Positions 1 through 64,000 of a stretch of 64,000 nt of DNA are shown here, one piece after another. Position numbers and translations under genes: made by a program. The DNA comes from Candidatus Omnitrophota bacterium (lineage in GTDB: Bacteria > Hinthialibacterota > Hinthialibacteria > Hinthialibacterales > JAKPRU01), in contig JAKQSI010000065.1 of NCBI GenBank assembly GCA_029570205.1, forward strand, positions 135,489 to 199,488. Reading direction: 5' to 3'. Each line of letters opens with the position of its first letter. Positions within the stretch are counted from its first letter, which is position 1. The notes beneath the pieces were generated by a model, which saw only the letters and a program-made list of their open reading frames with translations, did no database searches and was not told where the DNA came from.

Positions 1-853
1 GAATGTACACCCACATGCCGATCCAGACGGAATGCCGGGCTTCCTTCTCGGTGGCGACCGAGACGTACTTCTGGACATAATTTTGATCGGCAATCAGACT
101 GCGCAGATTCTCCACCACACCATAAATAATCATCACCCAAATGGTCCGCGTACCGGCCTGTGAAGAGAGAGTAAAATCCCAACTGCCCCAACTGAATTTC
201 CCTTTCTCGATAGCCGTTCGGATCAGATAGTCCGGCGGGGAAAAGACTGCAACAGTCAACAGATATACACAACATAGTATTCCCACAATCATCACGGCGG
301 ATTGAACCACATCCGTCCAGATTACCGCTTCCATGCCACCCAGCAACGTGTAGAAAATGGTGATAAAGCCCACCAGAATAATGATCCAGCCGATGCTCAA
401 CGGCAGGTAATGACTCACCAGCAAACCGCTCAAGTACAGGATGACGGCAGTGCGGCTGGTTTCGTAAAGAAGAAAAGACAGCGAGGAATAAAACCGCGCC
501 CACGACCCCAGCCGGTCCTCCAAAAAAGCGTAGACGGAGATCAAGCCGGAATTCCGGTACTGGGGAATCACATATTTACACGCGATCCATGCAATCGGAA
601 AAATAGTCAACGAGAAAATGAACGGGTGCCAGTTGGTATCAAAGGCTTTACCCGGCGTTGCGATGTAAGAGATGCTGCTGGTATAGGCGCCGAAGATCGC
701 CAATCCGGCGGCCCAGGCAGGAATGCTGCGCCCCGCAACCATATATTCCTCGGCGGTCCGCGTTTTCCTCATGGAATAGATACCTGTCCCGGCCATCAAA
801 ATCGCATAAGCAATCAGGATGACGCCATCCAACCCGCCCAGTGTTGATTCCAT
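1..853 (-). CDS. sodium:solute symporter (SSS family), 3' end outside window
   Basis: An open frame starts at the ATG at 853 and runs off the left edge, so only about 284 N-terminal residues are visible. The translation is strongly hydrophobic with repeated membrane segments. It carries SSS-type signatures: an early segment, then AEEYMVAGRSIPAW, GAYTSSISYIATPG and YTLLGGMEAVIWTDVVQ, matching the sodium-binding TM1/TM8-type core. It should import a sugar, organic acid or similar solute with Na+ across the inner membrane; the substrate cannot be read. It heads leftward with the catabolic genes to its right, so uptake of the substrate of that block is a reasonable inference. Confidence 0.85.
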   Translation of the reverse strand, partial: MESTLGGLDGVILIAYAILMAGTGIYSMRKTRTAEEYMVAGRSIPAWAAGLAIFGAYTSSISYIATPGKAFDTNWHPFIFSLTIFPIAWIACKYVIPQYRNSGLISVYAFLEDRLGSWARFYSSLSFLLYETSRTAVILYLSGLLVSHYLPLSIGWIIILVGFITIFYTLLGGMEAVIWTDVVQSAVMIVGILCCVYLLTVAVFSPPDYLIRTAIEKGKFSWGSWDFTLSSQAGTRTIWVMIIYGVVENLRSLIADQNYVQKYVSVATEKEARHSVWIGMWVYI

Positions 854-1012
854 ATTGTTTTCTCCCGATTCCTTTCGGTATCTAATTTGTTTACTTTTCA
901 CAAACAATCCGATCCACATCTGTACAAGTGGAACGGACTTCCATCGACCCGAAAAAGAAGAGCGATTGCCCGAATCGTCTTTCGGGGACCTTCCTGTTCC
1001 TGCCTGGGAAAG

Positions 1013-2095
1013 TCAACTCCTATCGGCTACGCGTTGCGCAATGGCATCGCCGATCTTGCTTGTAGACATTCCCGCCTTCTGAATTTCCGCGACCGACAAT
1101 CCCGGCAGAATACCCGATCCGAGAAAATCCGCGATGGCGCGGTCCAGAATCTCCGCGGCCTTATGCTCACCCAGATGGTCCAGCATCATCTGGGCGGCGC
1201 AGATACAGGCTATGGGATTGATTACATTTTTGCCGGTGTATTTGGGGGCGGACCCGCCGATCGGCTCGAACATAGAGGTCCCTTCCGGGTTAATGTTTCC
1301 ACCGGCGGCAACCCCCATCCCACCCTGAACCATCGCGCCTAAATCTGTAATGATGTCACCGAACATGTTGCCGGTAACGATCACATCGAACCATTCCGGG
1401 TTTTTGACCATCCACATCGTGATCGCATCCACGTGGGCGTATTCCCGTTTGATTTCCGGGTAATCTTTCTTCCCCATTTCGTGGAAGGCGCGTTCCCACA
1501 GGTCGTACACGAAGGTTAAAACATTCGTTTTGCCGCAGAGAGTGAGGGTATTCTTCTTGTTGCGCCGTCTGGTGTACTCAAAGGCATATCGCAGGCAACG
1601 ATCGACATCGAACCGCGTGTACACCATCTCCTGAATGGCTACTTCCTGCGGTCTGCCTTTCTTGATGATCTGACCGCCACCGGTATACAGCCCGGCGCAG
1701 TTTTCGCGCACGACAACGAAGTCAATCTCTTCCGGGCCTTTGTCCTTAATGGGGGTCCAGACTCCGGGATAGAGTTTGACCGGACGGAGATTGATGTATT
1801 GGTCCAATTCAAATCGCAGGCGGAGGAGAATTCCCTTTTCGAGGATTCCGGGTTTGACATCCGGATGCCCGATTGCACCCAGGAAAATGGAGTCATAGCC
1901 CCTCAATTCCTCAATGGCGCCGTCCGGGAGCACTTCGCCCGTCGCCAGAAACCGGTTGCCTCCGAAATCATAACGGTGGAAATCGAATTGAATTCCGACC
2001 TTGTTCTTGACGGCGTTCAGCGCTTTCAATCCCTCGGCAATAACCTCCGGCCCGGTTCCATCCCCGGGCAATACGGCAATTTTGTATGTCTTCAT
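1013..2095 (-). CDS. isocitrate/isopropylmalate dehydrogenase family protein
   Basis: This is a 360-residue NAD(P)-dependent beta-decarboxylating dehydrogenase. The start is the ATG at 2095, preceded by GAGG; an in-frame extension to 2236 lacks family resemblance. Visible signatures are [14 protein letters not shown] at the N terminus, the substrate-Arg region around [18 protein letters not shown], and the late block [21 protein letters not shown] with [13 protein letters not shown]. Length and motifs fit 3-isopropylmalate dehydrogenase or the related tartrate/D-malate dehydrogenases. No other leu genes are adjacent and the neighbours are sugar/uronate genes, so a catabolic hydroxy-acid substrate is as likely as leucine synthesis. 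The subfamily is left open. Confidence 0.85.
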
Positions 2096-2277
2096 TGGCG
2101 ACCTCATTGTTTGGTGATCTATACAAACTGATTCCGTTCTCCGTGCCGACAACGGACCAGAGAAAGACTTCATACCATTCAATTCGGTATGGAACAAGGT
2201 TTGCGGCGATACCGGGATGATCCCATTGAATCCCATTCATCCTGTGGATCCCATTTGTCCTGTTCCTTTTTGCAGCC

Positions 2278-4065
2278 TCAGTTCTCCCGCCGACGTTTCT
2301 CCCACACCCGGATCAGGCGTTGGGTCAAGCCGGTATACCGCGAGCGGATTTTATTGTTGGCGATAGCGATTTCCATCGCACGTGTTGTGCCGACCAGGAC
2401 AACCAGGTTCCGTCCCCGGCTCACCGCCGTATAAAGCACATTCCGCTGAAGGAGTGGAAAGTGTTTCGTGACAAGGGGAATGACCACAGCCGGGTATTCG
2501 CTTCCCTGGGATTTGTGGATAGTGATGGCATAAGCCAGGGTAAGATCGCTCAAGTCCCCACGGTCATACGCAGTTTTCTTGTCGCCGAAATCGACCTCCA
2601 CAAGGACCGGATCGGATTTTACGTGAGTTACAATACCGACATCTCCGTTGAAAACGTCTTTGTCGTAATCGTTCCGGATCTGCATGACCTTGTCGCCGGT
2701 GCAGATTCGGTATCCAAACTGCTCCACTCCCTCCTTTTGAGGATTGAGTTCCCGTTGCAGAACCATATTCAGATTCTCCACGCCTACATCCCCCTTTATC
2801 ATCGGCGCGAGAACCTGGATCTCCTCCATGGGCGTGAATCCAAATTGATCCGGAATCCGCCTGGTGACCATTTCCACAACCGTTTCGAGCGTGGATTGCA
2901 AGGTGGGTTTTCGAATGAAGAAAAAGTCCTGGCCTTCCTCGACACCGCCGCTGTCAAGAACCGGCAATTCGCCGCGGTTGATGCGAGCGGCGTTATCGCT
3001 GATCAGGCTGCCGGGGCGCTGACGAAAGATCTCACTCAGGGTAATCACGGAAACCAGGCCACTTCGGATAATGTCTCGTAACACAAATCCCGGTCCAACT
3101 GAAGGGAGTTGGTCCACATCGCCGACCAGGAGCAAATGAGCGCTCGGCGGCAAAGCTTCCAACAAGGCCGCCATAAGGGTGGTGTCGATCATCGAGGCCT
3201 CATCAACAACCATGAGGTCGACTTTGAGGGGCCGGTAGCCATTGCGATTGAAACTCCTCTGTTCGGGATTGTATTCCAGGAGACGATGGATGGTGGATGC
3301 ATCCCGGGCGGCGCTTTCGGACAGTCGTTTGGCCGCCCGTCCGGTGGGCGCGGCCAGTTTGATCCGTTTGCCCATTTTGGCCCAGAGGGCAACAGTCGCT
3401 TTCAGGATGGTGGTTTTACCGGTTCCGGGGCCGCCGGTAATGACCAGGATTTTGTCGTCCATGGAAAGACGGATCGCTTCGCGTTGTGTCTCCGCCAGGC
3501 AAATGCCAAGAGACTGTTCGATCTCCTCGAAATTGATCTCCTGATTTTTCCGGCGATGAGTATTGGAGGGACTATGCGCGAGAAGTCCCATGTAATGGGA
3601 GATTCCCGATTCGGCGGTGTGAAGATTTATCAGATAAACCCAATCCCTCCTGCCCTCCTGCGGATCGAGCGGCTGTTCCTGGACCACCAAACCGCTTTCA
3701 CGAAGACTTTCCAGCCCACTCTGCACAAGAATCAGGTCTTCGATTCCCAGGATTTGTGCGCTCTCCGCGAGCAGCGGAATTCGTGGATAGTAGACATGCC
3801 CGGATGCGGCCGCTCGTCTCAGGGCATACAGCACTCCCCCGGTGAGCCGCTCAATTCCCGTGCTTTCCAGCCCCCGCTTTACAGCAAAACGGTCGAGCGC
3901 TTTCCAGTCAATGTCCTCCTCGTATTTGGCAATGAGCGAATAGGGATTTCGGGTGATTTTGTCCACTGCTTTTCGCCCGAAAGCGGTGTAAGCGGCAAAG
4001 GCCAAGTCATCCGAAAGCCCCAGTTTCTTCAGCTCGGCAACAACATTTCGTTTCGGTGTAGACAT
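2278..4065 (-). CDS. recD2: RecD2-type DNA helicase (short form)
   Basis: A 595-residue superfamily 1B helicase. A helix-hairpin-helix-like N-terminal part (residues about 1-135) precedes Walker A GGPGTGKTT (211-219), motif Ia AAPTGRAAKRL, Walker B VVDEASMID (286-294), GDVDQLPSVGPG, and the C-terminal AITIHKSQGSEYPAVV motif near 530. These are hallmarks of RecD2, which unwinds DNA 5'-3' in recombination and repair without RecBC. Typical RecD2 proteins exceed 700 residues; this one lacks the extra N-terminal OB-like region. No clear Shine-Dalgarno precedes the ATG at 4065. It sits among catabolic genes on the same strand with ordinary gaps, probably unrelated in function. Confidence 0.9.
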   Translation of the reverse strand: MSTPKRNVVAELKKLGLSDDLAFAAYTAFGRKAVDKITRNPYSLIAKYEEDIDWKALDRFAVKRGLESTGIERLTGGVLYALRRAAASGHVYYPRIPLLAESAQILGIEDLILVQSGLESLRESGLVVQEQPLDPQEGRRDWVYLINLHTAESGISHYMGLLAHSPSNTHRRKNQEINFEEIEQSLGICLAETQREAIRLSMDDKILVITGGPGTGKTTILKATVALWAKMGKRIKLAAPTGRAAKRLSESAARDASTIHRLLEYNPEQRSFNRNGYRPLKVDLMVVDEASMIDTTLMAALLEALPPSAHLLLVGDVDQLPSVGPGFVLRDIIRSGLVSVITLSEIFRQRPGSLISDNAARINRGELPVLDSGGVEEGQDFFFIRKPTLQSTLETVVEMVTRRIPDQFGFTPMEEIQVLAPMIKGDVGVENLNMVLQRELNPQKEGVEQFGYRICTGDKVMQIRNDYDKDVFNGDVGIVTHVKSDPVLVEVDFGDKKTAYDRGDLSDLTLAYAITIHKSQGSEYPAVVIPLVTKHFPLLQRNVLYTAVSRGRNLVVLVGTTRAMEIAIANNKIRSRYTGLTQRLIRVWEKRRREN

Positions 4066-4155
4066 TGAGTGTTTTTGAAGTAATCTATATCGAATTGGTC
4101 AGTGCAACAGGCTCAACCCCCACCTCACCTTTCTCGCCAATCAACCCCCACCTTA

Positions 4156-4220
4156 CCTCCCCCGATCTTCGGGGGAGGAATTTTGGCTGTGACCTTGCCC
4201 GATCTTCGGGGGAGGGATTT
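4156..4220. repeat. paired CCCGATCTTCGGG hairpins
   Basis: Two hairpins with the same core lie between recD2 and the UxaC-like gene. The first (4156-4178) has perfect 10-bp arms CCTCCCCCGA/TCGGGGGAGG with a TCT loop. The second (about 4199-4211) keeps CCCGA/TCGGG and is followed by GGATTTTT on the plus strand. They resemble the GC-rich intergenic mini-repeats elsewhere in the window. A terminator role is possible but there is no plus-strand gene ending here. Confidence 0.55.
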
Positions 4221-4271
4221 TTAATAGCCTGGGCGCTTTCTTCTGCCTGTTTTCCCCTGCGTTTTCTTTTT

Positions 4272-5519
4272 TTACAACCTCCCCGCAAACCGCAGAAAAT
4301 TGTCCCGAAAAAGATCCCGGACATCCCGCGTCACGGCCTCCTCCGTTATGGACCAGCCGGTCCGCTGTAAATCGGTGTATTTTTCAACAAGGACCTCGGC
4401 GATGACTTTCCGTGAATGTGCCCATTTGTACAGGAGTTGATCGAGAATCCGTGCATCAGAGTGCTGTGGGATAAAGCTGAAGCCTAATAACTCCAGCCGT
4501 ACCATTGTAACTTCGCGGATCAGGCTGGGCACATTGAGAAACCACCAGCAACCGAACGGCATCAGGTTTCGAAATTTCCGAGCGGTAACGCACAATAGAT
4601 GCTGGTCTTCGCGCGAAAGCATGGTGACCAGAAAGCGATTGTCGGGATAAGCGACGCAAAGGTTTTCAATCGCCTGTGTGCCCGCCTTGCCGACACTGTC
4701 TCCGGCTAGTTGCAGGTGCGGATTCACCTGTCTTTTGACACCGATCATCAATGCCAGCGGCACTTCCCGATCGAGCGCAACCGGTAGAATGCAGGAATCG
4801 AGCATCCGTCGCACCGGATCCTCCGTGGGGAAACAGAAAGTGGGCGGCAGTGAAACCGCCATATAGAGCGGGTCCATCCGATCGATCCATACACGCAAGA
4901 ACCGTCGAATCTGGGCACACGTGACATCGTCCAAATGTGTGGAAACCGCATACCCCAATTCCGACAGAATGGAACAGGCGCGCGGAAGGTCGGTCAGCAG
5001 CGGATCGATCCGCAATGCAGCCCGGAATTGAGGATTCGGAGGGATTTCACGCTCCCAGACTGCCCGTTCCCTCGAATCGAACGGATCGTTGGTCATTACT
5101 ACAAATTCGACATTCGCCTTTTGGAAAACAAGATCTGCATATTCCTGGACAGTCCATTGTTTGAAGTGTTGACGAATTTCTTCCAGATCGGCGCGGGAAA
5201 TGTCTATCCCCACAGTCTGCAAGGCGGTGAGAACGCCCCGTGCCGCCTCGGAAATGGGGGATGACCGCCGATACAGATATTCCCAGATATGATTCGCTTT
5301 CTCGCGGGTGGACAACGCCCAGAACTCATCATACCCGACAGGGGAACGGCGCATTATTTCCGCCACTAGGTAATGGTAGGTCAGGAGTTCATCCACGCCC
5401 CAGAGCAGAAGATCCCCGAACGCGGGGGAATACAAATGCGTGTGGATATCGACAATCGGCGTTCTTTCCACAATCTCCGTAACGACCGCTCTTAATTGAG
5501 TCGGTGAGATGTTCGGCAT
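4272..5519 (-). CDS. UxaC-like (glucuronate isomerase family) metal-dependent hydrolase
   Basis: A 415-residue protein of the amidohydrolase superfamily. The N-terminal metal motif DIHTHLYSP and the late HSDARILDQLLYKW match the glucuronate/galacturonate isomerase (UxaC) branch, which interconverts uronates and keto sugars in the cytoplasm. It is shorter than classical UxaC (about 470 residues) and diverged in the middle, so it may act on another sugar acid or be a hydrolase. The start at 5519 has a strong GGAGGAG ribosome site. Neighbours include a Gfo/Idh/MocA oxidoreductase and rhamnose mutarotase, supporting a sugar-catabolic role. Confidence 0.7.
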   Translation of the reverse strand: MPNISPTQLRAVVTEIVERTPIVDIHTHLYSPAFGDLLLWGVDELLTYHYLVAEIMRRSPVGYDEFWALSTREKANHIWEYLYRRSSPISEAARGVLTALQTVGIDISRADLEEIRQHFKQWTVQEYADLVFQKANVEFVVMTNDPFDSRERAVWEREIPPNPQFRAALRIDPLLTDLPRACSILSELGYAVSTHLDDVTCAQIRRFLRVWIDRMDPLYMAVSLPPTFCFPTEDPVRRMLDSCILPVALDREVPLALMIGVKRQVNPHLQLAGDSVGKAGTQAIENLCVAYPDNRFLVTMLSREDQHLLCVTARKFRNLMPFGCWWFLNVPSLIREVTMVRLELLGFSFIPQHSDARILDQLLYKWAHSRKVIAEVLVEKYTDLQRTGWSITEEAVTRDVRDLFRDNFLRFAGRL

Positions 5520-5748
5520 GGTCGATCTCCTCCGAGCCGGATGAAATTACACGCTAATCATTTTCTCCTGTTTTCCAATGACTAAATCCTATCCGCGACA
5601 CCCCAATTCGACTAACGAATGTTTAAGCGAATATGGCAGCCGCGTTGACCGGTACTTTGTCGTGCATACCCGCGTGACCCCAGTCTGTCCAACCGACGCA
5701 CCGTCCTCACTCCAAGAAGAAAAAAGGGTGGAAAACCGTTCCCTGCAT

Positions 5749-6810
5749 CTATCGGATCAGTACCTCCCGATTTTTCTGGGACGATTCATAGATGGCGTCG
5801 ATGATCTTCTGAATCTCCAGAGATTCTTCGGGCTTCACGAGGACGGGTTTGTTTTTCTCAACACATTCTGTGAAGTGGCGAATTTCCATCCGGTGACCTT
5901 CCTGCTCCGGCAGCCAGTCGAATCGAGTACTGGTCAGCGCATTGCGACCATAGCCGTATATTGCCGGAGGAACCGTCGTTGCGCCGGCTTTATCACCGAG
6001 AATGGTAAGGGATTCGACACTTTCGGGAATGTTTGCCGCCCAGGAAACCTGTACCGACATGGTGATGTTGTTCCGGAAGCGGATAAACGCGGCGGCGAAA
6101 TCCTCTACATCGAATTCTTTTCTTACATAGTTTTCGCCCCATTCGGCATTGCAGAGGTCGTCGCGATCGCCGAACATCCGGTACACCTTGCCCGATGCCG
6201 CCATGGGTTTCGGGCATCCCATCAGCCAGACCGCCAGGTCGATAACATGCACACCGATATCGATTACCGGGCCGCCGCGCGATTCCTTCTTGATATGGAA
6301 CTTTGACCAGCCGGGAATCCCTCGCCGCCGCAGCGCCTGCCCGTGCGCGTAATAGATTTCTCCGAGATCGCCGCGCCGGATTGCCTCTTTGATCTGTTCG
6401 GAGCGAGCCTCAAACCGCTGATGCTGGGCAACCATGAGTTTCCGGTTTGCTTTTTTGGCGGCCTGGATCATTTCACGGCATTCTTTAACGTTCATTGCCA
6501 TGGGCTTTTCCACAAGCACATTTGCGCCCGCTTCGAGGGCTTGGATGGTCAGCGGCGCATGGCCGCGATTCTGGGCGCAAATATCGATGATATCGTAATC
6601 GGCGCTTCGCAACATCACCGCTGCGCTGCGATATCGCTTCTCCACCTCGAATTTCCTGCCGATCATTTCCACCCGTTCCGGGAGAATATCGCACACCCCG
6701 ATCACCTCCACACGCCCTTCCGCCTCCAGTTCCTTCCAATAGGGAAGGTGGCGGTCATGCGCAATGGCCCCCACACCGATCACGCCAACTTTGAGCCTGT
6801 TCTTTGCCAT
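5749..6810 (-). CDS. Gfo/Idh/MocA family oxidoreductase
   Basis: A 353-residue NAD(P)-dependent sugar or inositol dehydrogenase. It starts with a Rossmann fold (KVGVIGVGAIAHDRHLPYW), then the family signature NVLVEKPMAMN near residue 100, and a C-terminal alpha/beta domain containing GGPVIDIGVHVIDLAVWLMG. The ribosome site AAAGGA precedes the ATG at 6810. The substrate is unknown; such enzymes commonly oxidise carbohydrates before isomerisation or lyase steps. It is followed downstream by the UxaC-like gene and preceded by RhaM and the URO-D-like gene, all on the minus strand, consistent with one catabolic block though 230-base gaps separate them. Confidence 0.92.
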   Translation of the reverse strand: MAKNRLKVGVIGVGAIAHDRHLPYWKELEAEGRVEVIGVCDILPERVEMIGRKFEVEKRYRSAAVMLRSADYDIIDICAQNRGHAPLTIQALEAGANVLVEKPMAMNVKECREMIQAAKKANRKLMVAQHQRFEARSEQIKEAIRRGDLGEIYYAHGQALRRRGIPGWSKFHIKKESRGGPVIDIGVHVIDLAVWLMGCPKPMAASGKVYRMFGDRDDLCNAEWGENYVRKEFDVEDFAAAFIRFRNNITMSVQVSWAANIPESVESLTILGDKAGATTVPPAIYGYGRNALTSTRFDWLPEQEGHRMEIRHFTECVEKNKPVLVKPEESLEIQKIIDAIYESSQKNREVLIR

Positions 6811-7040
6811 AGTTATATTCCTTTAAACATATCGGATTGCGATTTCCATGTGAGAATGCAAATAGGATACGCTGGGGGGAGTTCCGGTGGTAGTGAACCG
6901 GCTCCAGGGGCGCACAACCCTATACCCTTGCGGTGCAACTACATGCGTCATTTGTGAGAAAGAACCGGAATATCCTCTCACCCGAAGTTTCTCCCGGCGC
7001 CAGAGACAGAAGAGAAATACCTCCCGTGGGAAAGGGAACA

Positions 7041-7364
7041 CTAATCCCAGTGGAAAATCTCTCTCATCTCGGTCCACCACGCGTTCGGGCCTTTCTGCTC
7101 GACGGGAATGAAACCGGGGGTGCAGACTTTCCACCATTCCTGCGTTGTGGGATCGTCGGCCATCTTTTTCATATCCGCCTCGTAATCGTCTCCAATGTAT
7201 TCATAATAGCTGAACAGTAAATCCCCATAATGATAAATGGAATAGTTGCGGATATTGCAATCCGTAATTTTTTCCAGTACCTTCGGCCACACGTTTGCGT
7301 GAAGGCGCACATACTCGTCCAGGAAATCAGGTCGGATTTTAACTACCATTCCATATCGCTGCAT
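7041..7364 (-). CDS. rhaM: L-rhamnose mutarotase
   Basis: A 107-residue protein with the diagnostic RhaM layout: RYGMVVKIRPDFLDEYVRLHANVWPKV at its N terminus is the conserved active-site region (His in HANVWP), then YSIYHYGDLLFSYYEY and a Trp-rich end (WWKVCTPGF, NAWWTEMREIFHWD). RhaM interconverts alpha and beta anomers of L-rhamnose or related 6-deoxy sugars. The ribosome site is AAAGGAG. It is only 23 bases downstream of the URO-D-like gene, suggesting co-transcription. No rhaA, rhaB or rhaD is visible, so the pathway served may be a non-phosphorylated or otherwise atypical one. Confidence 0.92.
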   Translation of the reverse strand: MQRYGMVVKIRPDFLDEYVRLHANVWPKVLEKITDCNIRNYSIYHYGDLLFSYYEYIGDDYEADMKKMADDPTTQEWWKVCTPGFIPVEQKGPNAWWTEMREIFHWD

Positions 7365-7387
7365 CGGGAATCTCCTTTCCGGTTCCG

Positions 7388-8515
7388 TTACAAGTTCAAT
7401 GGAAAATAGCCATATTTTCGCAGAGTGTCAACAGCAAATCGATACGAGTCAGGGTCCACTTCGCTGCTGACCGAATGATCGGATTGGAATACCCAACCTC
7501 CGCCGCGCGCCGCCTGAAGCTTGTATTGGATTTCCTGTTCGATCCTATTGAAATCCCCGCTCTCCAGCACGCGAACATCGATATTGCCCGCGAAAGCGAG
7601 TTTCCCGGCATACTCCTTTTTCAATTCAACCGCATCCAAATCCGCTTTCGCTTCCAGCGGATTATAGGCGTCCAGACCCATTTCAACGAAATCGTCAAAA
7701 ACAGCCCGGGCATTTCCACAGCCATGATAAACTACCATCAGATCATTTTCATGGAATAATTCGATCAGGTTCTTTACATGCGGTTTGAATATCTTCCGCC
7801 AGTATGTCGGGCCGAACAGCATTCCGTTTCGATAGGCGACATCGCCCCAAATGTACATCCCCGAAAGTCGTCCTTTCCCGGCCTCGATTTCCGCTTTTGC
7901 CAGGGAGAATAGAAATTCCCCGATGCGATCTACAAAGTCGATGAGCAGTTCGGTTTCACTCGCCATCCAGATCAACGCATTCTCTGTGCCGATGATTCGC
8001 CAGAGAAATTCAAACGGTTCGCAGATGGAACCGAACACAGCGAAATCTTCCAGAAACGGCTCAAGGCGGTCTTTCCAGGACGGAATGTCGCGGACCAGCG
8101 TGTCTCCGACACAGTTAATCTGATCGTCCCCGCCTTGGAAAAATCTGCGCGAATCTGCCGGATCGTCGAACTCGAACCGGGCCATGTCACCGGGTTCTTT
8201 GATGGAAAAGTCCTCAAACATGGGCATGGGGACAATCCCGCGACGACGAATGGTTGCGCCGAATCCCGTTTGAATGACAATGTCTTCACCCGTCTGCTCG
8301 ATGATTTTGAACGGCTGGATTTTCGGGTCCATGTTCGGATTGATGACCACATAGTCCAGATCGAACTCGCGATAGGGATCGAATCCCTCTCCCCATTTTT
8401 CTTTACAGCGGTTGAGGAATTGGGTCCAGAAGAATTCCCCGGCGGGGACACGATCTCCTTCTTTATGAGACAAGGCATGACGCATTCGTCGGATCTTTTC
8501 GTGGGCCTTTCCCAT
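7388..8515 (-). CDS. uroporphyrinogen-decarboxylase-like protein
   Basis: A 375-residue protein of the URO-D superfamily. The ATG at 8515 is chosen because GGAG lies eight bases upstream; a GTG one codon earlier is less well placed. Family features are an N-terminal helical region with GDRVPAGEFFW, a mid-protein PTYWRKIFKPHVKNL block, VVYHGCGNARAVFDDFVEMG and the C-terminal FAGNIDVRVLESGD. True HemE enzymes have a conserved N-terminal FMRQAGR motif, absent here. This divergent group is abundant in polysaccharide-degrading bacteria beside sugar genes and probably includes corrinoid-dependent methyltransferases; the substrate is unknown. It forms a likely unit with rhaM. Confidence 0.85.
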   Translation of the reverse strand: MGKAHEKIRRMRHALSHKEGDRVPAGEFFWTQFLNRCKEKWGEGFDPYREFDLDYVVINPNMDPKIQPFKIIEQTGEDIVIQTGFGATIRRRGIVPMPMFEDFSIKEPGDMARFEFDDPADSRRFFQGGDDQINCVGDTLVRDIPSWKDRLEPFLEDFAVFGSICEPFEFLWRIIGTENALIWMASETELLIDFVDRIGEFLFSLAKAEIEAGKGRLSGMYIWGDVAYRNGMLFGPTYWRKIFKPHVKNLIELFHENDLMVVYHGCGNARAVFDDFVEMGLDAYNPLEAKADLDAVELKKEYAGKLAFAGNIDVRVLESGDFNRIEQEIQYKLQAARGGGWVFQSDHSVSSEVDPDSYRFAVDTLRKYGYFPLNL

Positions 8516-8696
8516 CACAGAAACTCCTCAGACACTGTGGTTTTGCCGCAAGTGTAAACCCGTCGACGTCGAAACGCAAGCATTTTCAAATATTCATCGG
8601 GCGGGACATTCAAAACTTCGCGGCGGGTGTCGAACATGATATTGTTTCTGCGAAGTCGCGAAGGAATTTCACAGTTGGGAGGTGTGATCGGCAAGG

Positions 8697-9953
8697 ATGT
8701 ACAAGGCGATATGGGCGGTCATTCTGTGTGGCATTGCTACCCAGATTCCACAGGCGCAGCCGGGACCGGTGATTGAGAACGCCACAGGGCGGGTCCTGAC
8801 CGGCCTGGAGGTTCTGCTGACAGAGCGCCTGGAGATGATTAAGGGGAAACGGATTGCGGTCGTGTGCAATCACACAAGCCGGAATGCAGAGAGGCAGCAT
8901 CTGGTTTCGCTGCTGTTGCCTCATGCAAGCATAACCGCGATTCTCGGACCGGAACATGGATTTTCAGGGGATCATCCGGCGGGTGAATTGTTTCCTGACC
9001 CGAGTGAGCAATTCGAAGGATTTCCCGTTTTCAGTCTCTACGGAGAGTTTCGGTCGCCGACCCGGGAGATGCTCAAAGCGGCGGAGATGGTTGTGTTCGA
9101 TATACAGGATATCGGAACGCGGTTTTATACATACATTTCTACTTTGTATCTTACGATGCAGTCATGTGCGCGAAACGGAATACCCCTGCTGGTTTTGGAC
9201 CGACCCAACCCAATTACGGGTGAGGTCGTCGAGGGACCTGTGGCGCATCCCGGTTCATTGAGTTTTGTCGGAATCGCACCGATCTGTATCCGGCATGGAA
9301 TGACCGTGGGAGAATTAGCCTTGCTGTTTAATTCCGGCTATTTTCTGGCACATCGAATCGGAGCGCATGTACAAGTAATTCCAATGAAGGGCTGGTCCCG
9401 AACTCTCTGGTATGACCGGACAGGACTGCCGTGGATCCCCCCTTCGCCCAACATGCCGACTTGCGATACGGCATCCGTGTACCCCGGAACAGGCCTTTTC
9501 GAGGGCACAAATATCTCCGAAGGGCGGGGCACGGAACGACCATTTGAGGTAGTCGGTACGCCCTGGATCGACGGTGCGAAATGGGCGGACATGCTGAATC
9601 GGTTCCAGTTACCCGGCGTGGTGTTCTCCGCCACGACATTCACCCCGATCCATCTTCCCGAAAAAGCGCCGAATCCGAAATACAGGGATCAATTGTGTAA
9701 CGGCGTTCAGGTCTCCATTACAGATCGAAAATCCTTCCAGGCGGTTTCTGCCGGAGTAGCCATGCTCTGGAGCGCAAAAGAACTGTGCCCCGATCGGTTC
9801 GAATGCACAAAATACCTGGATTTCCTCTGGGGAAGCGAACGTCTTCGAGAACAATTGAAAGACCGGACCGACTGGCGTCAGATCCTGTCGGAGGTACAGA
9901 TTGAAAAAGCGGATTTCTTTTCTGTGCGAAACACCTCGCTACTGTATCGCTGA
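8697..9953 (+). CDS. exo-beta-N-acetylmuramidase NamZ-like (DUF1343) secreted protein
   Basis: A 418-residue protein with an N-terminal signal peptide (hydrophobic run to about residue 20). The body has DUF1343 signatures: VCNHTSRN, ILGPEHGFSGDHPAGE, VVFDIQDIGTRFYTYISTL, LLVLDRPNPITG and PGTGLFEGTNISEGRGT. NamZ removes non-reducing N-acetylmuramic acid from peptidoglycan fragments, outside the cytoplasm. The stop touches the stop of the convergent DUF1080 gene with no spacer. The ATG at 8697 is preceded by AAGG with almost no spacing, so the exact start is uncertain. The 180-base gap to the left is a divergent promoter region. Confidence 0.85.
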   Translation: MYKAIWAVILCGIATQIPQAQPGPVIENATGRVLTGLEVLLTERLEMIKGKRIAVVCNHTSRNAERQHLVSLLLPHASITAILGPEHGFSGDHPAGELFPDPSEQFEGFPVFSLYGEFRSPTREMLKAAEMVVFDIQDIGTRFYTYISTLYLTMQSCARNGIPLLVLDRPNPITGEVVEGPVAHPGSLSFVGIAPICIRHGMTVGELALLFNSGYFLAHRIGAHVQVIPMKGWSRTLWYDRTGLPWIPPSPNMPTCDTASVYPGTGLFEGTNISEGRGTERPFEVVGTPWIDGAKWADMLNRFQLPGVVFSATTFTPIHLPEKAPNPKYRDQLCNGVQVSITDRKSFQAVSAGVAMLWSAKELCPDRFECTKYLDFLWGSERLREQLKDRTDWRQILSEVQIEKADFFSVRNTSLLYR

Positions 9954-10643
9954 TCAGCGCGGTATTTCACGAATGTAGATATTCTTGAAATACAGCGTGT
10001 TTCCGTGATTCTGTAATTCGATCTGGCCGGTCGGATAAATCGGCTTATCGCGCTCCCAGTAATTTTCCATCACGACGTGATCGACGACGAGTTTATCATT
10101 CAGATATACGGTCACTGTTTCACCGACCATGATAATGCGGAAAGTATTCCATTCGCCGATGGGATTATCCGCCTGACAGAGGGGCTTCGAGGGGTGGATT
10201 TGGTTGTTGTAAATACCGCCTGAACCGATGTGTTCACGGGCCGGGTCCCAGATCTGGACTTGGGGTGAGCCACGAAGATAGATGCCGCTGTCGCCGTTTT
10301 CCTTGATTTTCCAATCCACCAGAAGCTCAAAATCCCCATAGTCTTTCGCGGTGCAAAGGTTGTCGCCCTTGCCGTCGAACACCAGCACGCCGTCCTCAAC
10401 ATTCCAGTGAGCGCGCATTTTCTCATCGGCCTCTTTTTGCGCCTGGGCCAGTTCCCGCGGGGTCATCTTCGCGCGTTTCACCGGATCGGCCACCAGGCCC
10501 TTCCAGCCGGTCAGGTCCTTTCCATTGAACAGCGCCGTAAATCCCTTCGGTGGTTTGTTATCTTTTTTGCACCAGGGACAATGGGAACAGGCCGCAGTGA
10601 AAACGAGGAGGATCGAAAGCCAGGTGATTGGGGGATTCTTCAT
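9954..10643 (-). CDS. DUF1080 (3-keto-disaccharide hydrolase-like) lipoprotein
   Basis: A 229-residue protein starting with a lipoprotein signal whose lipobox is FTAAC, so it is probably anchored in a membrane facing the periplasm. The mature part is a DUF1080 beta-jelly-roll: FTALFNGKDLTGWKG, then WKIKENGDSGIYLRGSPQVQIWD, WNTFRIIMVGETVTVYLN and a closing IELQNHGNTLYFKNIYIREI. Members bind or hydrolyse oxidised sugars and are greatly expanded in Planctomycetota-like bacteria. GGAG precedes the start. A second DUF1080 gene is at 36986-37702. Confidence 0.9.
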   Translation of the reverse strand: MKNPPITWLSILLVFTAACSHCPWCKKDNKPPKGFTALFNGKDLTGWKGLVADPVKRAKMTPRELAQAQKEADEKMRAHWNVEDGVLVFDGKGDNLCTAKDYGDFELLVDWKIKENGDSGIYLRGSPQVQIWDPAREHIGSGGIYNNQIHPSKPLCQADNPIGEWNTFRIIMVGETVTVYLNDKLVVDHVVMENYWERDKPIYPTGQIELQNHGNTLYFKNIYIREIPR

Positions 10644-10809
10644 TGTTCACGACTCCATTGTGTGAATTTCTGACGAATCGAATTCTATCGCCTGGGGTTC
10701 TTATTTGTCCAGGATCTTCCTCGCGGTTTCATCGTATCCGTGCTATGCTTCGCCGGTCGATGGCCCGCATTTAAGGCCACATATCCTCTCAACCACGGAG
10801 GGCAACGCC

Positions 10810-11568
10810 ATGCGAACAGCGAACTATCTGATTGTTTTGTCGACGTGTTTCTGCTTGACTGCTGTAGCCCAGGAGCCGATTCGTGTACTGATCGTAACCG
10901 GCTGCGACTATCCGGGACACCATTGGCGGGAAACAACACCGGAGGTGCGCCGGGCACTGGAGGAGAACCCGCGCTTCCAGGTGTTTGTCTGCGAAGACCC
11001 GGAGATCATGGCCACTTCCATTCACGAGCGGTACGACGTAATGGTGCTTCATTACTGCAATTGGGAACAGCCGATGCCCCGGCAGGCCGTGCTGGACGGA
11101 TTTGCAAATTCGGTTCGGCAAGGGCTTGGCGTGGTCGCGCTTCATTTCGCTTGCGGCGCGTTCCCGGAGTGGCCGGAATATGTTCACATTATCGGTCGTG
11201 TCTGGGATCGGGACAAGACACATGATCCCCTTGGCGCTTTTACCGTCCATGTTGCGGATACCAATCACCCCATTCCACGTGGAATGAGCGATTTTGAGGT
11301 AACGGACGAACTCTATTTTTGCCTGAAAGGGACGCCGGAGATTCAGATATTATTAACGGCACATTCAAAAGTGACCGACCGGGACGAAGCAATGGGATTT
11401 GTACTTCAGTATGGGAAAGGGCGGGTGTTCCACACACCATTGGGTCACGATGTGCGGACCTTTTCAACACCGGCTGTCCGGGATCTCCTGCGGCGCGCGT
11501 GCGAATGGGCGGCCACCGGCGAGGTGACTGCGGCGCCCGCGACCTCCCCGTCCGATGCGAATAAATAG
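10810..11568 (+). CDS. ThuA-domain secreted protein
   Basis: A 252-residue protein. The start at 10810 is supported by CGGAGGG and yields a clean signal peptide ending near AVAQEP; an in-frame ATG at 10705 lacks these. The mature domain is ThuA-like (a glutamine-amidotransferase fold lacking a usual catalytic set): RVLIVTGCDYPGHHWRETTP, VMVLHYCNW, GLGVVALHFACGAFPEWPEY, and near the end GKGRVFHTPLGHDVRTF. ThuA proteins are tied to trehalose and related sugar use, with biochemistry poorly known. It shares a divergent promoter region with the DUF1080 lipoprotein and is followed after 48 bases by a symporter. Confidence 0.88.
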   Translation: MRTANYLIVLSTCFCLTAVAQEPIRVLIVTGCDYPGHHWRETTPEVRRALEENPRFQVFVCEDPEIMATSIHERYDVMVLHYCNWEQPMPRQAVLDGFANSVRQGLGVVALHFACGAFPEWPEYVHIIGRVWDRDKTHDPLGAFTVHVADTNHPIPRGMSDFEVTDELYFCLKGTPEIQILLTAHSKVTDRDEAMGFVLQYGKGRVFHTPLGHDVRTFSTPAVRDLLRRACEWAATGEVTAAPATSPSDANK

Positions 11569-11616
11569 ATTTCCCTGAAACACCGTCTCAATTCCATTGT
11601 TTAGAAAGAACGGGCA

Positions 11617-13245
11617 ATGACCGGAACCCTCAGCGTCCTTGATCTTGTAATCATCGGAGTGTATTTCGCCGCCGTGTTGGGCGTGGGCCTCTATTTTTCG
11701 CGTCGGGAGCGCACCAGCACAGAGTACTTTCTGGCGGGCCGCCAAGTCGCCTGGTGGGCCATCGGAGCATCCCTGTTTGCGTCGAATATCTCCAGCGAGC
11801 ATTTTATCGGACTGGCCGGGTCCGGCGCGGCTGGCGGATTTGCGGTCGGGAATTTTGAATGGCTGGCCTGTTTTTGTTGTCTGACCTTGGGCTGGCTGTT
11901 TGTGCCGTTTTATCTTCGATCCGGCGTGTTCACCATGCCGGAGTTTCTGGAAAGGCGGTACGGTCCCGCCTCGCGGTGGTATCTGACGATCGTTTCGATT
12001 ATCAGCTACGTACTCACAAAAATCTCCGTTACACTGGTCGCGGGCAGCCTCTTGCTGGAGGAAGTCGTCGGGTGGGATTTCATAACCTCCTCGATTGTGC
12101 TGGTCGTATCCACCGGCGTGTATACGATCGCGGGCGGCCTCTCCGCTGTGATTTACACGGAGGTAGTTCAGACCATCGTACTCACCGGCGGCGCAACGCT
12201 GCTTACCGTGATGGGTCTGCGGGAGGTCGGGGGCTGGTCGGCATTGACCGCGAAATTGGACCCCAGCTATTTCAGCATGTTCCGGCCCATGGACCATCCC
12301 GATTTTCCCTGGACCGGTATTGTATTCGGCGCTCCCATTCTGGGAATCTGGTACTGGTGCACGGATCAGTTTATCGTTCAACGTGTACTGAGCGCAAAGA
12401 ATGAGCCGAATGCGCGAAGCGGCGCGATCTGCGCCGGATTTTTGAAAATCCTTCCGGTATTCATCATGGTTTTGCCGGGGCTGGTCGCGGCCGCATTATA
12501 TGCGGATGTGAACGGGGACAATGCCTATCCGGCAATTGTTTCCCGGTTGCTGCCGTCCGGACTCAAGGGAATTGTCATTGCGGGGCTTCTTGCGGCGATC
12601 ATGTCTTCTCTTGCCTCCGTATTCAACTCCTGTTCCTCGCTGATCACCATGGACATTTACAAAAAACTAAGAGAGAACCCGACCGAGCGAGAATTAGTAC
12701 TGGTGGGGCGGATTTCCACCGGTGTGCTGGTTGTTCTCGGAATTGTGTGGGTCCCGTATATTAAAGAAATCAGTTCACAGCTGTTTGTTTACCTGCAAAG
12801 TGTGTCCGCCTACATCAGCCCGCCGATTACAGCCTGCTTCCTATTCGGCGTATTGTCCGGACGATTAAATGCCGCCGGCGCGATCGTCTCTCTTCTCACA
12901 GGATTCATCCTGGGTGCGGCGCGTCTAATCCTGGAACTGTTACACAAGAACGGGATGGAACTGTCCGGTCCGCCCGAATGGCTTGCCACAGTTAATTTTC
13001 TGCATTTCGCGGTTCTGCTATTTGCTGTGTCGACCGTGGTGCTTTTTCTGGTCAGCGCCCTCACACAGGAACCGTCTCGTGAGAAGATTCGTGGATTGAC
13101 CTTCCGGACGCTGGAAGCAGGCACAACGGTCAAGCGGGCGGAGGCTGCTTCACCGGAGAGTCAATATAGATGGGATCGACTGAATCTCCTATTTTCGGTT
13201 GTTCTGGTCCTGATTTTGATTACTCTATGGTACATTTTCCGTTGA
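11617..13245 (+). CDS. sodium:solute symporter (SGLT-like)
   Basis: A 542-residue SSS-family transporter with about 14 membrane segments. Signatures are EYFLAGRQVAWWAIGASLFASNIS near residues 35-60, where SNISSEHF resembles SGLT-type sugar carriers, GGLSAVIYTEVVQT, WYWCTDQFIVQRVLSAKN and AAIMSSLASVFNSCSSLITMDIY. SGLT-like members move hexoses or inositols with Na+ into the cell. It follows the ThuA gene after 48 bases on the same strand and may be expressed with it. The Shine-Dalgarno is weak (AGAACGGGCA). Confidence 0.92.
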   Translation: MTGTLSVLDLVIIGVYFAAVLGVGLYFSRRERTSTEYFLAGRQVAWWAIGASLFASNISSEHFIGLAGSGAAGGFAVGNFEWLACFCCLTLGWLFVPFYLRSGVFTMPEFLERRYGPASRWYLTIVSIISYVLTKISVTLVAGSLLLEEVVGWDFITSSIVLVVSTGVYTIAGGLSAVIYTEVVQTIVLTGGATLLTVMGLREVGGWSALTAKLDPSYFSMFRPMDHPDFPWTGIVFGAPILGIWYWCTDQFIVQRVLSAKNEPNARSGAICAGFLKILPVFIMVLPGLVAAALYADVNGDNAYPAIVSRLLPSGLKGIVIAGLLAAIMSSLASVFNSCSSLITMDIYKKLRENPTERELVLVGRISTGVLVVLGIVWVPYIKEISSQLFVYLQSVSAYISPPITACFLFGVLSGRLNAAGAIVSLLTGFILGAARLILELLHKNGMELSGPPEWLATVNFLHFAVLLFAVSTVVLFLVSALTQEPSREKIRGLTFRTLEAGTTVKRAEAASPESQYRWDRLNLLFSVVLVLILITLWYIFR

Positions 13246-13361
13246 GAGATCATGCTGCATCGCCCGGGGAGAATAGAATGCCCGACCAAATCGCCGGGGT
13301 GGAAAGAGACCTCGCCATGAACGGAATCCCACCCCTCATGCTGTCGCCGTGCGTATTCGTT

Positions 13362-13562
13362 TTACTGTCCGTTATCCCGGTCGATCGAGGAATCGCTTTG
13401 TTTCGGCTCTTTCGTTTCAGCAGCCGTTTTTCTGTCATTCAATAACTTGAACAGCCACCAGAGATCGCGAATGCCGAACGGGATAATCAAAAGGACCGTG
13501 AGGTAAAATATGCCCAGACTGAGGAAAAACGTTACTGTCCAAAAGATAATCCAATACTTCAC
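13362..13562 (-). CDS. small single/double-span membrane protein, symporter partner
   Basis: A 66-residue protein starting with GTG at 13562, which overlaps the stop of the upstream symporter gene in a GTGA arrangement. Residues about 3-28 form a strong hydrophobic helix, then a polar, Lys/Asp-rich tail. Translational coupling to the symporter suggests a small accessory subunit, as known for some SSS transporters with short companions (for example YhdT with PanF). I do not recognise its family, so the role is inference. Confidence 0.65.
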   Translation of the reverse strand: MKYWIIFWTVTFFLSLGIFYLTVLLIIPFGIRDLWWLFKLLNDRKTAAETKEPKQSDSSIDRDNGQ

Positions 13563-15106
13563 AGCTGATTCTCCTGTAACTCGGATTGTTTTCGGTCCGG
13601 AAAAAAAAGGGAAACGACAATGAATAACAGGGCACAGAGGGCGTAATTCCCCAAGCCGAGCAGTTCAGTGGACAGCCAGGGAACGATTCGTTGAATCGGT
13701 TCGAGAAATACACCGGCGATCGAGAGAAGCCCTGCGCCGAGGGCTGCCAGCGCCCCTGCCTTCGACGCGCGTTTCCAATAGATTCCGCCGATGAGAATCG
13801 TTGCGGAACCGCTCAAATAGATATTTCCGGTAACCGCCATGTAGGTCCACACACTGTCGGGGAGTTTGTACCAGATTCCCCATACCAGGAGAAAAATCGC
13901 GATCCAGGTAATATTAAAGCGTGTAATAAGGATCTGGGCTTTATCGGACAACGGGCGCCGTCGAAGCGGTCCGATGACATCTCGGACAATGACCGATGAC
14001 CAGCAAAGAAAATAACTGCTGTGTGTAGACATGAAGGCAGCCATCATGCCGGCGGTCAACACTCCCAAAAGACCCACAGGCACAATCTTACCCATAAATA
14101 ACGGCATGGCCTGCTCCGCATGAACAGGGGTCCCCGAAAGCCCATCCGGAAAAAAGTATCGTGCCATTTCCTCATGCTGTGAATAAAAACAGAAAGCGGC
14201 AATGGCCCAGAAGGCCGGAATGCCCGTACGGGCCAGAGCCGACGGGGCCGAGTAAAGGAACGTGCGTTTTGTAGTCTTCTCGTCCTTTGTGGTCAGCGCA
14301 CGGCTTGCCTCCGGCCCCCAACAGACCGTTGCTCCCACGGTTACCACCGCCATCCAGGCCATGTAAAGCCAACCATACGAATCGGGGTGAAATGGGTTGA
14401 ATGCCATTTCCCCCCGATGCTCGCTCAACGCAGTAATGATCCGGGTCCATCCCAAATCCGGGTGTGTCAGGCAGAAAAGCATTCCCACTCCCATCCCAAT
14501 CCCCAGGATGAAAAACTGAATAAAATCGGTAACGATCACGGATACCATCCCCCCCATGGCAGTGTAAATCAGCACCAGCACAATCATCAGCGAAGTTACC
14601 CAGTTTACCATTTCCGCGTTGCCGGTTGCCCCAAGCCCTGTGGCATAGGTGATAAAGGTCGCTCCCATTTTCGGGAAAAGCCCCATATTTAGAATCCCCG
14701 CCAGGGCGCAAATCGCCCCGGCAACAACCCTGGTCTGTTTATCGAAACGTTTCTCAAAAAATTCCGGGATGGTCAACAGCTGAAGAGATCGCAACGGGCG
14801 AACCACAAAGCCCGTGATGCCGACAAAAAGCCCTACGGGTACACAAAGAAGCCCGATCATCATATACGAAAATCCCTTGCGGAACGATTCAATTGAGGCG
14901 TACATGATGGTCACCAGGCACAGGCCGGTGGCGATATAATTTGCGATATTCAACGCTGTGCCGGATCCCCGTCCGCCCACCATGTAATCGGAAACATTGC
15001 TGATATACCGATGGGCCAATATACCGGCCAGGGCTACACCCACCAGGTACATCGCAACAATGAGCCAGTCCTGTATGCTGAAATTGGTCAGAAAGAATTC
15101 ATTCAT
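13559..15106 (-). CDS. sodium:solute symporter (SSS family)
   Basis: A 515-residue transporter with multiple membrane segments. SSS signatures include SDYMVGGRGSGTALNIANYIATG, TIPEFFEKRFDKQTRVVAGA, MGGMVSVIVTDFIQFF and a late AGMMAAFMSTHSSYFLCWSSVIVRD. The ATG at 15106 has GGAG nine bases upstream. It is translationally coupled at its 3' end to a 66-residue membrane protein. Substrate unknown; neighbours handle glycans. It is more distant from the 11617 symporter than expected of a recent duplicate, with a different loop after TM1. Confidence 0.92.
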   Translation of the reverse strand: MNEFFLTNFSIQDWLIVAMYLVGVALAGILAHRYISNVSDYMVGGRGSGTALNIANYIATGLCLVTIMYASIESFRKGFSYMMIGLLCVPVGLFVGITGFVVRPLRSLQLLTIPEFFEKRFDKQTRVVAGAICALAGILNMGLFPKMGATFITYATGLGATGNAEMVNWVTSLMIVLVLIYTAMGGMVSVIVTDFIQFFILGIGMGVGMLFCLTHPDLGWTRIITALSEHRGEMAFNPFHPDSYGWLYMAWMAVVTVGATVCWGPEASRALTTKDEKTTKRTFLYSAPSALARTGIPAFWAIAAFCFYSQHEEMARYFFPDGLSGTPVHAEQAMPLFMGKIVPVGLLGVLTAGMMAAFMSTHSSYFLCWSSVIVRDVIGPLRRRPLSDKAQILITRFNITWIAIFLLVWGIWYKLPDSVWTYMAVTGNIYLSGSATILIGGIYWKRASKAGALAALGAGLLSIAGVFLEPIQRIVPWLSTELLGLGNYALCALLFIVVSLFFPDRKQSELQENQL

Positions 15107-15239
15107 CTATCGACTCTCCGTGTCGGGGCAACATTTATTCGATACGATAGCACAATTGACCGGCAGATTGACTGTTCGTCTCGGTCAAAACATGAGATTG
15201 TTCTTTCCGGTCGGCAGCCTGTGGATGCGGGATGTGGCT

Positions 15240-15404
15240 TCACCGCCTGGTTCCGACTTCGCTTCGATTTTTCGCGATATCCCGGCACAGGCTGTTGCCT
15301 CTGCCGCCGCCCGCGATCACACCGATACGGATGCGGTCGTCGGCAGCAAAAACGCCTGCCGCCGCAATCAAGAGGGTTCGGTGATGGGTGTTTTCCGGAA
15401 TCAT
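15240..15404 (-). pseudogene. N-terminal remnant of a secreted Gfo/Idh/MocA oxidoreductase
   Basis: From the ATG at 15404, preceded by GGAAAGGA, an N-terminal segment can be read: a short leader RTLLIAAAGVFAA followed by DRIRIGVIAGGGRG, the Rossmann start of exported Gfo/Idh/MocA oxidoreductases. The frame stops at 15240 after 54 codons, long before the EKP motif, and no continuation is evident in other frames down to 15107. It is therefore probably a decayed gene fragment. The rest of the 478-base gap (15107-15584) between the symporter and the fucosidase shows no other gene and presumably holds both promoters. Confidence 0.6.
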
Positions 15405-15584
15405 GATGTCATCCTTTCCGTTGCCGGCAAGAAACTCAAAATATCGGGAACTATCATGCCGACCGGTTTCATATTGGGCGAATCCTATGATACTATTTGC
15501 AGATTGTGTATGGTGGCGACTTCGGATTGGGTTCGCCATTCCGTGATTACAATTGACAGGACATATATTCCAGGAGATTCCGCA

Positions 15585-16937
15585 ATGAGAAACGTTCTGC
15601 TCCTCTCTCTCGCTATTCCGTGCCTCACCCCTCCCATAACGGCCTCTGCGCAGAAATACGAGGCCCACTGGGAATCCATCGACAGCCGTCCGACACCGCC
15701 CTGGTTTGACGATGCCAAGTTCGGGATTTTTATCCACTGGGGTGTCTATTCCGTGCCCGCGTGGAGCGCGAAGGGACGATATGCGGAATGGTATTGGCAT
15801 GACATGAGCCACTCAAAAGAGACGGCGGAATTTCATGCGCGCGTGTACGGCAAGGATTTTCAATACCAGGACTTTGCGTCTCAGTTCAAGGCGGAGCTCT
15901 ATGATCCGGCGCAGTGGGCCGCAATTTTCCGGAAATCCGGCGCTAAATATATTGTACTGACATCGAAACATCACGACGGATATTGCCTCTGGCCGAGCGC
16001 CGAAAGTTGGAACTGGAACAGCGTGGATACCGGCCCGCATCGGGACCTGGCAGGGGACCTGGTAAAAGCCGTGCGGGAGGAAGGTCTCCGCATGGGATTC
16101 TATTATTCCCTCTATGAGTGGTATCACCCGCTTTACAAGCAGGATCTTCCGCGCTATGTCGATCAACACATGCTTCCGCAAGTAAAGGATCTCGTGGAAC
16201 GTTACCAACCGGACATTCTCTGGGGAGACGGTGAGTGGGAACATCCCAGCGAGGTTTGGCGAAGCACCGAACTTCTTGCATGGCTGTTTAACGAGTCGCC
16301 TTGCCGGGAATATGTAGCCGTCAACGACCGCTGGGGGAAAGAGGCACGCGGAGTACATGGCGGCTACTACACGACAGAATACTCCAAGGTCTATAGCGAT
16401 GAAACGGTTACCGGCTACCATCACAGCTGGGAAGAATGCCGGGGGATGGGGGCCTCGTTCGGCTTGAATCGGAATGAGGATTTTGCGGAGTACAAAAGCG
16501 CAACTGAATTGATTCACATATTGATCCAAACAGTATGTAACGGCGGGAACCTCTTACTCGATATCGGGCCGACCGGGGACGGCCGCATTCCGGTAATTAT
16601 GGAAGAACGTCTGATCCAGATCGGGGAATGGCTCGCGGTCAATGGAGAGGCCATTTACGGAACCCGACGATGGCGTGTAACAAGCGAAGGCGAATCGGTC
16701 CGCTACACGCAAAAAGGGGACACGGTTTACGCAATCTGTCTGAAATGGCCCGGAAAATCGCTGGTCCTGGAGACTCCGAATTTCAATAAGAATACCACAG
16801 TCTCCCTGCTGGGATATTCGCAAAACTTATCGTGGACCGATGAGAACGGGAAGATGAAAATCGAGGTTCCTTCCCTGTCGGTGGAGGAAGTTCCCTGTCT
16901 TCATGCCTGCACATTTCGGCTGAATGGGGTGAAATAA
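15585..16937 (+). CDS. alpha-L-fucosidase (GH29 family), secreted
   Basis: A 450-residue glycoside hydrolase. The start at 15585 follows AGGAG and gives a signal peptide cleaved near TASA; an in-frame upstream extension from 14997 has no signal peptide. GH29 signatures are WFDDAKFGIFIHWGVYSVPAW (two blocks), YIVLTSKHHDGYCLWPS, GFYYSLYEWYHP and ILWGDGEW, where Asp215 fits the catalytic nucleophile. NGGNLLLDIGPTGDGRIP marks the barrel end, followed by a small beta domain. It releases L-fucose from glycans, probably in the periplasm or outside the cell. Nearby rhaM handles another 6-deoxy sugar. Confidence 0.93.
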   Translation: MRNVLLLSLAIPCLTPPITASAQKYEAHWESIDSRPTPPWFDDAKFGIFIHWGVYSVPAWSAKGRYAEWYWHDMSHSKETAEFHARVYGKDFQYQDFASQFKAELYDPAQWAAIFRKSGAKYIVLTSKHHDGYCLWPSAESWNWNSVDTGPHRDLAGDLVKAVREEGLRMGFYYSLYEWYHPLYKQDLPRYVDQHMLPQVKDLVERYQPDILWGDGEWEHPSEVWRSTELLAWLFNESPCREYVAVNDRWGKEARGVHGGYYTTEYSKVYSDETVTGYHHSWEECRGMGASFGLNRNEDFAEYKSATELIHILIQTVCNGGNLLLDIGPTGDGRIPVIMEERLIQIGEWLAVNGEAIYGTRRWRVTSEGESVRYTQKGDTVYAICLKWPGKSLVLETPNFNKNTTVSLLGYSQNLSWTDENGKMKIEVPSLSVEEVPCLHACTFRLNGVK

Positions 16938-16939
16938 CT

Positions 16940-16960
16940 CCGTCCGTGTTTCCCGGACGG
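16940..16960 (+). terminator. hairpin after the fucosidase gene
   Basis: Perfect 7-bp arms CCGTCCG/CGGACGG with a 7-base loop start three bases after the fucosidase stop codon. No T-run follows, so it may be a weak terminator or an RNA 3'-end stabiliser. Confidence 0.4.
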
Positions 16961-17034
16961 TGGACAACTGCGTGAAGAAATATGCGGATCGGATTCGCCT
17001 GATTCCGTTTCCCAAGTATAGTCCCGGGCGGCGG

Positions 17035-17400
17035 TTATTTCGTTTTTTGGGGTGTCGAACCTGCCGTCTGATCTTTTTCGGCGATGGCGTTTTCCACGCT
17101 ATCGAACAGCGGGACCATGGGCACAATCCGAAACGCGGCAAGTGATTTCACAATAGCCGCATCATTGGCCACCAGGCGGAGTGTCCGGCCTTCGGGGTGG
17201 ACCGTGTTATAGGTCGCCAGCAGCGTCCCCAGGCAGTGACTGTTGATCGCAGTGCATTTCAGCACCACGACGAGGATTTTCCATGGCCCGGCGGCGGAGG
17301 TTTTCATCTCTCGTGCGAATTCAAGCGAATCGCGCATCCCGATTTCCTCTTCCAGGAGAATGATCCGGGTATTGCCTTTTTCCGAAGTGTGGGTCGCCAT
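17035..17400 (-). CDS. STAS-domain protein
   Basis: A 121-residue protein read from the ATG at 17400; an upstream in-frame extension to 17484 is unlike the family. The segment GPWKILVVVLKCTAINSHCLGTLL followed by RLVANDAAIVKSLAAFRIVPMVPLFDSVENAI fits the STAS fold of anti-sigma-factor antagonists. The usual Asp-Ser-Ser-Gly phosphorylation loop is replaced by Asn53-Ser54-His-Cys, so only the serine is kept. It could still be a phospho-switch regulator or only a structural STAS module. No anti-sigma kinase or sigma factor is adjacent. Confidence 0.65.
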   Translation of the reverse strand: MATHTSEKGNTRIILLEEEIGMRDSLEFAREMKTSAAGPWKILVVVLKCTAINSHCLGTLLATYNTVHPEGRTLRLVANDAAIVKSLAAFRIVPMVPLFDSVENAIAEKDQTAGSTPQKTK

Positions 17401-17496
17401 CAGATCCCGATATCCTTTCAATGATATTGCATAATGAACAATCCTATCATGCCGGACCGGGAATTCCGACCCCTCTGCCACCATGCGGACCCAAGC

Positions 17497-17653
17497 TCAT
17501 TCGGTTGTCCACAGTCTGCGAAAGATAAACAGGGTGGCTGTCCACTACCAGATAGACTTTCAGCGCAACGGAATGCAGCGCCCGCATAGAAAGCCGACAA
17601 GCATATCGCAGGTAACACCGCATCAGTGTGACAGTGAAAAAGGAGGTGCGCAA
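17497..17653 (-). pseudogene. IS630-type transposase fragment
   Basis: A short minus-strand reading frame contains KVYLVVDSHPVYLSQTVDNR, close to the DDE block of IS630-family transposases (pattern K-V-x-L-I-V-D-x-H-P-V-H-x-S). Upstream residues are weakly similar to the preceding helix; downstream nothing matches. No inverted repeats or full transposase were found. It is best seen as a relic. The remaining gap between the STAS gene and aprB (17401-17946) holds only this relic and a possible short peptide gene. Confidence 0.4.
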
Positions 17654-17724
17654 CAGGCTTCTTTGGCCCTCGCATGAGTATTTGCGGTAATCGATTCATC
17701 GGACAAAAACAGGGAGTACAAGAA

Positions 17725-17832
17725 ATGGAAGAAGTATTCAAGAAAGATTCACCGGCTTGGGATATCTTGACGAGCCTGTGGGAAAGAAAGAAAATAATGT
17801 TTCTTATTATAGTGGTCCTTGTACAATCCTGA
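17725..17832 (+). CDS. possible 35-residue membrane peptide
   Basis: From ATG at 17725 (GGGAG eight bases upstream) to TGA at 17832 there is a 35-residue frame. The first half is charged (MEEVFKKDSPAWD) and the second half a short hydrophobic run (IMFLIIVVLVQS) that could insert in the membrane. It lies 114 bases ahead of aprB on the same strand. No family is recognised and the frame may be chance. Confidence 0.25.
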   Translation: MEEVFKKDSPAWDILTSLWERKKIMFLIIVVLVQS

Positions 17833-17946
17833 CAGAAGAGGCAAGGACCGGGGGGAGGTGAGACACTTATACTGATACTCGCGGAGAATTATTGTGTGAA
17901 TCGGCTTTCCGCGGCCAAGACGCTAACGCACAAGGTGAAGAAGGCT

Positions 17947-18390
17947 ATGCCAAGTTATGTTATTGTAGAAAAGTGCGATGGCTGCAAAGGACTGGACAAG
18001 ACAGCGTGTCGGCATATCTGTCCGAACGACCTGATGGTTCTGGACAAGTCCTGTATGAAGGCTTACAACAGTGAGCCGGAGATGTGCTGGGAATGCTACA
18101 ATTGCGTGAAGATGTGTCCGAAGCGGGCGATCGAAGTCCGGGGGTATGCGGATTTTGTCCCGATGGGCGCCGTGGTGACCCCGATGCGGAACGCAGATTC
18201 CATTTTATGGACCGTGAAGTTCCGCAACGGCCACGTGAAGCGGTTCAAGTTCCCGACCCGCACAACAGCGGAAGGTTCTGCGGTTCCGGACGGCGGATTC
18301 GGTACAGGATCGGATGATCTCACAAGCGCAACGCTTTTCACCGAACCGGCTTCGTTGGGACTCGCGGAAGTTGAGACGGTCAAAAGATAA
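17947..18390 (+). CDS. aprB: adenylylsulfate reductase subunit beta
   Basis: A 147-residue iron-sulfur protein starting at ATG 17947 (MPSYVIVEKCDGC is the usual AprB start). Cys10, 13, 21, 25 and Cys47, 50, 53, 57 form two 4Fe-4S motifs. Downstream is the tail region with VKFRNGHVKRFKFPTRTT that wraps around AprA. AprAB interconverts adenosine-5'-phosphosulfate with sulfite and AMP in the cytoplasm, in sulfate reduction or, reversed, sulfur oxidation. It is 12 bases ahead of aprA, with AAGGAGG between. No sat, qmo, aprM or dsr gene is seen here. Confidence 0.93.
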   Translation: MPSYVIVEKCDGCKGLDKTACRHICPNDLMVLDKSCMKAYNSEPEMCWECYNCVKMCPKRAIEVRGYADFVPMGAVVTPMRNADSILWTVKFRNGHVKRFKFPTRTTAEGSAVPDGGFGTGSDDLTSATLFTEPASLGLAEVETVKR

Positions 18391-18402
18391 GGAGGCGGTA
18401 CT

Positions 18403-20277
18403 GTGGTCGATTTCGAAACCGTAGAAGTTACGACCGATCTGTTGATCGTCGGTGGGGGTATGTCTGCCTGTGGCGCCGCCGTGGAGGCGGCGTATTGGGC
18501 GAAGAAGAACGGCCTGAAAGTAACTCTGGTAGACAAAGCCGTGATGGAGCGCAGCGGCGCGGTGGCTATGGGGTTATCTGCAATCAATCAATACATCGGA
18601 CTGCGGGATGGGCAAAACACGGTCTGGGATTATGTCGATTACGTCCGGAAGGATCTGATGGGCATTACTCGTGAGGACCTTGTGTTTAATGTTGCGCGTC
18701 ACGTGGATTCATCGGTTCATCTATTCGAAAAATGGGGCCTTCCGATCTGGAAAGATAAAAAGGGAGCCTATATTCACGAGGGACGATGGCAGCTGATGAT
18801 TAACGGTGAATCCTACAAGGTTATTGTAGCGGAAGCGGCCAGGAATGCTCTCGGAATGGAGAATATTTACGAGAGAGTATTCATTGTAGAACCGTTAATG
18901 GATGGGGATCGGGTCGCCGGCGCTGTCGGATTCAGTGTGCGCGAGAACAAGTTTTACGTATTCAAGGCCAAGGCGGTTGTTGTTGCCATGGGCGGGGCGG
19001 TGCATATCTTCCGGCCCCGGTCTATCGGTGAGGGCCTTGGACGAGCCTGGTATCCGCCGTGGAATTCCGGTTCCAGCGCCTATTTCACCCTGAGGGCGGG
19101 CGCAGAAATGACATGCCAGGAAGTGCGTTTTATCCCGGTCCGATTCAAAGACGGCTACGGACCGGTCGGAGCGTGGTTTCTTTTGTTCAAATCGCGTGCA
19201 ACCAACGCCATGGGCGGCGACTACGTGGTCGAACACAAGGACGAGCTCCAAAAGTGGGGTGAGTACGGCAGCGTCAAGCCGATTCCGACTAACCTTCGCA
19301 ACCGGCTTGTCATGCTGGATGTCATGCAAGGTAAAGGTCCCATCTCCATGAGAACGGAGGAGGCCATCCGGAGGATTGCTTCGGCGGAATCGGACGGGAG
19401 AGCCGCGCAGAAGAAGTGGAAGGCTCTCGAATCCGAAGCCTGGGAGGATTTCCTGGACATGACGATTTCCCAGGCGATTTTGTGGGCCGCTACCAATGTA
19501 CAGCCCGAAGAGAAATCGTCGGAAATCGCTGCCGCGGAACCGTACTTTATCGGCTCACACTCCGGCGCCTCCGGAGCCTGGGTCAGCGGCCCAGAAGACG
19601 TTGCTCCCCCGGAATACCGGTGGGGTTATGTCAACATGGCTACCGTCAAGGGGATTTTCTGTGCGGGCGATGCCTCCGGCGCATCCAGCCACAAGTTCTC
19701 CTCCGGCTCTCATGCTGAAGGAAGAATTGCAGGGAAGTCTGCCGTTCGCTACATTGTAGAGAATCCACAGCAGCCGAAAGTCGATATGGCGCAGGTCGCG
19801 AAGCTGAAGGAGACGATATTGAGGCCCCTCGATCTCTACCGGCAACATAAGAACGAAACCAGCGATCCGGAAATCAACCCGAATTATATTAAACCCAAAA
19901 TGTTCATGTTCCGTCTCCAGAAGATCATGGACGAATATGCGGGCGGTGTCTCGGCGCAGTTCACCACAAACGAGTCCCTGCTCAAGAAAGGATTGGAACT
20001 TCTGGCATATCTCAAAGAAGACTCGGCTAATCTTGCGGCAAAAGACCTGCACGAGCTCCTGCGTTGCTGGGAGAATGTGCAGCGCATGTGGCAGGCGGAG
20101 GCTCATGTACGTGCTGTCCTGTTCCGCGAAGAAACCCGTTGGCCGGGATATTATTTCCGTGCGGATAAACCGGCGCTCGATGAGCAGAATTGGAAATGTT
20201 TCGTAAACTGCCGCGTCGATCCGAACACCGGGGAGTGGGAGATGATGAAACGGGATATCATCCCCCTCAGGTTGTAA
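18403..20277 (+). CDS. aprA: adenylylsulfate reductase subunit alpha
   Basis: A 624-residue FAD flavoprotein starting with GTG at 18403 after AAGGAGG. The N-terminal FAD motif is LLIVGGGMSACGAAVEAAYWA, then VDKAVMERSGAVAMGLSAIN. The diagnostic AprA block GGAVHIFRPRSIGEGLGRAWYPPWNSGS is complete, as is MTCQEVRFIPVRFKDGYGPVGAW; both help form the APS site. FCAGDASGASSHKFSSGSHAEGRIAGKSA closes the FAD domain and a helical C-terminal domain follows. All family blocks look intact, so the enzyme should be functional. With aprB it forms a two-gene operon ended by a hairpin at 20339. Confidence 0.95.
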   Translation: MVDFETVEVTTDLLIVGGGMSACGAAVEAAYWAKKNGLKVTLVDKAVMERSGAVAMGLSAINQYIGLRDGQNTVWDYVDYVRKDLMGITREDLVFNVARHVDSSVHLFEKWGLPIWKDKKGAYIHEGRWQLMINGESYKVIVAEAARNALGMENIYERVFIVEPLMDGDRVAGAVGFSVRENKFYVFKAKAVVVAMGGAVHIFRPRSIGEGLGRAWYPPWNSGSSAYFTLRAGAEMTCQEVRFIPVRFKDGYGPVGAWFLLFKSRATNAMGGDYVVEHKDELQKWGEYGSVKPIPTNLRNRLVMLDVMQGKGPISMRTEEAIRRIASAESDGRAAQKKWKALESEAWEDFLDMTISQAILWAATNVQPEEKSSEIAAAEPYFIGSHSGASGAWVSGPEDVAPPEYRWGYVNMATVKGIFCAGDASGASSHKFSSGSHAEGRIAGKSAVRYIVENPQQPKVDMAQVAKLKETILRPLDLYRQHKNETSDPEINPNYIKPKMFMFRLQKIMDEYAGGVSAQFTTNESLLKKGLELLAYLKEDSANLAAKDLHELLRCWENVQRMWQAEAHVRAVLFREETRWPGYYFRADKPALDEQNWKCFVNCRVDPNTGEWEMMKRDIIPLRL

Positions 20278-20338
20278 CACTTCGCTTGATTGCGCGGTTT
20301 TCCGGGCGCTTTATCGACGCCCAGAGGAATTTACCTAT

Positions 20339-20369
20339 CCACATCAGCGCGGATGTGGTTCTTGTATTT
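20339..20369 (+). terminator. candidate rho-independent terminator of aprBA
   Basis: Arms CCACATC/GATGTGG pair perfectly around AGCGCG and are followed by TTCTTGTATTT. It lies 62 bases after the aprA stop. The remaining spacer up to 20513 shows no gene. Confidence 0.5.
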
Positions 20370-20495
20370 CCCCTATTCCAAGTTTGCTCATTTGATATCC
20401 GGGACCATCGCGATCAGTCACGCCAGGGTCGGTGACCTGGATTTCTGAAGATTCCTCGTCCAAGGCGGTGTGGGAGGGCGGGAGAATCCTTGCCG

Positions 20496-20551
20496 GGCTG
20501 GTTCCTGAACTTTTCAATCGGCTGAGTTTTCGACAAGATCAAGAGCCGGCC
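20496..20551. repeat. palindromic dispersed repeat, copy A
   Basis: This 56-base stretch aligns without gaps to 21845-21900. Shared ends are GGTTCCTGAACTT on the left, TTCGACAA in the centre and TCAAGA(G/A)CCGGCCC on the right; the middle ten bases differ. The ends are imperfect inverted repeats of each other, typical of a short palindromic element. It supplies the stop codon and last residues of the small minus-strand frame 20514-20723. Confidence 0.7.
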
Positions 20552-20723
20552 CTTCCGCTCGTCGCCTGAGTTGACAATATTCCTGTCGGGTCACCTGTCG
20601 AGACATCGTATCGGTGATATACTTCAGAACGATCGGGTCGATGAATGCCCCTGGACTGTCCGGGGATTCGTCAGGAGGGGGAACGAAACTGGGTTCGATG
20701 GAGTCTTTAAATGCGTCCAACAT
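20514..20723 (-). CDS. small hypothetical protein
   Basis: A 69-residue frame starting at ATG 20723 with GGAG nine bases upstream. Its body (residues about 25-52, including DPIVLKYITDTMSRQVTRQEY) has coding-like composition, while the last dozen residues and the stop codon come from the repeat at 20496-20551. Its first 13 bases overlap the start of the divergent lipoprotein gene at 20711, which also has a good ribosome site. I do not recognise a family. Confidence 0.45.
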   Translation of the reverse strand: MLDAFKDSIEPSFVPPPDESPDSPGAFIDPIVLKYITDTMSRQVTRQEYCQLRRRAEGPALDLVENSAD

Positions 20724-21067
20724 TGCACATTGCTCCGTTTATTGTGCTTTTGTGTGTCGGTCTTTGTCTCGGCTGCTCCGGTGTGAGCAAGAAGGTTGGT
20801 GAGGTGGGCGGGAAGGCCGTTTCGCCGGTAACCAATGTCGTGAAAGGAACGACGAGTCGGGTCAAGGGGGTCGGATCCAATATGGCGGACGATACCCGTA
20901 AATACAGCACCCGGTTCTTCGGCATGGAGCAGAGCAACCTGACACAGAGTCAGAAACAGGCTATTGCAAATTACGAACGAAAAAAGCGCTACGAACAAAA
21001 CCTGCGTCAGCGCGATTTGGACTCCCGTCTGGTTCCCGATATGGCAAAAGTGAATGTGATCAAGTAG
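20711..21067 (+). CDS. small lipoprotein
   Basis: A 118-residue protein with GGAG seven bases before the ATG. The first 22 residues form a signal ending in the lipobox LCLGC, so Cys22 is probably lipidated and the protein sits on the periplasmic side of a membrane. The mature part is Gly/Val-rich then Lys/Arg/Gln-rich (QKQAIANYERKKRYEQNLRQRD) and may be helical. No family is recognised. It is followed by a TCCCCG/CGGGGA hairpin (21073-21089) and then the RNase III-RuvX gene. Confidence 0.75.
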   Translation: MRPTLHIAPFIVLLCVGLCLGCSGVSKKVGEVGGKAVSPVTNVVKGTTSRVKGVGSNMADDTRKYSTRFFGMEQSNLTQSQKQAIANYERKKRYEQNLRQRDLDSRLVPDMAKVNVIK

Positions 21068-21126
21068 CCTTGTCCCCGTGTTTCGGGGATCATGGGACAG
21101 ACGGATATGCGGGATAATCGGATTTC

Positions 21127-22437
21127 GTGGACGTCACATCAGAACGGCAAGCAAGTCTGCGGGAATTGGCGCGACGGTTGGGGGTGCCCCATGTCGATCT
21201 CGGTTTGTTGCATGAGGCTCTCTGCCACAGCTCTTTCGCCAATGAGAATGCGAATTGCTCCACGTACGGCAACGAACGCCTGGAGTTTCTGGGAGATTCG
21301 GTTGTCGGCCTGGCAGTGACCGAAGCCCTCTACCTGGAATTCCCCGAAATGAGAGAAGGGGATCTCTCCAAGATCAAATCGATCATCGTATCCAAGCGCA
21401 TTCTTTCCGAACGAACGGAGGAACTGGGACTTGGTGACTATCTTCTGCTCGGCAAAGGAGAAGAGCAAACCGGAGGCCGACGTCGGTTTTCGATCCTGGG
21501 GAATCTTTTCGAGAGTGTGGTGGGCGCAATTTATCTGTCGGAAGGGATTGAAACGGCGAAGCAGTTTGTGCTGAATCAGGTCGGTGAGGAGCTTCACCGC
21601 GCCGCTGTCGGGGAAAGCATCATCGACTATAAATCCGACTTGCAGGAACGGACACAGAAGGAATTCGGAGTCCTCCCGATCTACCGTCTGGTGCATTCGA
21701 CCGGACCGGACCACGACCGCGAATTTGTTGTTCAGGTCTTGATTGGAGAGACCATCCTTTCTGAAGGGGCCGGAAAAAGCAAGAAAAAGGCCGAGAAGGC
21801 GGCAGCCCAAAACGCTTTGAAAAGGCTGGATTCCGATAGAACCAGGCCGGTTCCTGAACTTACGGAAGAGCCGACCTTTCGACAATCTCAAGAACCGGCC
21901 CCTGTCGGTATGCCGACAGTCCCCACGGAAACACCGCCACCGACGTGCCTGCCCCCAATTCATTTGTCCCAACCGAGAAGAGTCAGGCCGTTGACTGCCG
22001 TTCCCAGGGAAGGGCGGATTCTTGCTATCGACCTGGGAGAAAAGCGAATCGGCATTGCGCTCTCGGATGAACTTCGAACAATTGCTCAGCCCCTGGTCAC
22101 CATGAAGAGCAACCGCGCCTCTGCGCTCGTGAAAGATGTGACCGAGTTGATACGAAAGCATGAGGTTTCTGCGGTTGTGGTGGGGCTGCCGCGCACACTG
22201 GATGGGCAGGAGAGAGAGTCTGCCGCCGCGGCCCGCAAGATCGCCGACCGACTGCAAAAAAGCCTTTCCATGCCTGTGATTCTTTGGGATGAGCGTCTCT
22301 CTACAGTCGGTTCCGAGCGTCATCTGATCGAATCCGGTGTCCGTCGCAGGGACCGCCGGGATGTGATCGACCAGTGCGCCGCAGCATGGATTCTCGAAGG
22401 CTACCTGGAATATCTCCGGCAGAATGACATCCCGTGA
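21127..22437 (+). CDS. rnc-ruvX: fusion of ribonuclease III and RuvX/YqgF resolvase
   Basis: One uninterrupted 436-residue frame (GTG start). Residues about 5-155 are the RNase III domain with the catalytic motif NERLEFLGDS and the metal-binding glutamate in GNLFESVVGAIYL. Residues about 165-237 are a double-stranded-RNA-binding domain ending KSKKKAEKAAAQNALKRL. A Pro/Thr-rich linker (238-300) contains a copy of a palindromic repeat. Residues about 301-432 are RuvX (YqgF): ILAIDLGEKRIGIALSD, VVGLPRTLDG, LWDERLST and DVIDQCAAA with the acidic residues of the RNase H-like site. RNase III cuts dsRNA in rRNA and mRNA processing; RuvX is implicated in Holliday-junction resolution or 16S rRNA 5'-end maturation. 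Joining them suggests a shared rRNA-processing role. The stop overlaps the next start (GTGA). Confidence 0.9.
   Translation: MDVTSERQASLRELARRLGVPHVDLGLLHEALCHSSFANENANCSTYGNERLEFLGDSVVGLAVTEALYLEFPEMREGDLSKIKSIIVSKRILSERTEELGLGDYLLLGKGEEQTGGRRRFSILGNLFESVVGAIYLSEGIETAKQFVLNQVGEELHRAAVGESIIDYKSDLQERTQKEFGVLPIYRLVHSTGPDHDREFVVQVLIGETILSEGAGKSKKKAEKAAAQNALKRLDSDRTRPVPELTEEPTFRQSQEPAPVGMPTVPTETPPPTCLPPIHLSQPRRVRPLTAVPREGRILAIDLGEKRIGIALSDELRTIAQPLVTMKSNRASALVKDVTELIRKHEVSAVVVGLPRTLDGQERESAAAARKIADRLQKSLSMPVILWDERLSTVGSERHLIESGVRRRDRRDVIDQCAAAWILEGYLEYLRQNDIP
21845..21900. repeat. palindromic dispersed repeat, copy B inside rnc-ruvX
   Basis: This copy begins GGCCGGTTCCTGAACTT and ends CTCAAGAACCGGCC, so its ends pair as inverted repeats. 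It encodes residues about 240-258 of the fusion protein (PVPELTEEPTFRQSQEP) exactly in the linker between the two enzymes. The counterpart is at 20496-20551. Confidence 0.7.
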
Positions 22438-24473
22438 ATGCTGAAACGGATCATGCACCCTCGCCGCAATCCTCTCCCAAGGGGAGAAGGGGCGATTTTT
22501 ATCGGCAACCGGCGCTGGTCCTTGTCCTGATCACCGCCGTTTTTGTTGGTGTGTATCATTCCTCGCCGGTTCTTGTTGTTGCCTGGCGACTGAGGGAGTT
22601 CCTCGCGGGTGTGATTCCATTTGTGATCGGTTGGCCTCTGGGGTGGTTGATCCTTCGTCGAGAAGAATCCTTGACGAAGACGGAGCGAATCATTTTATCT
22701 CTCGGACTCGGACACGGGATTCTATTCGGATTCACCTTTCTGTTGCTGACCCTGCGCTTATTCTACGCCGAGTTGATTCCGGTTCTGGTCGGCCTGTCAA
22801 TCCTGCTTACCTGGAAAATCTGGGTGGATCTTCTCCGCACCCTCTTTGCTGCCGGCGCTAAAAGTCACACAGAACTGCGGGAGAACAATCTCTGGATTTT
22901 TTTCCTGGTTCTCGCCGGGATTTTGGGGCTTGGGTGTTCCCTGCTCCCGCCGCTGAATTATGACGCCCTCGAATACCATTTGGCGGTTCCGGAGGTCTGG
23001 ATTCGACACCATGGCTGGGTGGCATTCCCGCTGAACATTTATGCCTGGTTTCCCATGAATGTGGAGATTCTCTATTCGTGGGCGCTCATCTTGGGAGAGA
23101 CTGCATCCGCCGTGGTGGTACATTTTCTTTTCGCAGTGGCCTGCACAGTAGGGATTCTTTGCATTGAGACCCGAAAAAGCGGGCTATTATCCTGTTGGCC
23201 GGCTGCGGTCCTGTTTGTGTCGAGCGGTCTCATTATTCGGCTCGCCATACAGGCGGATATCGACTTGGGTGTTTGTTTTTATGCCCTGCTCGCCCTGATG
23301 ATGTTTCTTCGCTGGACGGAGAGCGCACGGCCCTCGGCAGTCATTCTGTCATCGGTTTTTGTGGGACTTGCGCTCGGCTGCAAATATATCGCGGTCATTT
23401 CCGTTTGGATTCCCATGCTGGTTCTGGTCTTGCGATTCGGGCCGTCCGGGCCGCGCCTGCGGGGCTTCTTGTGGATGGCATTCCTGCCGCTGTGTCTCCT
23501 TGCGCCCTGGCTGGTGAGAAATGTGTGCATGGTTGGCAATCCGGTGTTTCCCCTCCTGTATTCCTGGTTTGGTGGGGAGAATTGGACCGATGCTGCTGCC
23601 GCTTTCTTCCAGGCCGCGCATTCTCCCAAGGCTTTGGGACTATCAGGGCATTTGATCGAGCTGATTCGAGCGCCGCTGGATTTGACCATCCTGAATCTCA
23701 CGGTTTTCTCTCCCCTGATATTGGCCGGTGCAGCGTTGGCTTTGATCCGTCGGAACGGCAATCGTGACCTGTGTATTCTGTGGATTTATTCCCTGGTGGC
23801 TTTCGCATTCTGGTTTGTTTTTACACAGCGCAATCATCGATTTCTTGTGACCGTCGCCCCGCCGCTGGCTCTGATTGCTGCCTGGGGTATCGCACCCGAA
23901 GTTCGAATCCAGAAAACCGTCCGATGGGCCGTGGTTTTCGTGGCATCCTATTCTCTTTACCTGCTGTTGATGACTCTCTCCCTGGATGGAGGTCTGAAAT
24001 ATCTTGTGCTGGGGGAAACGGAGGACCAGTATTACGAGCGGCTTCTGCCGCATACGCGAGCCATTCGTTTCCTGAACGAGACGGCGCAACAGCGGCCTGT
24101 GCGGACAATGTTTGTCGGAGAGGCACAGGCGTACGGGCTACGCTGTGAGGCCATTGTGCCCGTTGTGTTCAATGTGCATCCCTGGATTCCACATGATCCG
24201 TTCGGCAACGCCATCTCGCAGACAACCGAACAGGCGTTGCACCGACTTTGGGAACTGGGGGTGACGCATATTCTGTTCAATCAGTCGGAAATGAATCGTC
24301 TCATGCGGGGATTTCTGCCACTGGGCTGGCCGGATGGCCGCGAGCTGGCACGACTGGTTCCTCTGATGGAAAAAGATTTTCTTAAACAGGTTTTCGAGAC
24401 CGAAAACGGGATCATTCGGGTTCTGGAGGTTCCGCCACCTCCAGCGGACAAGAAAGCCGATGCGCCTTCCTGA
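22434..24473 (+). CDS. GT39-like multi-span glycosyltransferase
   Basis: A 679-residue integral membrane protein with about 11-12 hydrophobic segments. A cytoplasm-to-periplasm loop carries NYDALEYHLAVPE (175-187), the acidic motif expected for the GT39/PMT/ArnT superfamily that uses lipid-phosphate sugar donors on the outer face of the inner membrane. A soluble C-terminal part (from about 540) follows. It begins with GTG overlapping the rnc-ruvX stop, so it is translationally coupled. Its first 20 residues (PSPQSSPKGRRG) are encoded by a GC-rich intergenic-type repeat. Acceptor and donor are unknown. Confidence 0.75.
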   Translation: MNAETDHAPSPQSSPKGRRGDFYRQPALVLVLITAVFVGVYHSSPVLVVAWRLREFLAGVIPFVIGWPLGWLILRREESLTKTERIILSLGLGHGILFGFTFLLLTLRLFYAELIPVLVGLSILLTWKIWVDLLRTLFAAGAKSHTELRENNLWIFFLVLAGILGLGCSLLPPLNYDALEYHLAVPEVWIRHHGWVAFPLNIYAWFPMNVEILYSWALILGETASAVVVHFLFAVACTVGILCIETRKSGLLSCWPAAVLFVSSGLIIRLAIQADIDLGVCFYALLALMMFLRWTESARPSAVILSSVFVGLALGCKYIAVISVWIPMLVLVLRFGPSGPRLRGFLWMAFLPLCLLAPWLVRNVCMVGNPVFPLLYSWFGGENWTDAAAAFFQAAHSPKALGLSGHLIELIRAPLDLTILNLTVFSPLILAGAALALIRRNGNRDLCILWIYSLVAFAFWFVFTQRNHRFLVTVAPPLALIAAWGIAPEVRIQKTVRWAVVFVASYSLYLLLMTLSLDGGLKYLVLGETEDQYYERLLPHTRAIRFLNETAQQRPVRTMFVGEAQAYGLRCEAIVPVVFNVHPWIPHDPFGNAISQTTEQALHRLWELGVTHILFNQSEMNRLMRGFLPLGWPDGRELARLVPLMEKDFLKQVFETENGIIRVLEVPPPPADKKADAPS

Positions 24474-24514
24474 CAGCGATTTAAGAAGGCGGAGTGAAAA
24501 ATAAATCGGGAGAA

Positions 24515-24587
24515 TGGAGCACATGGGATTCGAACCCACGACCTCTGCCTTGCGAAAGCAGCGCTCTCCCAGCTGAGCTAGTGCCCC
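24515..24587 (-). tRNA. tRNA-Ala (anticodon CGC)
   Basis: On the minus strand a full cloverleaf can be folded. The acceptor arm GGGGCAC pairs with GTGCTCC and includes the G3:U70 wobble that defines alanine tRNA. The D arm has AGCTCAGCTGGGAGAGC, the anticodon arm is CTGCT-TTCGCAA-GGCAG with anticodon CGC, and the T arm has GGTTCGAATCC. Discriminator A73 is at 24515; CCA is not encoded. A T-rich run follows the 3' end. Confidence 0.95.
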
Positions 24588-24640
24588 GGAAAAATGGAAC
24601 ATGCGGTTCAGGAACGAGGCAAGTTCCGCATTCCACATAC

Positions 24641-24668
24641 AACATACCGCGCCGCCTTTTCTTGTCAA
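24641..24668 (-). promoter_or_regulatory. candidate sigma70 promoter for tRNA-Ala
   Basis: On the minus strand TTGACA (24663-24668) is 16 bases from TATGTT (24641-24646), about 54 bases upstream of the tRNA 5' end. Confidence 0.45.
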
Positions 24669-24841
24669 TCCAGGCTTGGAAAACGGCTTTTGGCCTTGGG
24701 CCGAAAGACTTCCTGAATTTCAAAGAACTCATCCCCGAACCGCAGAGAATAGCTGGCCTTCAAACGACGGCACAGGTTTACTACAGTCTCGAAGGTATGT
24801 TTTCACAAAGTTCAGTTTTAACATCCTTTTTGAATTCACGC

Positions 24842-27310
24842 ATGGCGAACGCGAGATTTTTTCTTGTTATCGGCTTCCTCGTTCCTTTCTCCACGACTGT
24901 CGTGTGGGGCGCGGAGATCCTTTTCGAGGAGGGTCCCAGCCGGATTGTCGGCGGCGATTGGGCCGCGCGCATGGCCCGGCAGATTTCTGGTGAACCGCGA
25001 CCGACCGACATTTCCGACACGCTGATTCGGGAAATGATCTCTGCCGCCACTCTCGACTTTCTTTTGCCCCACACCGGCAGTCTTGCCCAGGCAATCCGGC
25101 GGTATGGCTGGGCGCAGTTCGAACAGGAACCCGAACAGGTTCCCACGGCGCAGAAAGTCCGTTTCTTTGTCGATTCCGCGACTCCCTCGGTTCTATGCCT
25201 GGAGCATCCGGGCAATACTAATGTTGTCGACATCCGGGCAACGGCGGATATTCGGAGCGGGAAGGTTCAAGTGGAACGATTCCCGATCGTCGGTAACGAA
25301 GACCGGACAGTCTATGCGAGTTTTCTCTCTGTTGAGAATATGGTCCTGTACCAGGAGCATTTTCAACGCCGGTTCTTTGAGGAAATGCTGGATTTGAACC
25401 GGCCCGGCCTGGAACGTGTCCGCGATGCATACCGCGCAAATAAGAAAACCCTTGCGGTCTACGAACTCTCCGAGTACTTTCGGAATAAAACTACCCCGGC
25501 GGCGCTCATCCGAAAACCCACCGCCACTCCCCAGTCGGCTACAACGGAAACCGCCGAGGCGATTTGCCGCCATGAATTCAATATCCAGGGAACTTTGTAT
25601 CAATTTGGAGCGCAAATTGACTGGTCCTGTTATCATACCGTACCGGCAGAATGGCTCTGGTCTTTAAATAACTTGACACACCTGATTGTATTACTGAACG
25701 GCTACCTGGACACCTCGAATGAAAAATATGCGGCCGAGTTTGTTGCTCAGATTACGGATTGGATTATCCGGAATCCCGCTCCTCCGTACACATTAACGCG
25801 AGTAGCCGCCTGGCGGAACCTGGAGGCGGGGAATCGCGGTGTCAATGCGCTTCCGATCACCTTCTATGGATTCCTGTGTTCCGATGCGTTTACACCTCAA
25901 GTTATCCAGCTGATGCTCGGATCGATTTGGAGCCATGGGGACTATATCCTGAAATATCCCGCCGGATGGCGCCGTCCCAGCAACTGGAGCGTAGTCGATT
26001 CCACGGGCCTTGCGGCAATAGCCGTGTATTTCCCCGAATTCCGCGACGCGGAACAGTGGAAACGGGCCGGGTACGAACGTCTGGCGAAACAATTGCAAAT
26101 GCAGGTTTACCCCGATGGAGCGCAGTGGGAACTCGCTCCCTCGTACCATCTCTATTGCCTTGACCGATTTCACCGTGCCTATGATCTGGCCCTCGAAACC
26201 GGCGTGCCGATTCCGGGCGATTTCGGTAAACGTCTCCAGTCCATGTACGACTACCTGATGTGGATCTGCAAACCCGACGGCACGGTCCCGGCTTTCAGCG
26301 ACTCCACAAGCCCGTCTGTTCTAGCCGTACTCCAGCAAGGCGCGGAGCGATTCAATCGTCCGGATTTCCGATATGTCGCCACAAGCGGCAAGGATGGGAC
26401 ACCTCCCGCGGAAACGTCGCACTATCTACCGTATGCCGGAAATGCCGTCATGCGAAGCGGATGGGATGAAGAGGCCCTGTACCTTTGCTTCGATGGCGGC
26501 CCTCTCGGCACAAATCACCAGCATGACGATAAACTCTCATTCGAACTCTCTGCTTACGGAAAGAATTTCATTATCGATCCTGGACCGTACCGGTATGTCT
26601 TGAACTCCTGGCGTTCGTATGCCGTCAGTACACAAGCTCACTCTACGGTTATGATCGACGGCTTCGGTCAGAACCGCCTTTATTTTTCCACAGAGCATGA
26701 GGCCCCACAAAATCCGACACCTGTCTGGCAATCGAATGATCTATTTGACTATACAATGGCAAGTTATGACTGCGGATACGGGGTAGATTCAATACCGGTC
26801 ATCCACAAACGTCATATCTTCTTCAAAAAGAATGAGTATTGGATTCTTCTGGATGAGATTGTGGGCGAAGGAAAGCGCCGCATGGAATCTCTATTTCATT
26901 TCGGCCCGGAATTCGAGCTGAAGAGACGGGATAATCTTTCCGTATATACACAACAGGAAACGGGACCGAATTGTGCGGTTATTCCGGCAAACACCCCCGG
27001 TCTGGAGGTTTCGATTATCAAAGGCAGGGAAACACCGTCCATACAGGGATGGTATCTTCCCAGCGAAGAAGGCCGGAAGCCCGCACCCGTGGCCTGTTAT
27101 GAGTTTACCGGAAATGTTCCTGCGGTTTTTGCTTACCTCTTGTTGCCGTATCGGGATTCGTTCCCCTCCGACTCTCGGCTCGTATTGGATCAAGACAATG
27201 ATGGTACTGCAACTCTGGCCGTCCACATTCCCCCAAAGCAGGTGGATCGTATTCAAATTGATCTCAAGAATCATTCCGCCGAATGGCCGACAACATCCGA
27301 CAGAGACTGA
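24842..27310 (+). CDS. heparinase II/III-family polysaccharide lyase, secreted
   Basis: About 822 residues from the ATG at 24842, which opens a signal peptide (hydrophobic run ending near VVWGAE). An upstream in-frame extension overlaps the tRNA and is not protein-like; an ATG at 24797 is an alternative. After an N-terminal domain, an alpha/alpha-toroid (roughly 180-480) contains WELAPSYHLYCLDRFHRAYDLA. The C-terminal beta-sheet domain starts with AGNAVMRSGWDEEALYLCFDGGPLGTNHQHDD, where the His residues fit the heparinase II/III metal and catalytic site. It cleaves uronic-acid-containing polysaccharides in the periplasm; the exact polymer is unknown. It is followed after 29 bases by an oligopeptide-type transporter. 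Confidence 0.85.
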   Translation: MANARFFLVIGFLVPFSTTVVWGAEILFEEGPSRIVGGDWAARMARQISGEPRPTDISDTLIREMISAATLDFLLPHTGSLAQAIRRYGWAQFEQEPEQVPTAQKVRFFVDSATPSVLCLEHPGNTNVVDIRATADIRSGKVQVERFPIVGNEDRTVYASFLSVENMVLYQEHFQRRFFEEMLDLNRPGLERVRDAYRANKKTLAVYELSEYFRNKTTPAALIRKPTATPQSATTETAEAICRHEFNIQGTLYQFGAQIDWSCYHTVPAEWLWSLNNLTHLIVLLNGYLDTSNEKYAAEFVAQITDWIIRNPAPPYTLTRVAAWRNLEAGNRGVNALPITFYGFLCSDAFTPQVIQLMLGSIWSHGDYILKYPAGWRRPSNWSVVDSTGLAAIAVYFPEFRDAEQWKRAGYERLAKQLQMQVYPDGAQWELAPSYHLYCLDRFHRAYDLALETGVPIPGDFGKRLQSMYDYLMWICKPDGTVPAFSDSTSPSVLAVLQQGAERFNRPDFRYVATSGKDGTPPAETSHYLPYAGNAVMRSGWDEEALYLCFDGGPLGTNHQHDDKLSFELSAYGKNFIIDPGPYRYVLNSWRSYAVSTQAHSTVMIDGFGQNRLYFSTEHEAPQNPTPVWQSNDLFDYTMASYDCGYGVDSIPVIHKRHIFFKKNEYWILLDEIVGEGKRRMESLFHFGPEFELKRRDNLSVYTQQETGPNCAVIPANTPGLEVSIIKGRETPSIQGWYLPSEEGRKPAPVACYEFTGNVPAVFAYLLLPYRDSFPSDSRLVLDQDNDGTATLAVHIPPKQVDRIQIDLKNHSAEWPTTSDRD

Positions 27311-27339
27311 CGGACAACGCATTTTGAGGAGAAACGCTT

Positions 27340-29133
27340 ATGCGAGATCATTTACTATTCAGAACAGTGAATTGGCTATTCGGAAACATACCGGCTGACC
27401 GGTTCCTTCGGATCCTTCTTTCCTTCTCATGTTTCTGCGTGGGTATGGGATGCGGGAAAGCGCAGCAGTCCTACGATCCGAAAAAGGATCCCCTGGTGAA
27501 TGTTTCTTCGCTCATGGAACCGGAGCCGGAAGACAAAAGCCGGATCGATACGAACGATACGCTTTATATCAACCTCGATGGAAGCCCGCAGAATCTGAAT
27601 CCGATTTTCGCCTCCTCAATGTATGAATTCATGGTTGCCGAGCAGCTATTCGGCGGCCCGTTTACTTTTGACCGCAATATGGAATGGAAAACGGATCCTG
27701 ACTGGGTTGCAGACTACCAGGAAGCCGAAGATCATCTCTCAGCAGTACTTAAGTTGAAACCGGGGCTTAAGTGGCATGACGGCGCACCAATTACCGCGCA
27801 CGATATTGTTTATTCGTGGAAAGCAATTATTGACGACCGCGTTCCCTGCCCGGCGGTTAAAACCGGGACGATCGACATTATTGACTGTATCGCCCTGGAT
27901 GACTTGACCGTTCGCTATGTCCACAAGGCCGCGGTCTCCACAACAAAGTGGAATGTCAGCTTTCCGATTATCCCAAAACACCTGTATGAAACACAACAGG
28001 AACAGTACCCTGACCTGAAAACGGGAGACTATTATTCGCAGCTGAATCGCAACCCGGTCGGCTCCGGCCCTTACATTATCGAAGAATGGATCCCGAATGA
28101 TCGAATCACACTTCGTCGCTGGGAGGAATATCCAGGGGACAAACCGAACTATGCTACACTTATTTTTCGCCTCATTCCGGATGAAAACGCAAGGTTGTTG
28201 ACATTTGAAAAGGGCGACCTCGACTGTATTGTTCTCAGTGGAGAGCAGTTTGCAAAGCAGACCAATTCGCCGCGCTTTTCCCAGACCGGCTATAAACTCG
28301 CTTCCCCCGAATGGGCCTTCGGCTATATCGGCTGGAACATGGACGGAAGTAACCCGTTTTTCACCGATCGCCGGGTTCGAACGGCGATGGCGCATTCGCT
28401 GAATGTTCCGCTGATTATTGAGAAAGTGTACTACAATCTCGCTGAGCCTTGTCTCGGGATTTATCACCCGGATTCCTGGATGTTTTGTCCGGATATTCAA
28501 CCGATTCCGTTTGATTTGAACCGGGCGGCGGCCCTGTTGGATGAGGCGGGATGGGTAGTCGATCCGCAGGACGGATGGCGCTACAAAACAGTCGACGGAA
28601 ACCGCGTCAAGTTTGAGTTCACTTTACAGATCCCGCAGGGCGCGGCGGCATCCTTAAAACTCGCGAACTTCTTCCAGGAGGACCTTCGCAGCATTGGTGT
28701 GGACATGAAAACACGGACGATTGAGTGGGCAACTTTCATGGAAATGAGCCGAAAGCACGAATTTCAGGCGAACATCGCCGCCTGGGGGACCGGTACGGAC
28801 CCGGATACGGGATGGAATCTCTGGCGGACAGAAGAGTATGAGACCGGCCGAAACTACGGCGGTTACTCGAATCCTCGTGTAGATGAGCTGTTTGAACTTG
28901 GGAGAAAAGAATTCGATTTCGAGAAACGAAAACAGATTTACCGGGAGATCCACAAAATTATTTACGAGGATCAACCGTATACCTTTATTACGTATCGACA
29001 GAGCCTGTACGGGATTCAGAAGCGGATCCACGGAATTCAGACCAGCCCGCGCGGAATATTCAATTTCGACCCGTCCATCCATGCCTGGTGGACGAGGGCG
29101 GGGGAGGGCCGCCAGACGATGCGGGCACAATAA
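27340..29133 (+). CDS. ABC transporter solute-binding protein, family 5 (Dpp/Opp type)
   Basis: A 597-residue lipoprotein: the signal ends with the lipobox VGMGC near residue 34. The body has SBP_bac_5 signatures: LYINLDGSPQNLNPIFASS, LKLKPGLKWHDGAPITAHDIVYSWKAI, GSGPYIIEEWIPNDRITLRRW and the late NYGGYSNPRVDELFELGRKEFD. It should bind peptides or, in this setting, perhaps oligosaccharides in the periplasm. AGGAG precedes the start. It leads a three-gene set with two permeases; the ATPase is elsewhere. Confidence 0.93.
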   Translation: MRDHLLFRTVNWLFGNIPADRFLRILLSFSCFCVGMGCGKAQQSYDPKKDPLVNVSSLMEPEPEDKSRIDTNDTLYINLDGSPQNLNPIFASSMYEFMVAEQLFGGPFTFDRNMEWKTDPDWVADYQEAEDHLSAVLKLKPGLKWHDGAPITAHDIVYSWKAIIDDRVPCPAVKTGTIDIIDCIALDDLTVRYVHKAAVSTTKWNVSFPIIPKHLYETQQEQYPDLKTGDYYSQLNRNPVGSGPYIIEEWIPNDRITLRRWEEYPGDKPNYATLIFRLIPDENARLLTFEKGDLDCIVLSGEQFAKQTNSPRFSQTGYKLASPEWAFGYIGWNMDGSNPFFTDRRVRTAMAHSLNVPLIIEKVYYNLAEPCLGIYHPDSWMFCPDIQPIPFDLNRAAALLDEAGWVVDPQDGWRYKTVDGNRVKFEFTLQIPQGAAASLKLANFFQEDLRSIGVDMKTRTIEWATFMEMSRKHEFQANIAAWGTGTDPDTGWNLWRTEEYETGRNYGGYSNPRVDELFELGRKEFDFEKRKQIYREIHKIIYEDQPYTFITYRQSLYGIQKRIHGIQTSPRGIFNFDPSIHAWWTRAGEGRQTMRAQ

Positions 29134-29161
29134 CAGGTAGACATCCGGGGAACGGAGAAAC

Positions 29162-30142
29162 ATGCTGTCCTATACTCTTCATCGAATCATTCTTGCCATC
29201 CCGACGCTGCTGGGAATTACGCTGGTGACATTTTTTATCATCAACCTCGCTCCCGGCGACCCCGCGGCATTGCAGGCCCAGGAGGTAATGGACCCAAGAA
29301 TCTCCAATCGTGTTTATGAGCAGCTTCGCGAATACTACGGCCTGGACCGACCGATCGTTATCCGCTACCTCGAATGGCTGAAACGAATTGGTACGTTCGA
29401 TTTCGGCAATTCCATGACCCCTGATTCACGACGGGTGTCGGTCAAAATCATGGAGCGCTTGCCGGCTACGATCTCACTTTCCGTTTTATCACTTGGGATC
29501 GGTTTCGCACTCGCTATCCCCATCGGGATTCTGTCGGGAGCGCGTCGGAACGGCTGGTTTGATACCGTTTCCAGTACCATCCTCTATATTCTTTATGCGA
29601 TTCCGAGTTACGTCATGGCGATTCCGCTGATCCTCTGGGTCAGTATTGAACTGGACCTGCTTCCCTTTCAGGGAATGCGATCCGACAATGTTGCGCAATT
29701 GACCCCCACCGGACAAATCGTTGACTTGGTAAAACATTTCATTCTAATCACATTTTGTTTCACGTATGGCGCGCTGGCCTATCAATCGCGATTCGTCCGG
29801 CAGAATCTACTGGAGGTATTCCGCCAGGAGTATATTTTGACAGCGCGGGCAAAAGGTCTGTCGGAATTCACCGTAGTATTGAAACATGCCTTTCGAAATA
29901 CCCTGATTCCTCTTGTAACTCTGTTCGGTTTGACCTTCCCGCAGATTCTGGGCGGGTCTGTCATATTGGAGGTAATGTTTAACTGGCCGGGTATCGGGAG
30001 GCTGTTTTTCGAGAGTATTCTGCAGCGTGACTATCCGACGGTAATGGCCCTGTCGGTGATCAGCGCGGGGCTTGTGCTGCTGGGCACGTTGCTTGCCGAT
30101 CTGGCCTATGCGGTTGTCGATCCGCGGGTACGCTATGACTGA
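29162..30142 (+). CDS. ABC transporter permease, DppB/OppB type
   Basis: A 326-residue inner-membrane protein with six predicted spans. It has the OppB-type start (MLSYTLHRIILAIPTLLGITLVTFFIINLAPGDPA) and the EAA loop EYILTARAKGLSEFTVVLKHAFRNTLIPL that contacts the ATPase. It pairs with the following permease, whose start lies inside its last codons (8-base overlap). Substrate as for the binding protein. Confidence 0.94.
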   Translation: MLSYTLHRIILAIPTLLGITLVTFFIINLAPGDPAALQAQEVMDPRISNRVYEQLREYYGLDRPIVIRYLEWLKRIGTFDFGNSMTPDSRRVSVKIMERLPATISLSVLSLGIGFALAIPIGILSGARRNGWFDTVSSTILYILYAIPSYVMAIPLILWVSIELDLLPFQGMRSDNVAQLTPTGQIVDLVKHFILITFCFTYGALAYQSRFVRQNLLEVFRQEYILTARAKGLSEFTVVLKHAFRNTLIPLVTLFGLTFPQILGGSVILEVMFNWPGIGRLFFESILQRDYPTVMALSVISAGLVLLGTLLADLAYAVVDPRVRYD

Positions 30143-31181
30143 GTCAAACATCACAGCAAAGAGCCGTTCGCTGTCGCGTCTTACGTGGGACCGATTTCGT
30201 CGCAATCCGCGAGGGATGGCCGGTTTCTATGTAGTTGTCCTGCTGGTACTCATTGCGTTTTTCAGTCCGCTCATTGCAAACCGTCAACCGATTGTTTGTA
30301 AATATCGCGGGAATTGGTACTTTCCGGGGATGGTCGATGTGGTTCACCATATTCCTTTCATGGATCGCATGGTTAAGAAATCGCCTCCGTTCGGTATGGC
30401 TACGTTTCATGCGAAACGGGAGCTGTCGAATCAGGACTTCGCCATCTGGCCGCCGATCCCGTACGGTCCCCGCGACACATCGGCGGACACATTCGAGCCG
30501 CCGGGCCGGGAGCATCTCCTTGGGACCGATCAAAATGGCAGGGACCTCGCGGCGCGGATCGTCTACGGAACAATTGTCTCCATTCAGGTGGGGATGGTGT
30601 CGATGGGAATTGCCACGTTGATCGGCATCTTCCTGGGGGCGCTGGCGGGATATCTGGGAGGTTGGGTCGATATAGTCATTTCACGGTTTATTGAAATTAT
30701 CCAATGTTTCCCGACGTTTTTTCTGATTCTTGCCGTTCTGGCCTGGCTGGATCCGAGTATCATCAATGTCATGGTCGTGATCGGGCTGACCAGCTGGACG
30801 TCTATCGCGCGATACACTCGTGGGGAATTTATTCGGTTACAGTCGCAGGAATATGTACTCGCATCCCGTGCGCTGGGTTGCCGTCCGTTACGGATCATGT
30901 TCCGTCATCTTCTTCCGAATGCGATTGCGCCGGTACTGGTGACCGTTACTTTCGGAGTCGCGTCGGCGATTCTGGCAGAGGCAGGATTATCCTGGCTCGG
31001 ATTTGGGGTCCAGCAACCGGACCCGTCCTGGGGCAATATCCTTCGTGACGCATACGACCATTTGCGGTCTGCGCCGCATCTGGTCTACCCGCCCTGTGTC
31101 GCGATATTTCTTGCCGTGCTGAGCTACAATCTGGTCGGCGATGCCCTTCGGGACGCCATCGACCCGCGAATCGCCGATTAA
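30135..31181 (+). CDS. ABC transporter permease, DppC/OppC type
   Basis: A 348-residue permease read from the ATG at 30135, overlapping the previous stop by eight bases. It opens with the OppC-type LTWDRFRRNPRGMAGFYVVVLLVLIAFFSPLIA, has a long periplasmic loop (about 60-130) and the HLLGTDQNGRDLAARIVYG motif, then the EAA loop EYVLASRALGCRPLRIMFRHLLPNA. No ABC ATPase follows; the next gene is convergent, so the ATPase must be encoded elsewhere or shared. Confidence 0.94.
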   Translation: MTESNITAKSRSLSRLTWDRFRRNPRGMAGFYVVVLLVLIAFFSPLIANRQPIVCKYRGNWYFPGMVDVVHHIPFMDRMVKKSPPFGMATFHAKRELSNQDFAIWPPIPYGPRDTSADTFEPPGREHLLGTDQNGRDLAARIVYGTIVSIQVGMVSMGIATLIGIFLGALAGYLGGWVDIVISRFIEIIQCFPTFFLILAVLAWLDPSIINVMVVIGLTSWTSIARYTRGEFIRLQSQEYVLASRALGCRPLRIMFRHLLPNAIAPVLVTVTFGVASAILAEAGLSWLGFGVQQPDPSWGNILRDAYDHLRSAPHLVYPPCVAIFLAVLSYNLVGDALRDAIDPRIAD

Positions 31182-31192
31182 GTTTGATTTGT

Positions 31193-31687
31193 CTACTTGC
31201 TTTCCATAAACGCCCGCGCAATTCTCTCCGCCATCGCGCGAGGCTCGGCGACGAAGGTTCGCACACCGGCAATGATATCCAGAAATCCCAACTCATTCTT
31301 ATACCGTGGAACGATATGCAAATGGAGATGTTCGATGCTCGCGCCGCCGAACGGGCCGAGGTTGTAGCCGATGTTGAATCCGTGCGGATTGTATTCTTTC
31401 TCCAGAATGTTCAGGCACCGGGTTTGCAGAACGTGGAGGTGTGCCGCCTCTTCCCCGGTTAGATCGCGCGGATCGCATATATGGCGGATCGGGACAATCA
31501 TCACATGGCCGGGATTGTAAGGGTACAGATTGACCATGACAATGAAGGAGTCATCACGATACACCTCCAATCGCTCAACGACTTCCTCACGCCGAATCAC
31601 CGAACAGAGAATGCAATCCACTTTCGGACGGTCTCCTTTAACATAGGCTAGTTTTCCGGGCACGAACAGATGATCTCGTTTCAGCAT
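31193..31687 (-). CDS. HIT-family nucleotide hydrolase/phosphorylase
   Basis: A 164-residue protein with the histidine triad HLHLHIVPRY near residue 115 and the N-terminal zinc-type Cys pair CILC. NPGHVMIVPIRH is the first nucleotide-binding block. The layout, with an N-terminal extension of about 30 residues, resembles AP4A phosphorylase-like HIT proteins rather than short HinT. It probably cleaves dinucleotide polyphosphates or nucleoside-phosphate adducts in the cytoplasm. It converges on the permease gene with an 11-base gap. Confidence 0.9.
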   Translation of the reverse strand: MLKRDHLFVPGKLAYVKGDRPKVDCILCSVIRREEVVERLEVYRDDSFIVMVNLYPYNPGHVMIVPIRHICDPRDLTGEEAAHLHVLQTRCLNILEKEYNPHGFNIGYNLGPFGGASIEHLHLHIVPRYKNELGFLDIIAGVRTFVAEPRAMAERIARAFMESK

Positions 31688-31726
31688 CGCGTATTCTCAA
31701 ATTGTTTATGATATCCTCGGTTAATT

Positions 31727-31957
31727 TCATTGGTGTTCCCGAGAACGGAATGAACCCGAAATTGGTCCTCGGAAAAAAACGAAGCCAACTTCGAGGGCGT
31801 CATCCTGCAGCGCCTCGTGAACTCTTCGGTGACGTTCCCGATATTCTTCTTCCGAAACGGCTTTGGACGGATGGACACCGAGTGTCGTTTCGATGATCCG
31901 GTTGAGCGTCTTAAATTCCCGTGAATGCCGGATATTCCGAGGCATGTCCTTCTCCAC
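31727..31957 (-). pseudogene. N-terminal fragment of an M24 peptidase (Xaa-Pro aminopeptidase-like)
   Basis: The 76-codon frame reads PRNIRHSREFKTLNRIIETT and EEEYRERHRRVHEALQDDALEVGFVF, which resembles the start of creatinase/Xaa-Pro aminopeptidase-type proteins, where a line such as EEYxxRxxRVxxALxxxGLDVGFVFSDE is usual. After about residue 60 similarity ends abruptly in a short tail and stop. The catalytic pita-bread domain is missing. It is most likely a truncated gene; a small independent protein is less likely. The remaining gap to 32112 shows no gene. Confidence 0.5.
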
Positions 31958-32112
31958 GTTGATCGGATGAGCGCAACTGCTTGGTCTATGCTGCCTTGTC
32001 CACGCGGGTCTGTCGAGGGATGAATGAGGGGTTTCGCAGAACCGGAGGGAATGTCAAAATAGGTGTATCGGGCAGTCAGGGTCCATTTCGACCGGATGGA
32101 GACGGAACCACC

Positions 32113-33123
32113 ATGAAACGTCGTCGGTTTCTCAAAAGGATCTCATCGGCTGGGCTTGTGTTGGCGCTGGGCGCCGGTTCCGCGCGGCGGAAAGCGTTCG
32201 GTGAATCGGCGGCGATTTCGACCGGCGGGAAATCGCGAATTATTGTAGCGCGCCGTCCGGGGAAATTGCTTGTTGACGGAAAACCGAATCCGCCGGAGAT
32301 TTCCGATTTGCTGGGCCGGGGAATCTGCGCCCTTCTGGATGAGAAAGATTGCGGCGCCGCATGGAAGAAACTCTTTTCCCCGGAGGATGTTGTGGGAGTC
32401 AAGATCAACACCTTGGGAGGAAAGGGGATCGCCAACCGGCCGGAGACGGTCCGGGCGGTCTGTGAAGCGCTTCAGGCGGCAGGCGTTCCGCCGCAGCAGA
32501 TTATCGTGTGGGACCGGCTTTCCCAGGAGATGCAGCGAGCCGGGTTTGAAATTGTTACGGAGGGGGACCGTCCACGTTGTTATGGAAGCGATGCGCTCGG
32601 AGACCGGGCGTATCGACGTCAAACGGAGAGTTCAGGAAGCATCGGGTCCTGCTTCTCCAACATTCTGTCCAAACAATGCACGGCGCTGATCAACATGGGT
32701 GTTCTTAAAGACCATGATCTTTCCGGGATTTCCATTGCCATGAAAAACCTGTTCGGCGTGATTCATAATCCGAATCGGTATCATTTCGATGTGCATAAGG
32801 ACCCGTATCTGCCCGATTTGGCAATGCACCCTCCGCTTCGTCAGAAACTGCGATTGAACGTGATTGACGCTCTGACTGCGCAGTACCACAATGGCCCCGC
32901 TTACAAGGCAGAATACACGTGGCCGTTTGAGGGCATCCTGTTGGGCCTGGATTTGGTTGCGGTGGATCGTGTCGGATGGGATGTGATTGAGGCGCGGCGG
33001 AAAGAGGCGGGGCTTCCCTCTCTGAAAGAATCCGGCCGCGCTCCCGAATACCTGCAAATCGCAGAGGAAAAAGGGCTTGGATTTGCCGATTCGGCAAAGA
33101 TCGAGACGATTGAGGTGACCTGA
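32113..33123 (+). CDS. DUF362-family protein with Tat signal
   Basis: A 336-residue protein starting at ATG 32113, where a twin-arginine motif KRRRFLKR is followed by a hydrophobic stretch; an in-frame extension to 31981 would bury this signal. The body is DUF362: VGVKINTLGGKGIANRPETV, IIVWDRLSQEM, INMGVLKDHDLSGISIAMKNLFGVI and the closing VAVDRVGWDVIEARR. DUF362 proteins are often iron-sulfur-linked and of uncertain function. No CxxC ferredoxin motif is seen here. It is 24 bases upstream of another Tat-signal protein, suggesting a shared periplasmic role. Confidence 0.85.
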   Translation: MKRRRFLKRISSAGLVLALGAGSARRKAFGESAAISTGGKSRIIVARRPGKLLVDGKPNPPEISDLLGRGICALLDEKDCGAAWKKLFSPEDVVGVKINTLGGKGIANRPETVRAVCEALQAAGVPPQQIIVWDRLSQEMQRAGFEIVTEGDRPRCYGSDALGDRAYRRQTESSGSIGSCFSNILSKQCTALINMGVLKDHDLSGISIAMKNLFGVIHNPNRYHFDVHKDPYLPDLAMHPPLRQKLRLNVIDALTAQYHNGPAYKAEYTWPFEGILLGLDLVAVDRVGWDVIEARRKEAGLPSLKESGRAPEYLQIAEEKGLGFADSAKIETIEVT

Positions 33124-33147
33124 CAAGACATCTCATGGGAGGCTGAT

Positions 33148-34293
33148 ATGAACAGATTCTCACGTCGCGCGTTTCTTTGCACTACCGCTTGTGCCTCTCT
33201 GTCCGGCATTGTCGTCCCGAATGCGCAAGCGCAAAGACGTGTTGAGCCAGGCGAGCCGGACGAGGTGTTTGTCCATGAGGCCCGTCATTTTTCCCGTCTT
33301 GAGGATACAAAAGTCCAATGCCTTCTGTGCCCGAAACAGTGTCGTGTGGCAGACAAGGAACGAGGGTATTGCGGTGTCCGCGAGAACCGGGATGGGACCT
33401 ATTACACCCTGGTCTACGGACGGGTTTGCTCCCTGAATGTCGATCCCATTGAAAAGAAACCCCTGTTTCATTATCTGCCCGGCACAAACGCTTTTTCCGT
33501 TGCGACAGCGGGCTGCAACATGGAATGCAAGTTCTGTCAGAATTATGAAATCTCCCAATTTCGTCCCGAGCAGGTTGCAGCTTATGATATGAACCACACG
33601 ATGACGGCGGAGATTGCAAAACAACAGGCTTGCCCGACTATCGCGTACACTTATTCGGAACCGGTAGTGTTTTATGAATACATGTACGATGCCGCGGTAG
33701 AGGGTCGCAAACTCGGTATCGGCAGCGTAGCGATCTCCAACGGCTACATTCAGGAACAACCGCTTCGCGAGCTCTGCAAAGTCCTGACTGCAATTAAGAT
33801 CGATTTTAAAGCGTTTACCGAGAAGTTTTACCGAGAGACATGCAGCGGCGAACTGAAACCGGTATTGCGAACCCTGGAGATCCTTAAAGAAGAAAGAATC
33901 TGGTTTGAATTAGTTGTTCTAATTGTTCCGACCCTCAACGACAGCGACGAGGAAAACAAGCAGATGGCGAAATGGATTCACGACAATCTCGGCGACAGCG
34001 TGCCGGTCCATTTTTCTCGATATCATCCCACATACAAAATCCGGGATATCCCGCCCACCCCTGTTGCCACATTAGAGCGGATTCGAAATCACGCGCTGGA
34101 TGCCGGGCTGAAATATGTCTACCTGGGGAATCTGCCGGGACATCCGGGAGAAGACACCTGCTGCCCGAACTGCCGCGAGGTTTTAATCAATCGTACCGGA
34201 TACCAGATCAACAGCAATCAACTGGTTAACGGAAAGTGCCCCAAGTGCGCCACGGCCATTCCGGGAGTCTGGAAAGATCCGCTGAAGACGTGA
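33148..34293 (+). CDS. AmrS-like radical SAM enzyme with Tat signal
   Basis: A 381-residue protein of the AmmeMemoRadiSam/PflA-like radical SAM type. N-terminal Cys58, 61, 65 and 75 form a conserved cluster; the radical SAM motif is Cys123-x3-Cys127-x2-Cys130 (CNMECKFCQNYEIS). SNGYIQEQPLRELC and FTEKFYRETCSGELKP are family blocks, and the C terminus has two further Cys pairs (TCCPNC, GKCPKC). Unusually the protein starts MNRFSRRAFLCTTACASL, a textbook Tat signal with a likely cleavage site at AQA. GGGAGG precedes the start. The usual AmrA/AmrB partners are not adjacent; DUF362 is. Confidence 0.9.
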   Translation: MNRFSRRAFLCTTACASLSGIVVPNAQAQRRVEPGEPDEVFVHEARHFSRLEDTKVQCLLCPKQCRVADKERGYCGVRENRDGTYYTLVYGRVCSLNVDPIEKKPLFHYLPGTNAFSVATAGCNMECKFCQNYEISQFRPEQVAAYDMNHTMTAEIAKQQACPTIAYTYSEPVVFYEYMYDAAVEGRKLGIGSVAISNGYIQEQPLRELCKVLTAIKIDFKAFTEKFYRETCSGELKPVLRTLEILKEERIWFELVVLIVPTLNDSDEENKQMAKWIHDNLGDSVPVHFSRYHPTYKIRDIPPTPVATLERIRNHALDAGLKYVYLGNLPGHPGEDTCCPNCREVLINRTGYQINSNQLVNGKCPKCATAIPGVWKDPLKT

Positions 34294-34426
34294 GTTCGAA
34301 TCAACAGGTACTGTTCCCGGCCCACGCGGGAGGCCGTGAGCCGCCCCCCGAAGGATCCGCGCAAGATCAGAAGGCCCTTCGTGTCGTGTAAACGAATGGT
34401 CCTGACACAGGGGTCCCCGAAAAGCC

Positions 34427-34454
34427 TTGCACTTTTGTTTTCCGAAGGTATGTT
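34427..34454 (+). promoter_or_regulatory. candidate purL promoter
   Basis: TTGCAC (34427-34432) and TATGTT (34449-34454) are 16 bases apart, 33 bases before the purL start. The same -10 variant TATGTT appears before tRNA-Ala. No riboswitch-like structure was recognised in the 194-base spacer. Confidence 0.4.
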
Positions 34455-34487
34455 CTTTGCATCTTTCTGAACGACCGGGAACTGAAT

Positions 34488-36845
34488 ATGGACACCTTGG
34501 CACAAGAAATCTTCGACAATGAAAAACGGCTGGCGGAAACCCTCCGATCTTATGGACTCGCATTGACTCCGGCGGAGGCGCAGCGCATCCGGCAACGCCT
34601 GAACCGTCCGCCCACATTGCCGGAACTGTTTATTTTCGATATCGAATGGAGCGAACACTGTTCGTATAAAAGCAGCAAAGCGCTTCTCAAGAAATACCTC
34701 CCGACCACCGGCAGCAAGGTCATCCAAGGCCCCGAAGAGGACGCCGGTATCCTGGAATTGACTGAATTCAACGGCGACCGGTACGGCATTGTGATCGCCC
34801 ATGAAAGCCACAACCACCCCTCGCAGGTGCTTCCGTTCGAGGGAGCGGCGACCGGTATCGGCGGGATTGTGCGGGATGTGGACTGTATGGGGGCACAGGT
34901 GATCGGCTCCGCGGACCCGCTGCGGTTCGGCGATCCCAACGGCAAACACGCCGAGCGCACACGCGCCATCGCCCAGGGTGTCATTGAGGGAATCTGGCAT
35001 TACGGAAACGCGCTGGGGATTCCCAATCTGGGCGGGGATGTTGTGTTCGATTCCGGCTATGATGACAACTGCCTGGTAAATGTCGTGGCGGTGGGCCTGG
35101 TTAAAGAGAACGAAATTATCCATAGCCGCGTGCCCGCGTGTGGGGTCGGCTATGACCTGATCCTGGTCGGTAAACCGACCGATTACACCGGCCTGGGCGG
35201 CGCATCGTTCGCATCCGGCACGTTGGACCAGAACGCCGACGAGGCCAATAAGGGCGCGGTACAGGTTCCCGACCCGTTCCTGAAAAATGTGCTTCTTCAC
35301 CGGAAGGCGAACGAGGCGGTCTGGCGCCGGGCACGGGAACTTGGCCTTGAAATCGGTATGAAAGATCTTGGCGCGGGCGGAATTGCCTGTGCCTCCTCGG
35401 AAATGGGCGCATCTGCCGGATTCGGCGTGGAGATCAATCTGGACCGTATCCATGTCGCGTTCCCGGATATCCCCAGCCAGGTCATTCTTTGCGCCGAGAC
35501 ACAGGAACGGTATCTGTTTGCTGTACCGCCGGAGTTCACGCCGGAAGTGCTGAAAATCTACAATGAGGACTGGGACCTTCCGCGCATCTGCTCCGGTGCG
35601 GGGGCGTCCCGGATTGGGACGGCCCTCAAAGAGCCGGTGATGCGCGTCCTTCGGGGCGGCGAGGTAGTCTGCGATCTGCCCATTGATTTTGTAGTAGAGG
35701 GTATTGCGTATAATCGGGAGAGTCGCAAGCCTGTCGTAGAGTTCCCTCCTGCATCTATTCCCAGACCTTCGGATATCGGAGAGATCACATTACGGCTTCT
35801 GGGAAGCCCGAATATCGGATCGAAGCATCCCGTCTATCATCATTATGATACCGAAATTCAGGGCAATGCAATTCTCCGTCCCGGCGAGGCGGATGCGGGG
35901 GTAATCGCTCCGCTGGATGGATGTTCTGCAGGTATGGCGCTTTCGGTAGACGGGAATCCGTCTTACGGTAAAATTTCTCCATATTGGGGCGGGGCCACGG
36001 CGGTAGCCGAGGCAATGCGCAATGTCGCCGCCGTTGGAGCGCGGCCTTACGGTCTGACCGACTGTCTCAATTACGGGAATCCTGAAGTCCCCGAAGATTT
36101 CTGGGCGCTGGAAGAGGGAATCAAGGGAATCTCCGATGCCGCGCGGAATCTGTACGATCCCAAGGGTGTTCCCGAAGCGATTCCGTTTGTCTCCGGCAAT
36201 GTGTCTCTTTACAACCGCTCGGTGACCGGCGTCTCGGTTCCTCCCTCGCCGATTATTTGCTGTGTGGGGGTTTTGGACGATTATTCCAAAGCCATCACGC
36301 AGGGTCTCAAACGGAGCGGCAATCGCATTCTGTTAGCCGGTGACCGCTTTGCGGAATTGGGCGGGTCCGCCTACGAACAGATTCTGGGATTGCCGGTCAG
36401 TCGGGAGATCCCCATCGTTCGCTACGAGCTGGAACGCGGACTCATTTACGGAACCGTGGAGGCTATTCACCGCGGCCTTATTTGCGCTGCGCATGACATC
36501 TCGAACGGAGGGCTGTTGATTTCCCTGGCGGAAATGATTCTAACCGCTCACCGCTCCGGTAATTTTGGATTACAGATCGACCTGGGAGAAATAAAGACCG
36601 ATCTTCGTCCCGACTATTTTCTGTTCAGCGAATCCAGCGGGTTTGTATTGGAGGTTCGGGATGAGGATGTCGCCGCCGTGAAGAGCCTGTTCCAGGAATA
36701 TCAGGTAGACATTCATACAATCGGTCGTGTAACCGATACTCGTCGGCTATCCGTAACCTGGACCGACAGGAAAGACATCTGTACGCTGCCGGTTCTTGTA
36801 ATGCGTGACACCTGGGAAAATGCCTTGACAGGGGTGTTTATTTGA
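34488..36845 (+). CDS. purL: phosphoribosylformylglycinamidine synthase subunit PurL
   Basis: A 785-residue protein, the size of the small PurL used with PurS and PurQ. Motifs include IEWSEHCSYKSSKALLKKY with the catalytic His, HESHNHPSQVLPFEGAATGIGGIVRD for Mg-ATP binding, GMKDLGAGGIACASSE in the first AIRS-like half, and the second half with GGATAVAEAMRNVAAVGARP and AAHDISNGGLLISLAEM. It makes FGAM from FGAR in purine synthesis in the cytoplasm. It stands alone: neither purS, purQ nor purF is nearby. Confidence 0.96.
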   Translation: MDTLAQEIFDNEKRLAETLRSYGLALTPAEAQRIRQRLNRPPTLPELFIFDIEWSEHCSYKSSKALLKKYLPTTGSKVIQGPEEDAGILELTEFNGDRYGIVIAHESHNHPSQVLPFEGAATGIGGIVRDVDCMGAQVIGSADPLRFGDPNGKHAERTRAIAQGVIEGIWHYGNALGIPNLGGDVVFDSGYDDNCLVNVVAVGLVKENEIIHSRVPACGVGYDLILVGKPTDYTGLGGASFASGTLDQNADEANKGAVQVPDPFLKNVLLHRKANEAVWRRARELGLEIGMKDLGAGGIACASSEMGASAGFGVEINLDRIHVAFPDIPSQVILCAETQERYLFAVPPEFTPEVLKIYNEDWDLPRICSGAGASRIGTALKEPVMRVLRGGEVVCDLPIDFVVEGIAYNRESRKPVVEFPPASIPRPSDIGEITLRLLGSPNIGSKHPVYHHYDTEIQGNAILRPGEADAGVIAPLDGCSAGMALSVDGNPSYGKISPYWGGATAVAEAMRNVAAVGARPYGLTDCLNYGNPEVPEDFWALEEGIKGISDAARNLYDPKGVPEAIPFVSGNVSLYNRSVTGVSVPPSPIICCVGVLDDYSKAITQGLKRSGNRILLAGDRFAELGGSAYEQILGLPVSREIPIVRYELERGLIYGTVEAIHRGLICAAHDISNGGLLISLAEMILTAHRSGNFGLQIDLGEIKTDLRPDYFLFSESSGFVLEVRDEDVAAVKSLFQEYQVDIHTIGRVTDTRRLSVTWTDRKDICTLPVLVMRDTWENALTGVFI

Positions 36846-36968
36846 ATTGACTTCCCTTCCCCCAATCCCCTTCCCCACGTATGGAGAAGGGAAGAGCGGC
36901 CTGGATTCCGGCTTTCGCCGGAATGACGCTCCTCTCCCTCTCCACCCTTGGAGAGGGGGGCAGGGGGT
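36846..36968. repeat. GC-rich intergenic repeat with three hairpins
   Basis: The spacer between purL and the DUF1080 gene is made of stacked hairpins: CTTCCCTTC...GAAGGGAAG (about 36851-36895), ATTCCGGC-TTTC-GCCGGAAT (36905-36924, perfect 8-bp arms followed by GACG) and CTCTCCA...TGGAGAG (36938-36955). The second is of the ATTCC-hairpin-GGAATGACG type common between genes of many bacteria. They may double as terminators for purL. Confidence 0.6.
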
Positions 36969-36985
36969 GAGGAAATAGATCGAAT

Positions 36986-37702
36986 TCACTCCAGCGGCCG
37001 GATGCGGATATTTCGGAACGAGACGCTCCCATGATCGCCCTGCAATACGATCGGCCCGGTTGCCCGTTCCTTTTCATGCACATACGGGCCGCCGGTTGCG
37101 CCGCACACATCGATATCCTCGAGGATCTTTGTGCCGTTGTGATAGACGGTCAGTCGTGCCTTTTTGGTCATTTTGCCGGAAGAGGCAACAGTCGGCGCGT
37201 GGAACACGATATCGAAACTCTGCCATTCCCCGGCGGGCTTGGAGGCATTGACTAACGGGGCCACCCGCCCGTAGAGAGATCCGTTTTCCCCCATTCCGGG
37301 AGGCCGTCCGAACGAATCCAGTAGTTGAATCTCATACTGCCCTTTGAGAAAGATACCGCTGTTGCTGTTTTTCGGCATGTTGAATTCGAGATACAATTCT
37401 ACGCTGCCGAATTCTGCTGTCGTTACCAGATCGGTTCCATGATCCAGAGGAAAGGCCCCGGTTGGAGTCGTGTTCACCATCGCCCCATCTTGAACGCTCC
37501 AACTATCTACACCATGGCGATGAGCCAATTTCCAGCCGGTCAAATCTTTACCGTTGAACAGTTCGATCCAGCCGTCCTCAGCGGTCCGGTAGAGGGCGGG
37601 TGTTGCATATTTGCAGGTTACGGCCCCGTGCCGTGGCGCGGAAGCACACGCGCCAAACAACAGTGCCATTGTGAAAATCGATCCATGTAAATATCGGGAC
37701 AT
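36986..37702 (-). CDS. DUF1080 lipoprotein
   Basis: A 238-residue protein starting at ATG 37702 (AGGAG six bases upstream). The lipobox LFGAC follows a hydrophobic run. The mature domain is DUF1080: WIELFNGKDLTGWKLAHRHG, YLEFNMPKNSNSGIFLKGQYEIQLLDSFG, EWQSFDIVFHAPT and GDHGSVSFRNIRIRPLE. It likely acts on sugars on the periplasmic side. Diverged from the DUF1080 copy at 9954-10643, so not a recent duplicate. It is downstream of the sialate esterase-like gene on the same strand. Confidence 0.9.
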   Translation of the reverse strand: MSRYLHGSIFTMALLFGACASAPRHGAVTCKYATPALYRTAEDGWIELFNGKDLTGWKLAHRHGVDSWSVQDGAMVNTTPTGAFPLDHGTDLVTTAEFGSVELYLEFNMPKNSNSGIFLKGQYEIQLLDSFGRPPGMGENGSLYGRVAPLVNASKPAGEWQSFDIVFHAPTVASSGKMTKKARLTVYHNGTKILEDIDVCGATGGPYVHEKERATGPIVLQGDHGSVSFRNIRIRPLE

Positions 37703-37752
37703 TTGTTTCTCCTGCATAACATTCCCTCACCCCAACCGTCTCCGGAAGTCCG

Positions 37753-37780
37753 GTAGGGGCACGTGGCAACGTGCCTCTAC
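37753..37780. repeat. GTAGGGGCACG hairpin repeat
   Basis: GTAGGGGCACGT and ACGTGCCTCTAC pair around GGCA with one G-U-type mismatch. A related hairpin is at 62630-62657. It lies directly after the stop codon of the esterase-like gene. Confidence 0.6.
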
Positions 37781-37781
37781 G

Positions 37782-39257
37782 TTACCGTTCTACCGGAATC
37801 GGGCCGAAAGCCGGGACCGCCATGTCCTTTTCGTCGACAACAGTGCAATACGTATCCGCGCCCCAGCCGTAGTAAAGAATCGAATCCGCCGGGGCTTCGG
37901 CCGCAAGATCCAATATGACAGCATTCGGGGTACTTTCCTCCAAACGCTGATCGTAAATCAGGTACAAATCAGCCCGGTCTTGATTCCGAATGGAGAACCC
38001 GTTTACTCGTCCCGGCCCGGTCAGTTTTCCGTTCACATTCTGGAATGTCACGATTACCTTGTGTCCGCCATCGTTCACATATTTCGCTGCCGGATCGGAC
38101 GGTCCGATGAGGATATCCGTCTGCCCGAACAGGTCGCGACAGGCCAGGTTCGCCAGCCGTTTGCCGAGTCGTTTGTGCCCTTCCGTCCCGACATGGATCG
38201 GATCGTCCAGTTCCAGATCCATCGCGGGTACTACCCCGCAGTGAGGAATCTCACCGGCCAGACGACGCTGGGCATCCTGAACGATATTCCAATCGTTAAT
38301 GGAAACCTTGTAATGGATAAACCGGCCGATCTGTACATAATAGAACGGCAGATCGGGTTCGTTGAAATCCTGTCGCACGGCCGTGATAAACTCTCGGAAT
38401 TTCTTCTCGTACTCGGGAGCGATGGTCGGGCTTGCATCCGATTCCCCCTGATACCACAGGATACCCTTTACTTTCCCTCCCACAACCTGGAAGCGCCGAA
38501 CCATGGAGCCGTACAGAGAAGCGCCCCCCTCGAATTTCTTGCCGAAATGCCATTGATCCATCGAGGTTCCACCGTGTGCACAGGGCACAAGACCAATCGG
38601 AATTCCGGTCCGCGCCACCATTTCTTTAGCGAACGGAAGCGCCGGCCCGGCCCCTTTCTTTGTGGCGTTTCGCCATTTTTCCGCCTCTTGTTTTCGTTTT
38701 GCTTCATCGGTTAGTTTTCCCCAGTGTACCGGGTCGATGGATTCCAGCAGAGCGTGAAGCGGCTCCTTCGCGATGGTCCATCGTTCCGCATACTCGTAAT
38801 TGTGAACCAGTGGCGAGGGTTCCTCCGCATTTGCCAGGTTGCCGTATCCCTGCATATTCGATTGCCCGGCCAAAATCCACAAGTCGCCGACCAGGATGTC
38901 CTTTATGGCTAACGGCTCGGATTCACTTTTCTTCAGACGGATTTGAATGGTATACGGACCGCCGACCGGAATCTTTTCGATTGTTCCATGCCAGATAGTG
39001 TCTTTGCACTCCGCAAGTGTTTGCCATTGAAGTCCATTAACGTTTTCGTTGTCCTTGAGAACTGTAAACTCAACAACAGCGTCCTTTTCGGATGTGCCTG
39101 AGACCTGCACAGATGCGGTGTTATCCGCGCCACGTTGCAGAACCTGAAAATCCATTAACCCCTCTGTAATCGCCAATTCCGCAGCCTTCGCCGTCAAAAC
39201 GAATACACACAGGAATATCCAACTCCATAGAAAAACAAATCGATGCCGTTGTTTCAT
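37782..39257 (-). CDS. sialate O-acetylesterase-like (SASA domain) secreted esterase
   Basis: A 491-residue protein starting at ATG 39257 with CCGGAGG upstream; it has a signal peptide ending near TAKAA. After an N-terminal beta domain, the SGNH-type core begins with DLWILAGQSNMQGYG (nucleophile Ser), GIPIGLVPCAHGGTSMDQW, GILWYQGESDAS and DDPIHVGTEGHKRLG containing the Asp/His pair. A C-terminal beta domain follows. SASA proteins remove acetyl groups from sugars; the acceptor here may be a plant or algal glycan rather than sialate. It is upstream of a DUF1080 gene on the same strand. Confidence 0.85.
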   Translation of the reverse strand: MKQRHRFVFLWSWIFLCVFVLTAKAAELAITEGLMDFQVLQRGADNTASVQVSGTSEKDAVVEFTVLKDNENVNGLQWQTLAECKDTIWHGTIEKIPVGGPYTIQIRLKKSESEPLAIKDILVGDLWILAGQSNMQGYGNLANAEEPSPLVHNYEYAERWTIAKEPLHALLESIDPVHWGKLTDEAKRKQEAEKWRNATKKGAGPALPFAKEMVARTGIPIGLVPCAHGGTSMDQWHFGKKFEGGASLYGSMVRRFQVVGGKVKGILWYQGESDASPTIAPEYEKKFREFITAVRQDFNEPDLPFYYVQIGRFIHYKVSINDWNIVQDAQRRLAGEIPHCGVVPAMDLELDDPIHVGTEGHKRLGKRLANLACRDLFGQTDILIGPSDPAAKYVNDGGHKVIVTFQNVNGKLTGPGRVNGFSIRNQDRADLYLIYDQRLEESTPNAVILDLAAEAPADSILYYGWGADTYCTVVDEKDMAVPAFGPIPVER

Positions 39258-39319
39258 CGAAATACCTCCGGTTCGGATTTCACAATGCACATTATTTTTA
39301 GGGCAAATCGCCGTCGGAT

Positions 39320-40300
39320 TCAAGAAGAGCCGGCAGGGGAACCGGCGACAGAATGACCCGCCGATTGGGATCGCGTTCGTTCTCTCCATAATTCGATATA
39401 TTGATTGAGAACAGCCGTGGCAATCAGGACCACGCCGACCACAATGGTCTGAACCACGGTTTTCACCGCAAGCAGATGCATTCCATAGATCATGGTCCTT
39501 ACAATCAGCAGCCCCAGGATGGTTCCCAGAATGGTTCCCTTGCCGCCGGTGATCTGGGTACCGCCGAGCACCACGCAGGTGATGACATCCAGTTCATATC
39601 CCGTCCCGGCATCGGCCTTTGCGGTGTTGGCATGGGCGGTAAGCGCCACGCCTGCGAGACCCGCCGAGAGTCCGCTAATCGCATATAACCACAATTTTAC
39701 CTTGTCTACCGGAACCGCCGCAAACCGTGCCGCTGTCTCATTATCGCCGATCGCGTAGATCATCCTGCCGAATCGGCTCCGATGAAGAAGGATGTATGCG
39801 ATTACCAGCACAGCGATCAATAACGGCATTTGCGCAGGAATTCCGGCAAAGTTCCGCTGTCCGAAAAACTGAAACCACTGGGGAAAATTCGTCACCGAGG
39901 CGGCTTGACTGATCGCGAGCGCAATGCCCCGATACAGCGCCAGCGTCGCCAGTGTTGCAATCAGCGGCGGAATTCGGCCATATACAATACAGATCCCATT
40001 CAGCAATCCGGCTAAGGCTCCCGATAAAACACCAATCAGAACCGCTAACGGCAGCGGAAATCCTGCCTGCCAGGTGAACCCCAGCACAATCCCGGACATG
40101 CCCAGGATCGAACCGACGGACAGATCAATCCCTCCGGTAATAATCACCGCCGTCATCGCGGCGGACATAACTCCGGTTGTTACCAGGTATCGGCTGGCCT
40201 CCCGCAAGTTGTCTACATCCATAAAGCGCGGCGACAGTATGCTCAGCGCCACGATCAGAACAATCCACACCACAAGGCGTCCGATTTCCGAGAGGGTCAC
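39320..40300 (-). CDS. ribose-type ABC transporter permease
   Basis: A 326-residue RbsC-like inner-membrane protein. Signatures are MTAVIITGGIDLSVGSILGMSG, LNGICIVYGRIPPLIATLATLALYRGIA, AARFAAVPVDKVKLWLYAISGLSAGLAGV and VVLGGTQITGGKGTILGTILG. It starts with GTG overlapping the stop of the ATPase-permease fusion (GTGA), so both are made together. It would form a heterodimeric channel with the fused permease domain for import of a monosaccharide. Confidence 0.94.
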   Translation of the reverse strand: MTLSEIGRLVVWIVLIVALSILSPRFMDVDNLREASRYLVTTGVMSAAMTAVIITGGIDLSVGSILGMSGIVLGFTWQAGFPLPLAVLIGVLSGALAGLLNGICIVYGRIPPLIATLATLALYRGIALAISQAASVTNFPQWFQFFGQRNFAGIPAQMPLLIAVLVIAYILLHRSRFGRMIYAIGDNETAARFAAVPVDKVKLWLYAISGLSAGLAGVALTAHANTAKADAGTGYELDVITCVVLGGTQITGGKGTILGTILGLLIVRTMIYGMHLLAVKTVVQTIVVGVVLIATAVLNQYIELWRERTRSQSAGHSVAGSPAGSS

Positions 40301-42801
40301 AATCCGGTCCCCCTTTGGCAGCGTGCCGTATCCACGACTACCGCGCCCAGAATGAATACTCCAACCGCCACTCCTTCCCAGTAAGTAGATATATGCAAAA
40401 GGACCATTGCGTTCGACAAAATGCCCAGCAGCAGCGAGCCGAGCAGCGAGCCGAACACCGAACCGCTGCCGCCCATGATATTCGTACCGCCGATCACGGT
40501 CGCCGCGATGACTTTCAATTCAAACCCGATACCGGTATTGGTTTGTACTTCGCCATACCGTCCCGCGTAAATCACACCGCCCAAGCCGGTCAAGACGCCG
40601 CAAAGAGTAAAGGTCCGAATCAATACCTTACCGGTATGAATCCCGATCAGGCGCGCCACGCGAGGATTACTGCCGGAAGCATACACCATCCGCCCCGATT
40701 CCAGGTATCGCAAGGCCAGTCCGAACAGGATCACTACGATTCCCGCTGTCCATACCGGAATCGGGATCGCCAGAAAATCCCCCTGCCCGAAATCGGTGAG
40801 TGTCTCCGGGACATTCATTACCCAACGCCCCCGTGTCCAAAGCACTATCATCCCGCGATAGATCCCCATGGTTCCAAGTGTCACGATGATCGGATGAACT
40901 CTGCCGGATACGCTCACGCTGCCGTTGATAAATCCCAGCACGCCCCCCGCAAGACAGGCTGCAAACAAGACAGGAACGAACTCCCAGCCGCTTTTCGCGA
41001 GCAGCGCCGCGCAGGTAGCCGATGCCGCCAGAATCGCCCCCACCGAGATATCGATGCCGCCCGCAACAATTACCAATGTCATCCCGGTAGCGGCAATAGA
41101 GAGCACACTGATATTGGTCAGAATGTCCCGCGCGTTCTGGACTGTGGCGAATCCCGGTGTCAGCCGGGCCAGGATGGGAACCACCGCCAGCAGGAACAGG
41201 GTCAAGATGGTCTCACGCCGATGGCTCAGCGTTCTCAAGAATCGGATTGTGCCTTTCTGTTCCGTAACGGAAGGTCTTTCGATATCTCTGGTAGAGATTT
41301 CAGGTACACGATCCTCTGGGAATGCGCTGCGGCCGACTTGTTCCTCATTCGTCTCGCCGCGCTGGAACTGCGCGACCAGCCTTCCTTCACGCATTACCCC
41401 AATTCGGTCGCTCATTCCGAGAACTTCCGGCAGTTCCGAGGAGATGAGGAGAATAGCCATGCCTTCGGAGGCCAGGTGACCCATCAACCGATGGATTTCC
41501 GCTTTGGCTCCGACGTCGACTCCACGAGTCGGTTCATCAAGGATCAGAATACGGGGTTTTGTGAGTAGCCATCGCCCCAGCACTACCTTTTGCTGGTTGC
41601 CCCCTGAGAGTGTAGACACAACCTGTTCCGGCCCCCGTGTGCGGATATCCAGTGATGCAATTTGCTCGGTTACCCGCCTTCGCTCTTCGCTCCGGTCAAC
41701 AAGGCCATAGTGCGAGATTTCCCGGAGAATCGCAATGGTCATGTTGTCGCGAACCGTCAGGCCATGAAAAAGTCCCTGTACGAGGCGGTCCTCCGGTACA
41801 TACACCACTCCGGCCTCGAGCGCATCGCCCGGCGAGCGGAACATGCGACGAATACCATCCAGTTCGATTTCGCCTGCGGATTTCCGCAGGCCGACGATCG
41901 CCTGTGCCAACTCGGAACGTCCCGCCCCAACCAGCCCATACAGCCCGACGATTTCCCCGCGATGAAGGGTGAGATGAATGCCGTGAAAAGCGCCGTTTGG
42001 GTCTGTGAAATCTCGAACTTGCAGGGCCGGATCTCCCGCTTGGGTCTCTTCTTTCGGGAAGAACGCTGAAACCTCACGTCCCACCATCGCACGGATGATC
42101 TCGTCGCGATTCGTTTCATGCGTCGGAACAGAAAGAACCCGCTGCCCGTCCCGCAAAACGGTTACCCTGTCGGCAATCGCAAACACCTCATTCATTCGGT
42201 GGGTGACATAGAGAATTGCCGCGCCCGAGCGTTTGAGATTCTCGACCTGCTCAAACAGGATGCGGACCTCCCGTTCTGTAAGCGAGGCGGTCGGTTCGTC
42301 CATGACGATGATTCTTGCCTGCTGGGCGAGTGCAGCAGCAATCTCCACCATTTGCCGCTGCGCGGCGGAGAGGGCGCGGCCAGGAGTTTCCGGCGGGAGT
42401 TTTTCACCCAATTGCTGAAAAAGATCCCCGGCTCGTTTATGATTCTCTTTCCAGCGAAGGATCGGGCCGGGACCTTTCAGGAGTCCCCGTCCCAGGAAAA
42501 GGTTCTCTGTGATAGACAGGTCCGGGAACAAGTCCAGTTCCTGGTGAATCACCGCGATCCCGAGCGACCGGGATCGAATGGGGTCTGTGATTCGCACCGG
42601 ATTTCCGTTCTGAAAAATCTCACCGGAATCGGGAGAATGAACTCCGGCCAGGATTTTAATCAACGTAGATTTTCCTGCGCCATTCTCCCCGACCAGTGCA
42701 TGTACTTCCCCCGGTCGGAGGTCCAGGTCCACTTCCCGTAATGCCTGCACACCGGGAAAGGATTTCGATATACGGTGAAGGGAGAGAAGATTCTGTTCCA
42801 T
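40297..42801 (-). CDS. ribose-type ABC importer: ATPase fused to permease
   Basis: An 834-residue protein with three parts. Residues about 5-245 are the first ATPase half (Walker A GENGAGKST, signature SAAQRQMVEIAAALA, Walker B IIVMDEPTASL). Residues about 258-500 are the second half with the degenerate P-loop VGAGRSELAQAI and a good signature LSGGNQQKV, as in RbsA/MglA. Residues about 525-830 are an RbsC-like permease (TLVIVAGGIDISVGAILAASA, VIGGTNIMGGSGSVFGS). RbsA and RbsC are normally separate polypeptides. A second permease is coupled downstream. No substrate-binding protein is encoded nearby, so the sugar is unknown; rhamnose is possible because RhaT-type importers use two different permeases. 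Confidence 0.92.
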   Translation of the reverse strand: MEQNLLSLHRISKSFPGVQALREVDLDLRPGEVHALVGENGAGKSTLIKILAGVHSPDSGEIFQNGNPVRITDPIRSRSLGIAVIHQELDLFPDLSITENLFLGRGLLKGPGPILRWKENHKRAGDLFQQLGEKLPPETPGRALSAAQRQMVEIAAALAQQARIIVMDEPTASLTEREVRILFEQVENLKRSGAAILYVTHRMNEVFAIADRVTVLRDGQRVLSVPTHETNRDEIIRAMVGREVSAFFPKEETQAGDPALQVRDFTDPNGAFHGIHLTLHRGEIVGLYGLVGAGRSELAQAIVGLRKSAGEIELDGIRRMFRSPGDALEAGVVYVPEDRLVQGLFHGLTVRDNMTIAILREISHYGLVDRSEERRRVTEQIASLDIRTRGPEQVVSTLSGGNQQKVVLGRWLLTKPRILILDEPTRGVDVGAKAEIHRLMGHLASEGMAILLISSELPEVLGMSDRIGVMREGRLVAQFQRGETNEEQVGRSAFPEDRVPEISTRDIERPSVTEQKGTIRFLRTLSHRRETILTLFLLAVVPILARLTPGFATVQNARDILTNISVLSIAATGMTLVIVAGGIDISVGAILAASATCAALLAKSGWEFVPVLFAACLAGGVLGFINGSVSVSGRVHPIIVTLGTMGIYRGMIVLWTRGRWVMNVPETLTDFGQGDFLAIPIPVWTAGIVVILFGLALRYLESGRMVYASGSNPRVARLIGIHTGKVLIRTFTLCGVLTGLGGVIYAGRYGEVQTNTGIGFELKVIAATVIGGTNIMGGSGSVFGSLLGSLLLGILSNAMVLLHISTYWEGVAVGVFILGAVVVDTARCQRGTGL

Positions 42802-42932
42802 GAGTTCAGTATGAATCGATATTGTAAACGCAAGTTTGCGTTGATGAAGGGCTTACTGTGATTGAATAATTCTTCGCAATGGCGCACACTACCGTCGAAA
42901 CAATTCGCCACAGGAATCCAAGGGAGCAAGTG

Positions 42933-43115
42933 ATGCGAAACGCCGCTTTTGAATGCCCCGGCTGCACCGCAAAGAATCGAATTTCTGTCGATCCGGAGGA
43001 AGGCGAATATCAGCAGACCGTTGTGACGTGCAGCAATTGCGGGCGGGATGTAGTTGTTGAAATCAGCATCGACCCGGAGACGCTGAAAATCTCCATCTTC
43101 GCCGAAACGGAATGA
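42933..43115 (+). CDS. CPXCG-motif small zinc-binding protein
   Basis: A 60-residue protein from ATG 42933 with AGGGAG upstream; the in-frame extension to 42879 lacks a ribosome site. Cys8-Cys11 (ECPGC) and Cys33-Cys36 (TCSNC) form a likely zinc ribbon, followed by a short acidic beta-rich tail ISIDPETLKISIFAE. It fits the CPXCG family of unknown role. It is divergent from the ABC importer. Confidence 0.75.
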   Translation: MRNAAFECPGCTAKNRISVDPEEGEYQQTVVTCSNCGRDVVVEISIDPETLKISIFAETE

Positions 43116-43127
43116 TGGCACGGGATG

Positions 43128-43162
43128 CTCCTCTCTCCACCCCTGGAGAGAGAAGCCGGGGG
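43128..43162. repeat. CTCTCTCCA hairpin repeat
   Basis: CTCTCTCCA and TGGAGAGAG pair around CCCC; the motif then continues as AAGCCGGGGGTGAG. It is of the same CTCTCC/GGAGAG type as 36938-36955 and 44323-44341, between the convergent CPXCG and ruvB genes. Confidence 0.5.
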
Positions 43163-43176
43163 TGAGAATTCCTGTC

Positions 43177-44217
43177 TCAAAGTTCCGACAGCAAATCCGA
43201 CTGGGGGCTGACATGCCCACGCAGGGAAATACCCAGATGGGCATAGGCGTGGGCTGTGGCGACCCGTCCCGCCGGAGTCCGGTTCAGAAAACCGATCTGG
43301 ATCAGGTACGGCTCGTAAACCTCTTCGAGAGTCCGCTCATCCTCCCCCAGCGCGGCGCATATTGTTTTGATTCCCACCGGTCCCCCGCCGAACTTCTCGA
43401 TGAGAGTCCTCAAGATCAGATGGTCCGTGTGATCGAGACCCATGTTGTCCACTTCCAGCAGATCCAGTGCCTCGCGGGCAACCTCGGCGGTGATCACGCC
43501 ATCACGTCGGACCTGTGCATAATCGCGCACCCGCTTGAGGAGCCGGTTGGCGACGCGCGGGGTTCCACGGGATCGACGAGCCAGTTCCTGAATCCCTTCC
43601 TCTTCGCACTCCACTTCCAGGATACGGGCGGAGCGCCGAAGAATCTGCGCGATTTCCTTCTCGTTATAGAATCCCAGGCGAAGTTGGATACCGAAGCGGT
43701 CACGCAACGGGCCGGTGAGCAGCCCGGATCGCGTGGTCGCGCCGACTAATGTAAACGGATGCACATCAATTTGAATCGTCTTTGCGTGCGGGCCTTCCCC
43801 CAGGACAATATCAATGAAGAAATCCTCCATCGCCGGATAAAGGCATTCCTCTACGACGCGGTTCAAGCGATGGATTTCGTCGATAAAAAGAACATCGCCC
43901 TTCGCAAGGTCCGCCGTCAGCAGCGCGGCCAGATCATCCTTTCGTTCCAAAACGGGACCGGAGGTGGTACGCAACCCGACTCCCATCTGAGCCGCGATAA
44001 TATGAGCCAGCGTGGTTTTTCCCAACCCGGGGGGACCGGCGACCAACACATGATCCAGCGCGTCTCCGCGCGCACGGGCAGCCTCAATACAGATGCTCAG
44101 CGTTTTCTTGATCTGTTCCTGGCCGATAAACTCATCCAGGGTCCTTGGACGAAGTGTCGCCTGAAAGATCTCTTCGCCTTCTTCTATTCGATTTCCTCCG
44201 GTGATTCGCTCGTTCAT
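43177..44217 (-). CDS. ruvB: Holliday junction branch-migration ATPase RuvB
   Basis: A 346-residue AAA+ protein. It shows [19 protein letters not shown] at the N terminus, Walker [10 protein letters not shown], Walker [11 protein letters not shown], sensor 1 GATTRSG, the arginine-finger GPLRDRFG and a winged-helix C terminus with [29 protein letters not shown]. RuvB hexamers drive branch migration with RuvA. RuvA and RuvC are not adjacent. The C terminus is about ten residues longer than in E. coli RuvB. Confidence 0.97.
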
Positions 44218-44322
44218 GTTTTCATCCGATAGATCATTGCCGAAAGGGTATCATGGGGAGCAGGGAACTGCCATGATTCCTCGCGGAACTCATGCTACAT
44301 TGAGCGATGATAAGATCGGTTG

Positions 44323-44341
44323 CCTCTCCCTCCGGGAGAGG
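44323..44341. repeat. CCTCTCCC-GGGAGAGG hairpin repeat
   Basis: Perfect 8-bp arms around TCC, followed by TTAGGGTGACGG, in the 183-base divergent spacer of ruvB and the Wzt-like gene. The same element type occurs at 43128-43162 and inside the start of the gene at 22434. Confidence 0.55.
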
Positions 44342-44400
44342 TTAGGGTGACGGAATAGGAGTGCGGAGTATAGGTTGATACCAAGAGGAAGAGAGTTCCC

Positions 44401-45666
44401 ATGGTTGCCGCTGTCATCGCATCGGGGCTGGGTAAATGCTACCACCTGTACCGGCGTCCGCTCGACCGGTTTGTGGAACGGTTGCTCAATCGCGCCCATC
44501 CGCTCCGCACGGATGTCTGGGCGTTGCAGGATTTGTCGTTCGACGTGTTTCCGGGCCAGACATTGGGAATCGTCGGGCCGAACGGTGCGGGGAAATCCAC
44601 TTTGCTGCGTGTCCTGTCCGGAGTAACTTTGCCCACGACCGGGTATCTCGAAACCACCGGGCGGGTCTCCGGTATCCTGGAACTGGGAACAGGCTTTCAC
44701 CCGGAATTTTCCGGCTGGAGTAATATCTATCTGAACTGTGCCCTCCAGGGACTGTCCCGGAAAGAGATCGAATTGCTCTTGCCGGAAATCCTCGACTTTT
44801 CCGGTCTGGCGGCGGTGATTCATCGTCCCCTCAAGACATTTTCCAGCGGGATGGTGCTGCGACTGGCCTTTTCGATTGCGACAGCGGTCGATCCCGATAT
44901 CCTTGTGGTCGATGAGGCTCTGGCCGTCGGGGATGCCTCGTTTCGCGATCAATGCCTCGATCGGATGAATGATTACAAACGTCGCGGAAAAACCATCATT
45001 CTCGTTTCCCATGATCTCGCCACGGTCCGGCATTTCTGCTCTCATGTCCTTCTGCTGGATGAGGGGCGGATTGTAGAGCGCGGGTATCCCGATGAGATTC
45101 TGGATACCTATCTCAAAATGGTCCACAAAAAACGGGAAAAACCGGCAGAATTCACCCCGCATCAACAGGGAGTCCACTGGGGTTCCGGTGAGATCCGTAT
45201 TGAGCGGTGCAGAGTTTACTCCAATGGAAAGGAAAAATACCGACTGAGAAGCGGTTGCGCCTGTGAGATTCATCTGGAATTCGAAGTGTTGAAGCCCATC
45301 GATGGGGCCGTATTCGGAGTGGGAATCTACAGCCGGGAAGGCGCGTATATCCACGGCTCCAACCATTTCTGGCATCCGCAGCAGATTCGTTTGCGATTTC
45401 CTGAAGCAGGCGAACGCGGAACCGCCATCTGCCGAATCCCTCGTCTGCCGTTGCTGCCGGGCCCCTACAGCATCTCCGCTCTGTGCTATGCCAATTACGA
45501 CGCATTTCCACAGGCCGTGGACCACTGGGAACGCGCGGAGCATTTCATCATTGAAGAAGACGTCGGATATCAACACGGGTTGATTTCTCTGGAGACCGTG
45601 TGGGATTTCCGGGAACAGGCGGAACCTTCCGCTCCGAAAAAAGAATCTTCTGCGGAAGAAATATGA
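44401..45666 (+). CDS. Wzt-type polysaccharide export ATPase
   Basis: A 421-residue protein. Residues about 5-245 form an ABC ATPase of the polysaccharide/polyol-phosphate exporter class: Walker A GPNGAGKSTLLR, signature FSSGMVLRLAFS, Walker B ILVVDEALAVGD. Residues about 255-405 are a C-terminal beta-sandwich like the glycan-recognising domain of Wzt (VHWGSGEIRIERCRVYSNG, VFGVGIYSREGAYIHGSNHFW). It should drive export of a finished, lipid-linked glycan. The partner permease Wzm is not in the window. It opens a cluster of glycan-modifying genes on the same strand. Confidence 0.88.
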   Translation: MVAAVIASGLGKCYHLYRRPLDRFVERLLNRAHPLRTDVWALQDLSFDVFPGQTLGIVGPNGAGKSTLLRVLSGVTLPTTGYLETTGRVSGILELGTGFHPEFSGWSNIYLNCALQGLSRKEIELLLPEILDFSGLAAVIHRPLKTFSSGMVLRLAFSIATAVDPDILVVDEALAVGDASFRDQCLDRMNDYKRRGKTIILVSHDLATVRHFCSHVLLLDEGRIVERGYPDEILDTYLKMVHKKREKPAEFTPHQQGVHWGSGEIRIERCRVYSNGKEKYRLRSGCACEIHLEFEVLKPIDGAVFGVGIYSREGAYIHGSNHFWHPQQIRLRFPEAGERGTAICRIPRLPLLPGPYSISALCYANYDAFPQAVDHWERAEHFIIEEDVGYQHGLISLETVWDFREQAEPSAPKKESSAEEI

Positions 45667-45739
45667 AACTTTGATTCGCTTATTTTTTTGAGCATGGTAT
45701 ACTGCTCCAATCATCACAGACATACGAAAGGTGCCGAAT

Positions 45740-45997
45740 ATGGACGCTCGTTTGAAACCGGTGGCGTTGGGACTCGCGGCAGGGGTTTTGTGGGGCTTGT
45801 CCATCTTTCTCCTGACCTTCTTTGTTCTGGTTCATGGCGAAACGATGGAAACAACCGCCAAGTTGGGCCGAGTGTATCTGGGGTATACGCCCAGTGTCCC
45901 CGGCGCGTTTATCGGGTTGGCGTATGGTTTTGTGCACGGTTTTGTCAGCGGCTGGCTTCTTGGAGTGTTCTACAACAAATTTGCCGGAAAAGCGTGA
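45740..45997 (+). CDS. small two-to-three-span membrane protein (holin-like annotation class)
   Basis: An 85-residue protein starting at ATG 45740 with AAAGGTG upstream. It is almost wholly hydrophobic: residues about 6-28 (ALGLAAGVLWGLSIFLLTFF) and 52-80 (GAFIGLAYGFVHGFVSGWLLGVFY) are membrane segments separated by a short loop. Similar Gly-rich proteins are usually labelled bacteriophage holin, but no phage genes are here, so lytic function is doubtful. It lies between the Wzt-like ATPase and the radical SAM gene. Confidence 0.7.
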   Translation: MDARLKPVALGLAAGVLWGLSIFLLTFFVLVHGETMETTAKLGRVYLGYTPSVPGAFIGLAYGFVHGFVSGWLLGVFYNKFAGKA

Positions 45998-46076
45998 GAG
46001 GGCGCGGATTCTCGAGCGGAAGCCGCCGCCCGCTGCCCCCGGCAACAATGGACAGGAAAATCGGCGGTATCAACCC

Positions 46077-47126
46077 ATGATTTTGTCGAACTCGGAGGAC
46101 TCTTCCAAACCGTATCCCTTGGCGGAGGATGCTATCGGACAGCCGGCAACCGCCATCCCTCTTATTCAGCCGCCGGAAATCCTTCATTTGCAGGTTACCG
46201 AACGGTGCAACTTCGCCTGTCCAAAATGCTACCTGCCGGAACTGAACTCCACTTCGCCTAAAAGTGAGCTCACGCCGCAAGAAATCCAGGATAAGGTATT
46301 TTTCCCCGCCGCCGAAATCGGGGTCAGGAAAGTGGTGATTACCGGCGGGGAACCGTTCCTGTATCGAAGGCTTTTCGATGTACTGGAGTCGGCCAGGGAG
46401 TACTTCTCGGAGGTATTTGTCGGCACGAGCGGCTTTTTCCTGGATCAGCCCAATATCGACCGCGTTCTGGAGACCGAAGTGGATTTTCTTCAAGTGTCCC
46501 TGGATGCGCTGAGCAATGAATTACTCGAAAAACTGACGGGATGCAGCACAGTAAGGCGGCTCTGGCCGAACCTGGAGAATCTTGTTTCGGAGCGGAATCG
46601 GCGCGGAGCGCGAACTCGTGTCGTCGTTGCCACGATTATTGAACGCGATAATATCCATGAAATCCCGGCCATCTTGGATCGCTGCCGGGCAATCGGCGTG
46701 GACAGTATCACCCTCCAGGCTTATCACGAATACGACACGATCTACCGGGCGGAAAGAGCCGAGTGGCCCGCCTGCCCGGATTACGATGAAACGTTTCTGC
46801 AGCGTTTGTCTGATCTGATCGAACAGGTGATCGACGCGAAACGAAATGGAAGTCAACTTTTTCCTCATGCGGAGGAATACTTCCGAAACCTGTACACTTT
46901 TTTTGCCGACCGGCCGTCGTTGCGGGTTCGCTGCCGGGCGGATGATTTCCTGTTTGTCGATTCCAGGGGATTCATTCGGGGATGCCTGTTCTCCGAACCA
47001 TTAGGCCACATCGATCAGGGACTCTCTGCCTATCTGACTTCCTCTCAATACCACAGATTTGTGGATTTCAAACAAGACTGTCACCTTTGCACCCACGGTT
47101 GTGCATACCGTCCGCCGATGGATTAA
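46077..47126 (+). CDS. radical SAM protein
   Basis: A 349-residue protein read from ATG 46077. The radical SAM cluster motif is Cys44-x3-Cys48-x2-Cys51 (ERCNFACPKC), followed by KVVITGGEPFLYRRLFDV and DFLQVSLDALSNELLEKLTG, as in PqqE/MoaA-like enzymes. The C terminus carries more cysteines (RCRADDF, GCLFSEP, CHLCTHGC) suggesting a SPASM-like auxiliary cluster. Substrate unknown; no short precursor peptide gene was found next to it. Its place between a Wzt-like ATPase and methyltransferase/glycosyltransferase genes hints at glycan or lipid modification. An upstream in-frame extension overlaps the membrane protein and is rejected. Confidence 0.85.
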   Translation: MILSNSEDSSKPYPLAEDAIGQPATAIPLIQPPEILHLQVTERCNFACPKCYLPELNSTSPKSELTPQEIQDKVFFPAAEIGVRKVVITGGEPFLYRRLFDVLESAREYFSEVFVGTSGFFLDQPNIDRVLETEVDFLQVSLDALSNELLEKLTGCSTVRRLWPNLENLVSERNRRGARTRVVVATIIERDNIHEIPAILDRCRAIGVDSITLQAYHEYDTIYRAERAEWPACPDYDETFLQRLSDLIEQVIDAKRNGSQLFPHAEEYFRNLYTFFADRPSLRVRCRADDFLFVDSRGFIRGCLFSEPLGHIDQGLSAYLTSSQYHRFVDFKQDCHLCTHGCAYRPPMD

Positions 47127-47209
47127 ATGACACCCGCACGGCGCTTTACCCGGACACATTCTCTGTGTAAAAAGTCACTTTGACTGATCTGGACACGGGA
47201 GGACCGGCC

Positions 47210-49777
47210 ATGAGCCGCACAGCCCAATCGAAAATGCTCTCCAATCGTTACGGGAAAGGATATTTCCACGGGGAAAACAGTGGATACCCACGGGAAGGCT
47301 ATGCCACGGCGCATCCATCCCGGCGGTTCTACCTTCATGCCGCACAGACAGCCCTCGGCGCGAATCTTCAGTGGTTGGATGTCGGCTGCGCCTATGGATA
47401 TTTAATCGAAGAAGCCGAAGAACTTGGTATCCGCGCGGTCGGAGCCGATATCAGCGCGTATGCACTTCGGCAACACGCCCCTGTGCGCGGTCGCCTGGTC
47501 CAGGCGCAAGCCGAGACGCTTCCGTTCCCTGATGCTTCTTTGGATGTTGTCTCGGTATTCGATCTGGTGGAGCATCTGGAGAACCCGGTCGAGGCCATTC
47601 AGGAATGGAAACGCATCCTTCGACCGGATGGGCTTCTCTTTCTGACCACGCCGGACCCCTGTTATTTCCAGCGCGATGAGCCGACGCATCTCTTTGAGCG
47701 GCCGCCTGCATTCTGGGTCAATTGTCTGTGTCGGCTGGGACTGGACCCCGTGATCCGATTCGGCGGCGAGTTTTTTGAATGTGAAATTTGCGCCCGTAAG
47801 AGCGAATCCATCGGAACCTTCGATCTGCCGGAATTCACCGGCCGGACACCGGATGATATTTTCCCTCCCCCCCGACAGGGGGATGTGTTTGTCGCGCCTC
47901 GTCTCGGATGGGGTAATTTGGAGAAAGACGAACGGGGAGCGTTCCGATGGATCGGAAAAACCAGTGCGCTCTATCTGTTGAATGCCGGGCGGCAGCCTGT
48001 TCGGTGCAGGCTTTCCATCCGAGGACGAACCGACAGTCATCCCACGGCAACCCTCGGCGAGCAGCGCCTTCGGCATCTCCCCGCGCAGGATGATGTGACC
48101 TGCCATGAATGGGAACCGTTCGATCTGCCGGTCGGCGGGCAGGTTCTTTATCTCTCCGTGGGGGAGGGAAATGCGCTTGCCGCCGATAAGATCGGAATTC
48201 GATTCGAGCCGCTCGATACCTCTCAGTACCTTGAGGAACTCCCGTTCGACCTGTACCAGAGATACCGGCTTGTGGCGGAAGTGATTGACATTCTGCGTAG
48301 TGAATCTTCCGAGATTCGCATTCTGGAGGTCGGCGGGTTCGGCAGCCCGCTGCCGGATTTTTTGAAAGGGGATGCGGTGACGGTAACCGACTTGATCTGG
48401 GAAGATCGTCCGCAGTTCCTGGCCTGCGATGCCGCGCAATTGCCGTATCGCGATCTCAGTTTTGACTTTGCTGTGGGTTGTGACTTTCTGGAACATGTTC
48501 CGCCGCAGCGACGCAAGGGGGTTCTGACAGAACTGCGACGTGTGGCACGATACGGCGCAATACTCATGGGTCCCACGGATCGGGAAGATGTTCGCATGGC
48601 GGATTCGCTGCTGCGGCGATTCCTGATCGGCCGATTCGGGCGGGACAACCGTTTCCTCATGGAGCATGAAGAGCACGGTCTTCCCGATGTGGACGCCGTT
48701 TCCGAGAGCCTTTCCGAAGACGGGTGGCACAGCCTGGCTTTGCCCAGCGGACTTCTGGAACGATGGCTTCCCATGCAGTTCTGCATGGCCTACCTGGAGA
48801 GTGTGGCCGAACTCCTTCCGCTCAAACGGGAAATCAATCGTCTCTACAACCAGAATTACTACCGCCACGACAATGACTCGCCATCCTACCGAACTCTTGT
48901 CCTGGCCACATTCCGCAAGTTGGATTCCGCGAAGCAAAAGAGCCTGGTTCACCTTCTGGGACAGGGTACTCCCTGTTCCGTCCCCTGGAGTTTTGCAGCC
49001 TTTCTCACGGAACTGTTCAATATCGACTTTCTCCGCGAACGTTCTCAAGAGATCCGTCATCGGGATCGGCATATCCGGGAACTACTGGCCCATGCACAGG
49101 CTTTGGAAAAGGCCCGCACCGAAAGCGCCCGTCACGCGGACAATGTCACCAATCTTCTTACCAACGAACAGGCCGAACGTGACAAACTCCGCCAACATGC
49201 GGACAATCTCGCCAATCTGCTCAACCAGAAAGAGGAACGAATCGGGGAACTGAACCGTCATGTCGCCAACCTGACGGCGCAACTGGAATCCGCCTCAACC
49301 GAACGAACACGTCTCGAAAGTCTGATCGGTGAACAGAACAAGGCCGCCGAGGCGCTCTCGGTACAGGTTCATGACCGCTTCGCGCGTTTTGATGAACGCC
49401 TGGCGGGATTACTGGCTCATGCGAATAACCTGGAGCATTTACTCCGCGAAAAGGACGAGCGGATTGCCTCGCTTCTGGATCACTGTGCCAATCAGGAAAA
49501 ACTCCTGGAGCAGAGTCAGAAGCAAGTCACATCCCTGTTGGAACATTCCGGCAACCTGGAAAAAATTCTTCAGGACAAGGAGTCGCAATTGGCGCATCTC
49601 CGGGAGACCGCCAATCAGTTGGAGGAGTCTGTGCGTCGCTTGCAGGAATCCGAGAGTCGGTTGCAGGAGGAACTGAGAACCATTCAGGCCGGGTTGGCAT
49701 ACCGAATCCTTGCGAAGGTAGGAGGAGGAAAACGGACCGCCCCGGCCTCGCCGGAGCCTTCCGATTCAGCCAAATGA
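47210..49777 (+). CDS. double SAM-methyltransferase with C-terminal coiled coil
   Basis: An 855-residue protein starting at ATG 47210 (GGGAGGA upstream). The first methyltransferase has LDVGCAYGYL at about 56-65 and SVFDLVEHLENPVEAI, class I type. A beta-rich stretch (about 215-345) follows. A second methyltransferase has ILEVGGFGSPL near 370 and FAVGCDFLEHVPPQRR. From about 610 to 830 the sequence is a long coiled coil with repeated Asn-Leu-containing heptads (HADNVTNLL, HADNLANLL, HVANLTAQL), like WbdD-type chain-length rulers. It may methylate and terminate a surface glycan. The next gene overlaps its stop (ATGA). Confidence 0.85.
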   Translation: MSRTAQSKMLSNRYGKGYFHGENSGYPREGYATAHPSRRFYLHAAQTALGANLQWLDVGCAYGYLIEEAEELGIRAVGADISAYALRQHAPVRGRLVQAQAETLPFPDASLDVVSVFDLVEHLENPVEAIQEWKRILRPDGLLFLTTPDPCYFQRDEPTHLFERPPAFWVNCLCRLGLDPVIRFGGEFFECEICARKSESIGTFDLPEFTGRTPDDIFPPPRQGDVFVAPRLGWGNLEKDERGAFRWIGKTSALYLLNAGRQPVRCRLSIRGRTDSHPTATLGEQRLRHLPAQDDVTCHEWEPFDLPVGGQVLYLSVGEGNALAADKIGIRFEPLDTSQYLEELPFDLYQRYRLVAEVIDILRSESSEIRILEVGGFGSPLPDFLKGDAVTVTDLIWEDRPQFLACDAAQLPYRDLSFDFAVGCDFLEHVPPQRRKGVLTELRRVARYGAILMGPTDREDVRMADSLLRRFLIGRFGRDNRFLMEHEEHGLPDVDAVSESLSEDGWHSLALPSGLLERWLPMQFCMAYLESVAELLPLKREINRLYNQNYYRHDNDSPSYRTLVLATFRKLDSAKQKSLVHLLGQGTPCSVPWSFAAFLTELFNIDFLRERSQEIRHRDRHIRELLAHAQALEKARTESARHADNVTNLLTNEQAERDKLRQHADNLANLLNQKEERIGELNRHVANLTAQLESASTERTRLESLIGEQNKAAEALSVQVHDRFARFDERLAGLLAHANNLEHLLREKDERIASLLDHCANQEKLLEQSQKQVTSLLEHSGNLEKILQDKESQLAHLRETANQLEESVRRLQESESRLQEELRTIQAGLAYRILAKVGGGKRTAPASPEPSDSAK

Positions 49778-51579
49778 AAATTCTGGCCGTGATTCACGAT
49801 TTCCTTCCCCGTCACCAGGCCGGTTCGGAACTGTATTGTTATTACCTCTGCAAAGAGATGCAGCGACTTGGCCATGAGGTGCGCGTGCTTTGTACCGAGA
49901 CCGACCACCGGACTGCCGTATATACTGTTCGCGAGCGAATGTTCGACAATCTCCCTGTGACCGAGATTGTCCAGCATTTTCATTATCGCACATTTGAAGA
50001 AACCTATCGCAATCCTGCGGTCGAGAAAATGTTCGGGGAGGTTGTGGAATCCTGGCGACCGGATGTGGTCCACTTTCATCACCTCCTCGGGCTTTCTTTT
50101 GGCTGTCCGCGCCTGGCCAAAGAGGCTGGGGCGGCGGTAGTTTTCACCCTTCATGATTACTGGCTGCTGTGCCTTCGTGGCGGTGGGCAGCGGTTTCAAG
50201 ACGATGGGAGAGTCTGCGAACGGATCGATCCCTCAGAATGTGCAGTTTGCGTGGCAGAATGCGGTTTAACAGGCAAAACATTGGCGCGATGGGCGAAACA
50301 ATTCCTGGTCCACAAAAAGGCATCGGCGGAATTGGATTTGCGGGAAACTCTCGCCCAGGCTCATATTGAGACAGCGGACCCGGCTTATGTGCAGGCCACG
50401 CATCTTTCCATTGGCGGGATCGACTGTCCCGCCATTCTTGCCCATCCACCTTCCAAAATCGCTTATGATCTTCCCGCTTCGGTGGAATCCTCTCTTCTAT
50501 TCACGTATGCGATGGTTCCCTCCACGTATGAAAAAGAAGGGGACGGGGTTCGCTTCCGCGTCCTGTTCAATGATGAGGTTCTTTGGGAGCGCTACCTGGA
50601 CCCGAAGCGCCATTCGAAGGACCGGGGCTGGCATCCGGGAAGCGTGGACCTTCCGGTTTGTTCCGATAAAACGCGGCTCACTTTGGAGACCCAACCCGGC
50701 CCTTCGGGCAACCGCGATTTCTGTGCGGCGGCTTGGGGGCATCCTCGCGTTGTGAGCAGCCTCGGCGTCCCAAAGGACAGCCAGACAGTCCTCTCCCGCT
50801 CCAAATCCGCAGGCCGGAACCTGCTCTATCGTGTCTTTGGAAAACAATACCGACACGAGGCCCGCAAACGCAGACAGGCCGCATTGGACCTGACTCGATA
50901 CGTAGACCGATTTCTCTGCCCGTCACCGTTTTTGAGAACCTCTTTTCTCGACCATGGCTTCCCGGAAGAGAAATTAATCTTCTCCGATTACGGTATCCGA
51001 CCGATCGGAAAGTTGGTCCCAGGGGGCGTGGTCCGATACCCCATCCGGTTCACATACATCGGTTCGCTGGTTCGTCATAAGGGCGTACATGTCCTGATTC
51101 GCGCATTCAACGACCTGGACCCTGAACGAGCCTATTTGCGGATCCACGGGCCGACGGATGAGTTTGTGGACTATGTGGGATTACTGAGAAGCCTGGTTCG
51201 GAATCCTTCTATTGAGTTGTGCGGACGATTTGAAAACAACGAGATTGCCCAAATTCTGGGTGAGACGGATGTTCTTGTTGTGCCTTCCATCTGGTATGAA
51301 AATTCGCCGATCACCATCCATGAGGCTTTTTTGGCACAGGTCCCGGTAGTCACATCCCGGTTCGGCGGGATGGCTGACTTGGTGGAGGATGGTGTGAACG
51401 GCTTGCTGTTTGAGGTCGGGAACGCCGAAGACCTCCGGCGCTGTCTGCAAGCATTCCTGGACGACCCCGATCTCGTGATCCGGCTGCGCCCCGATCCCTC
51501 CAGTGTGAAGAGCATAGAGAAGGATGGCCTGGAGATGGAACGGGTGTATCGTTCACTCACACGATGGGATTCCGATTGA
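49774..51579 (+). CDS. GT4 glycosyltransferase with inserted beta domain
   Basis: A 601-residue GT-B enzyme. The N-terminal half has KILAVIHDFLPRHQAGSELY and DVVHFHHLLGLS; then an additional segment of about 130 residues (197-325) with beta-sandwich character (IAYDLPASVESSLLFTYAM, WHPGSVDLPVCSDKTRLTLET) interrupts the fold before the acceptor domain resumes at YVDRFLCPSPFLRTSF. The C-terminal half has FTYIGSLVRHKGVHVLIRAF and the donor motif SIWYENSPITIHEAFLAQVPVVTS. It transfers a sugar to a growing glycan. The inserted domain may bind carbohydrate. Its first codon overlaps the methyltransferase stop. Confidence 0.88.
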   Translation: MKILAVIHDFLPRHQAGSELYCYYLCKEMQRLGHEVRVLCTETDHRTAVYTVRERMFDNLPVTEIVQHFHYRTFEETYRNPAVEKMFGEVVESWRPDVVHFHHLLGLSFGCPRLAKEAGAAVVFTLHDYWLLCLRGGGQRFQDDGRVCERIDPSECAVCVAECGLTGKTLARWAKQFLVHKKASAELDLRETLAQAHIETADPAYVQATHLSIGGIDCPAILAHPPSKIAYDLPASVESSLLFTYAMVPSTYEKEGDGVRFRVLFNDEVLWERYLDPKRHSKDRGWHPGSVDLPVCSDKTRLTLETQPGPSGNRDFCAAAWGHPRVVSSLGVPKDSQTVLSRSKSAGRNLLYRVFGKQYRHEARKRRQAALDLTRYVDRFLCPSPFLRTSFLDHGFPEEKLIFSDYGIRPIGKLVPGGVVRYPIRFTYIGSLVRHKGVHVLIRAFNDLDPERAYLRIHGPTDEFVDYVGLLRSLVRNPSIELCGRFENNEIAQILGETDVLVVPSIWYENSPITIHEAFLAQVPVVTSRFGGMADLVEDGVNGLLFEVGNAEDLRRCLQAFLDDPDLVIRLRPDPSSVKSIEKDGLEMERVYRSLTRWDSD

Positions 51580-51652
51580 ATTCCGAATGGGTATTCTTCA
51601 ACATTCGGATTATCTTATCCATATAAAATCCGTACAGGACGGAGGAATGTTC

Positions 51653-52138
51653 ATGAGTCCTACTGTGAAAAGCATTCTATTCGCTTTGGTTTGGATCGCG
51701 GTGTTTCTCGTCGGGATTCCCTGGCTGGTTTACTATGCAGGTGAATCGCCGCAGTTTCAGGGCCTTTGGGAAGCGGCCCGTCAGTTGTGCGGAGTGATTC
51801 TTTTTGCAGGCGGTTTGCTGTTGTCCCTGGTATGCGTCGGATTGCTGGCCGTGCGAGGGAAAGGAACGCCCGCACCCTTCGATCCTCCGCAGAGGTTTGT
51901 TCCCGTGGGGCCGTATCGGTGGATAAGGAATCCAATGGTTTTGGGGAATGTGCTTGCCCTGTTGGGCTACTCGCTTTATTTCAATTCTCTGGCGCTGCTG
52001 ATCTATGCGCTGTTCTTTTGGCTGGCGGCGCACCTGTTCATTGTGTTCTACGAGGAGCGGGACCTTCAGCGTCGTTTTGGTGAGGAATACGAGCAATACC
52101 GAAACAGGACCCCCCGCTGGTGGCCCCGCTTGGGATGA
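51653..52138 (+). CDS. ICMT/PEMT-like membrane methyltransferase
   Basis: A 161-residue protein from ATG 51653, placed seven bases after GGAGG. Four to five membrane segments precede the family block RFVPVGPYRWIRNPMVLGNVLALLGYSLYF and the C-terminal YEERDLQRRFGEEYEQYRNRTPRWWPR. These match the isoprenylcysteine carboxyl/phospholipid methyltransferase superfamily, which uses SAM at the membrane. In bacteria the substrate is mostly unknown. It follows the GT4 gene by 73 bases on the same strand. Confidence 0.85.
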   Translation: MSPTVKSILFALVWIAVFLVGIPWLVYYAGESPQFQGLWEAARQLCGVILFAGGLLLSLVCVGLLAVRGKGTPAPFDPPQRFVPVGPYRWIRNPMVLGNVLALLGYSLYFNSLALLIYALFFWLAAHLFIVFYEERDLQRRFGEEYEQYRNRTPRWWPRLG

Positions 52139-52142
52139 GCCT

Positions 52143-52403
52143 TCATCCCGCCACGACTTCCACGTGAGCGGTGTATCCGAGTCGATTCAGCAGCGACTCA
52201 CAATCCTTCCATGTCAGGCCGAAAGCCTTCACATCGGCTACCCCCAGCTGCGAAATAACATCCCGTAAAACAGGTGCATCCTGATCGCTGAAATCTCCAT
52301 CCAGCATGGCGTTCTCCGCCCAGTCCACCAGTTGGTGAAGCGTAATTTCGTGGTGCAAATACGCGGCAATCTGCTCGGCGGCTGTATGCTTTGTGATTAA
52401 CAT
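52143..52403 (-). CDS. small conserved-looking hypothetical protein
   Basis: An 86-residue soluble protein, mostly helical by composition (TAAEQIAAYLHHEITLHQLVDWAENAMLDGDF). It ends two residues after VEVVAG and converges on the ICMT-like gene. The next gene upstream on the same strand is another small protein nine bases away, so the two may be a pair, for example toxin-antitoxin-like, but no known family signature is seen. Confidence 0.65.
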   Translation of the reverse strand: MLITKHTAAEQIAAYLHHEITLHQLVDWAENAMLDGDFSDQDAPVLRDVISQLGVADVKAFGLTWKDCESLLNRLGYTAHVEVVAG

Positions 52404-52412
52404 GCTTTCATT

Positions 52413-52649
52413 CTACACCTCGCGATGGCCACGGTCCACTGGATACTTCTCGTGAATTTCAACCAGACGGCCTTCATCATCGTTGATTTCCTGCCAAAAA
52501 CTCACCGTGGTTTCCCGATCATCCACTTCTTTGAGGTAGATGGCTTTCCACCCTGTCTGGCCTGCAACTTCCTGCCGATAGCGAGGTCCTCCGCCAGGCA
52601 ATTCTTCCCAGTGTTCGAATTTCTTTTCGTTTTTGGCACGGATATTCAC
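52413..52649 (-). CDS. small hypothetical protein
   Basis: A 78-residue protein starting with GTG at 52649, the only start in its frame. Content is charged with several Trp (FEHWEELPGGGPRYR, GWKAIYLKEVDDRETTVSFWQEI, VEIHEKYPVDRGH), suggesting a compact alpha/beta fold. No family recognised. It sits between the exporter operon and the 86-residue protein on the same strand. Confidence 0.6.
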   Translation of the reverse strand: MNIRAKNEKKFEHWEELPGGGPRYRQEVAGQTGWKAIYLKEVDDRETTVSFWQEINDDEGRLVEIHEKYPVDRGHREV

Positions 52650-52683
52650 GAATTTGGCACACTTGCTACCGCTCCCGCTCTTT

Positions 52684-54267
52684 TTAAAACTTCATATTCC
52701 TCACCTGAACTTTTCCCTCAGAATCCACATAGAACTCTCCACCCAATGGATCTTGGGGCATGCCGTTCGGGTATGTTCGCTTGAGCTGGGGAATCTTCTC
52801 CATCAGTTCATCGAGGGAAGACGGAGGACGCCCATACTCTCTCTCAAACGCCTTTACAGCATATTGCAGCCCTTCCATGAGACTCTTTTGCTCTTTGAGC
52901 AAATCCAGGCGGTTCTCAACAACCGGAACCGTCTGCCCGCCTTCTTCCCGCAAAATGAGGATATGCGGCTCCAACTGCACGTCCGGCTTCGGGCGCTCCC
53001 AAAGCAACTGCTCGATCCCGTTCGGGTAGATCAGGACTCGGAGAACGTCCGCCTGCCTGGGATCTTCTTCCAGGATTTTCTGAACAGTTTGCATCAGAAT
53101 CCCGGAATCCAGCAATTCCCTCATCCGGGTAGACGGATAAACGCCTTTTTCTGCGTAGTAGGCCTCGACCGCACGCAGGAGGATTTCTTTGCATCGTTTA
53201 CTGTAAATGGTGTCGAGTTTGTCGCTTGCAATGGTGGCGCTGATCTCGTCGCCCCGAAGAACGGCGGAATTGTAATACCGCACATATTGCTCCCACGCCG
53301 AAAGGAACTGGCCCGCTGCATAGTCCATCTCGATAGCCATGCGAGGAACATAGGAAGGGCATCGCGGGTCAATATAGTCCCCTCGTACGGCTAATAGTCC
53401 CTCTCCAACAGGCTCAACCGTGAATGTTCCGTTACGCAGTTCTTCGGAGGCAACAGCGCTCCGGTATTTGTAGGATGACGGATCGTATTGGACCCGCAGG
53501 TCGAAGGATGCGATATTCTGGCTGTTGTTCGCAACATGAATGTCGAGGGTCGCATCGGACCCGCTCTGCTGAAGAACTCCATAGATTACTGTTGCGGTAG
53601 ACTCCTCGACCGGCGCCGCTGTGGCCAATTCATGGGGGATGATTCCGACCAGTCCGGAAATCTCCCCAAGCGGTCCCGGTTCAGGATTCGGAATCAGGGT
53701 AATCGTTCCTTTTTGATCGGAAACGGCGCTGAATTGCAGGCTGGCCAGACGACCGTTCCGAAAGCGGCTCGGCGAGTAGGCCCGCTCAAAGTATTTCTTT
53801 GCCTCACTGGTATTTCCCAATTGATAGTAACTGATGAATCCCGCATCAAACGACAGCTCCCAGGCGTTCGGATTGATCTCCGCGCCGCGGGCCAGAAACT
53901 CAACCGCAGCCGTCGCGTCTTTCACCGATTCATTAATCGCAAATCCCCCGAACTTCCAGGCAGAGACAAACCGCTCGTCCAGGGTTACGAGTGTATTCAA
54001 CAACAGCATAAATCCATCTCGTTTCTTGGGATTGTGCAACGTGGTGAAATTCCCGCCGAAAAACTGGATGGCCCGAATCCAATCCAAATCCGCCAGCAGA
54101 TTGTCGAATCCGAGCGCGGTGATCTTCGCCACCTTCGGATTGCCGGTCACCAGGAGGATCTTCTCTTCCACACGCTGATTCTGACGGTACTTTACAACAC
54201 TGTCCTGCACCGCTAGAAAAGCCGCAATAAACAGCAAAAAGAGAACGATGGTTCCTGCCTTTTTCAT
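52684..54267 (-). CDS. TPR-containing membrane-anchored protein with cohesin-like insert
   Basis: A 527-residue protein with an N-terminal membrane anchor (residues 5-21) and a mostly periplasmic or cytoplasmic body. TPR-like helices (about 100-165: AVEFLARGAEINPNAWELSFDAGFISYYQL) are interrupted by about 130 residues (167-300) and resume at CPSYVPRMAIEMDYAAGQFLSAW. Within the insert, TLDIHVANNSQNIASFDLRVQYDP resembles a cohesin-type beta-sandwich. The C terminus (about 450-527) has PPSSLDELMEKIPQL and PNGMPQDPLGGEFYVDSEG, as in pseudopilin-like or GspG-tail sequences. Genes upstream encode an ABC exporter, so this is its likely partner. Confidence 0.7.
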   Translation of the reverse strand: MKKAGTIVLFLLFIAAFLAVQDSVVKYRQNQRVEEKILLVTGNPKVAKITALGFDNLLADLDWIRAIQFFGGNFTTLHNPKKRDGFMLLLNTLVTLDERFVSAWKFGGFAINESVKDATAAVEFLARGAEINPNAWELSFDAGFISYYQLGNTSEAKKYFERAYSPSRFRNGRLASLQFSAVSDQKGTITLIPNPEPGPLGEISGLVGIIPHELATAAPVEESTATVIYGVLQQSGSDATLDIHVANNSQNIASFDLRVQYDPSSYKYRSAVASEELRNGTFTVEPVGEGLLAVRGDYIDPRCPSYVPRMAIEMDYAAGQFLSAWEQYVRYYNSAVLRGDEISATIASDKLDTIYSKRCKEILLRAVEAYYAEKGVYPSTRMRELLDSGILMQTVQKILEEDPRQADVLRVLIYPNGIEQLLWERPKPDVQLEPHILILREEGGQTVPVVENRLDLLKEQKSLMEGLQYAVKAFEREYGRPPSSLDELMEKIPQLKRTYPNGMPQDPLGGEFYVDSEGKVQVRNMKF

Positions 54268-54283
54268 GGTTCACCCGTCTCAA

Positions 54284-55063
54284 TCACTTGAAGTCTCGTC
54301 GTGAAAATGAAAACGCTGTGATGAATAACAATATCCCCGAATAGAGAATCGCCAGGGCCGGATATTTCCAGGTGAGGAACGGGGCAATGCTCTCCTGATA
54401 AACTACCTGATTTTTGATGTTATAGATTTCCAAATTCGGAAGAATGTAATAGACCCCTGTCAGCACATAGGACAAAATCACATTGCCTTGTTCCGCCACT
54501 CTTTTGGCAAACTCCAGCAAATCTTCCGAAAGATGCCCGATCACATAGCACATCAGTGTCAACGCCGCCGACAATACCGGCGTCGAGAATGATGAAAACA
54601 GAACGGCAATCGCCGTGATGACCATCATCTCGAACAGAAACAGAAAGATGGCATAGATTACGGACGGCTTGAGAGAGCAACCCGGCATGACCACCAGCAG
54701 AATGCACAGGATGATTCCCATCACCACCACATTGGTCACAACGGTCAGCAACAGTCCGAAGAACTTGCCCAGAATGAACTGAGTGCGACTCACCCCGGTT
54801 GCGATAATCGTGTAGATAGTTCGTTTTTCCAGTTCTTCATGCACCAGGCTGACGCCGACAAAGGCGGCCAGAAGGAGACCGAATACGTTGATCGCCGAAA
54901 GACCCAGGTGTTTTACAATCCGGTCTTGTTCTCCCAATGCCAATGTCGCCAAGAGAATGGAGGACGCCAGCAGAAGCAATACGAACAGAAGAATGATGTA
55001 GAACACTTTGTTTCGAATGGCTTCTTTATGCGTGTTGAGTGCAATAGTCAGGATTTCATTCAA
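54284..55063 (-). CDS. ABC-2 type exporter permease
   Basis: A 259-residue protein with six membrane segments, starting with TTG at 55063 preceded by GGGAGG and overlapping the ATPase stop by eight bases. LTIALNTHKEAIRNKVFYIILLFVLLL is the typical ABC-2 N terminus and HEELEKRTIYTIIATGVSRTQFILGKF the coupling region. It forms the membrane part of the exporter with the ATPase; cargo unknown. Confidence 0.88.
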   Translation of the reverse strand: MNEILTIALNTHKEAIRNKVFYIILLFVLLLLASSILLATLALGEQDRIVKHLGLSAINVFGLLLAAFVGVSLVHEELEKRTIYTIIATGVSRTQFILGKFFGLLLTVVTNVVVMGIILCILLVVMPGCSLKPSVIYAIFLFLFEMMVITAIAVLFSSFSTPVLSAALTLMCYVIGHLSEDLLEFAKRVAEQGNVILSYVLTGVYYILPNLEIYNIKNQVVYQESIAPFLTWKYPALAILYSGILLFITAFSFSRRDFK

Positions 55064-55982
55064 CGCTGGATACCTCCCGTACGAAATAGTCTTCGAGATT
55101 TCCCCGTTCCGCCGTCACCTCGTGAATAGCCCCACCTCCCTGGATACAGGCGCTGAGAATATGGTTGGCTGCCTCCGCATCTTTTGCCCTCAGATGGAGC
55201 AATCCGCCACTCTCGCGGGCGTCCACAGCCATGGCTTTCAACTGTTCCATCAGGGCCGGCGTATACTTGCTTACTGAAACTCGAACCGCCGTGGTTTCTT
55301 CCCGCAAAATCTCCCCGACAGTTCCGGTACGAATCACTTTCCCCTTGTTGAGAATCATCACCCGGTCGCAGATCAATTCCACATCCGCAAGAATATGAGA
55401 GCAGAAAAAGATCGTGCGATTTTCTTCTTTCAGATGCATGATGATATTCCGGATCTCCCGCCGCCCGATCGGATCCAGACCGGACATCGGCTCATCCATC
55501 AGCAGAAGTTGCGGATTCGTCAACAAGGCCTGCGCCAGACCGATCCGGGTTACCATTCCCTTGGAGTAATTCCCCAGGCGAATGTCCCGCGCATGCCTCA
55601 TTCCCACCATATCCAGTAATTCTTCCGCCCGTTGTCTCCGCTCTCGATAGTGGAGCCCCGACAGCCGACCGTAAAACAAAAGAAACTCATATCCGGTCAG
55701 AAATCGGTAAAAATAGGGGTTTTCCGGCATATATCCGATTTGACGGTGCTGGATCGCCTCTCCCAGCTCCCGCCCCAACAGAAACGCCGTTCCTTTCGTG
55801 GGGTATATGATCCGAAGGAGAATCTTGATCGTGGTGGTTTTCCCCGCACCGTTGGGACCCAGGAAACCGAAGATCTCGCCCTGCTCAACCTCCAGATTCA
55901 GGTTATCCAGGGCCAGAACCGGCTTGCCCCAAAATCCCGTGCTGTACGTCTTGGAAAGGCCACGAATGCTCAGGATGGCCAT
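55056..55982 (-). CDS. ABC exporter ATP-binding protein
   Basis: A 308-residue ATPase starting at ATG 55982 with AGAGGAGG upstream; a longer frame to 56105 is rejected. Motifs are Walker A GPNGAGKTTTIK near 45, GYMPENPYFYRFLTGYEFL, signature NYSKGMVTRIGLAQALL, Walker B LLLMDEPMSGLDPIGRRE and a C-terminal regulatory tail. It is the GldA/CcmA-like class. It leads an operon with the ABC-2 permease and the TPR protein. Confidence 0.93.
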   Translation of the reverse strand: MAILSIRGLSKTYSTGFWGKPVLALDNLNLEVEQGEIFGFLGPNGAGKTTTIKILLRIIYPTKGTAFLLGRELGEAIQHRQIGYMPENPYFYRFLTGYEFLLFYGRLSGLHYRERRQRAEELLDMVGMRHARDIRLGNYSKGMVTRIGLAQALLTNPQLLLMDEPMSGLDPIGRREIRNIIMHLKEENRTIFFCSHILADVELICDRVMILNKGKVIRTGTVGEILREETTAVRVSVSKYTPALMEQLKAMAVDARESGGLLHLRAKDAEAANHILSACIQGGGAIHEVTAERGNLEDYFVREVSSVE

Positions 55983-56105
55983 CGTCGCTTGCCTCCTCTT
56001 GCTCGGGGTCCGGAGCCTGGTTCCCAAGCTCACAGGACGGATCGGAATCTTGATCTGGTATGTCTCCACAAGAGTCATTCCCCTATTCGCACAAAAACAG
56101 GACAT

Positions 56106-56476
56106 TCAATCGGACCTGTCCTGATTCTGCTCGAAGAACGACTCTTCGGTGACATGGAAACTTGGCATTGCCTGCACACAGGGTTGACAAAACCTGTGGT
56201 TCCGGTGGATCACCAGTGGCGCAAAACGTTTCTCAATAATAGCCTAAAGAAAAGCAGGCAAATGTCAAGATGATTTTCACCTGAAATTATACCCTTTTTT
56301 CCACAATTGTGCTTCTTTCTTCACATTTTCATCTGCCATTATCTGACTGATGCAGAAACGATCTGCCTCATAATATGAAATACTTATGCCATATTGTTAT
56401 TTATCGCACGGCTGCCGTAATAAATTGTAACATCCACTCAAAAATCGTGAAAATCGCGATTTCCTGCGCCCATTGA
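56106..56476. other. gene-free, AT-rich spacer
   Basis: No gene is seen between the ABC ATPase and the rpsU promoter. From about 56270 to 56470 the sequence is clearly more AT-rich than its surroundings. It holds an inverted repeat CACAGG...CCTGTG (56178-56199) and a palindrome AAATCGCGATTT (56451-56462). It probably carries divergent promoters. No cluster of DnaA boxes is present. Confidence 0.5.
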
Positions 56477-56506
56477 TTGACAAAAACGACGGTTTAAAGG
56501 TATAAT
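56477..56506 (+). promoter_or_regulatory. sigma70-type promoter for rpsU
   Basis: Consensus TTGACA (56477-56482) and TATAAT (56501-56506) are 18 bases apart. Transcription from here leaves a leader of about 145 bases before rpsU. The leader can form GGCGG...CCGCC and other short stems; no known riboswitch was recognised. Confidence 0.75.
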
Positions 56507-56660
56507 TTTTCAACTGGGTGATACCCGTCATCACGGCTCTTTGTTCTTCTCAGCTGGAAGGTTTCCGGATTTTAAGTTCAGGCGGATGTGAGGCGCTACC
56601 GCCAGTCCTGAATCGTAGGGCTGTTGAGATCGCGAGCCGGCAAATTCTGTCGTAAAGGTT

Positions 56661-56873
56661 GTGATCAATGTGGTACTCGTCGAGTTACGAGAGGATGAAG
56701 ACATCCAGGGAGCTCTGAAACGATTCAAGCGAAAGTGCATCAAAGAGAGTATCCCCCAAGACCTCCGGAAAAACGCTTATTATGAAAAGCCGAGTGTCCG
56801 GAAACGAAAGAAACATTTGAAAGCCATCAAGCGCCTCAAGAAAAACCGCCTCCGCATATCCTCGAACCTTTAA
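56661..56873 (+). CDS. rpsU: 30S ribosomal protein S21
   Basis: A 70-residue basic protein starting with GTG at 56661 after AAAGG. It has the S21 pattern: VVLVELREDEDIQGALKRFKRKC near the start, then YYEKPSVRKRKKHLKAIKRLKKNRLR. It binds the 16S rRNA platform near the anti-Shine-Dalgarno. It has a strong consensus promoter, and its last codons lie inside the 5' arm of a terminator. Confidence 0.95.
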   Translation: MINVVLVELREDEDIQGALKRFKRKCIKESIPQDLRKNAYYEKPSVRKRKKHLKAIKRLKKNRLRISSNL

Positions 56874-56903
56874 CAGGTTCCGGGTCCGTTTGCGGGCGGT
56901 TTT
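56842..56903 (+). terminator. terminator overlapping the rpsU 3' end
   Basis: AAAACCGCC (56842-56850, inside the last rpsU codons) pairs perfectly with GGCGGTTTT (56895-56903), extended by CGCA/TGCG with a small bulge. An inner hairpin GAACC/GGTTC (56864-56880) sits in the loop. The T-run TTTT ends the structure. Confidence 0.55.
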
Positions 56904-56993
56904 CGAACTATCAAGATCCTGGGCAGGCCAACTTTGTTCGCCTGCCCTCGTTCTTTTTCCAGATTTCTCTGTGGGTGGCAACCCTTCGGGTGG

Positions 56994-57434
56994 CGCCGGC
57001 ATCTTGCCGGTGAATTTCCATGTCCGTGCCTCGTCCGTGTGTCCTCAGAAACGAAAACAGGGGCGACACAAACCCATGCCGCCCCTGTCGGTGATCTGTT
57101 GGGATTGGAGAGGGAGGGGAGAGTCTCCTCACCCTCTACGCAGTTCCTGTCGGATGAAGGACCTAACCCTCACCACCTCCGCAGTCACCTACGCGTACCG
57201 TACAACTACAGTCATCGATCATAAGTGGACCACCTCCTTTCTGCGTTGATAAGGAATATATACAACTTTCTTGGCAGAATCAAGGATTATTTTCAGGAAT
57301 TCGTCGATTTTCATGTGAAGGGAGAAATCTCGTCGAAAGGCCGGGTAAGATTCCTCCCATGTGTTCCTAAGAAAGTTCGCTTATCGACAGGCACGGAGGC
57401 CTGTCCCACCAGTGGGCCAGGCGTCTCTGCCTGG
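56994..57434. repeat. cluster of different hairpin repeats
   Basis: The 638-base spacer between rpsU and the small Cys gene carries several hairpins: CGCCGGCA/TGCCGGTG (56994-57012), ACAGGGGCG/CGCCCCTGT (57057-57088), GACAGGC/GCCTGTC (57386-57405) and CCAGGC/GCCTGG (57417-57434). Each is of a type often scattered between genes. No protein gene is seen here; short frames on the plus strand are chance. Confidence 0.55.
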
Positions 57435-57511
57435 CAGAGAAAGGTGGAAAACACGCTTTCTTCACCTAATCACCGGCCCCGCCGAAGGGATGCTCGGAAT
57501 GACAATATGCG

Positions 57512-57688
57512 TCACACCGATTTGGAGACATATTCCGGGCAGATGGTTGCATTGGGGCGTTCCGGGCGGGCGCAGATACTCCCATAATTCCACTTGCAGG
57601 TGTCGCACAAAAAGGCATCTTCGTGCAGAACGGAGCGCACCTTGGAGGTGAACCGCTTCCACTTTGTTTTCCAGTCTTCTCGATTCAC
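57512..57688 (-). CDS. 58-residue cysteine-rich small protein
   Basis: A minus-strand frame from GTG at 57688 (AGGAG upstream) to TGA at 57512. Residues 1-27 are Lys/Arg/Trp-rich (REDWKTKWKRFTSKVRS). Residues 28-51 carry Cys28, Cys31, Cys39 and Cys50 in CDTCKWNYGSIC and RPNATICPEY, a probable Zn or Fe-S site. Composition and conserved-looking Cys spacing indicate a real gene. It is divergent from recO. Function unknown. Confidence 0.7.
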   Translation of the reverse strand: MNREDWKTKWKRFTSKVRSVLHEDAFLCDTCKWNYGSICARPERPNATICPEYVSKSV

Positions 57689-57756
57689 GATCTCCTATTG
57701 TATCCTCCTTCAAAAAGGATAAGACGACGAGATTTACAATCAAGGGCCGGAAAACC

Positions 57757-58521
57757 ATGTCCTACCATGCAACCGAGGCAGTAACTCTACGTCGGTGGCG
57801 GACGCAAGAAGCGGATGCCCTGTATCTCCTGTTCACGGAATCCCTGGGGAAAATCACCGCGAAGGCCCGGGGTGTGGCCAAGAGCACGAGCCGCATTGCC
57901 GGGATGCTTCAGCTGCATAACCGAACTCATGTGATCCTGTATCAGAAGCAGGAAGATCAGGACATTTTAAGTGTAACGCAAGTCTCGCTGGTCCGGCGCT
58001 ATCCCCATCTTCAAGGCGATCTGAAAAGCCTGACGCTGGCCGCCTGTGCCGCCGAATTGATCGACTTTTGCACGGGCGAGGGCGAACCGAACCGGATGAT
58101 CTGGTCTCTTCTGACAAAATTGCTGGATTTCTGGGAAGAGAATGAGGCAACAGAGGCGCAGTTGGCCGCTTTCGCGCTGCGGATTCTCAAGGAGACCGGA
58201 TTTGAGCCTCATCTGGCCGCCTGCGCCAAGTGTGGGGTTCAGGAGCGTTCCGAGTGGTATTACAGTCCCGAACGGGGCGCCATACTCTGTCCCGGCTGCC
58301 ATCGGACGGAACGTCTGGCCCTTTCCGGCGGGGCAGTCAGTACCATGGCACGACTTACTTCCGGCGAAAAACTCTCTGCCCTGTCTTTCGGAGAACAGGA
58401 CGTCAAAGACATGCTTCTGTTCCTGGATGAACACATCGGCTATCATGTCGGCCGGCGGTCGCGCGCGCTGAGGGTGTTGCAGCAGATCGCGGTTCCGCTC
58501 AACGGTCAATCCGAACCGTGA
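57757..58521 (+). CDS. recO: DNA repair protein RecO
   Basis: A 254-residue protein from ATG 57757 (AAGGG upstream). The N-terminal OB domain holds TEAVTLRRWRTQEADALYLLFTESLGKITAKARGVAK, a family signature, and the C-terminal helical domain a four-Cys zinc site in CAKCGVQERSEWYYSPERGAILCPGC. RecO loads RecA with RecR on SSB-coated DNA. The next gene starts nine bases after its stop. The fit to RecO is good throughout. Confidence 0.93.
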   Translation: MSYHATEAVTLRRWRTQEADALYLLFTESLGKITAKARGVAKSTSRIAGMLQLHNRTHVILYQKQEDQDILSVTQVSLVRRYPHLQGDLKSLTLAACAAELIDFCTGEGEPNRMIWSLLTKLLDFWEENEATEAQLAAFALRILKETGFEPHLAACAKCGVQERSEWYYSPERGAILCPGCHRTERLALSGGAVSTMARLTSGEKLSALSFGEQDVKDMLLFLDEHIGYHVGRRSRALRVLQQIAVPLNGQSEP

Positions 58522-58529
58522 GGTGTTCC

Positions 58530-59861
58530 ATGGCGCATATCCTGATTCTTGGTCTCGGTCCGATCCCGCTGGAAAAGTCACGTCTGTTCCAGGCCGGTGG
58601 GAACCGTGCCTGGCATCTGGCGGATGCGCTTCGTGGCGCGGGCCATCAGGTCACTATGCTGTGTATGCGGGTAACCGCCGGTGGGGTGTCGAACAGGCAG
58701 ATCGAGCGCATAGAGAAAGAAGACCTCGTCTATGTAAGTGTCGATGAGGTCACGCACTTTGCAAATGACTCATTCCTTCGACGGTTTGTGGAGGAAACTC
58801 GTCCCGACATTCTGGTGGGAGCCTGTGCGTACCCGGCGGCACGCGCGGCAGTTATTGCAGGTGATCTGCCTCTCTGGGTAGATTTGCACGGATATCAGAT
58901 GGGGGAAGCGCAGGTAAAGGCGTTTCGCGATAAGGAAGACGGATTTCGATTCCATTTCTGGGATCGTTATCGTCCGGCTCTCGAGCGTGGTGACCGCTTT
59001 TCCACAACCAGCGAGCCTCACCGTTATGCTGTGATCGGTGAGTTAGGCGCAATCGGCAGGCTGAACCGTCATACCTTCGGGGAGGACATGATTCATACAA
59101 TTCCCATCGGTTGGGCTACACTGCCGATGCGGGAAAAGGCTCTGCGAAAGCTGGAAGCCCCGTTCACCGTGTTCTATTCCGGCGGATTCAACACCTGGTG
59201 TGATGTGCAAACTCTTTTCCACGGACTGGAATCGGCCATGAGAAAAGACTCCCGGATTCGTTTTCTCTCCACGGGAGGGGCTATCGATGGCCATGACGAG
59301 ACGACATACCCTGAGTTTCAACGATTGGTAGAAGTGTCTGCCTTCCGGGACCGCTTTGACCTTCGAGGGTGGGTTCCCAGCGAGGATCTTCCCGGCATTC
59401 AGGAACAGGCAGACCTTTTCATCAATGTAGATCGCTTTTGTTACGAGACATTGATCGGGGCACGAAACCGGATCACCGAGATGATGGTTCGAGGAATACC
59501 GGTTCTTTCGACTTTGGGAACCGAGATCAGTTGGATTCTCCAGGAGAACACCTGCGGCCTGGGCGCTCCGATTGGGGATTTCGAGGCTTTGAGCCAGAGA
59601 ATCCTCTGTGCGGCGGACCATCCGCACGACTTGCAGGAAATGGCTCAAAGAGCCAGGCGCTTATTTGAGGAGAGGTTCACATACAAGGCCACCGCCAAGC
59701 CTCTTCTCGAGTGGGCAGAGACGCCCGTCCGTGCAGGCGATGCAGGCAAAGGAGTTGTCTTATTCACTGGGCCGCCTCCGGCAGTGGAAATCCGGGGGAT
59801 TCGAGCGGGATTGAGGCTGATTCGCGAAGGGTTGACTCGGAAAATACGACGCGATCAATGA
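58530..59861 (+). CDS. GT-B fold glycosyltransferase
   Basis: A 443-residue protein starting at ATG 58530 with GAGGTG upstream. The N-terminal half reads HILILGLGPIPLEKSRLFQAGGNRAWHLADAL, giving a GT4-like acceptor domain; the C-terminal half has FTVFYSGGFNTWCDVQTLFHGLE and the donor region ITEMMVRGIPVLSTLGTEISWIL. Homology to GT4 is only moderate. It follows recO by nine bases and may be transcribed with it; its stop overlaps the convergent pseudopilin stop by seven bases. Confidence 0.8.
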   Translation: MAHILILGLGPIPLEKSRLFQAGGNRAWHLADALRGAGHQVTMLCMRVTAGGVSNRQIERIEKEDLVYVSVDEVTHFANDSFLRRFVEETRPDILVGACAYPAARAAVIAGDLPLWVDLHGYQMGEAQVKAFRDKEDGFRFHFWDRYRPALERGDRFSTTSEPHRYAVIGELGAIGRLNRHTFGEDMIHTIPIGWATLPMREKALRKLEAPFTVFYSGGFNTWCDVQTLFHGLESAMRKDSRIRFLSTGGAIDGHDETTYPEFQRLVEVSAFRDRFDLRGWVPSEDLPGIQEQADLFINVDRFCYETLIGARNRITEMMVRGIPVLSTLGTEISWILQENTCGLGAPIGDFEALSQRILCAADHPHDLQEMAQRARRLFEERFTYKATAKPLLEWAETPVRAGDAGKGVVLFTGPPPAVEIRGIRAGLRLIREGLTRKIRRDQ

Positions 59862-60454
59862 ATCAGCGGATGTGCCAGGGGGTTGTGAGGCAGCTGACCG
59901 CCCATTCGGGCAAGGTCTCCCAAACTGATGATCCCATTGCTGGAGTCGTACACCTGTTCCGGACCAAATCCCTCCAGGCCGGTCGCGAATTGAGGAATAT
60001 AATCCTGGGTCCGGTCCGGCCCCTGGCTTTCCAGGATATAGGTCTCCGTTCGGGCGGGAATCGGTACGCCACGGCCGATGGCCCAGTCCCCTTTCAGGTT
60101 GAAATAGAGATATCCGCGCGGGCTGTTGCCGTTCTCCCCACCGGAACGCAGCAACCGTTTCGGCATGAAAACGTCTTTCAGATCGACAGTGGTCAGATAA
60201 GCAACCGGCGTAGTCAGGGCGACCAAGTCCAGGGGAACCAGATCAGTCAAACCAAACGGGAACTTCCGCCAGTCGGCCTGGTATAATGCGAGTCCGGTTG
60301 CCACGGTTTTAAATTCCGCCTCCACACGCGCCACCTTGGCCTTAACTTGAGCACGCTGGAAATTCGGCACGGCAATCGCCGCCAGAATGGCGATAATCGC
60401 CACAACAATCAGCAGTTCGATTAAGGTAAAAGCCCTCGACCGGCGCATGTTCAT
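59855..60454 (-). CDS. type II secretion-like pseudopilin
   Basis: A 199-residue protein from ATG 60454. A short basic leader ends in SRA, then FTLIELLIVVAIIAILAAIAVPNF, the prepilin transmembrane helix. The residue before the cleavage point is Ala, not the usual Gly. A helical stalk (RAQVKAKVARVEAEFKTVATGLALYQADWRKFP) leads to a beta-rich globular end. It is GspG-like and may be processed by PilD and assembled in a short pilus. It follows the second pseudopilin in the same direction. Confidence 0.85.
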   Translation of the reverse strand: MNMRRSRAFTLIELLIVVAIIAILAAIAVPNFQRAQVKAKVARVEAEFKTVATGLALYQADWRKFPFGLTDLVPLDLVALTTPVAYLTTVDLKDVFMPKRLLRSGGENGNSPRGYLYFNLKGDWAIGRGVPIPARTETYILESQGPDRTQDYIPQFATGLEGFGPEQVYDSSNGIISLGDLARMGGQLPHNPLAHPLIH

Positions 60455-60539
60455 TGACCCATCAATTACATTGTATCCCAGAGGGATCGATCCACAAGCC
60501 GGAATTGCCGAATTGCCTCGGCGAGGAGAGGCAGGCACA

Positions 60540-61097
60540 TCAAAGTCCGTGCCGTTGAATGACGCCCGGACTCACGACGCCGTTGCTCGGATTGTAATCG
60601 TACCACATCATCAAGACATCTCCCTGCTGAATCTCTTCATAGGGGTAGGTTTTAGCATCAGGGCCAAGGGTAAATAACATCCAGGCCATCTTTTCGGCAT
60701 TGTCCGGGTTATTGAACCAAAATGTCGGGTATTCTCCGCCGTGGATCTTGAAATAATCGAAATTGTGATAGTAATACCCGTGGGACTTCGAGAACGGACT
60801 GTCCGTTCCGGACCCGATATAGTTGATCGGCGTTGTAAGCGGGGCCATGACAGACAGGTGCACCGGAGAGATTAAGGTTATGGCTCCACCTCCAGCTCCG
60901 CGTGGTGGAATCCCGTTCTGATCCAAACGATACATGGAAAGCGCCGTATTGAGTGCGTTCAAATCCGCCTGCGCACGGGCAACCTGGCTTTTCACACGGG
61001 CATTCATGAAGTTCGGGACGGCAATTGCGGCAAGGATTCCGATTATGGCAACAACGATCAAGAGCTCAATGAGCGTAAAACCACGGTTGCATGTCAT
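60540..61097 (-). CDS. type II secretion-like pseudopilin
   Basis: A 185-residue protein with a short leader CNRG before FTLIELLIVVAIIGILAAIAVPNF, so Gly-Phe is kept at the cleavage site. The stalk reads NARVKSQVARAQADLNALNTALSMYRLD and the tail is Tyr/Pro-rich (YYYHNFDYFKIHGGEYPTFWFNNPD). Close to the neighbouring pseudopilin in the first 40 residues and different later, so a tandem duplicate that diverged. Such gene pairs are numerous in PVC-type genomes and may not belong to one secretion system. Confidence 0.88.
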   Translation of the reverse strand: MTCNRGFTLIELLIVVAIIGILAAIAVPNFMNARVKSQVARAQADLNALNTALSMYRLDQNGIPPRGAGGGAITLISPVHLSVMAPLTTPINYIGSGTDSPFSKSHGYYYHNFDYFKIHGGEYPTFWFNNPDNAEKMAWMLFTLGPDAKTYPYEEIQQGDVLMMWYDYNPSNGVVSPGVIQRHGL

Positions 61098-61250
61098 CGG
61101 ACGGATCTTTCAGGATTTCTCCGGTCATATAGGCTTTGTTTCTACCTCTATTGTAGGATAATTTTCGCAATGCGACAATAAAAAGTGACATTCTTTTCAT
61201 GTCACGCTACAATGTTGCAAATTGAAAGGAATTTCGGAGGTACGTTCAAC

Positions 61251-62561
61251 GTGAGAAACTTCAGGTCAACCGGCATGGCACCACTGGTTCTTTTTGCGCT
61301 CCTGCTTGGCGTAAACGGCCCCGCTTTCGCTCAGATTGTGTTCGAGCATTCCGCCACGATCGGGGTGGGCCAGGAACCGGCAGATATTGCCGTAGCAGAC
61401 ATCGATGGAGATGGTGATCTCGACCTTCTCACGGCAAATCAGTCTGGAGATTCCTTCACGATCCTTTACAACAATGGCCAGGGCGGTTTCGCCAACAAAC
61501 GGGAGATTGCTCTGCCCGAAGGACAGCGCGCTCCAGTGACCATCGCCGCCGATGATTTCAATAACGACGGGCTGATCGATATTGCCGTGGGGATTCTCTC
61601 GGAAATCGACGCTATGACTCGTCAGTTTATCGATCCGGGAGTGTTTATTTATCTGGCGGACTCGCAAGGGAACTACCATGAGACATTCTATCCGGTGGAT
61701 GGGACCCCCGGTCTTCTGATCCCCGTGGATCTCGACGGAAACGGCTCGAAGGACATCGCGATGGCCAACTTGGGGTATTTTGATTTCACCAATATCTTCA
61801 ATGTCAGTGTGGAAGGGGCCGGGGTGGATATGCTTTTTAATGAGGGAGACGGCACGTTTTCGAACCATTATCTTTTTGAGACAGAAGGTTCTGTTTCGCC
61901 GATTGAACTCCTCGATCTCGACGGGGATGCCGACATGGACGTTCTTGCCACCAATCAGGGAGGATTGAATGCCTGGACAGGTCAACTGGAAGGCTACAAC
62001 ATCACCATCATGGAGAACAATGGGCAGGGCAGTTTTCTGATCGTTCAGGAGCTGACGTGCAGCACCTTTCCGTTCTCAGCCACGGCACGTGACTTCGACG
62101 GCGATGGGGATATGGATATCATCGCCGCCGAACAGGGAATCGCAACCCTCATGGGGGTAGTGGCCGACACAGCGGGGATCGGATATTGGTGGGGGAGCGG
62201 CAACATGAGTTTTTCAAACGAAGTCTATGTCAGGGAACAGGGCGTTCCAACGATGATTAAGGCTGCCGATTTGGATAATGACGGTGACCAGGATTTTGTT
62301 TTGACCAACAGCGGCATGGATATTGTCGAAGGGAATCCCGCCAATCCCGCTGTGACTGTTTTCGAGAATGACGGGACCGGAACTTTCACCCGCGTAATTA
62401 CCGCATCCGTCGGTGAGGAACCTTATGGTTTGGCGTTGGGTGACTGGGACGGTGATGGCGCCATGGATATCGCCGTACTGTCGAAGGGCAACAACATCGT
62501 TACGTTATTCAAGAACAAAAGTCCGAATGCGGTTCCGGTAAGGGATTGGACGGTGTATTGA
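61251..62561 (+). CDS. secreted FG-GAP/VCBS-repeat protein
   Basis: A 436-residue protein starting with GTG at 61251 after GGAGGT; the signal peptide ends near AFAQ. The mature part holds several Ca-binding FG-GAP units with Asp-rich loops (ADIDGDGDLDLL, ADDFNNDGLIDIA, PVDLDGNGSKDIAM, RDFDGDGDMDIIAA, LGDWDGDGAMDIAV), giving a beta-propeller of seven-ish blades. It is probably exported and adhesive or carbohydrate-interacting. It is divergent from the pseudopilins, so it may be their cargo. Confidence 0.9.
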   Translation: MRNFRSTGMAPLVLFALLLGVNGPAFAQIVFEHSATIGVGQEPADIAVADIDGDGDLDLLTANQSGDSFTILYNNGQGGFANKREIALPEGQRAPVTIAADDFNNDGLIDIAVGILSEIDAMTRQFIDPGVFIYLADSQGNYHETFYPVDGTPGLLIPVDLDGNGSKDIAMANLGYFDFTNIFNVSVEGAGVDMLFNEGDGTFSNHYLFETEGSVSPIELLDLDGDADMDVLATNQGGLNAWTGQLEGYNITIMENNGQGSFLIVQELTCSTFPFSATARDFDGDGDMDIIAAEQGIATLMGVVADTAGIGYWWGSGNMSFSNEVYVREQGVPTMIKAADLDNDGDQDFVLTNSGMDIVEGNPANPAVTVFENDGTGTFTRVITASVGEEPYGLALGDWDGDGAMDIAVLSKGNNIVTLFKNKSPNAVPVRDWTVY

Positions 62562-62574
62562 GAAGAATCGCAGG

Positions 62575-62657
62575 GAGCGCGGCACGCCGTGCCACCGCTG
62601 GAATCTGCACGAAATGTGACTGTTCACGTGTAGGGGCACGGCATGCCGTGCCCTTAC
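62575..62657. repeat. GTAGGGGCACG hairpin and GGCACG-CCGTGCC element
   Basis: GGCACG/CGTGCC pair in 62581-62594, and GTAGGGGCACGGCA/TGCCGTGCCCTTAC pair in 62630-62657 with one mismatch. The latter matches the hairpin at 37753-37780 in its outer arms. Both lie in the spacer before the GT2 gene. Confidence 0.6.
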
Positions 62658-62682
62658 AATCTCTGAAAAGACTTTTAGGGCT

Positions 62683-63624
62683 ATGCCTTCCCGTATTTCC
62701 GTTGTGATCCCCACTAAGAATGCCGGGCCGGACTTCGAACACCTTCTGGAATTACTTTGCCATCAGGAGGTTAAGAGCAATGTGGAAGTTCTGGTGGTGG
62801 ATTCCGGCTCGAAGGATATCACGCTGGAGATTTGCCGGCGGTATCCCGTGCGTGTGGAGTCCATTCCGCCTGAACAGTTCAGGCATGGGCGGACGCGGAA
62901 TCTCGGTATCTCCCTGACTAATGGAGAGATAGTATGCCTTCTGACCCAGGATGCACTGCCGACAGACAGCCGGTTTCTAGCGAACCTCACTCAACAGTTT
63001 TCGAATCAAGATGTTGCCGGAGTGGTCGGGCGGCAGATCCCCAGACCGGATGCCTCTCCGTTGACTGTGCGGGATGTCGGTCGCTGGATTCTTGGATCTT
63101 TGCAAAGTCGCGTCTCGCGAATCACCAGTCAGAATCAATTTGAGGAGTTACCCGCCATCGAACAGTATCTCCTTTGTGCGTTTGACAATGTTTGTTCCGC
63201 TATCCGGCGTTCGGTTTGGGAAAGGATCCCGTTCCCGGATGTCCTGTTCGGCGAGGATATCGAATGGGGGTATCGGGTGCTTCGCTGCGGGTATGCCGTC
63301 ACCTATCAGCCCGACGCGGCGGTGTACCACTCCCATGATCGGCCGATCCGGTATCAGTATCAGCGGATGACGGTGGATCATTACCGTCTGTGCGAATTGT
63401 TCGGTCTGGAGACGGTTCCCTCGGTGTGGCACATTCCGGGGGCTGTGGTTCGGCAGACTATGGGGGATTTGCGGGACCTGTTGCGGATGGAGGGGAGTGT
63501 TTCCGCCCGATTTCGGGATGTGCTTCGTGTTCCCGTTCGTTCCCTGGCGCATGTGGCGGGTCAGTATCGGGGGGCGAGAGCGTACCGGAAAGGGTGTGGG
63601 CCGGAGGAACTTGAGGCGGTGTGA
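62683..63624 (+). CDS. family 2 glycosyltransferase (rhamnosyltransferase-like)
   Basis: A 313-residue protein with the GT-A fold. It has ISVVIPTKNAGPDFEHLLELL, VLVVDSGSKD, FRHGRTRNLGI with the NDP-sugar site, and a late GEDIEWGYRVLRCGYAV donor/acceptor block, as in RfbF/RhlC-like enzymes. It transfers an activated sugar, perhaps rhamnose, to a surface glycan. AGGG precedes the start. It is the last full gene of the window. Confidence 0.9.
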   Translation: MPSRISVVIPTKNAGPDFEHLLELLCHQEVKSNVEVLVVDSGSKDITLEICRRYPVRVESIPPEQFRHGRTRNLGISLTNGEIVCLLTQDALPTDSRFLANLTQQFSNQDVAGVVGRQIPRPDASPLTVRDVGRWILGSLQSRVSRITSQNQFEELPAIEQYLLCAFDNVCSAIRRSVWERIPFPDVLFGEDIEWGYRVLRCGYAVTYQPDAAVYHSHDRPIRYQYQRMTVDHYRLCELFGLETVPSVWHIPGAVVRQTMGDLRDLLRMEGSVSARFRDVLRVPVRSLAHVAGQYRGARAYRKGCGPEELEAV

Positions 63625-63788
63625 GAAGAGCCGGCTTGGGGCCATTTGGGGGGACAGGGACATCTGGGCGGACGGGCGAAAGATCACGAACCGAATCGAA
63701 TGGAATACGTTCTCTCCCGGTTACTTCCTGGTTACTTCAGGGATTCCTGAGCAAAACTGTTATGTTCATAAGTCCAGTGTTTTCAACC
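63625..63788. other. gene-free spacer before the tRNA fragment
   Basis: No gene is seen. It contains two direct copies of GGTTACTTC (63719-63727 and 63730-63738), spaced 11 bases apart, which resemble arm-type binding sites. Confidence 0.4.
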
Positions 63789-63830
63789 CGCGCCGAGAGG
63801 GAATCGAACCCCCAACCTTCTGATCCGTAG
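63789..63830 (-). other. 3' half of a tRNA-Arg(ACG): probable attachment site
   Basis: On the minus strand the sequence from CTACGGA (anticodon loop with ACG) through a variable loop AGGTT, the T arm GGGGG-TTCGATT-CCCTC and the acceptor strand TCGGCGC matches a tRNA 3' half. The 5' half is missing: nothing upstream pairs with it, and the anticodon stem fails. Fragments of this length, from anticodon loop to 3' end, are classic integrase crossover sites. Discriminator G is at 63789; no CCA follows. Confidence 0.65.
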
Positions 63831-64000
63831 TCTCTTCGGAGCGTTTTGTAAGTTTCCGCAAATCAAGCATTTACAAGAGGTTATCACCTTGTCCCCACGT
63901 TGACAACCCCCTCAAAATACCCTCAAAACACCCCCAGATTGCACGTCCGTTGCACGATTTTGGGAGTCACTGCCCCCTGACACGAAATCAGAAGACAGCC
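63831..64000. other. gene-free right edge with 11-base direct repeats
   Basis: No gene is recognised. CCCTCAAAATA (63909-63919) and CCCTCAAAACA (63920-63930) are tandem 11-base repeats, like the GGTTACTTC pair on the other side of the tRNA fragment. They would fit integrase arm sites or the end of an element that continues beyond the window. Confidence 0.4.

Follow-up and report, generated by a model that had tools for sequence, protein, structure and literature searches.

A single gene of a Candidatus Omnitrophota bacterium, from a little-known uncultured genus, encodes RNase III and RuvX/YqgF, joined in frame, as one protein. RNase III and RuvX/YqgF are normally separate housekeeping enzymes; RuvX/YqgF is nearly universal in bacteria, and its role is disputed, the enzyme being regarded either as a Holliday-junction resolvase or as an rRNA nuclease. 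What is new is the domain architecture, both enzymes being already well known, and the fusion is relevant to the dispute over what RuvX does. We favour the reading that it is a bifunctional ribonuclease processing pre-16S rRNA, in which we infer that the two activities are coupled, and to which we give a probability of roughly 55%. The gene and its features, numbered within the window (the whole stretch of 64,000 nucleotides that was analysed), are as follows.

21127..22437, forward strand: the rnc-ruvX fusion gene, 436 amino acids, GTG start, TGA stop
21172..21582, forward strand: RNase III nuclease domain, residues 16-152
21283..21297, forward strand: E53 and D57 (E. coli E41 and D45), metal ligands, from alignment with solved RNase III structures and relatives
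21502..21513, forward strand: Asn126 (E. coli D114, substituted) and Glu129 (E. coli E117, present), from the alignment
21628..21828, forward strand: double-stranded RNA-binding domain (dsRBD), residues 168-234, dsrm E=3e-17
21835..22008, forward strand: linker of 58 amino acids, 15 of them proline, residues 237-294, predicted to be disordered
22015..22410, forward strand: RuvX/YqgF domain, RNase H-like, residues 297-428
22030..22371, forward strand: RuvX catalytic triad, D302 (22030-22032), E389 (22291-22293) and D415 (22369-22371), by motif match to D. radiodurans YqgF

Translation of the forward frame from 21127 to 22437 contains no internal stops. The product is matched in Pfam by Ribonucleas_3_3 (residues 27-152, E=1.6e-36), dsrm (168-234, 3e-17) and RuvX (297-428, 2.2e-42), and in NCBIfam by the equivalogs RNaseIII (TIGR02191; residues 16-234, 240.2 bits against a cut-off of 166.25) and RNAse_H_YqgF (TIGR00250; residues 299-428, 117.6 bits against a cut-off of 43.25, covering positions 1-130 of 130 of the profile). 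Judged by these profiles, the RNase III and RuvX domains are both essentially full length, and the original prediction of a single frame with complete RNase III, dsRBD and RuvX domains is borne out. An open frame on the opposite strand (21139-22458, reverse, 439 amino acids) spans the whole fusion, but the homology lies on the forward strand and we dismissed this frame as a by-product of the coding one.

Searches of PDB sequences with each half gave RNase III of T. maritima (6e-49) and YqgF of B. subtilis (1.2e-27) as the top matches. The N-terminal part resembles other bacterial RNases III (rnc, TIGR02191; T. maritima 1o0w, E. coli 7r97) in its full-length nuclease domain and dsRBD, in its signature (NERLEFLGDS, residues 49-58) and in the equivalents of E41, D45 and E117, but differs from them in the 200 extra residues of linker and RuvX and in having Asn at the position of D114. 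Likewise, the C-terminal part shares the full-length RNase H-like domain and the D/E/D triad of the putative pre-16S rRNA nuclease RuvX/YqgF (TIGR00250; B. subtilis 1vhx, M. tuberculosis 7ess, E. coli 1nu0), an enzyme which is normally a stand-alone protein of ~140 amino acids, whereas here it forms a domain of a longer chain. An AlphaFold2 model of the fusion has two confident modules, with very low confidence for residues 239-290, which is consistent with the linker being a flexible tether. In Foldseek, RNase III chains and RuvX chains match the model separately, and none of the 50 listed PDB rows is a chain carrying both.

In the genome as assembled (4.39 Mb, 93% complete), the sole rnc and the sole ruvX found are the fusion gene itself, and a whole-genome search found no additional stand-alone copy of either; the fusion replaces both stand-alone genes. 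It is common to the three species-level genomes of the genus, each from a separate assembly, and both congeners, G002 (JAKPRU010001108.1, 97% identity) and G001 (JAKPYU010000061.1, 89% identity), have it as the same single frame and keep its GTG start and TTTCGTGGACGT context. The linker of G001 is shorter by 8 codons, an in-frame gap of 24 nt. Differences between congeners fall mostly at third codon positions, through the linker too, and dN/dS among genus members is 0.06-0.09 in the nuclease domain, 0.04-0.09 in the dsRBD and 0.05-0.08 in RuvX, against 0.16-0.40 in the linker. Both halves are under strong purifying selection, and this, together with the in-frame linker gap, leads us to reject a frameshift artefact or a decaying gene. 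That assembly or sequencing error had joined two genes might be suspected of metagenome-assembled genomes such as these, but three separate assemblies with 3-16% protein/DNA divergence carry the join, the indel is in frame, third-position-biased differences run through the linker and a stand-alone copy of either gene was not found in the genome; the chance of such an artefact is negligible, and it is refuted as far as sequence can refute it. Between 21840 and 22010, where the original prediction had allowed for a stop or frameshift in other assemblies, neither occurs in the two congener genomes. It had also allowed for separate rnc and ruvX genes in all close relatives, which is not so, since both congeners are fused; the same domain order, searched for in related genomes as it had proposed, is present in these two, the genes of the sister family being separate.

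The original prediction also held that catalytic residues are visible, and this stands with one exception. In the RuvX half, the residues D302, E389 and D415 do not vary between the fusion and 11 stand-alone relatives from the phylum, and they correspond by motif to D22, E106 and D122 of D. radiodurans YqgF, mutation of which impaired or abolished RNase activity (PMC9601230). In the RNase III half, the alignment places equivalents of E. coli E38, E41, D45, E65 and E117, but among the four acidic residues E41, D45, D114 and E117 only three are present, D114 being replaced by Asn126. Asn at this position was also found in all six sampled genera of the sister family (f2), in G011 and in some other bacteria, and therefore the substitution predates the fusion. 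Of the four catalytic side chains, D114 alone makes no direct contact with Mg in the post-cleavage structure from E. coli (PMC9291653). On the other hand, the D114A mutant of E. coli RNase III is weak (PMC8708148), so the activity of the RNase III half could be lower. We take the substitution as a caution, not as proof of inactivity. As a separate observation, this conserved active-site acid appears to have been lost repeatedly within the phylum: the residue is Asn in families f1, f2 and f5, Ala in f4 (three genomes, G010, G012 and G013; loci L018, L019 and L015) and Asp in f3 (G009).

With a profile of the fusion searched against 386 genomes (258 families), end-to-end matches were obtained, among the matches listed, in the three members of the genus only, and the other listed RNase III matches all end near residue 240-300. 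If strongly diverged, a fusion could have been split or could fall outside the best matches listed. Among the ~150 RuvX matches listed, open frames of more than 350 amino acids outside the genus were limited to one of 690 residues (G243), which we rejected as a fusion because it is merely a stop-free GC-rich stretch. A partner domain was found in none of the long open frames extracted (14 RNase III matches, most of those in such frames, and 3 RuvX matches), nor at a masked RNase III locus (G053). A second genome sampling, centred elsewhere and overlapping the first, gave no fusion, and of the 80 loci retained by a pattern scan across 84,980 species genomes, those of the two congeners alone matched over both halves. 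The RNase III-RuvX architecture thus appears confined to one genus, among the genomes sampled and matches listed. We found no description of it in the open-access literature either, and the original statement that no standard description was known agrees with this and with its not being seen outside the genus.

Gene order in relatives, taken from a phylum sample of 14 genomes, suggests how the fusion may have arisen. The six genera of the sister family all have rnc and ruvX as distinct genes, encoded on one strand and separated by a radical-SAM gene (domains Radical_SAM and Radical_SAM_C). The fusion shares with this cluster of three genes the two outer ones, their order and their strand, but it lacks the radical-SAM gene and joins the outer two in frame. 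The other families of the class have the two genes on different contigs, so that their linkage arose in this order. The best match of the radical-SAM protein in the three fused genomes is only ~28% identical (E ~1e-12), and by this similarity the fused genus has paralogs but no ortholog of the intervening gene; in the linker DNA, no match to radical-SAM remnants rose above chance. Close outgroups are without the gene, which may have been lost from the fused genus or gained by insertion in the sister family. A plausible course would be that rnc and ruvX became linked in the ancestor of the order, that in the fused genus they stood directly adjacent with no radical-SAM gene between them, and that the rnc stop was then lost and the two frames joined.

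The main rival to the bifunctional reading is a passive operon fusion, in which a stop codon was lost between neighbours, the halves work independently and the covalent link has no function. The linkage of rnc and ruvX in the sister family favours it, as do the fast evolution of the linker, its composition of a neutral spacer and the restriction of the fusion to one genus. Against it, all three species-level genomes retain the fusion, with an in-frame length change and no re-separation, and the joined pair would happen to share a proposed pathway. We consider a functionless link rather unlikely, although the origin of the protein is accounted for just as well by a passive joining of linked genes, and a selective advantage cannot be claimed for a fusion found in one genus only.

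Two minor observations concern the same loci. The radical-SAM protein of the six sister-family genera (~340 amino acids, loci L126-L131) is uncharacterised and, by its gene neighbourhood, a candidate RNA- or ribosome-related enzyme. In G011, two places match RNase III (contigs C19 and C46), one of them in two pieces; this may reflect a duplicate or a contig-end copy.

The bifunctional reading draws on what is known of the two enzymes elsewhere. In E. coli, RNase III cuts the leader/trailer stem of the rRNA transcript, releasing the 17S pre-16S (PMC8708148), and YqgF shares RNase E/G cleavage sites and processes the pre-16S 5' end; YqgF of D. radiodurans is an RNase that cuts rRNA and has no Holliday-junction activity, and several bacteria cannot live without YqgF (PMC9601230). 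Since the 16S gene is absent from the assembly of the fusion genome, we used that of congener G002 instead. It is flanked by a complementary pair of 24 bp (-170..-147 and +151..+174), whose helix scores 17.6, whereas the best of 60 shuffles reached 15.2, and longer leader/trailer helices flank the 16S genes of G008, G010 and G011. The G002 helix is of the RNase III type and is the expected substrate of RNase III. A 16S gene binned with the other congener, G001 (L154, contig C403, with a tRNA-Ile in the trailer), was left unused: its identity to the G002 gene is only 87% and the bin has 8% contamination, so it probably belongs to a contaminant contig.

Extrapolating from both families, the RNase III half would dimerise and cut the long double-stranded stem that the 16S leader and trailer form in the primary rRNA transcript. 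Each dimer would carry two RuvX halves on tethers of ~58 residues, and these would act on the single-stranded precursor end so released, which is most likely the pre-16S 5' end. Being tethered, the second nuclease would be locally more concentrated where the first cut is made. A more specific form of this proposal, a dedicated two-step rRNA maturase in which one dimer physically couples stem cutting by its RNase III to trimming of the pre-16S end by its RuvX, we put forward only tentatively; if true, it would show that RuvX/YqgF acts directly downstream of RNase III. The link to 16S processing made in the original prediction is thus plausible from the work in E. coli and D. radiodurans and from the G002 helix, but it is weakened by the D114 substitution and by RNase E/G, an enzyme of unrelated fold that is encoded separately in the fusion genome and acts in 16S 5' processing at the same proposed step as E. 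coli YqgF. RNase E/G could perform the 5' processing by itself, and RuvX is not necessarily the sole 5' maturase.

Two other accounts of the protein were weighed. The RuvX half could be a Holliday-junction or DNA resolvase, the fusion then serving DNA repair or RNA-DNA hybrid metabolism, and resolvase activity has indeed been reported for RuvX of M. tuberculosis and H. pylori, but the D. radiodurans enzyme cut RNA and was inactive on Holliday junctions (PMC9601230). RuvC is encoded separately in the fusion genome, which leaves no need for a second Holliday-junction resolvase, RuvB is encoded within the window, and the partner of RuvX is a dsRNA nuclease with a dsRBD, all of which make a resolvase very improbable. 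Alternatively, an internal start in the linker or its proteolysis could yield separate RNase III and RuvX in the cell. One in-frame ATG of the linker (Met262) is conserved in the three genomes, and the predicted disorder would suit proteolysis, but by inspection there is no obvious Shine-Dalgarno sequence just upstream of this ATG, and a TTG that lies closer to the RuvX domain is not kept in G002, which has TTA; two products seem improbable. Returning to the bifunctional ribonuclease, a conserved RNase III-RuvX fusion in a genome that encodes RuvC amounts to gene-fusion evidence for an RNA-processing role of RuvX, and the single polypeptide offers a natural test of whether RNase III and RuvX act on the same RNA in a coupled maturation of 16S.

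Elsewhere in the window, aprB and aprA (adenylyl-sulfate reductase beta and alpha subunits; TIGR02060, TIGR02061) lie at 17896-20277 on the forward strand, ~0.85 kb upstream of the fusion, and hint at dissimilatory sulfur metabolism in this lineage. Downstream, a tRNA-Ala (CGC) at 24515-24587 on the reverse strand falls within the 5'-terminal part of the longest heparinase II/III frame (24494-27310, forward), and the true start of that gene is therefore probably further downstream.
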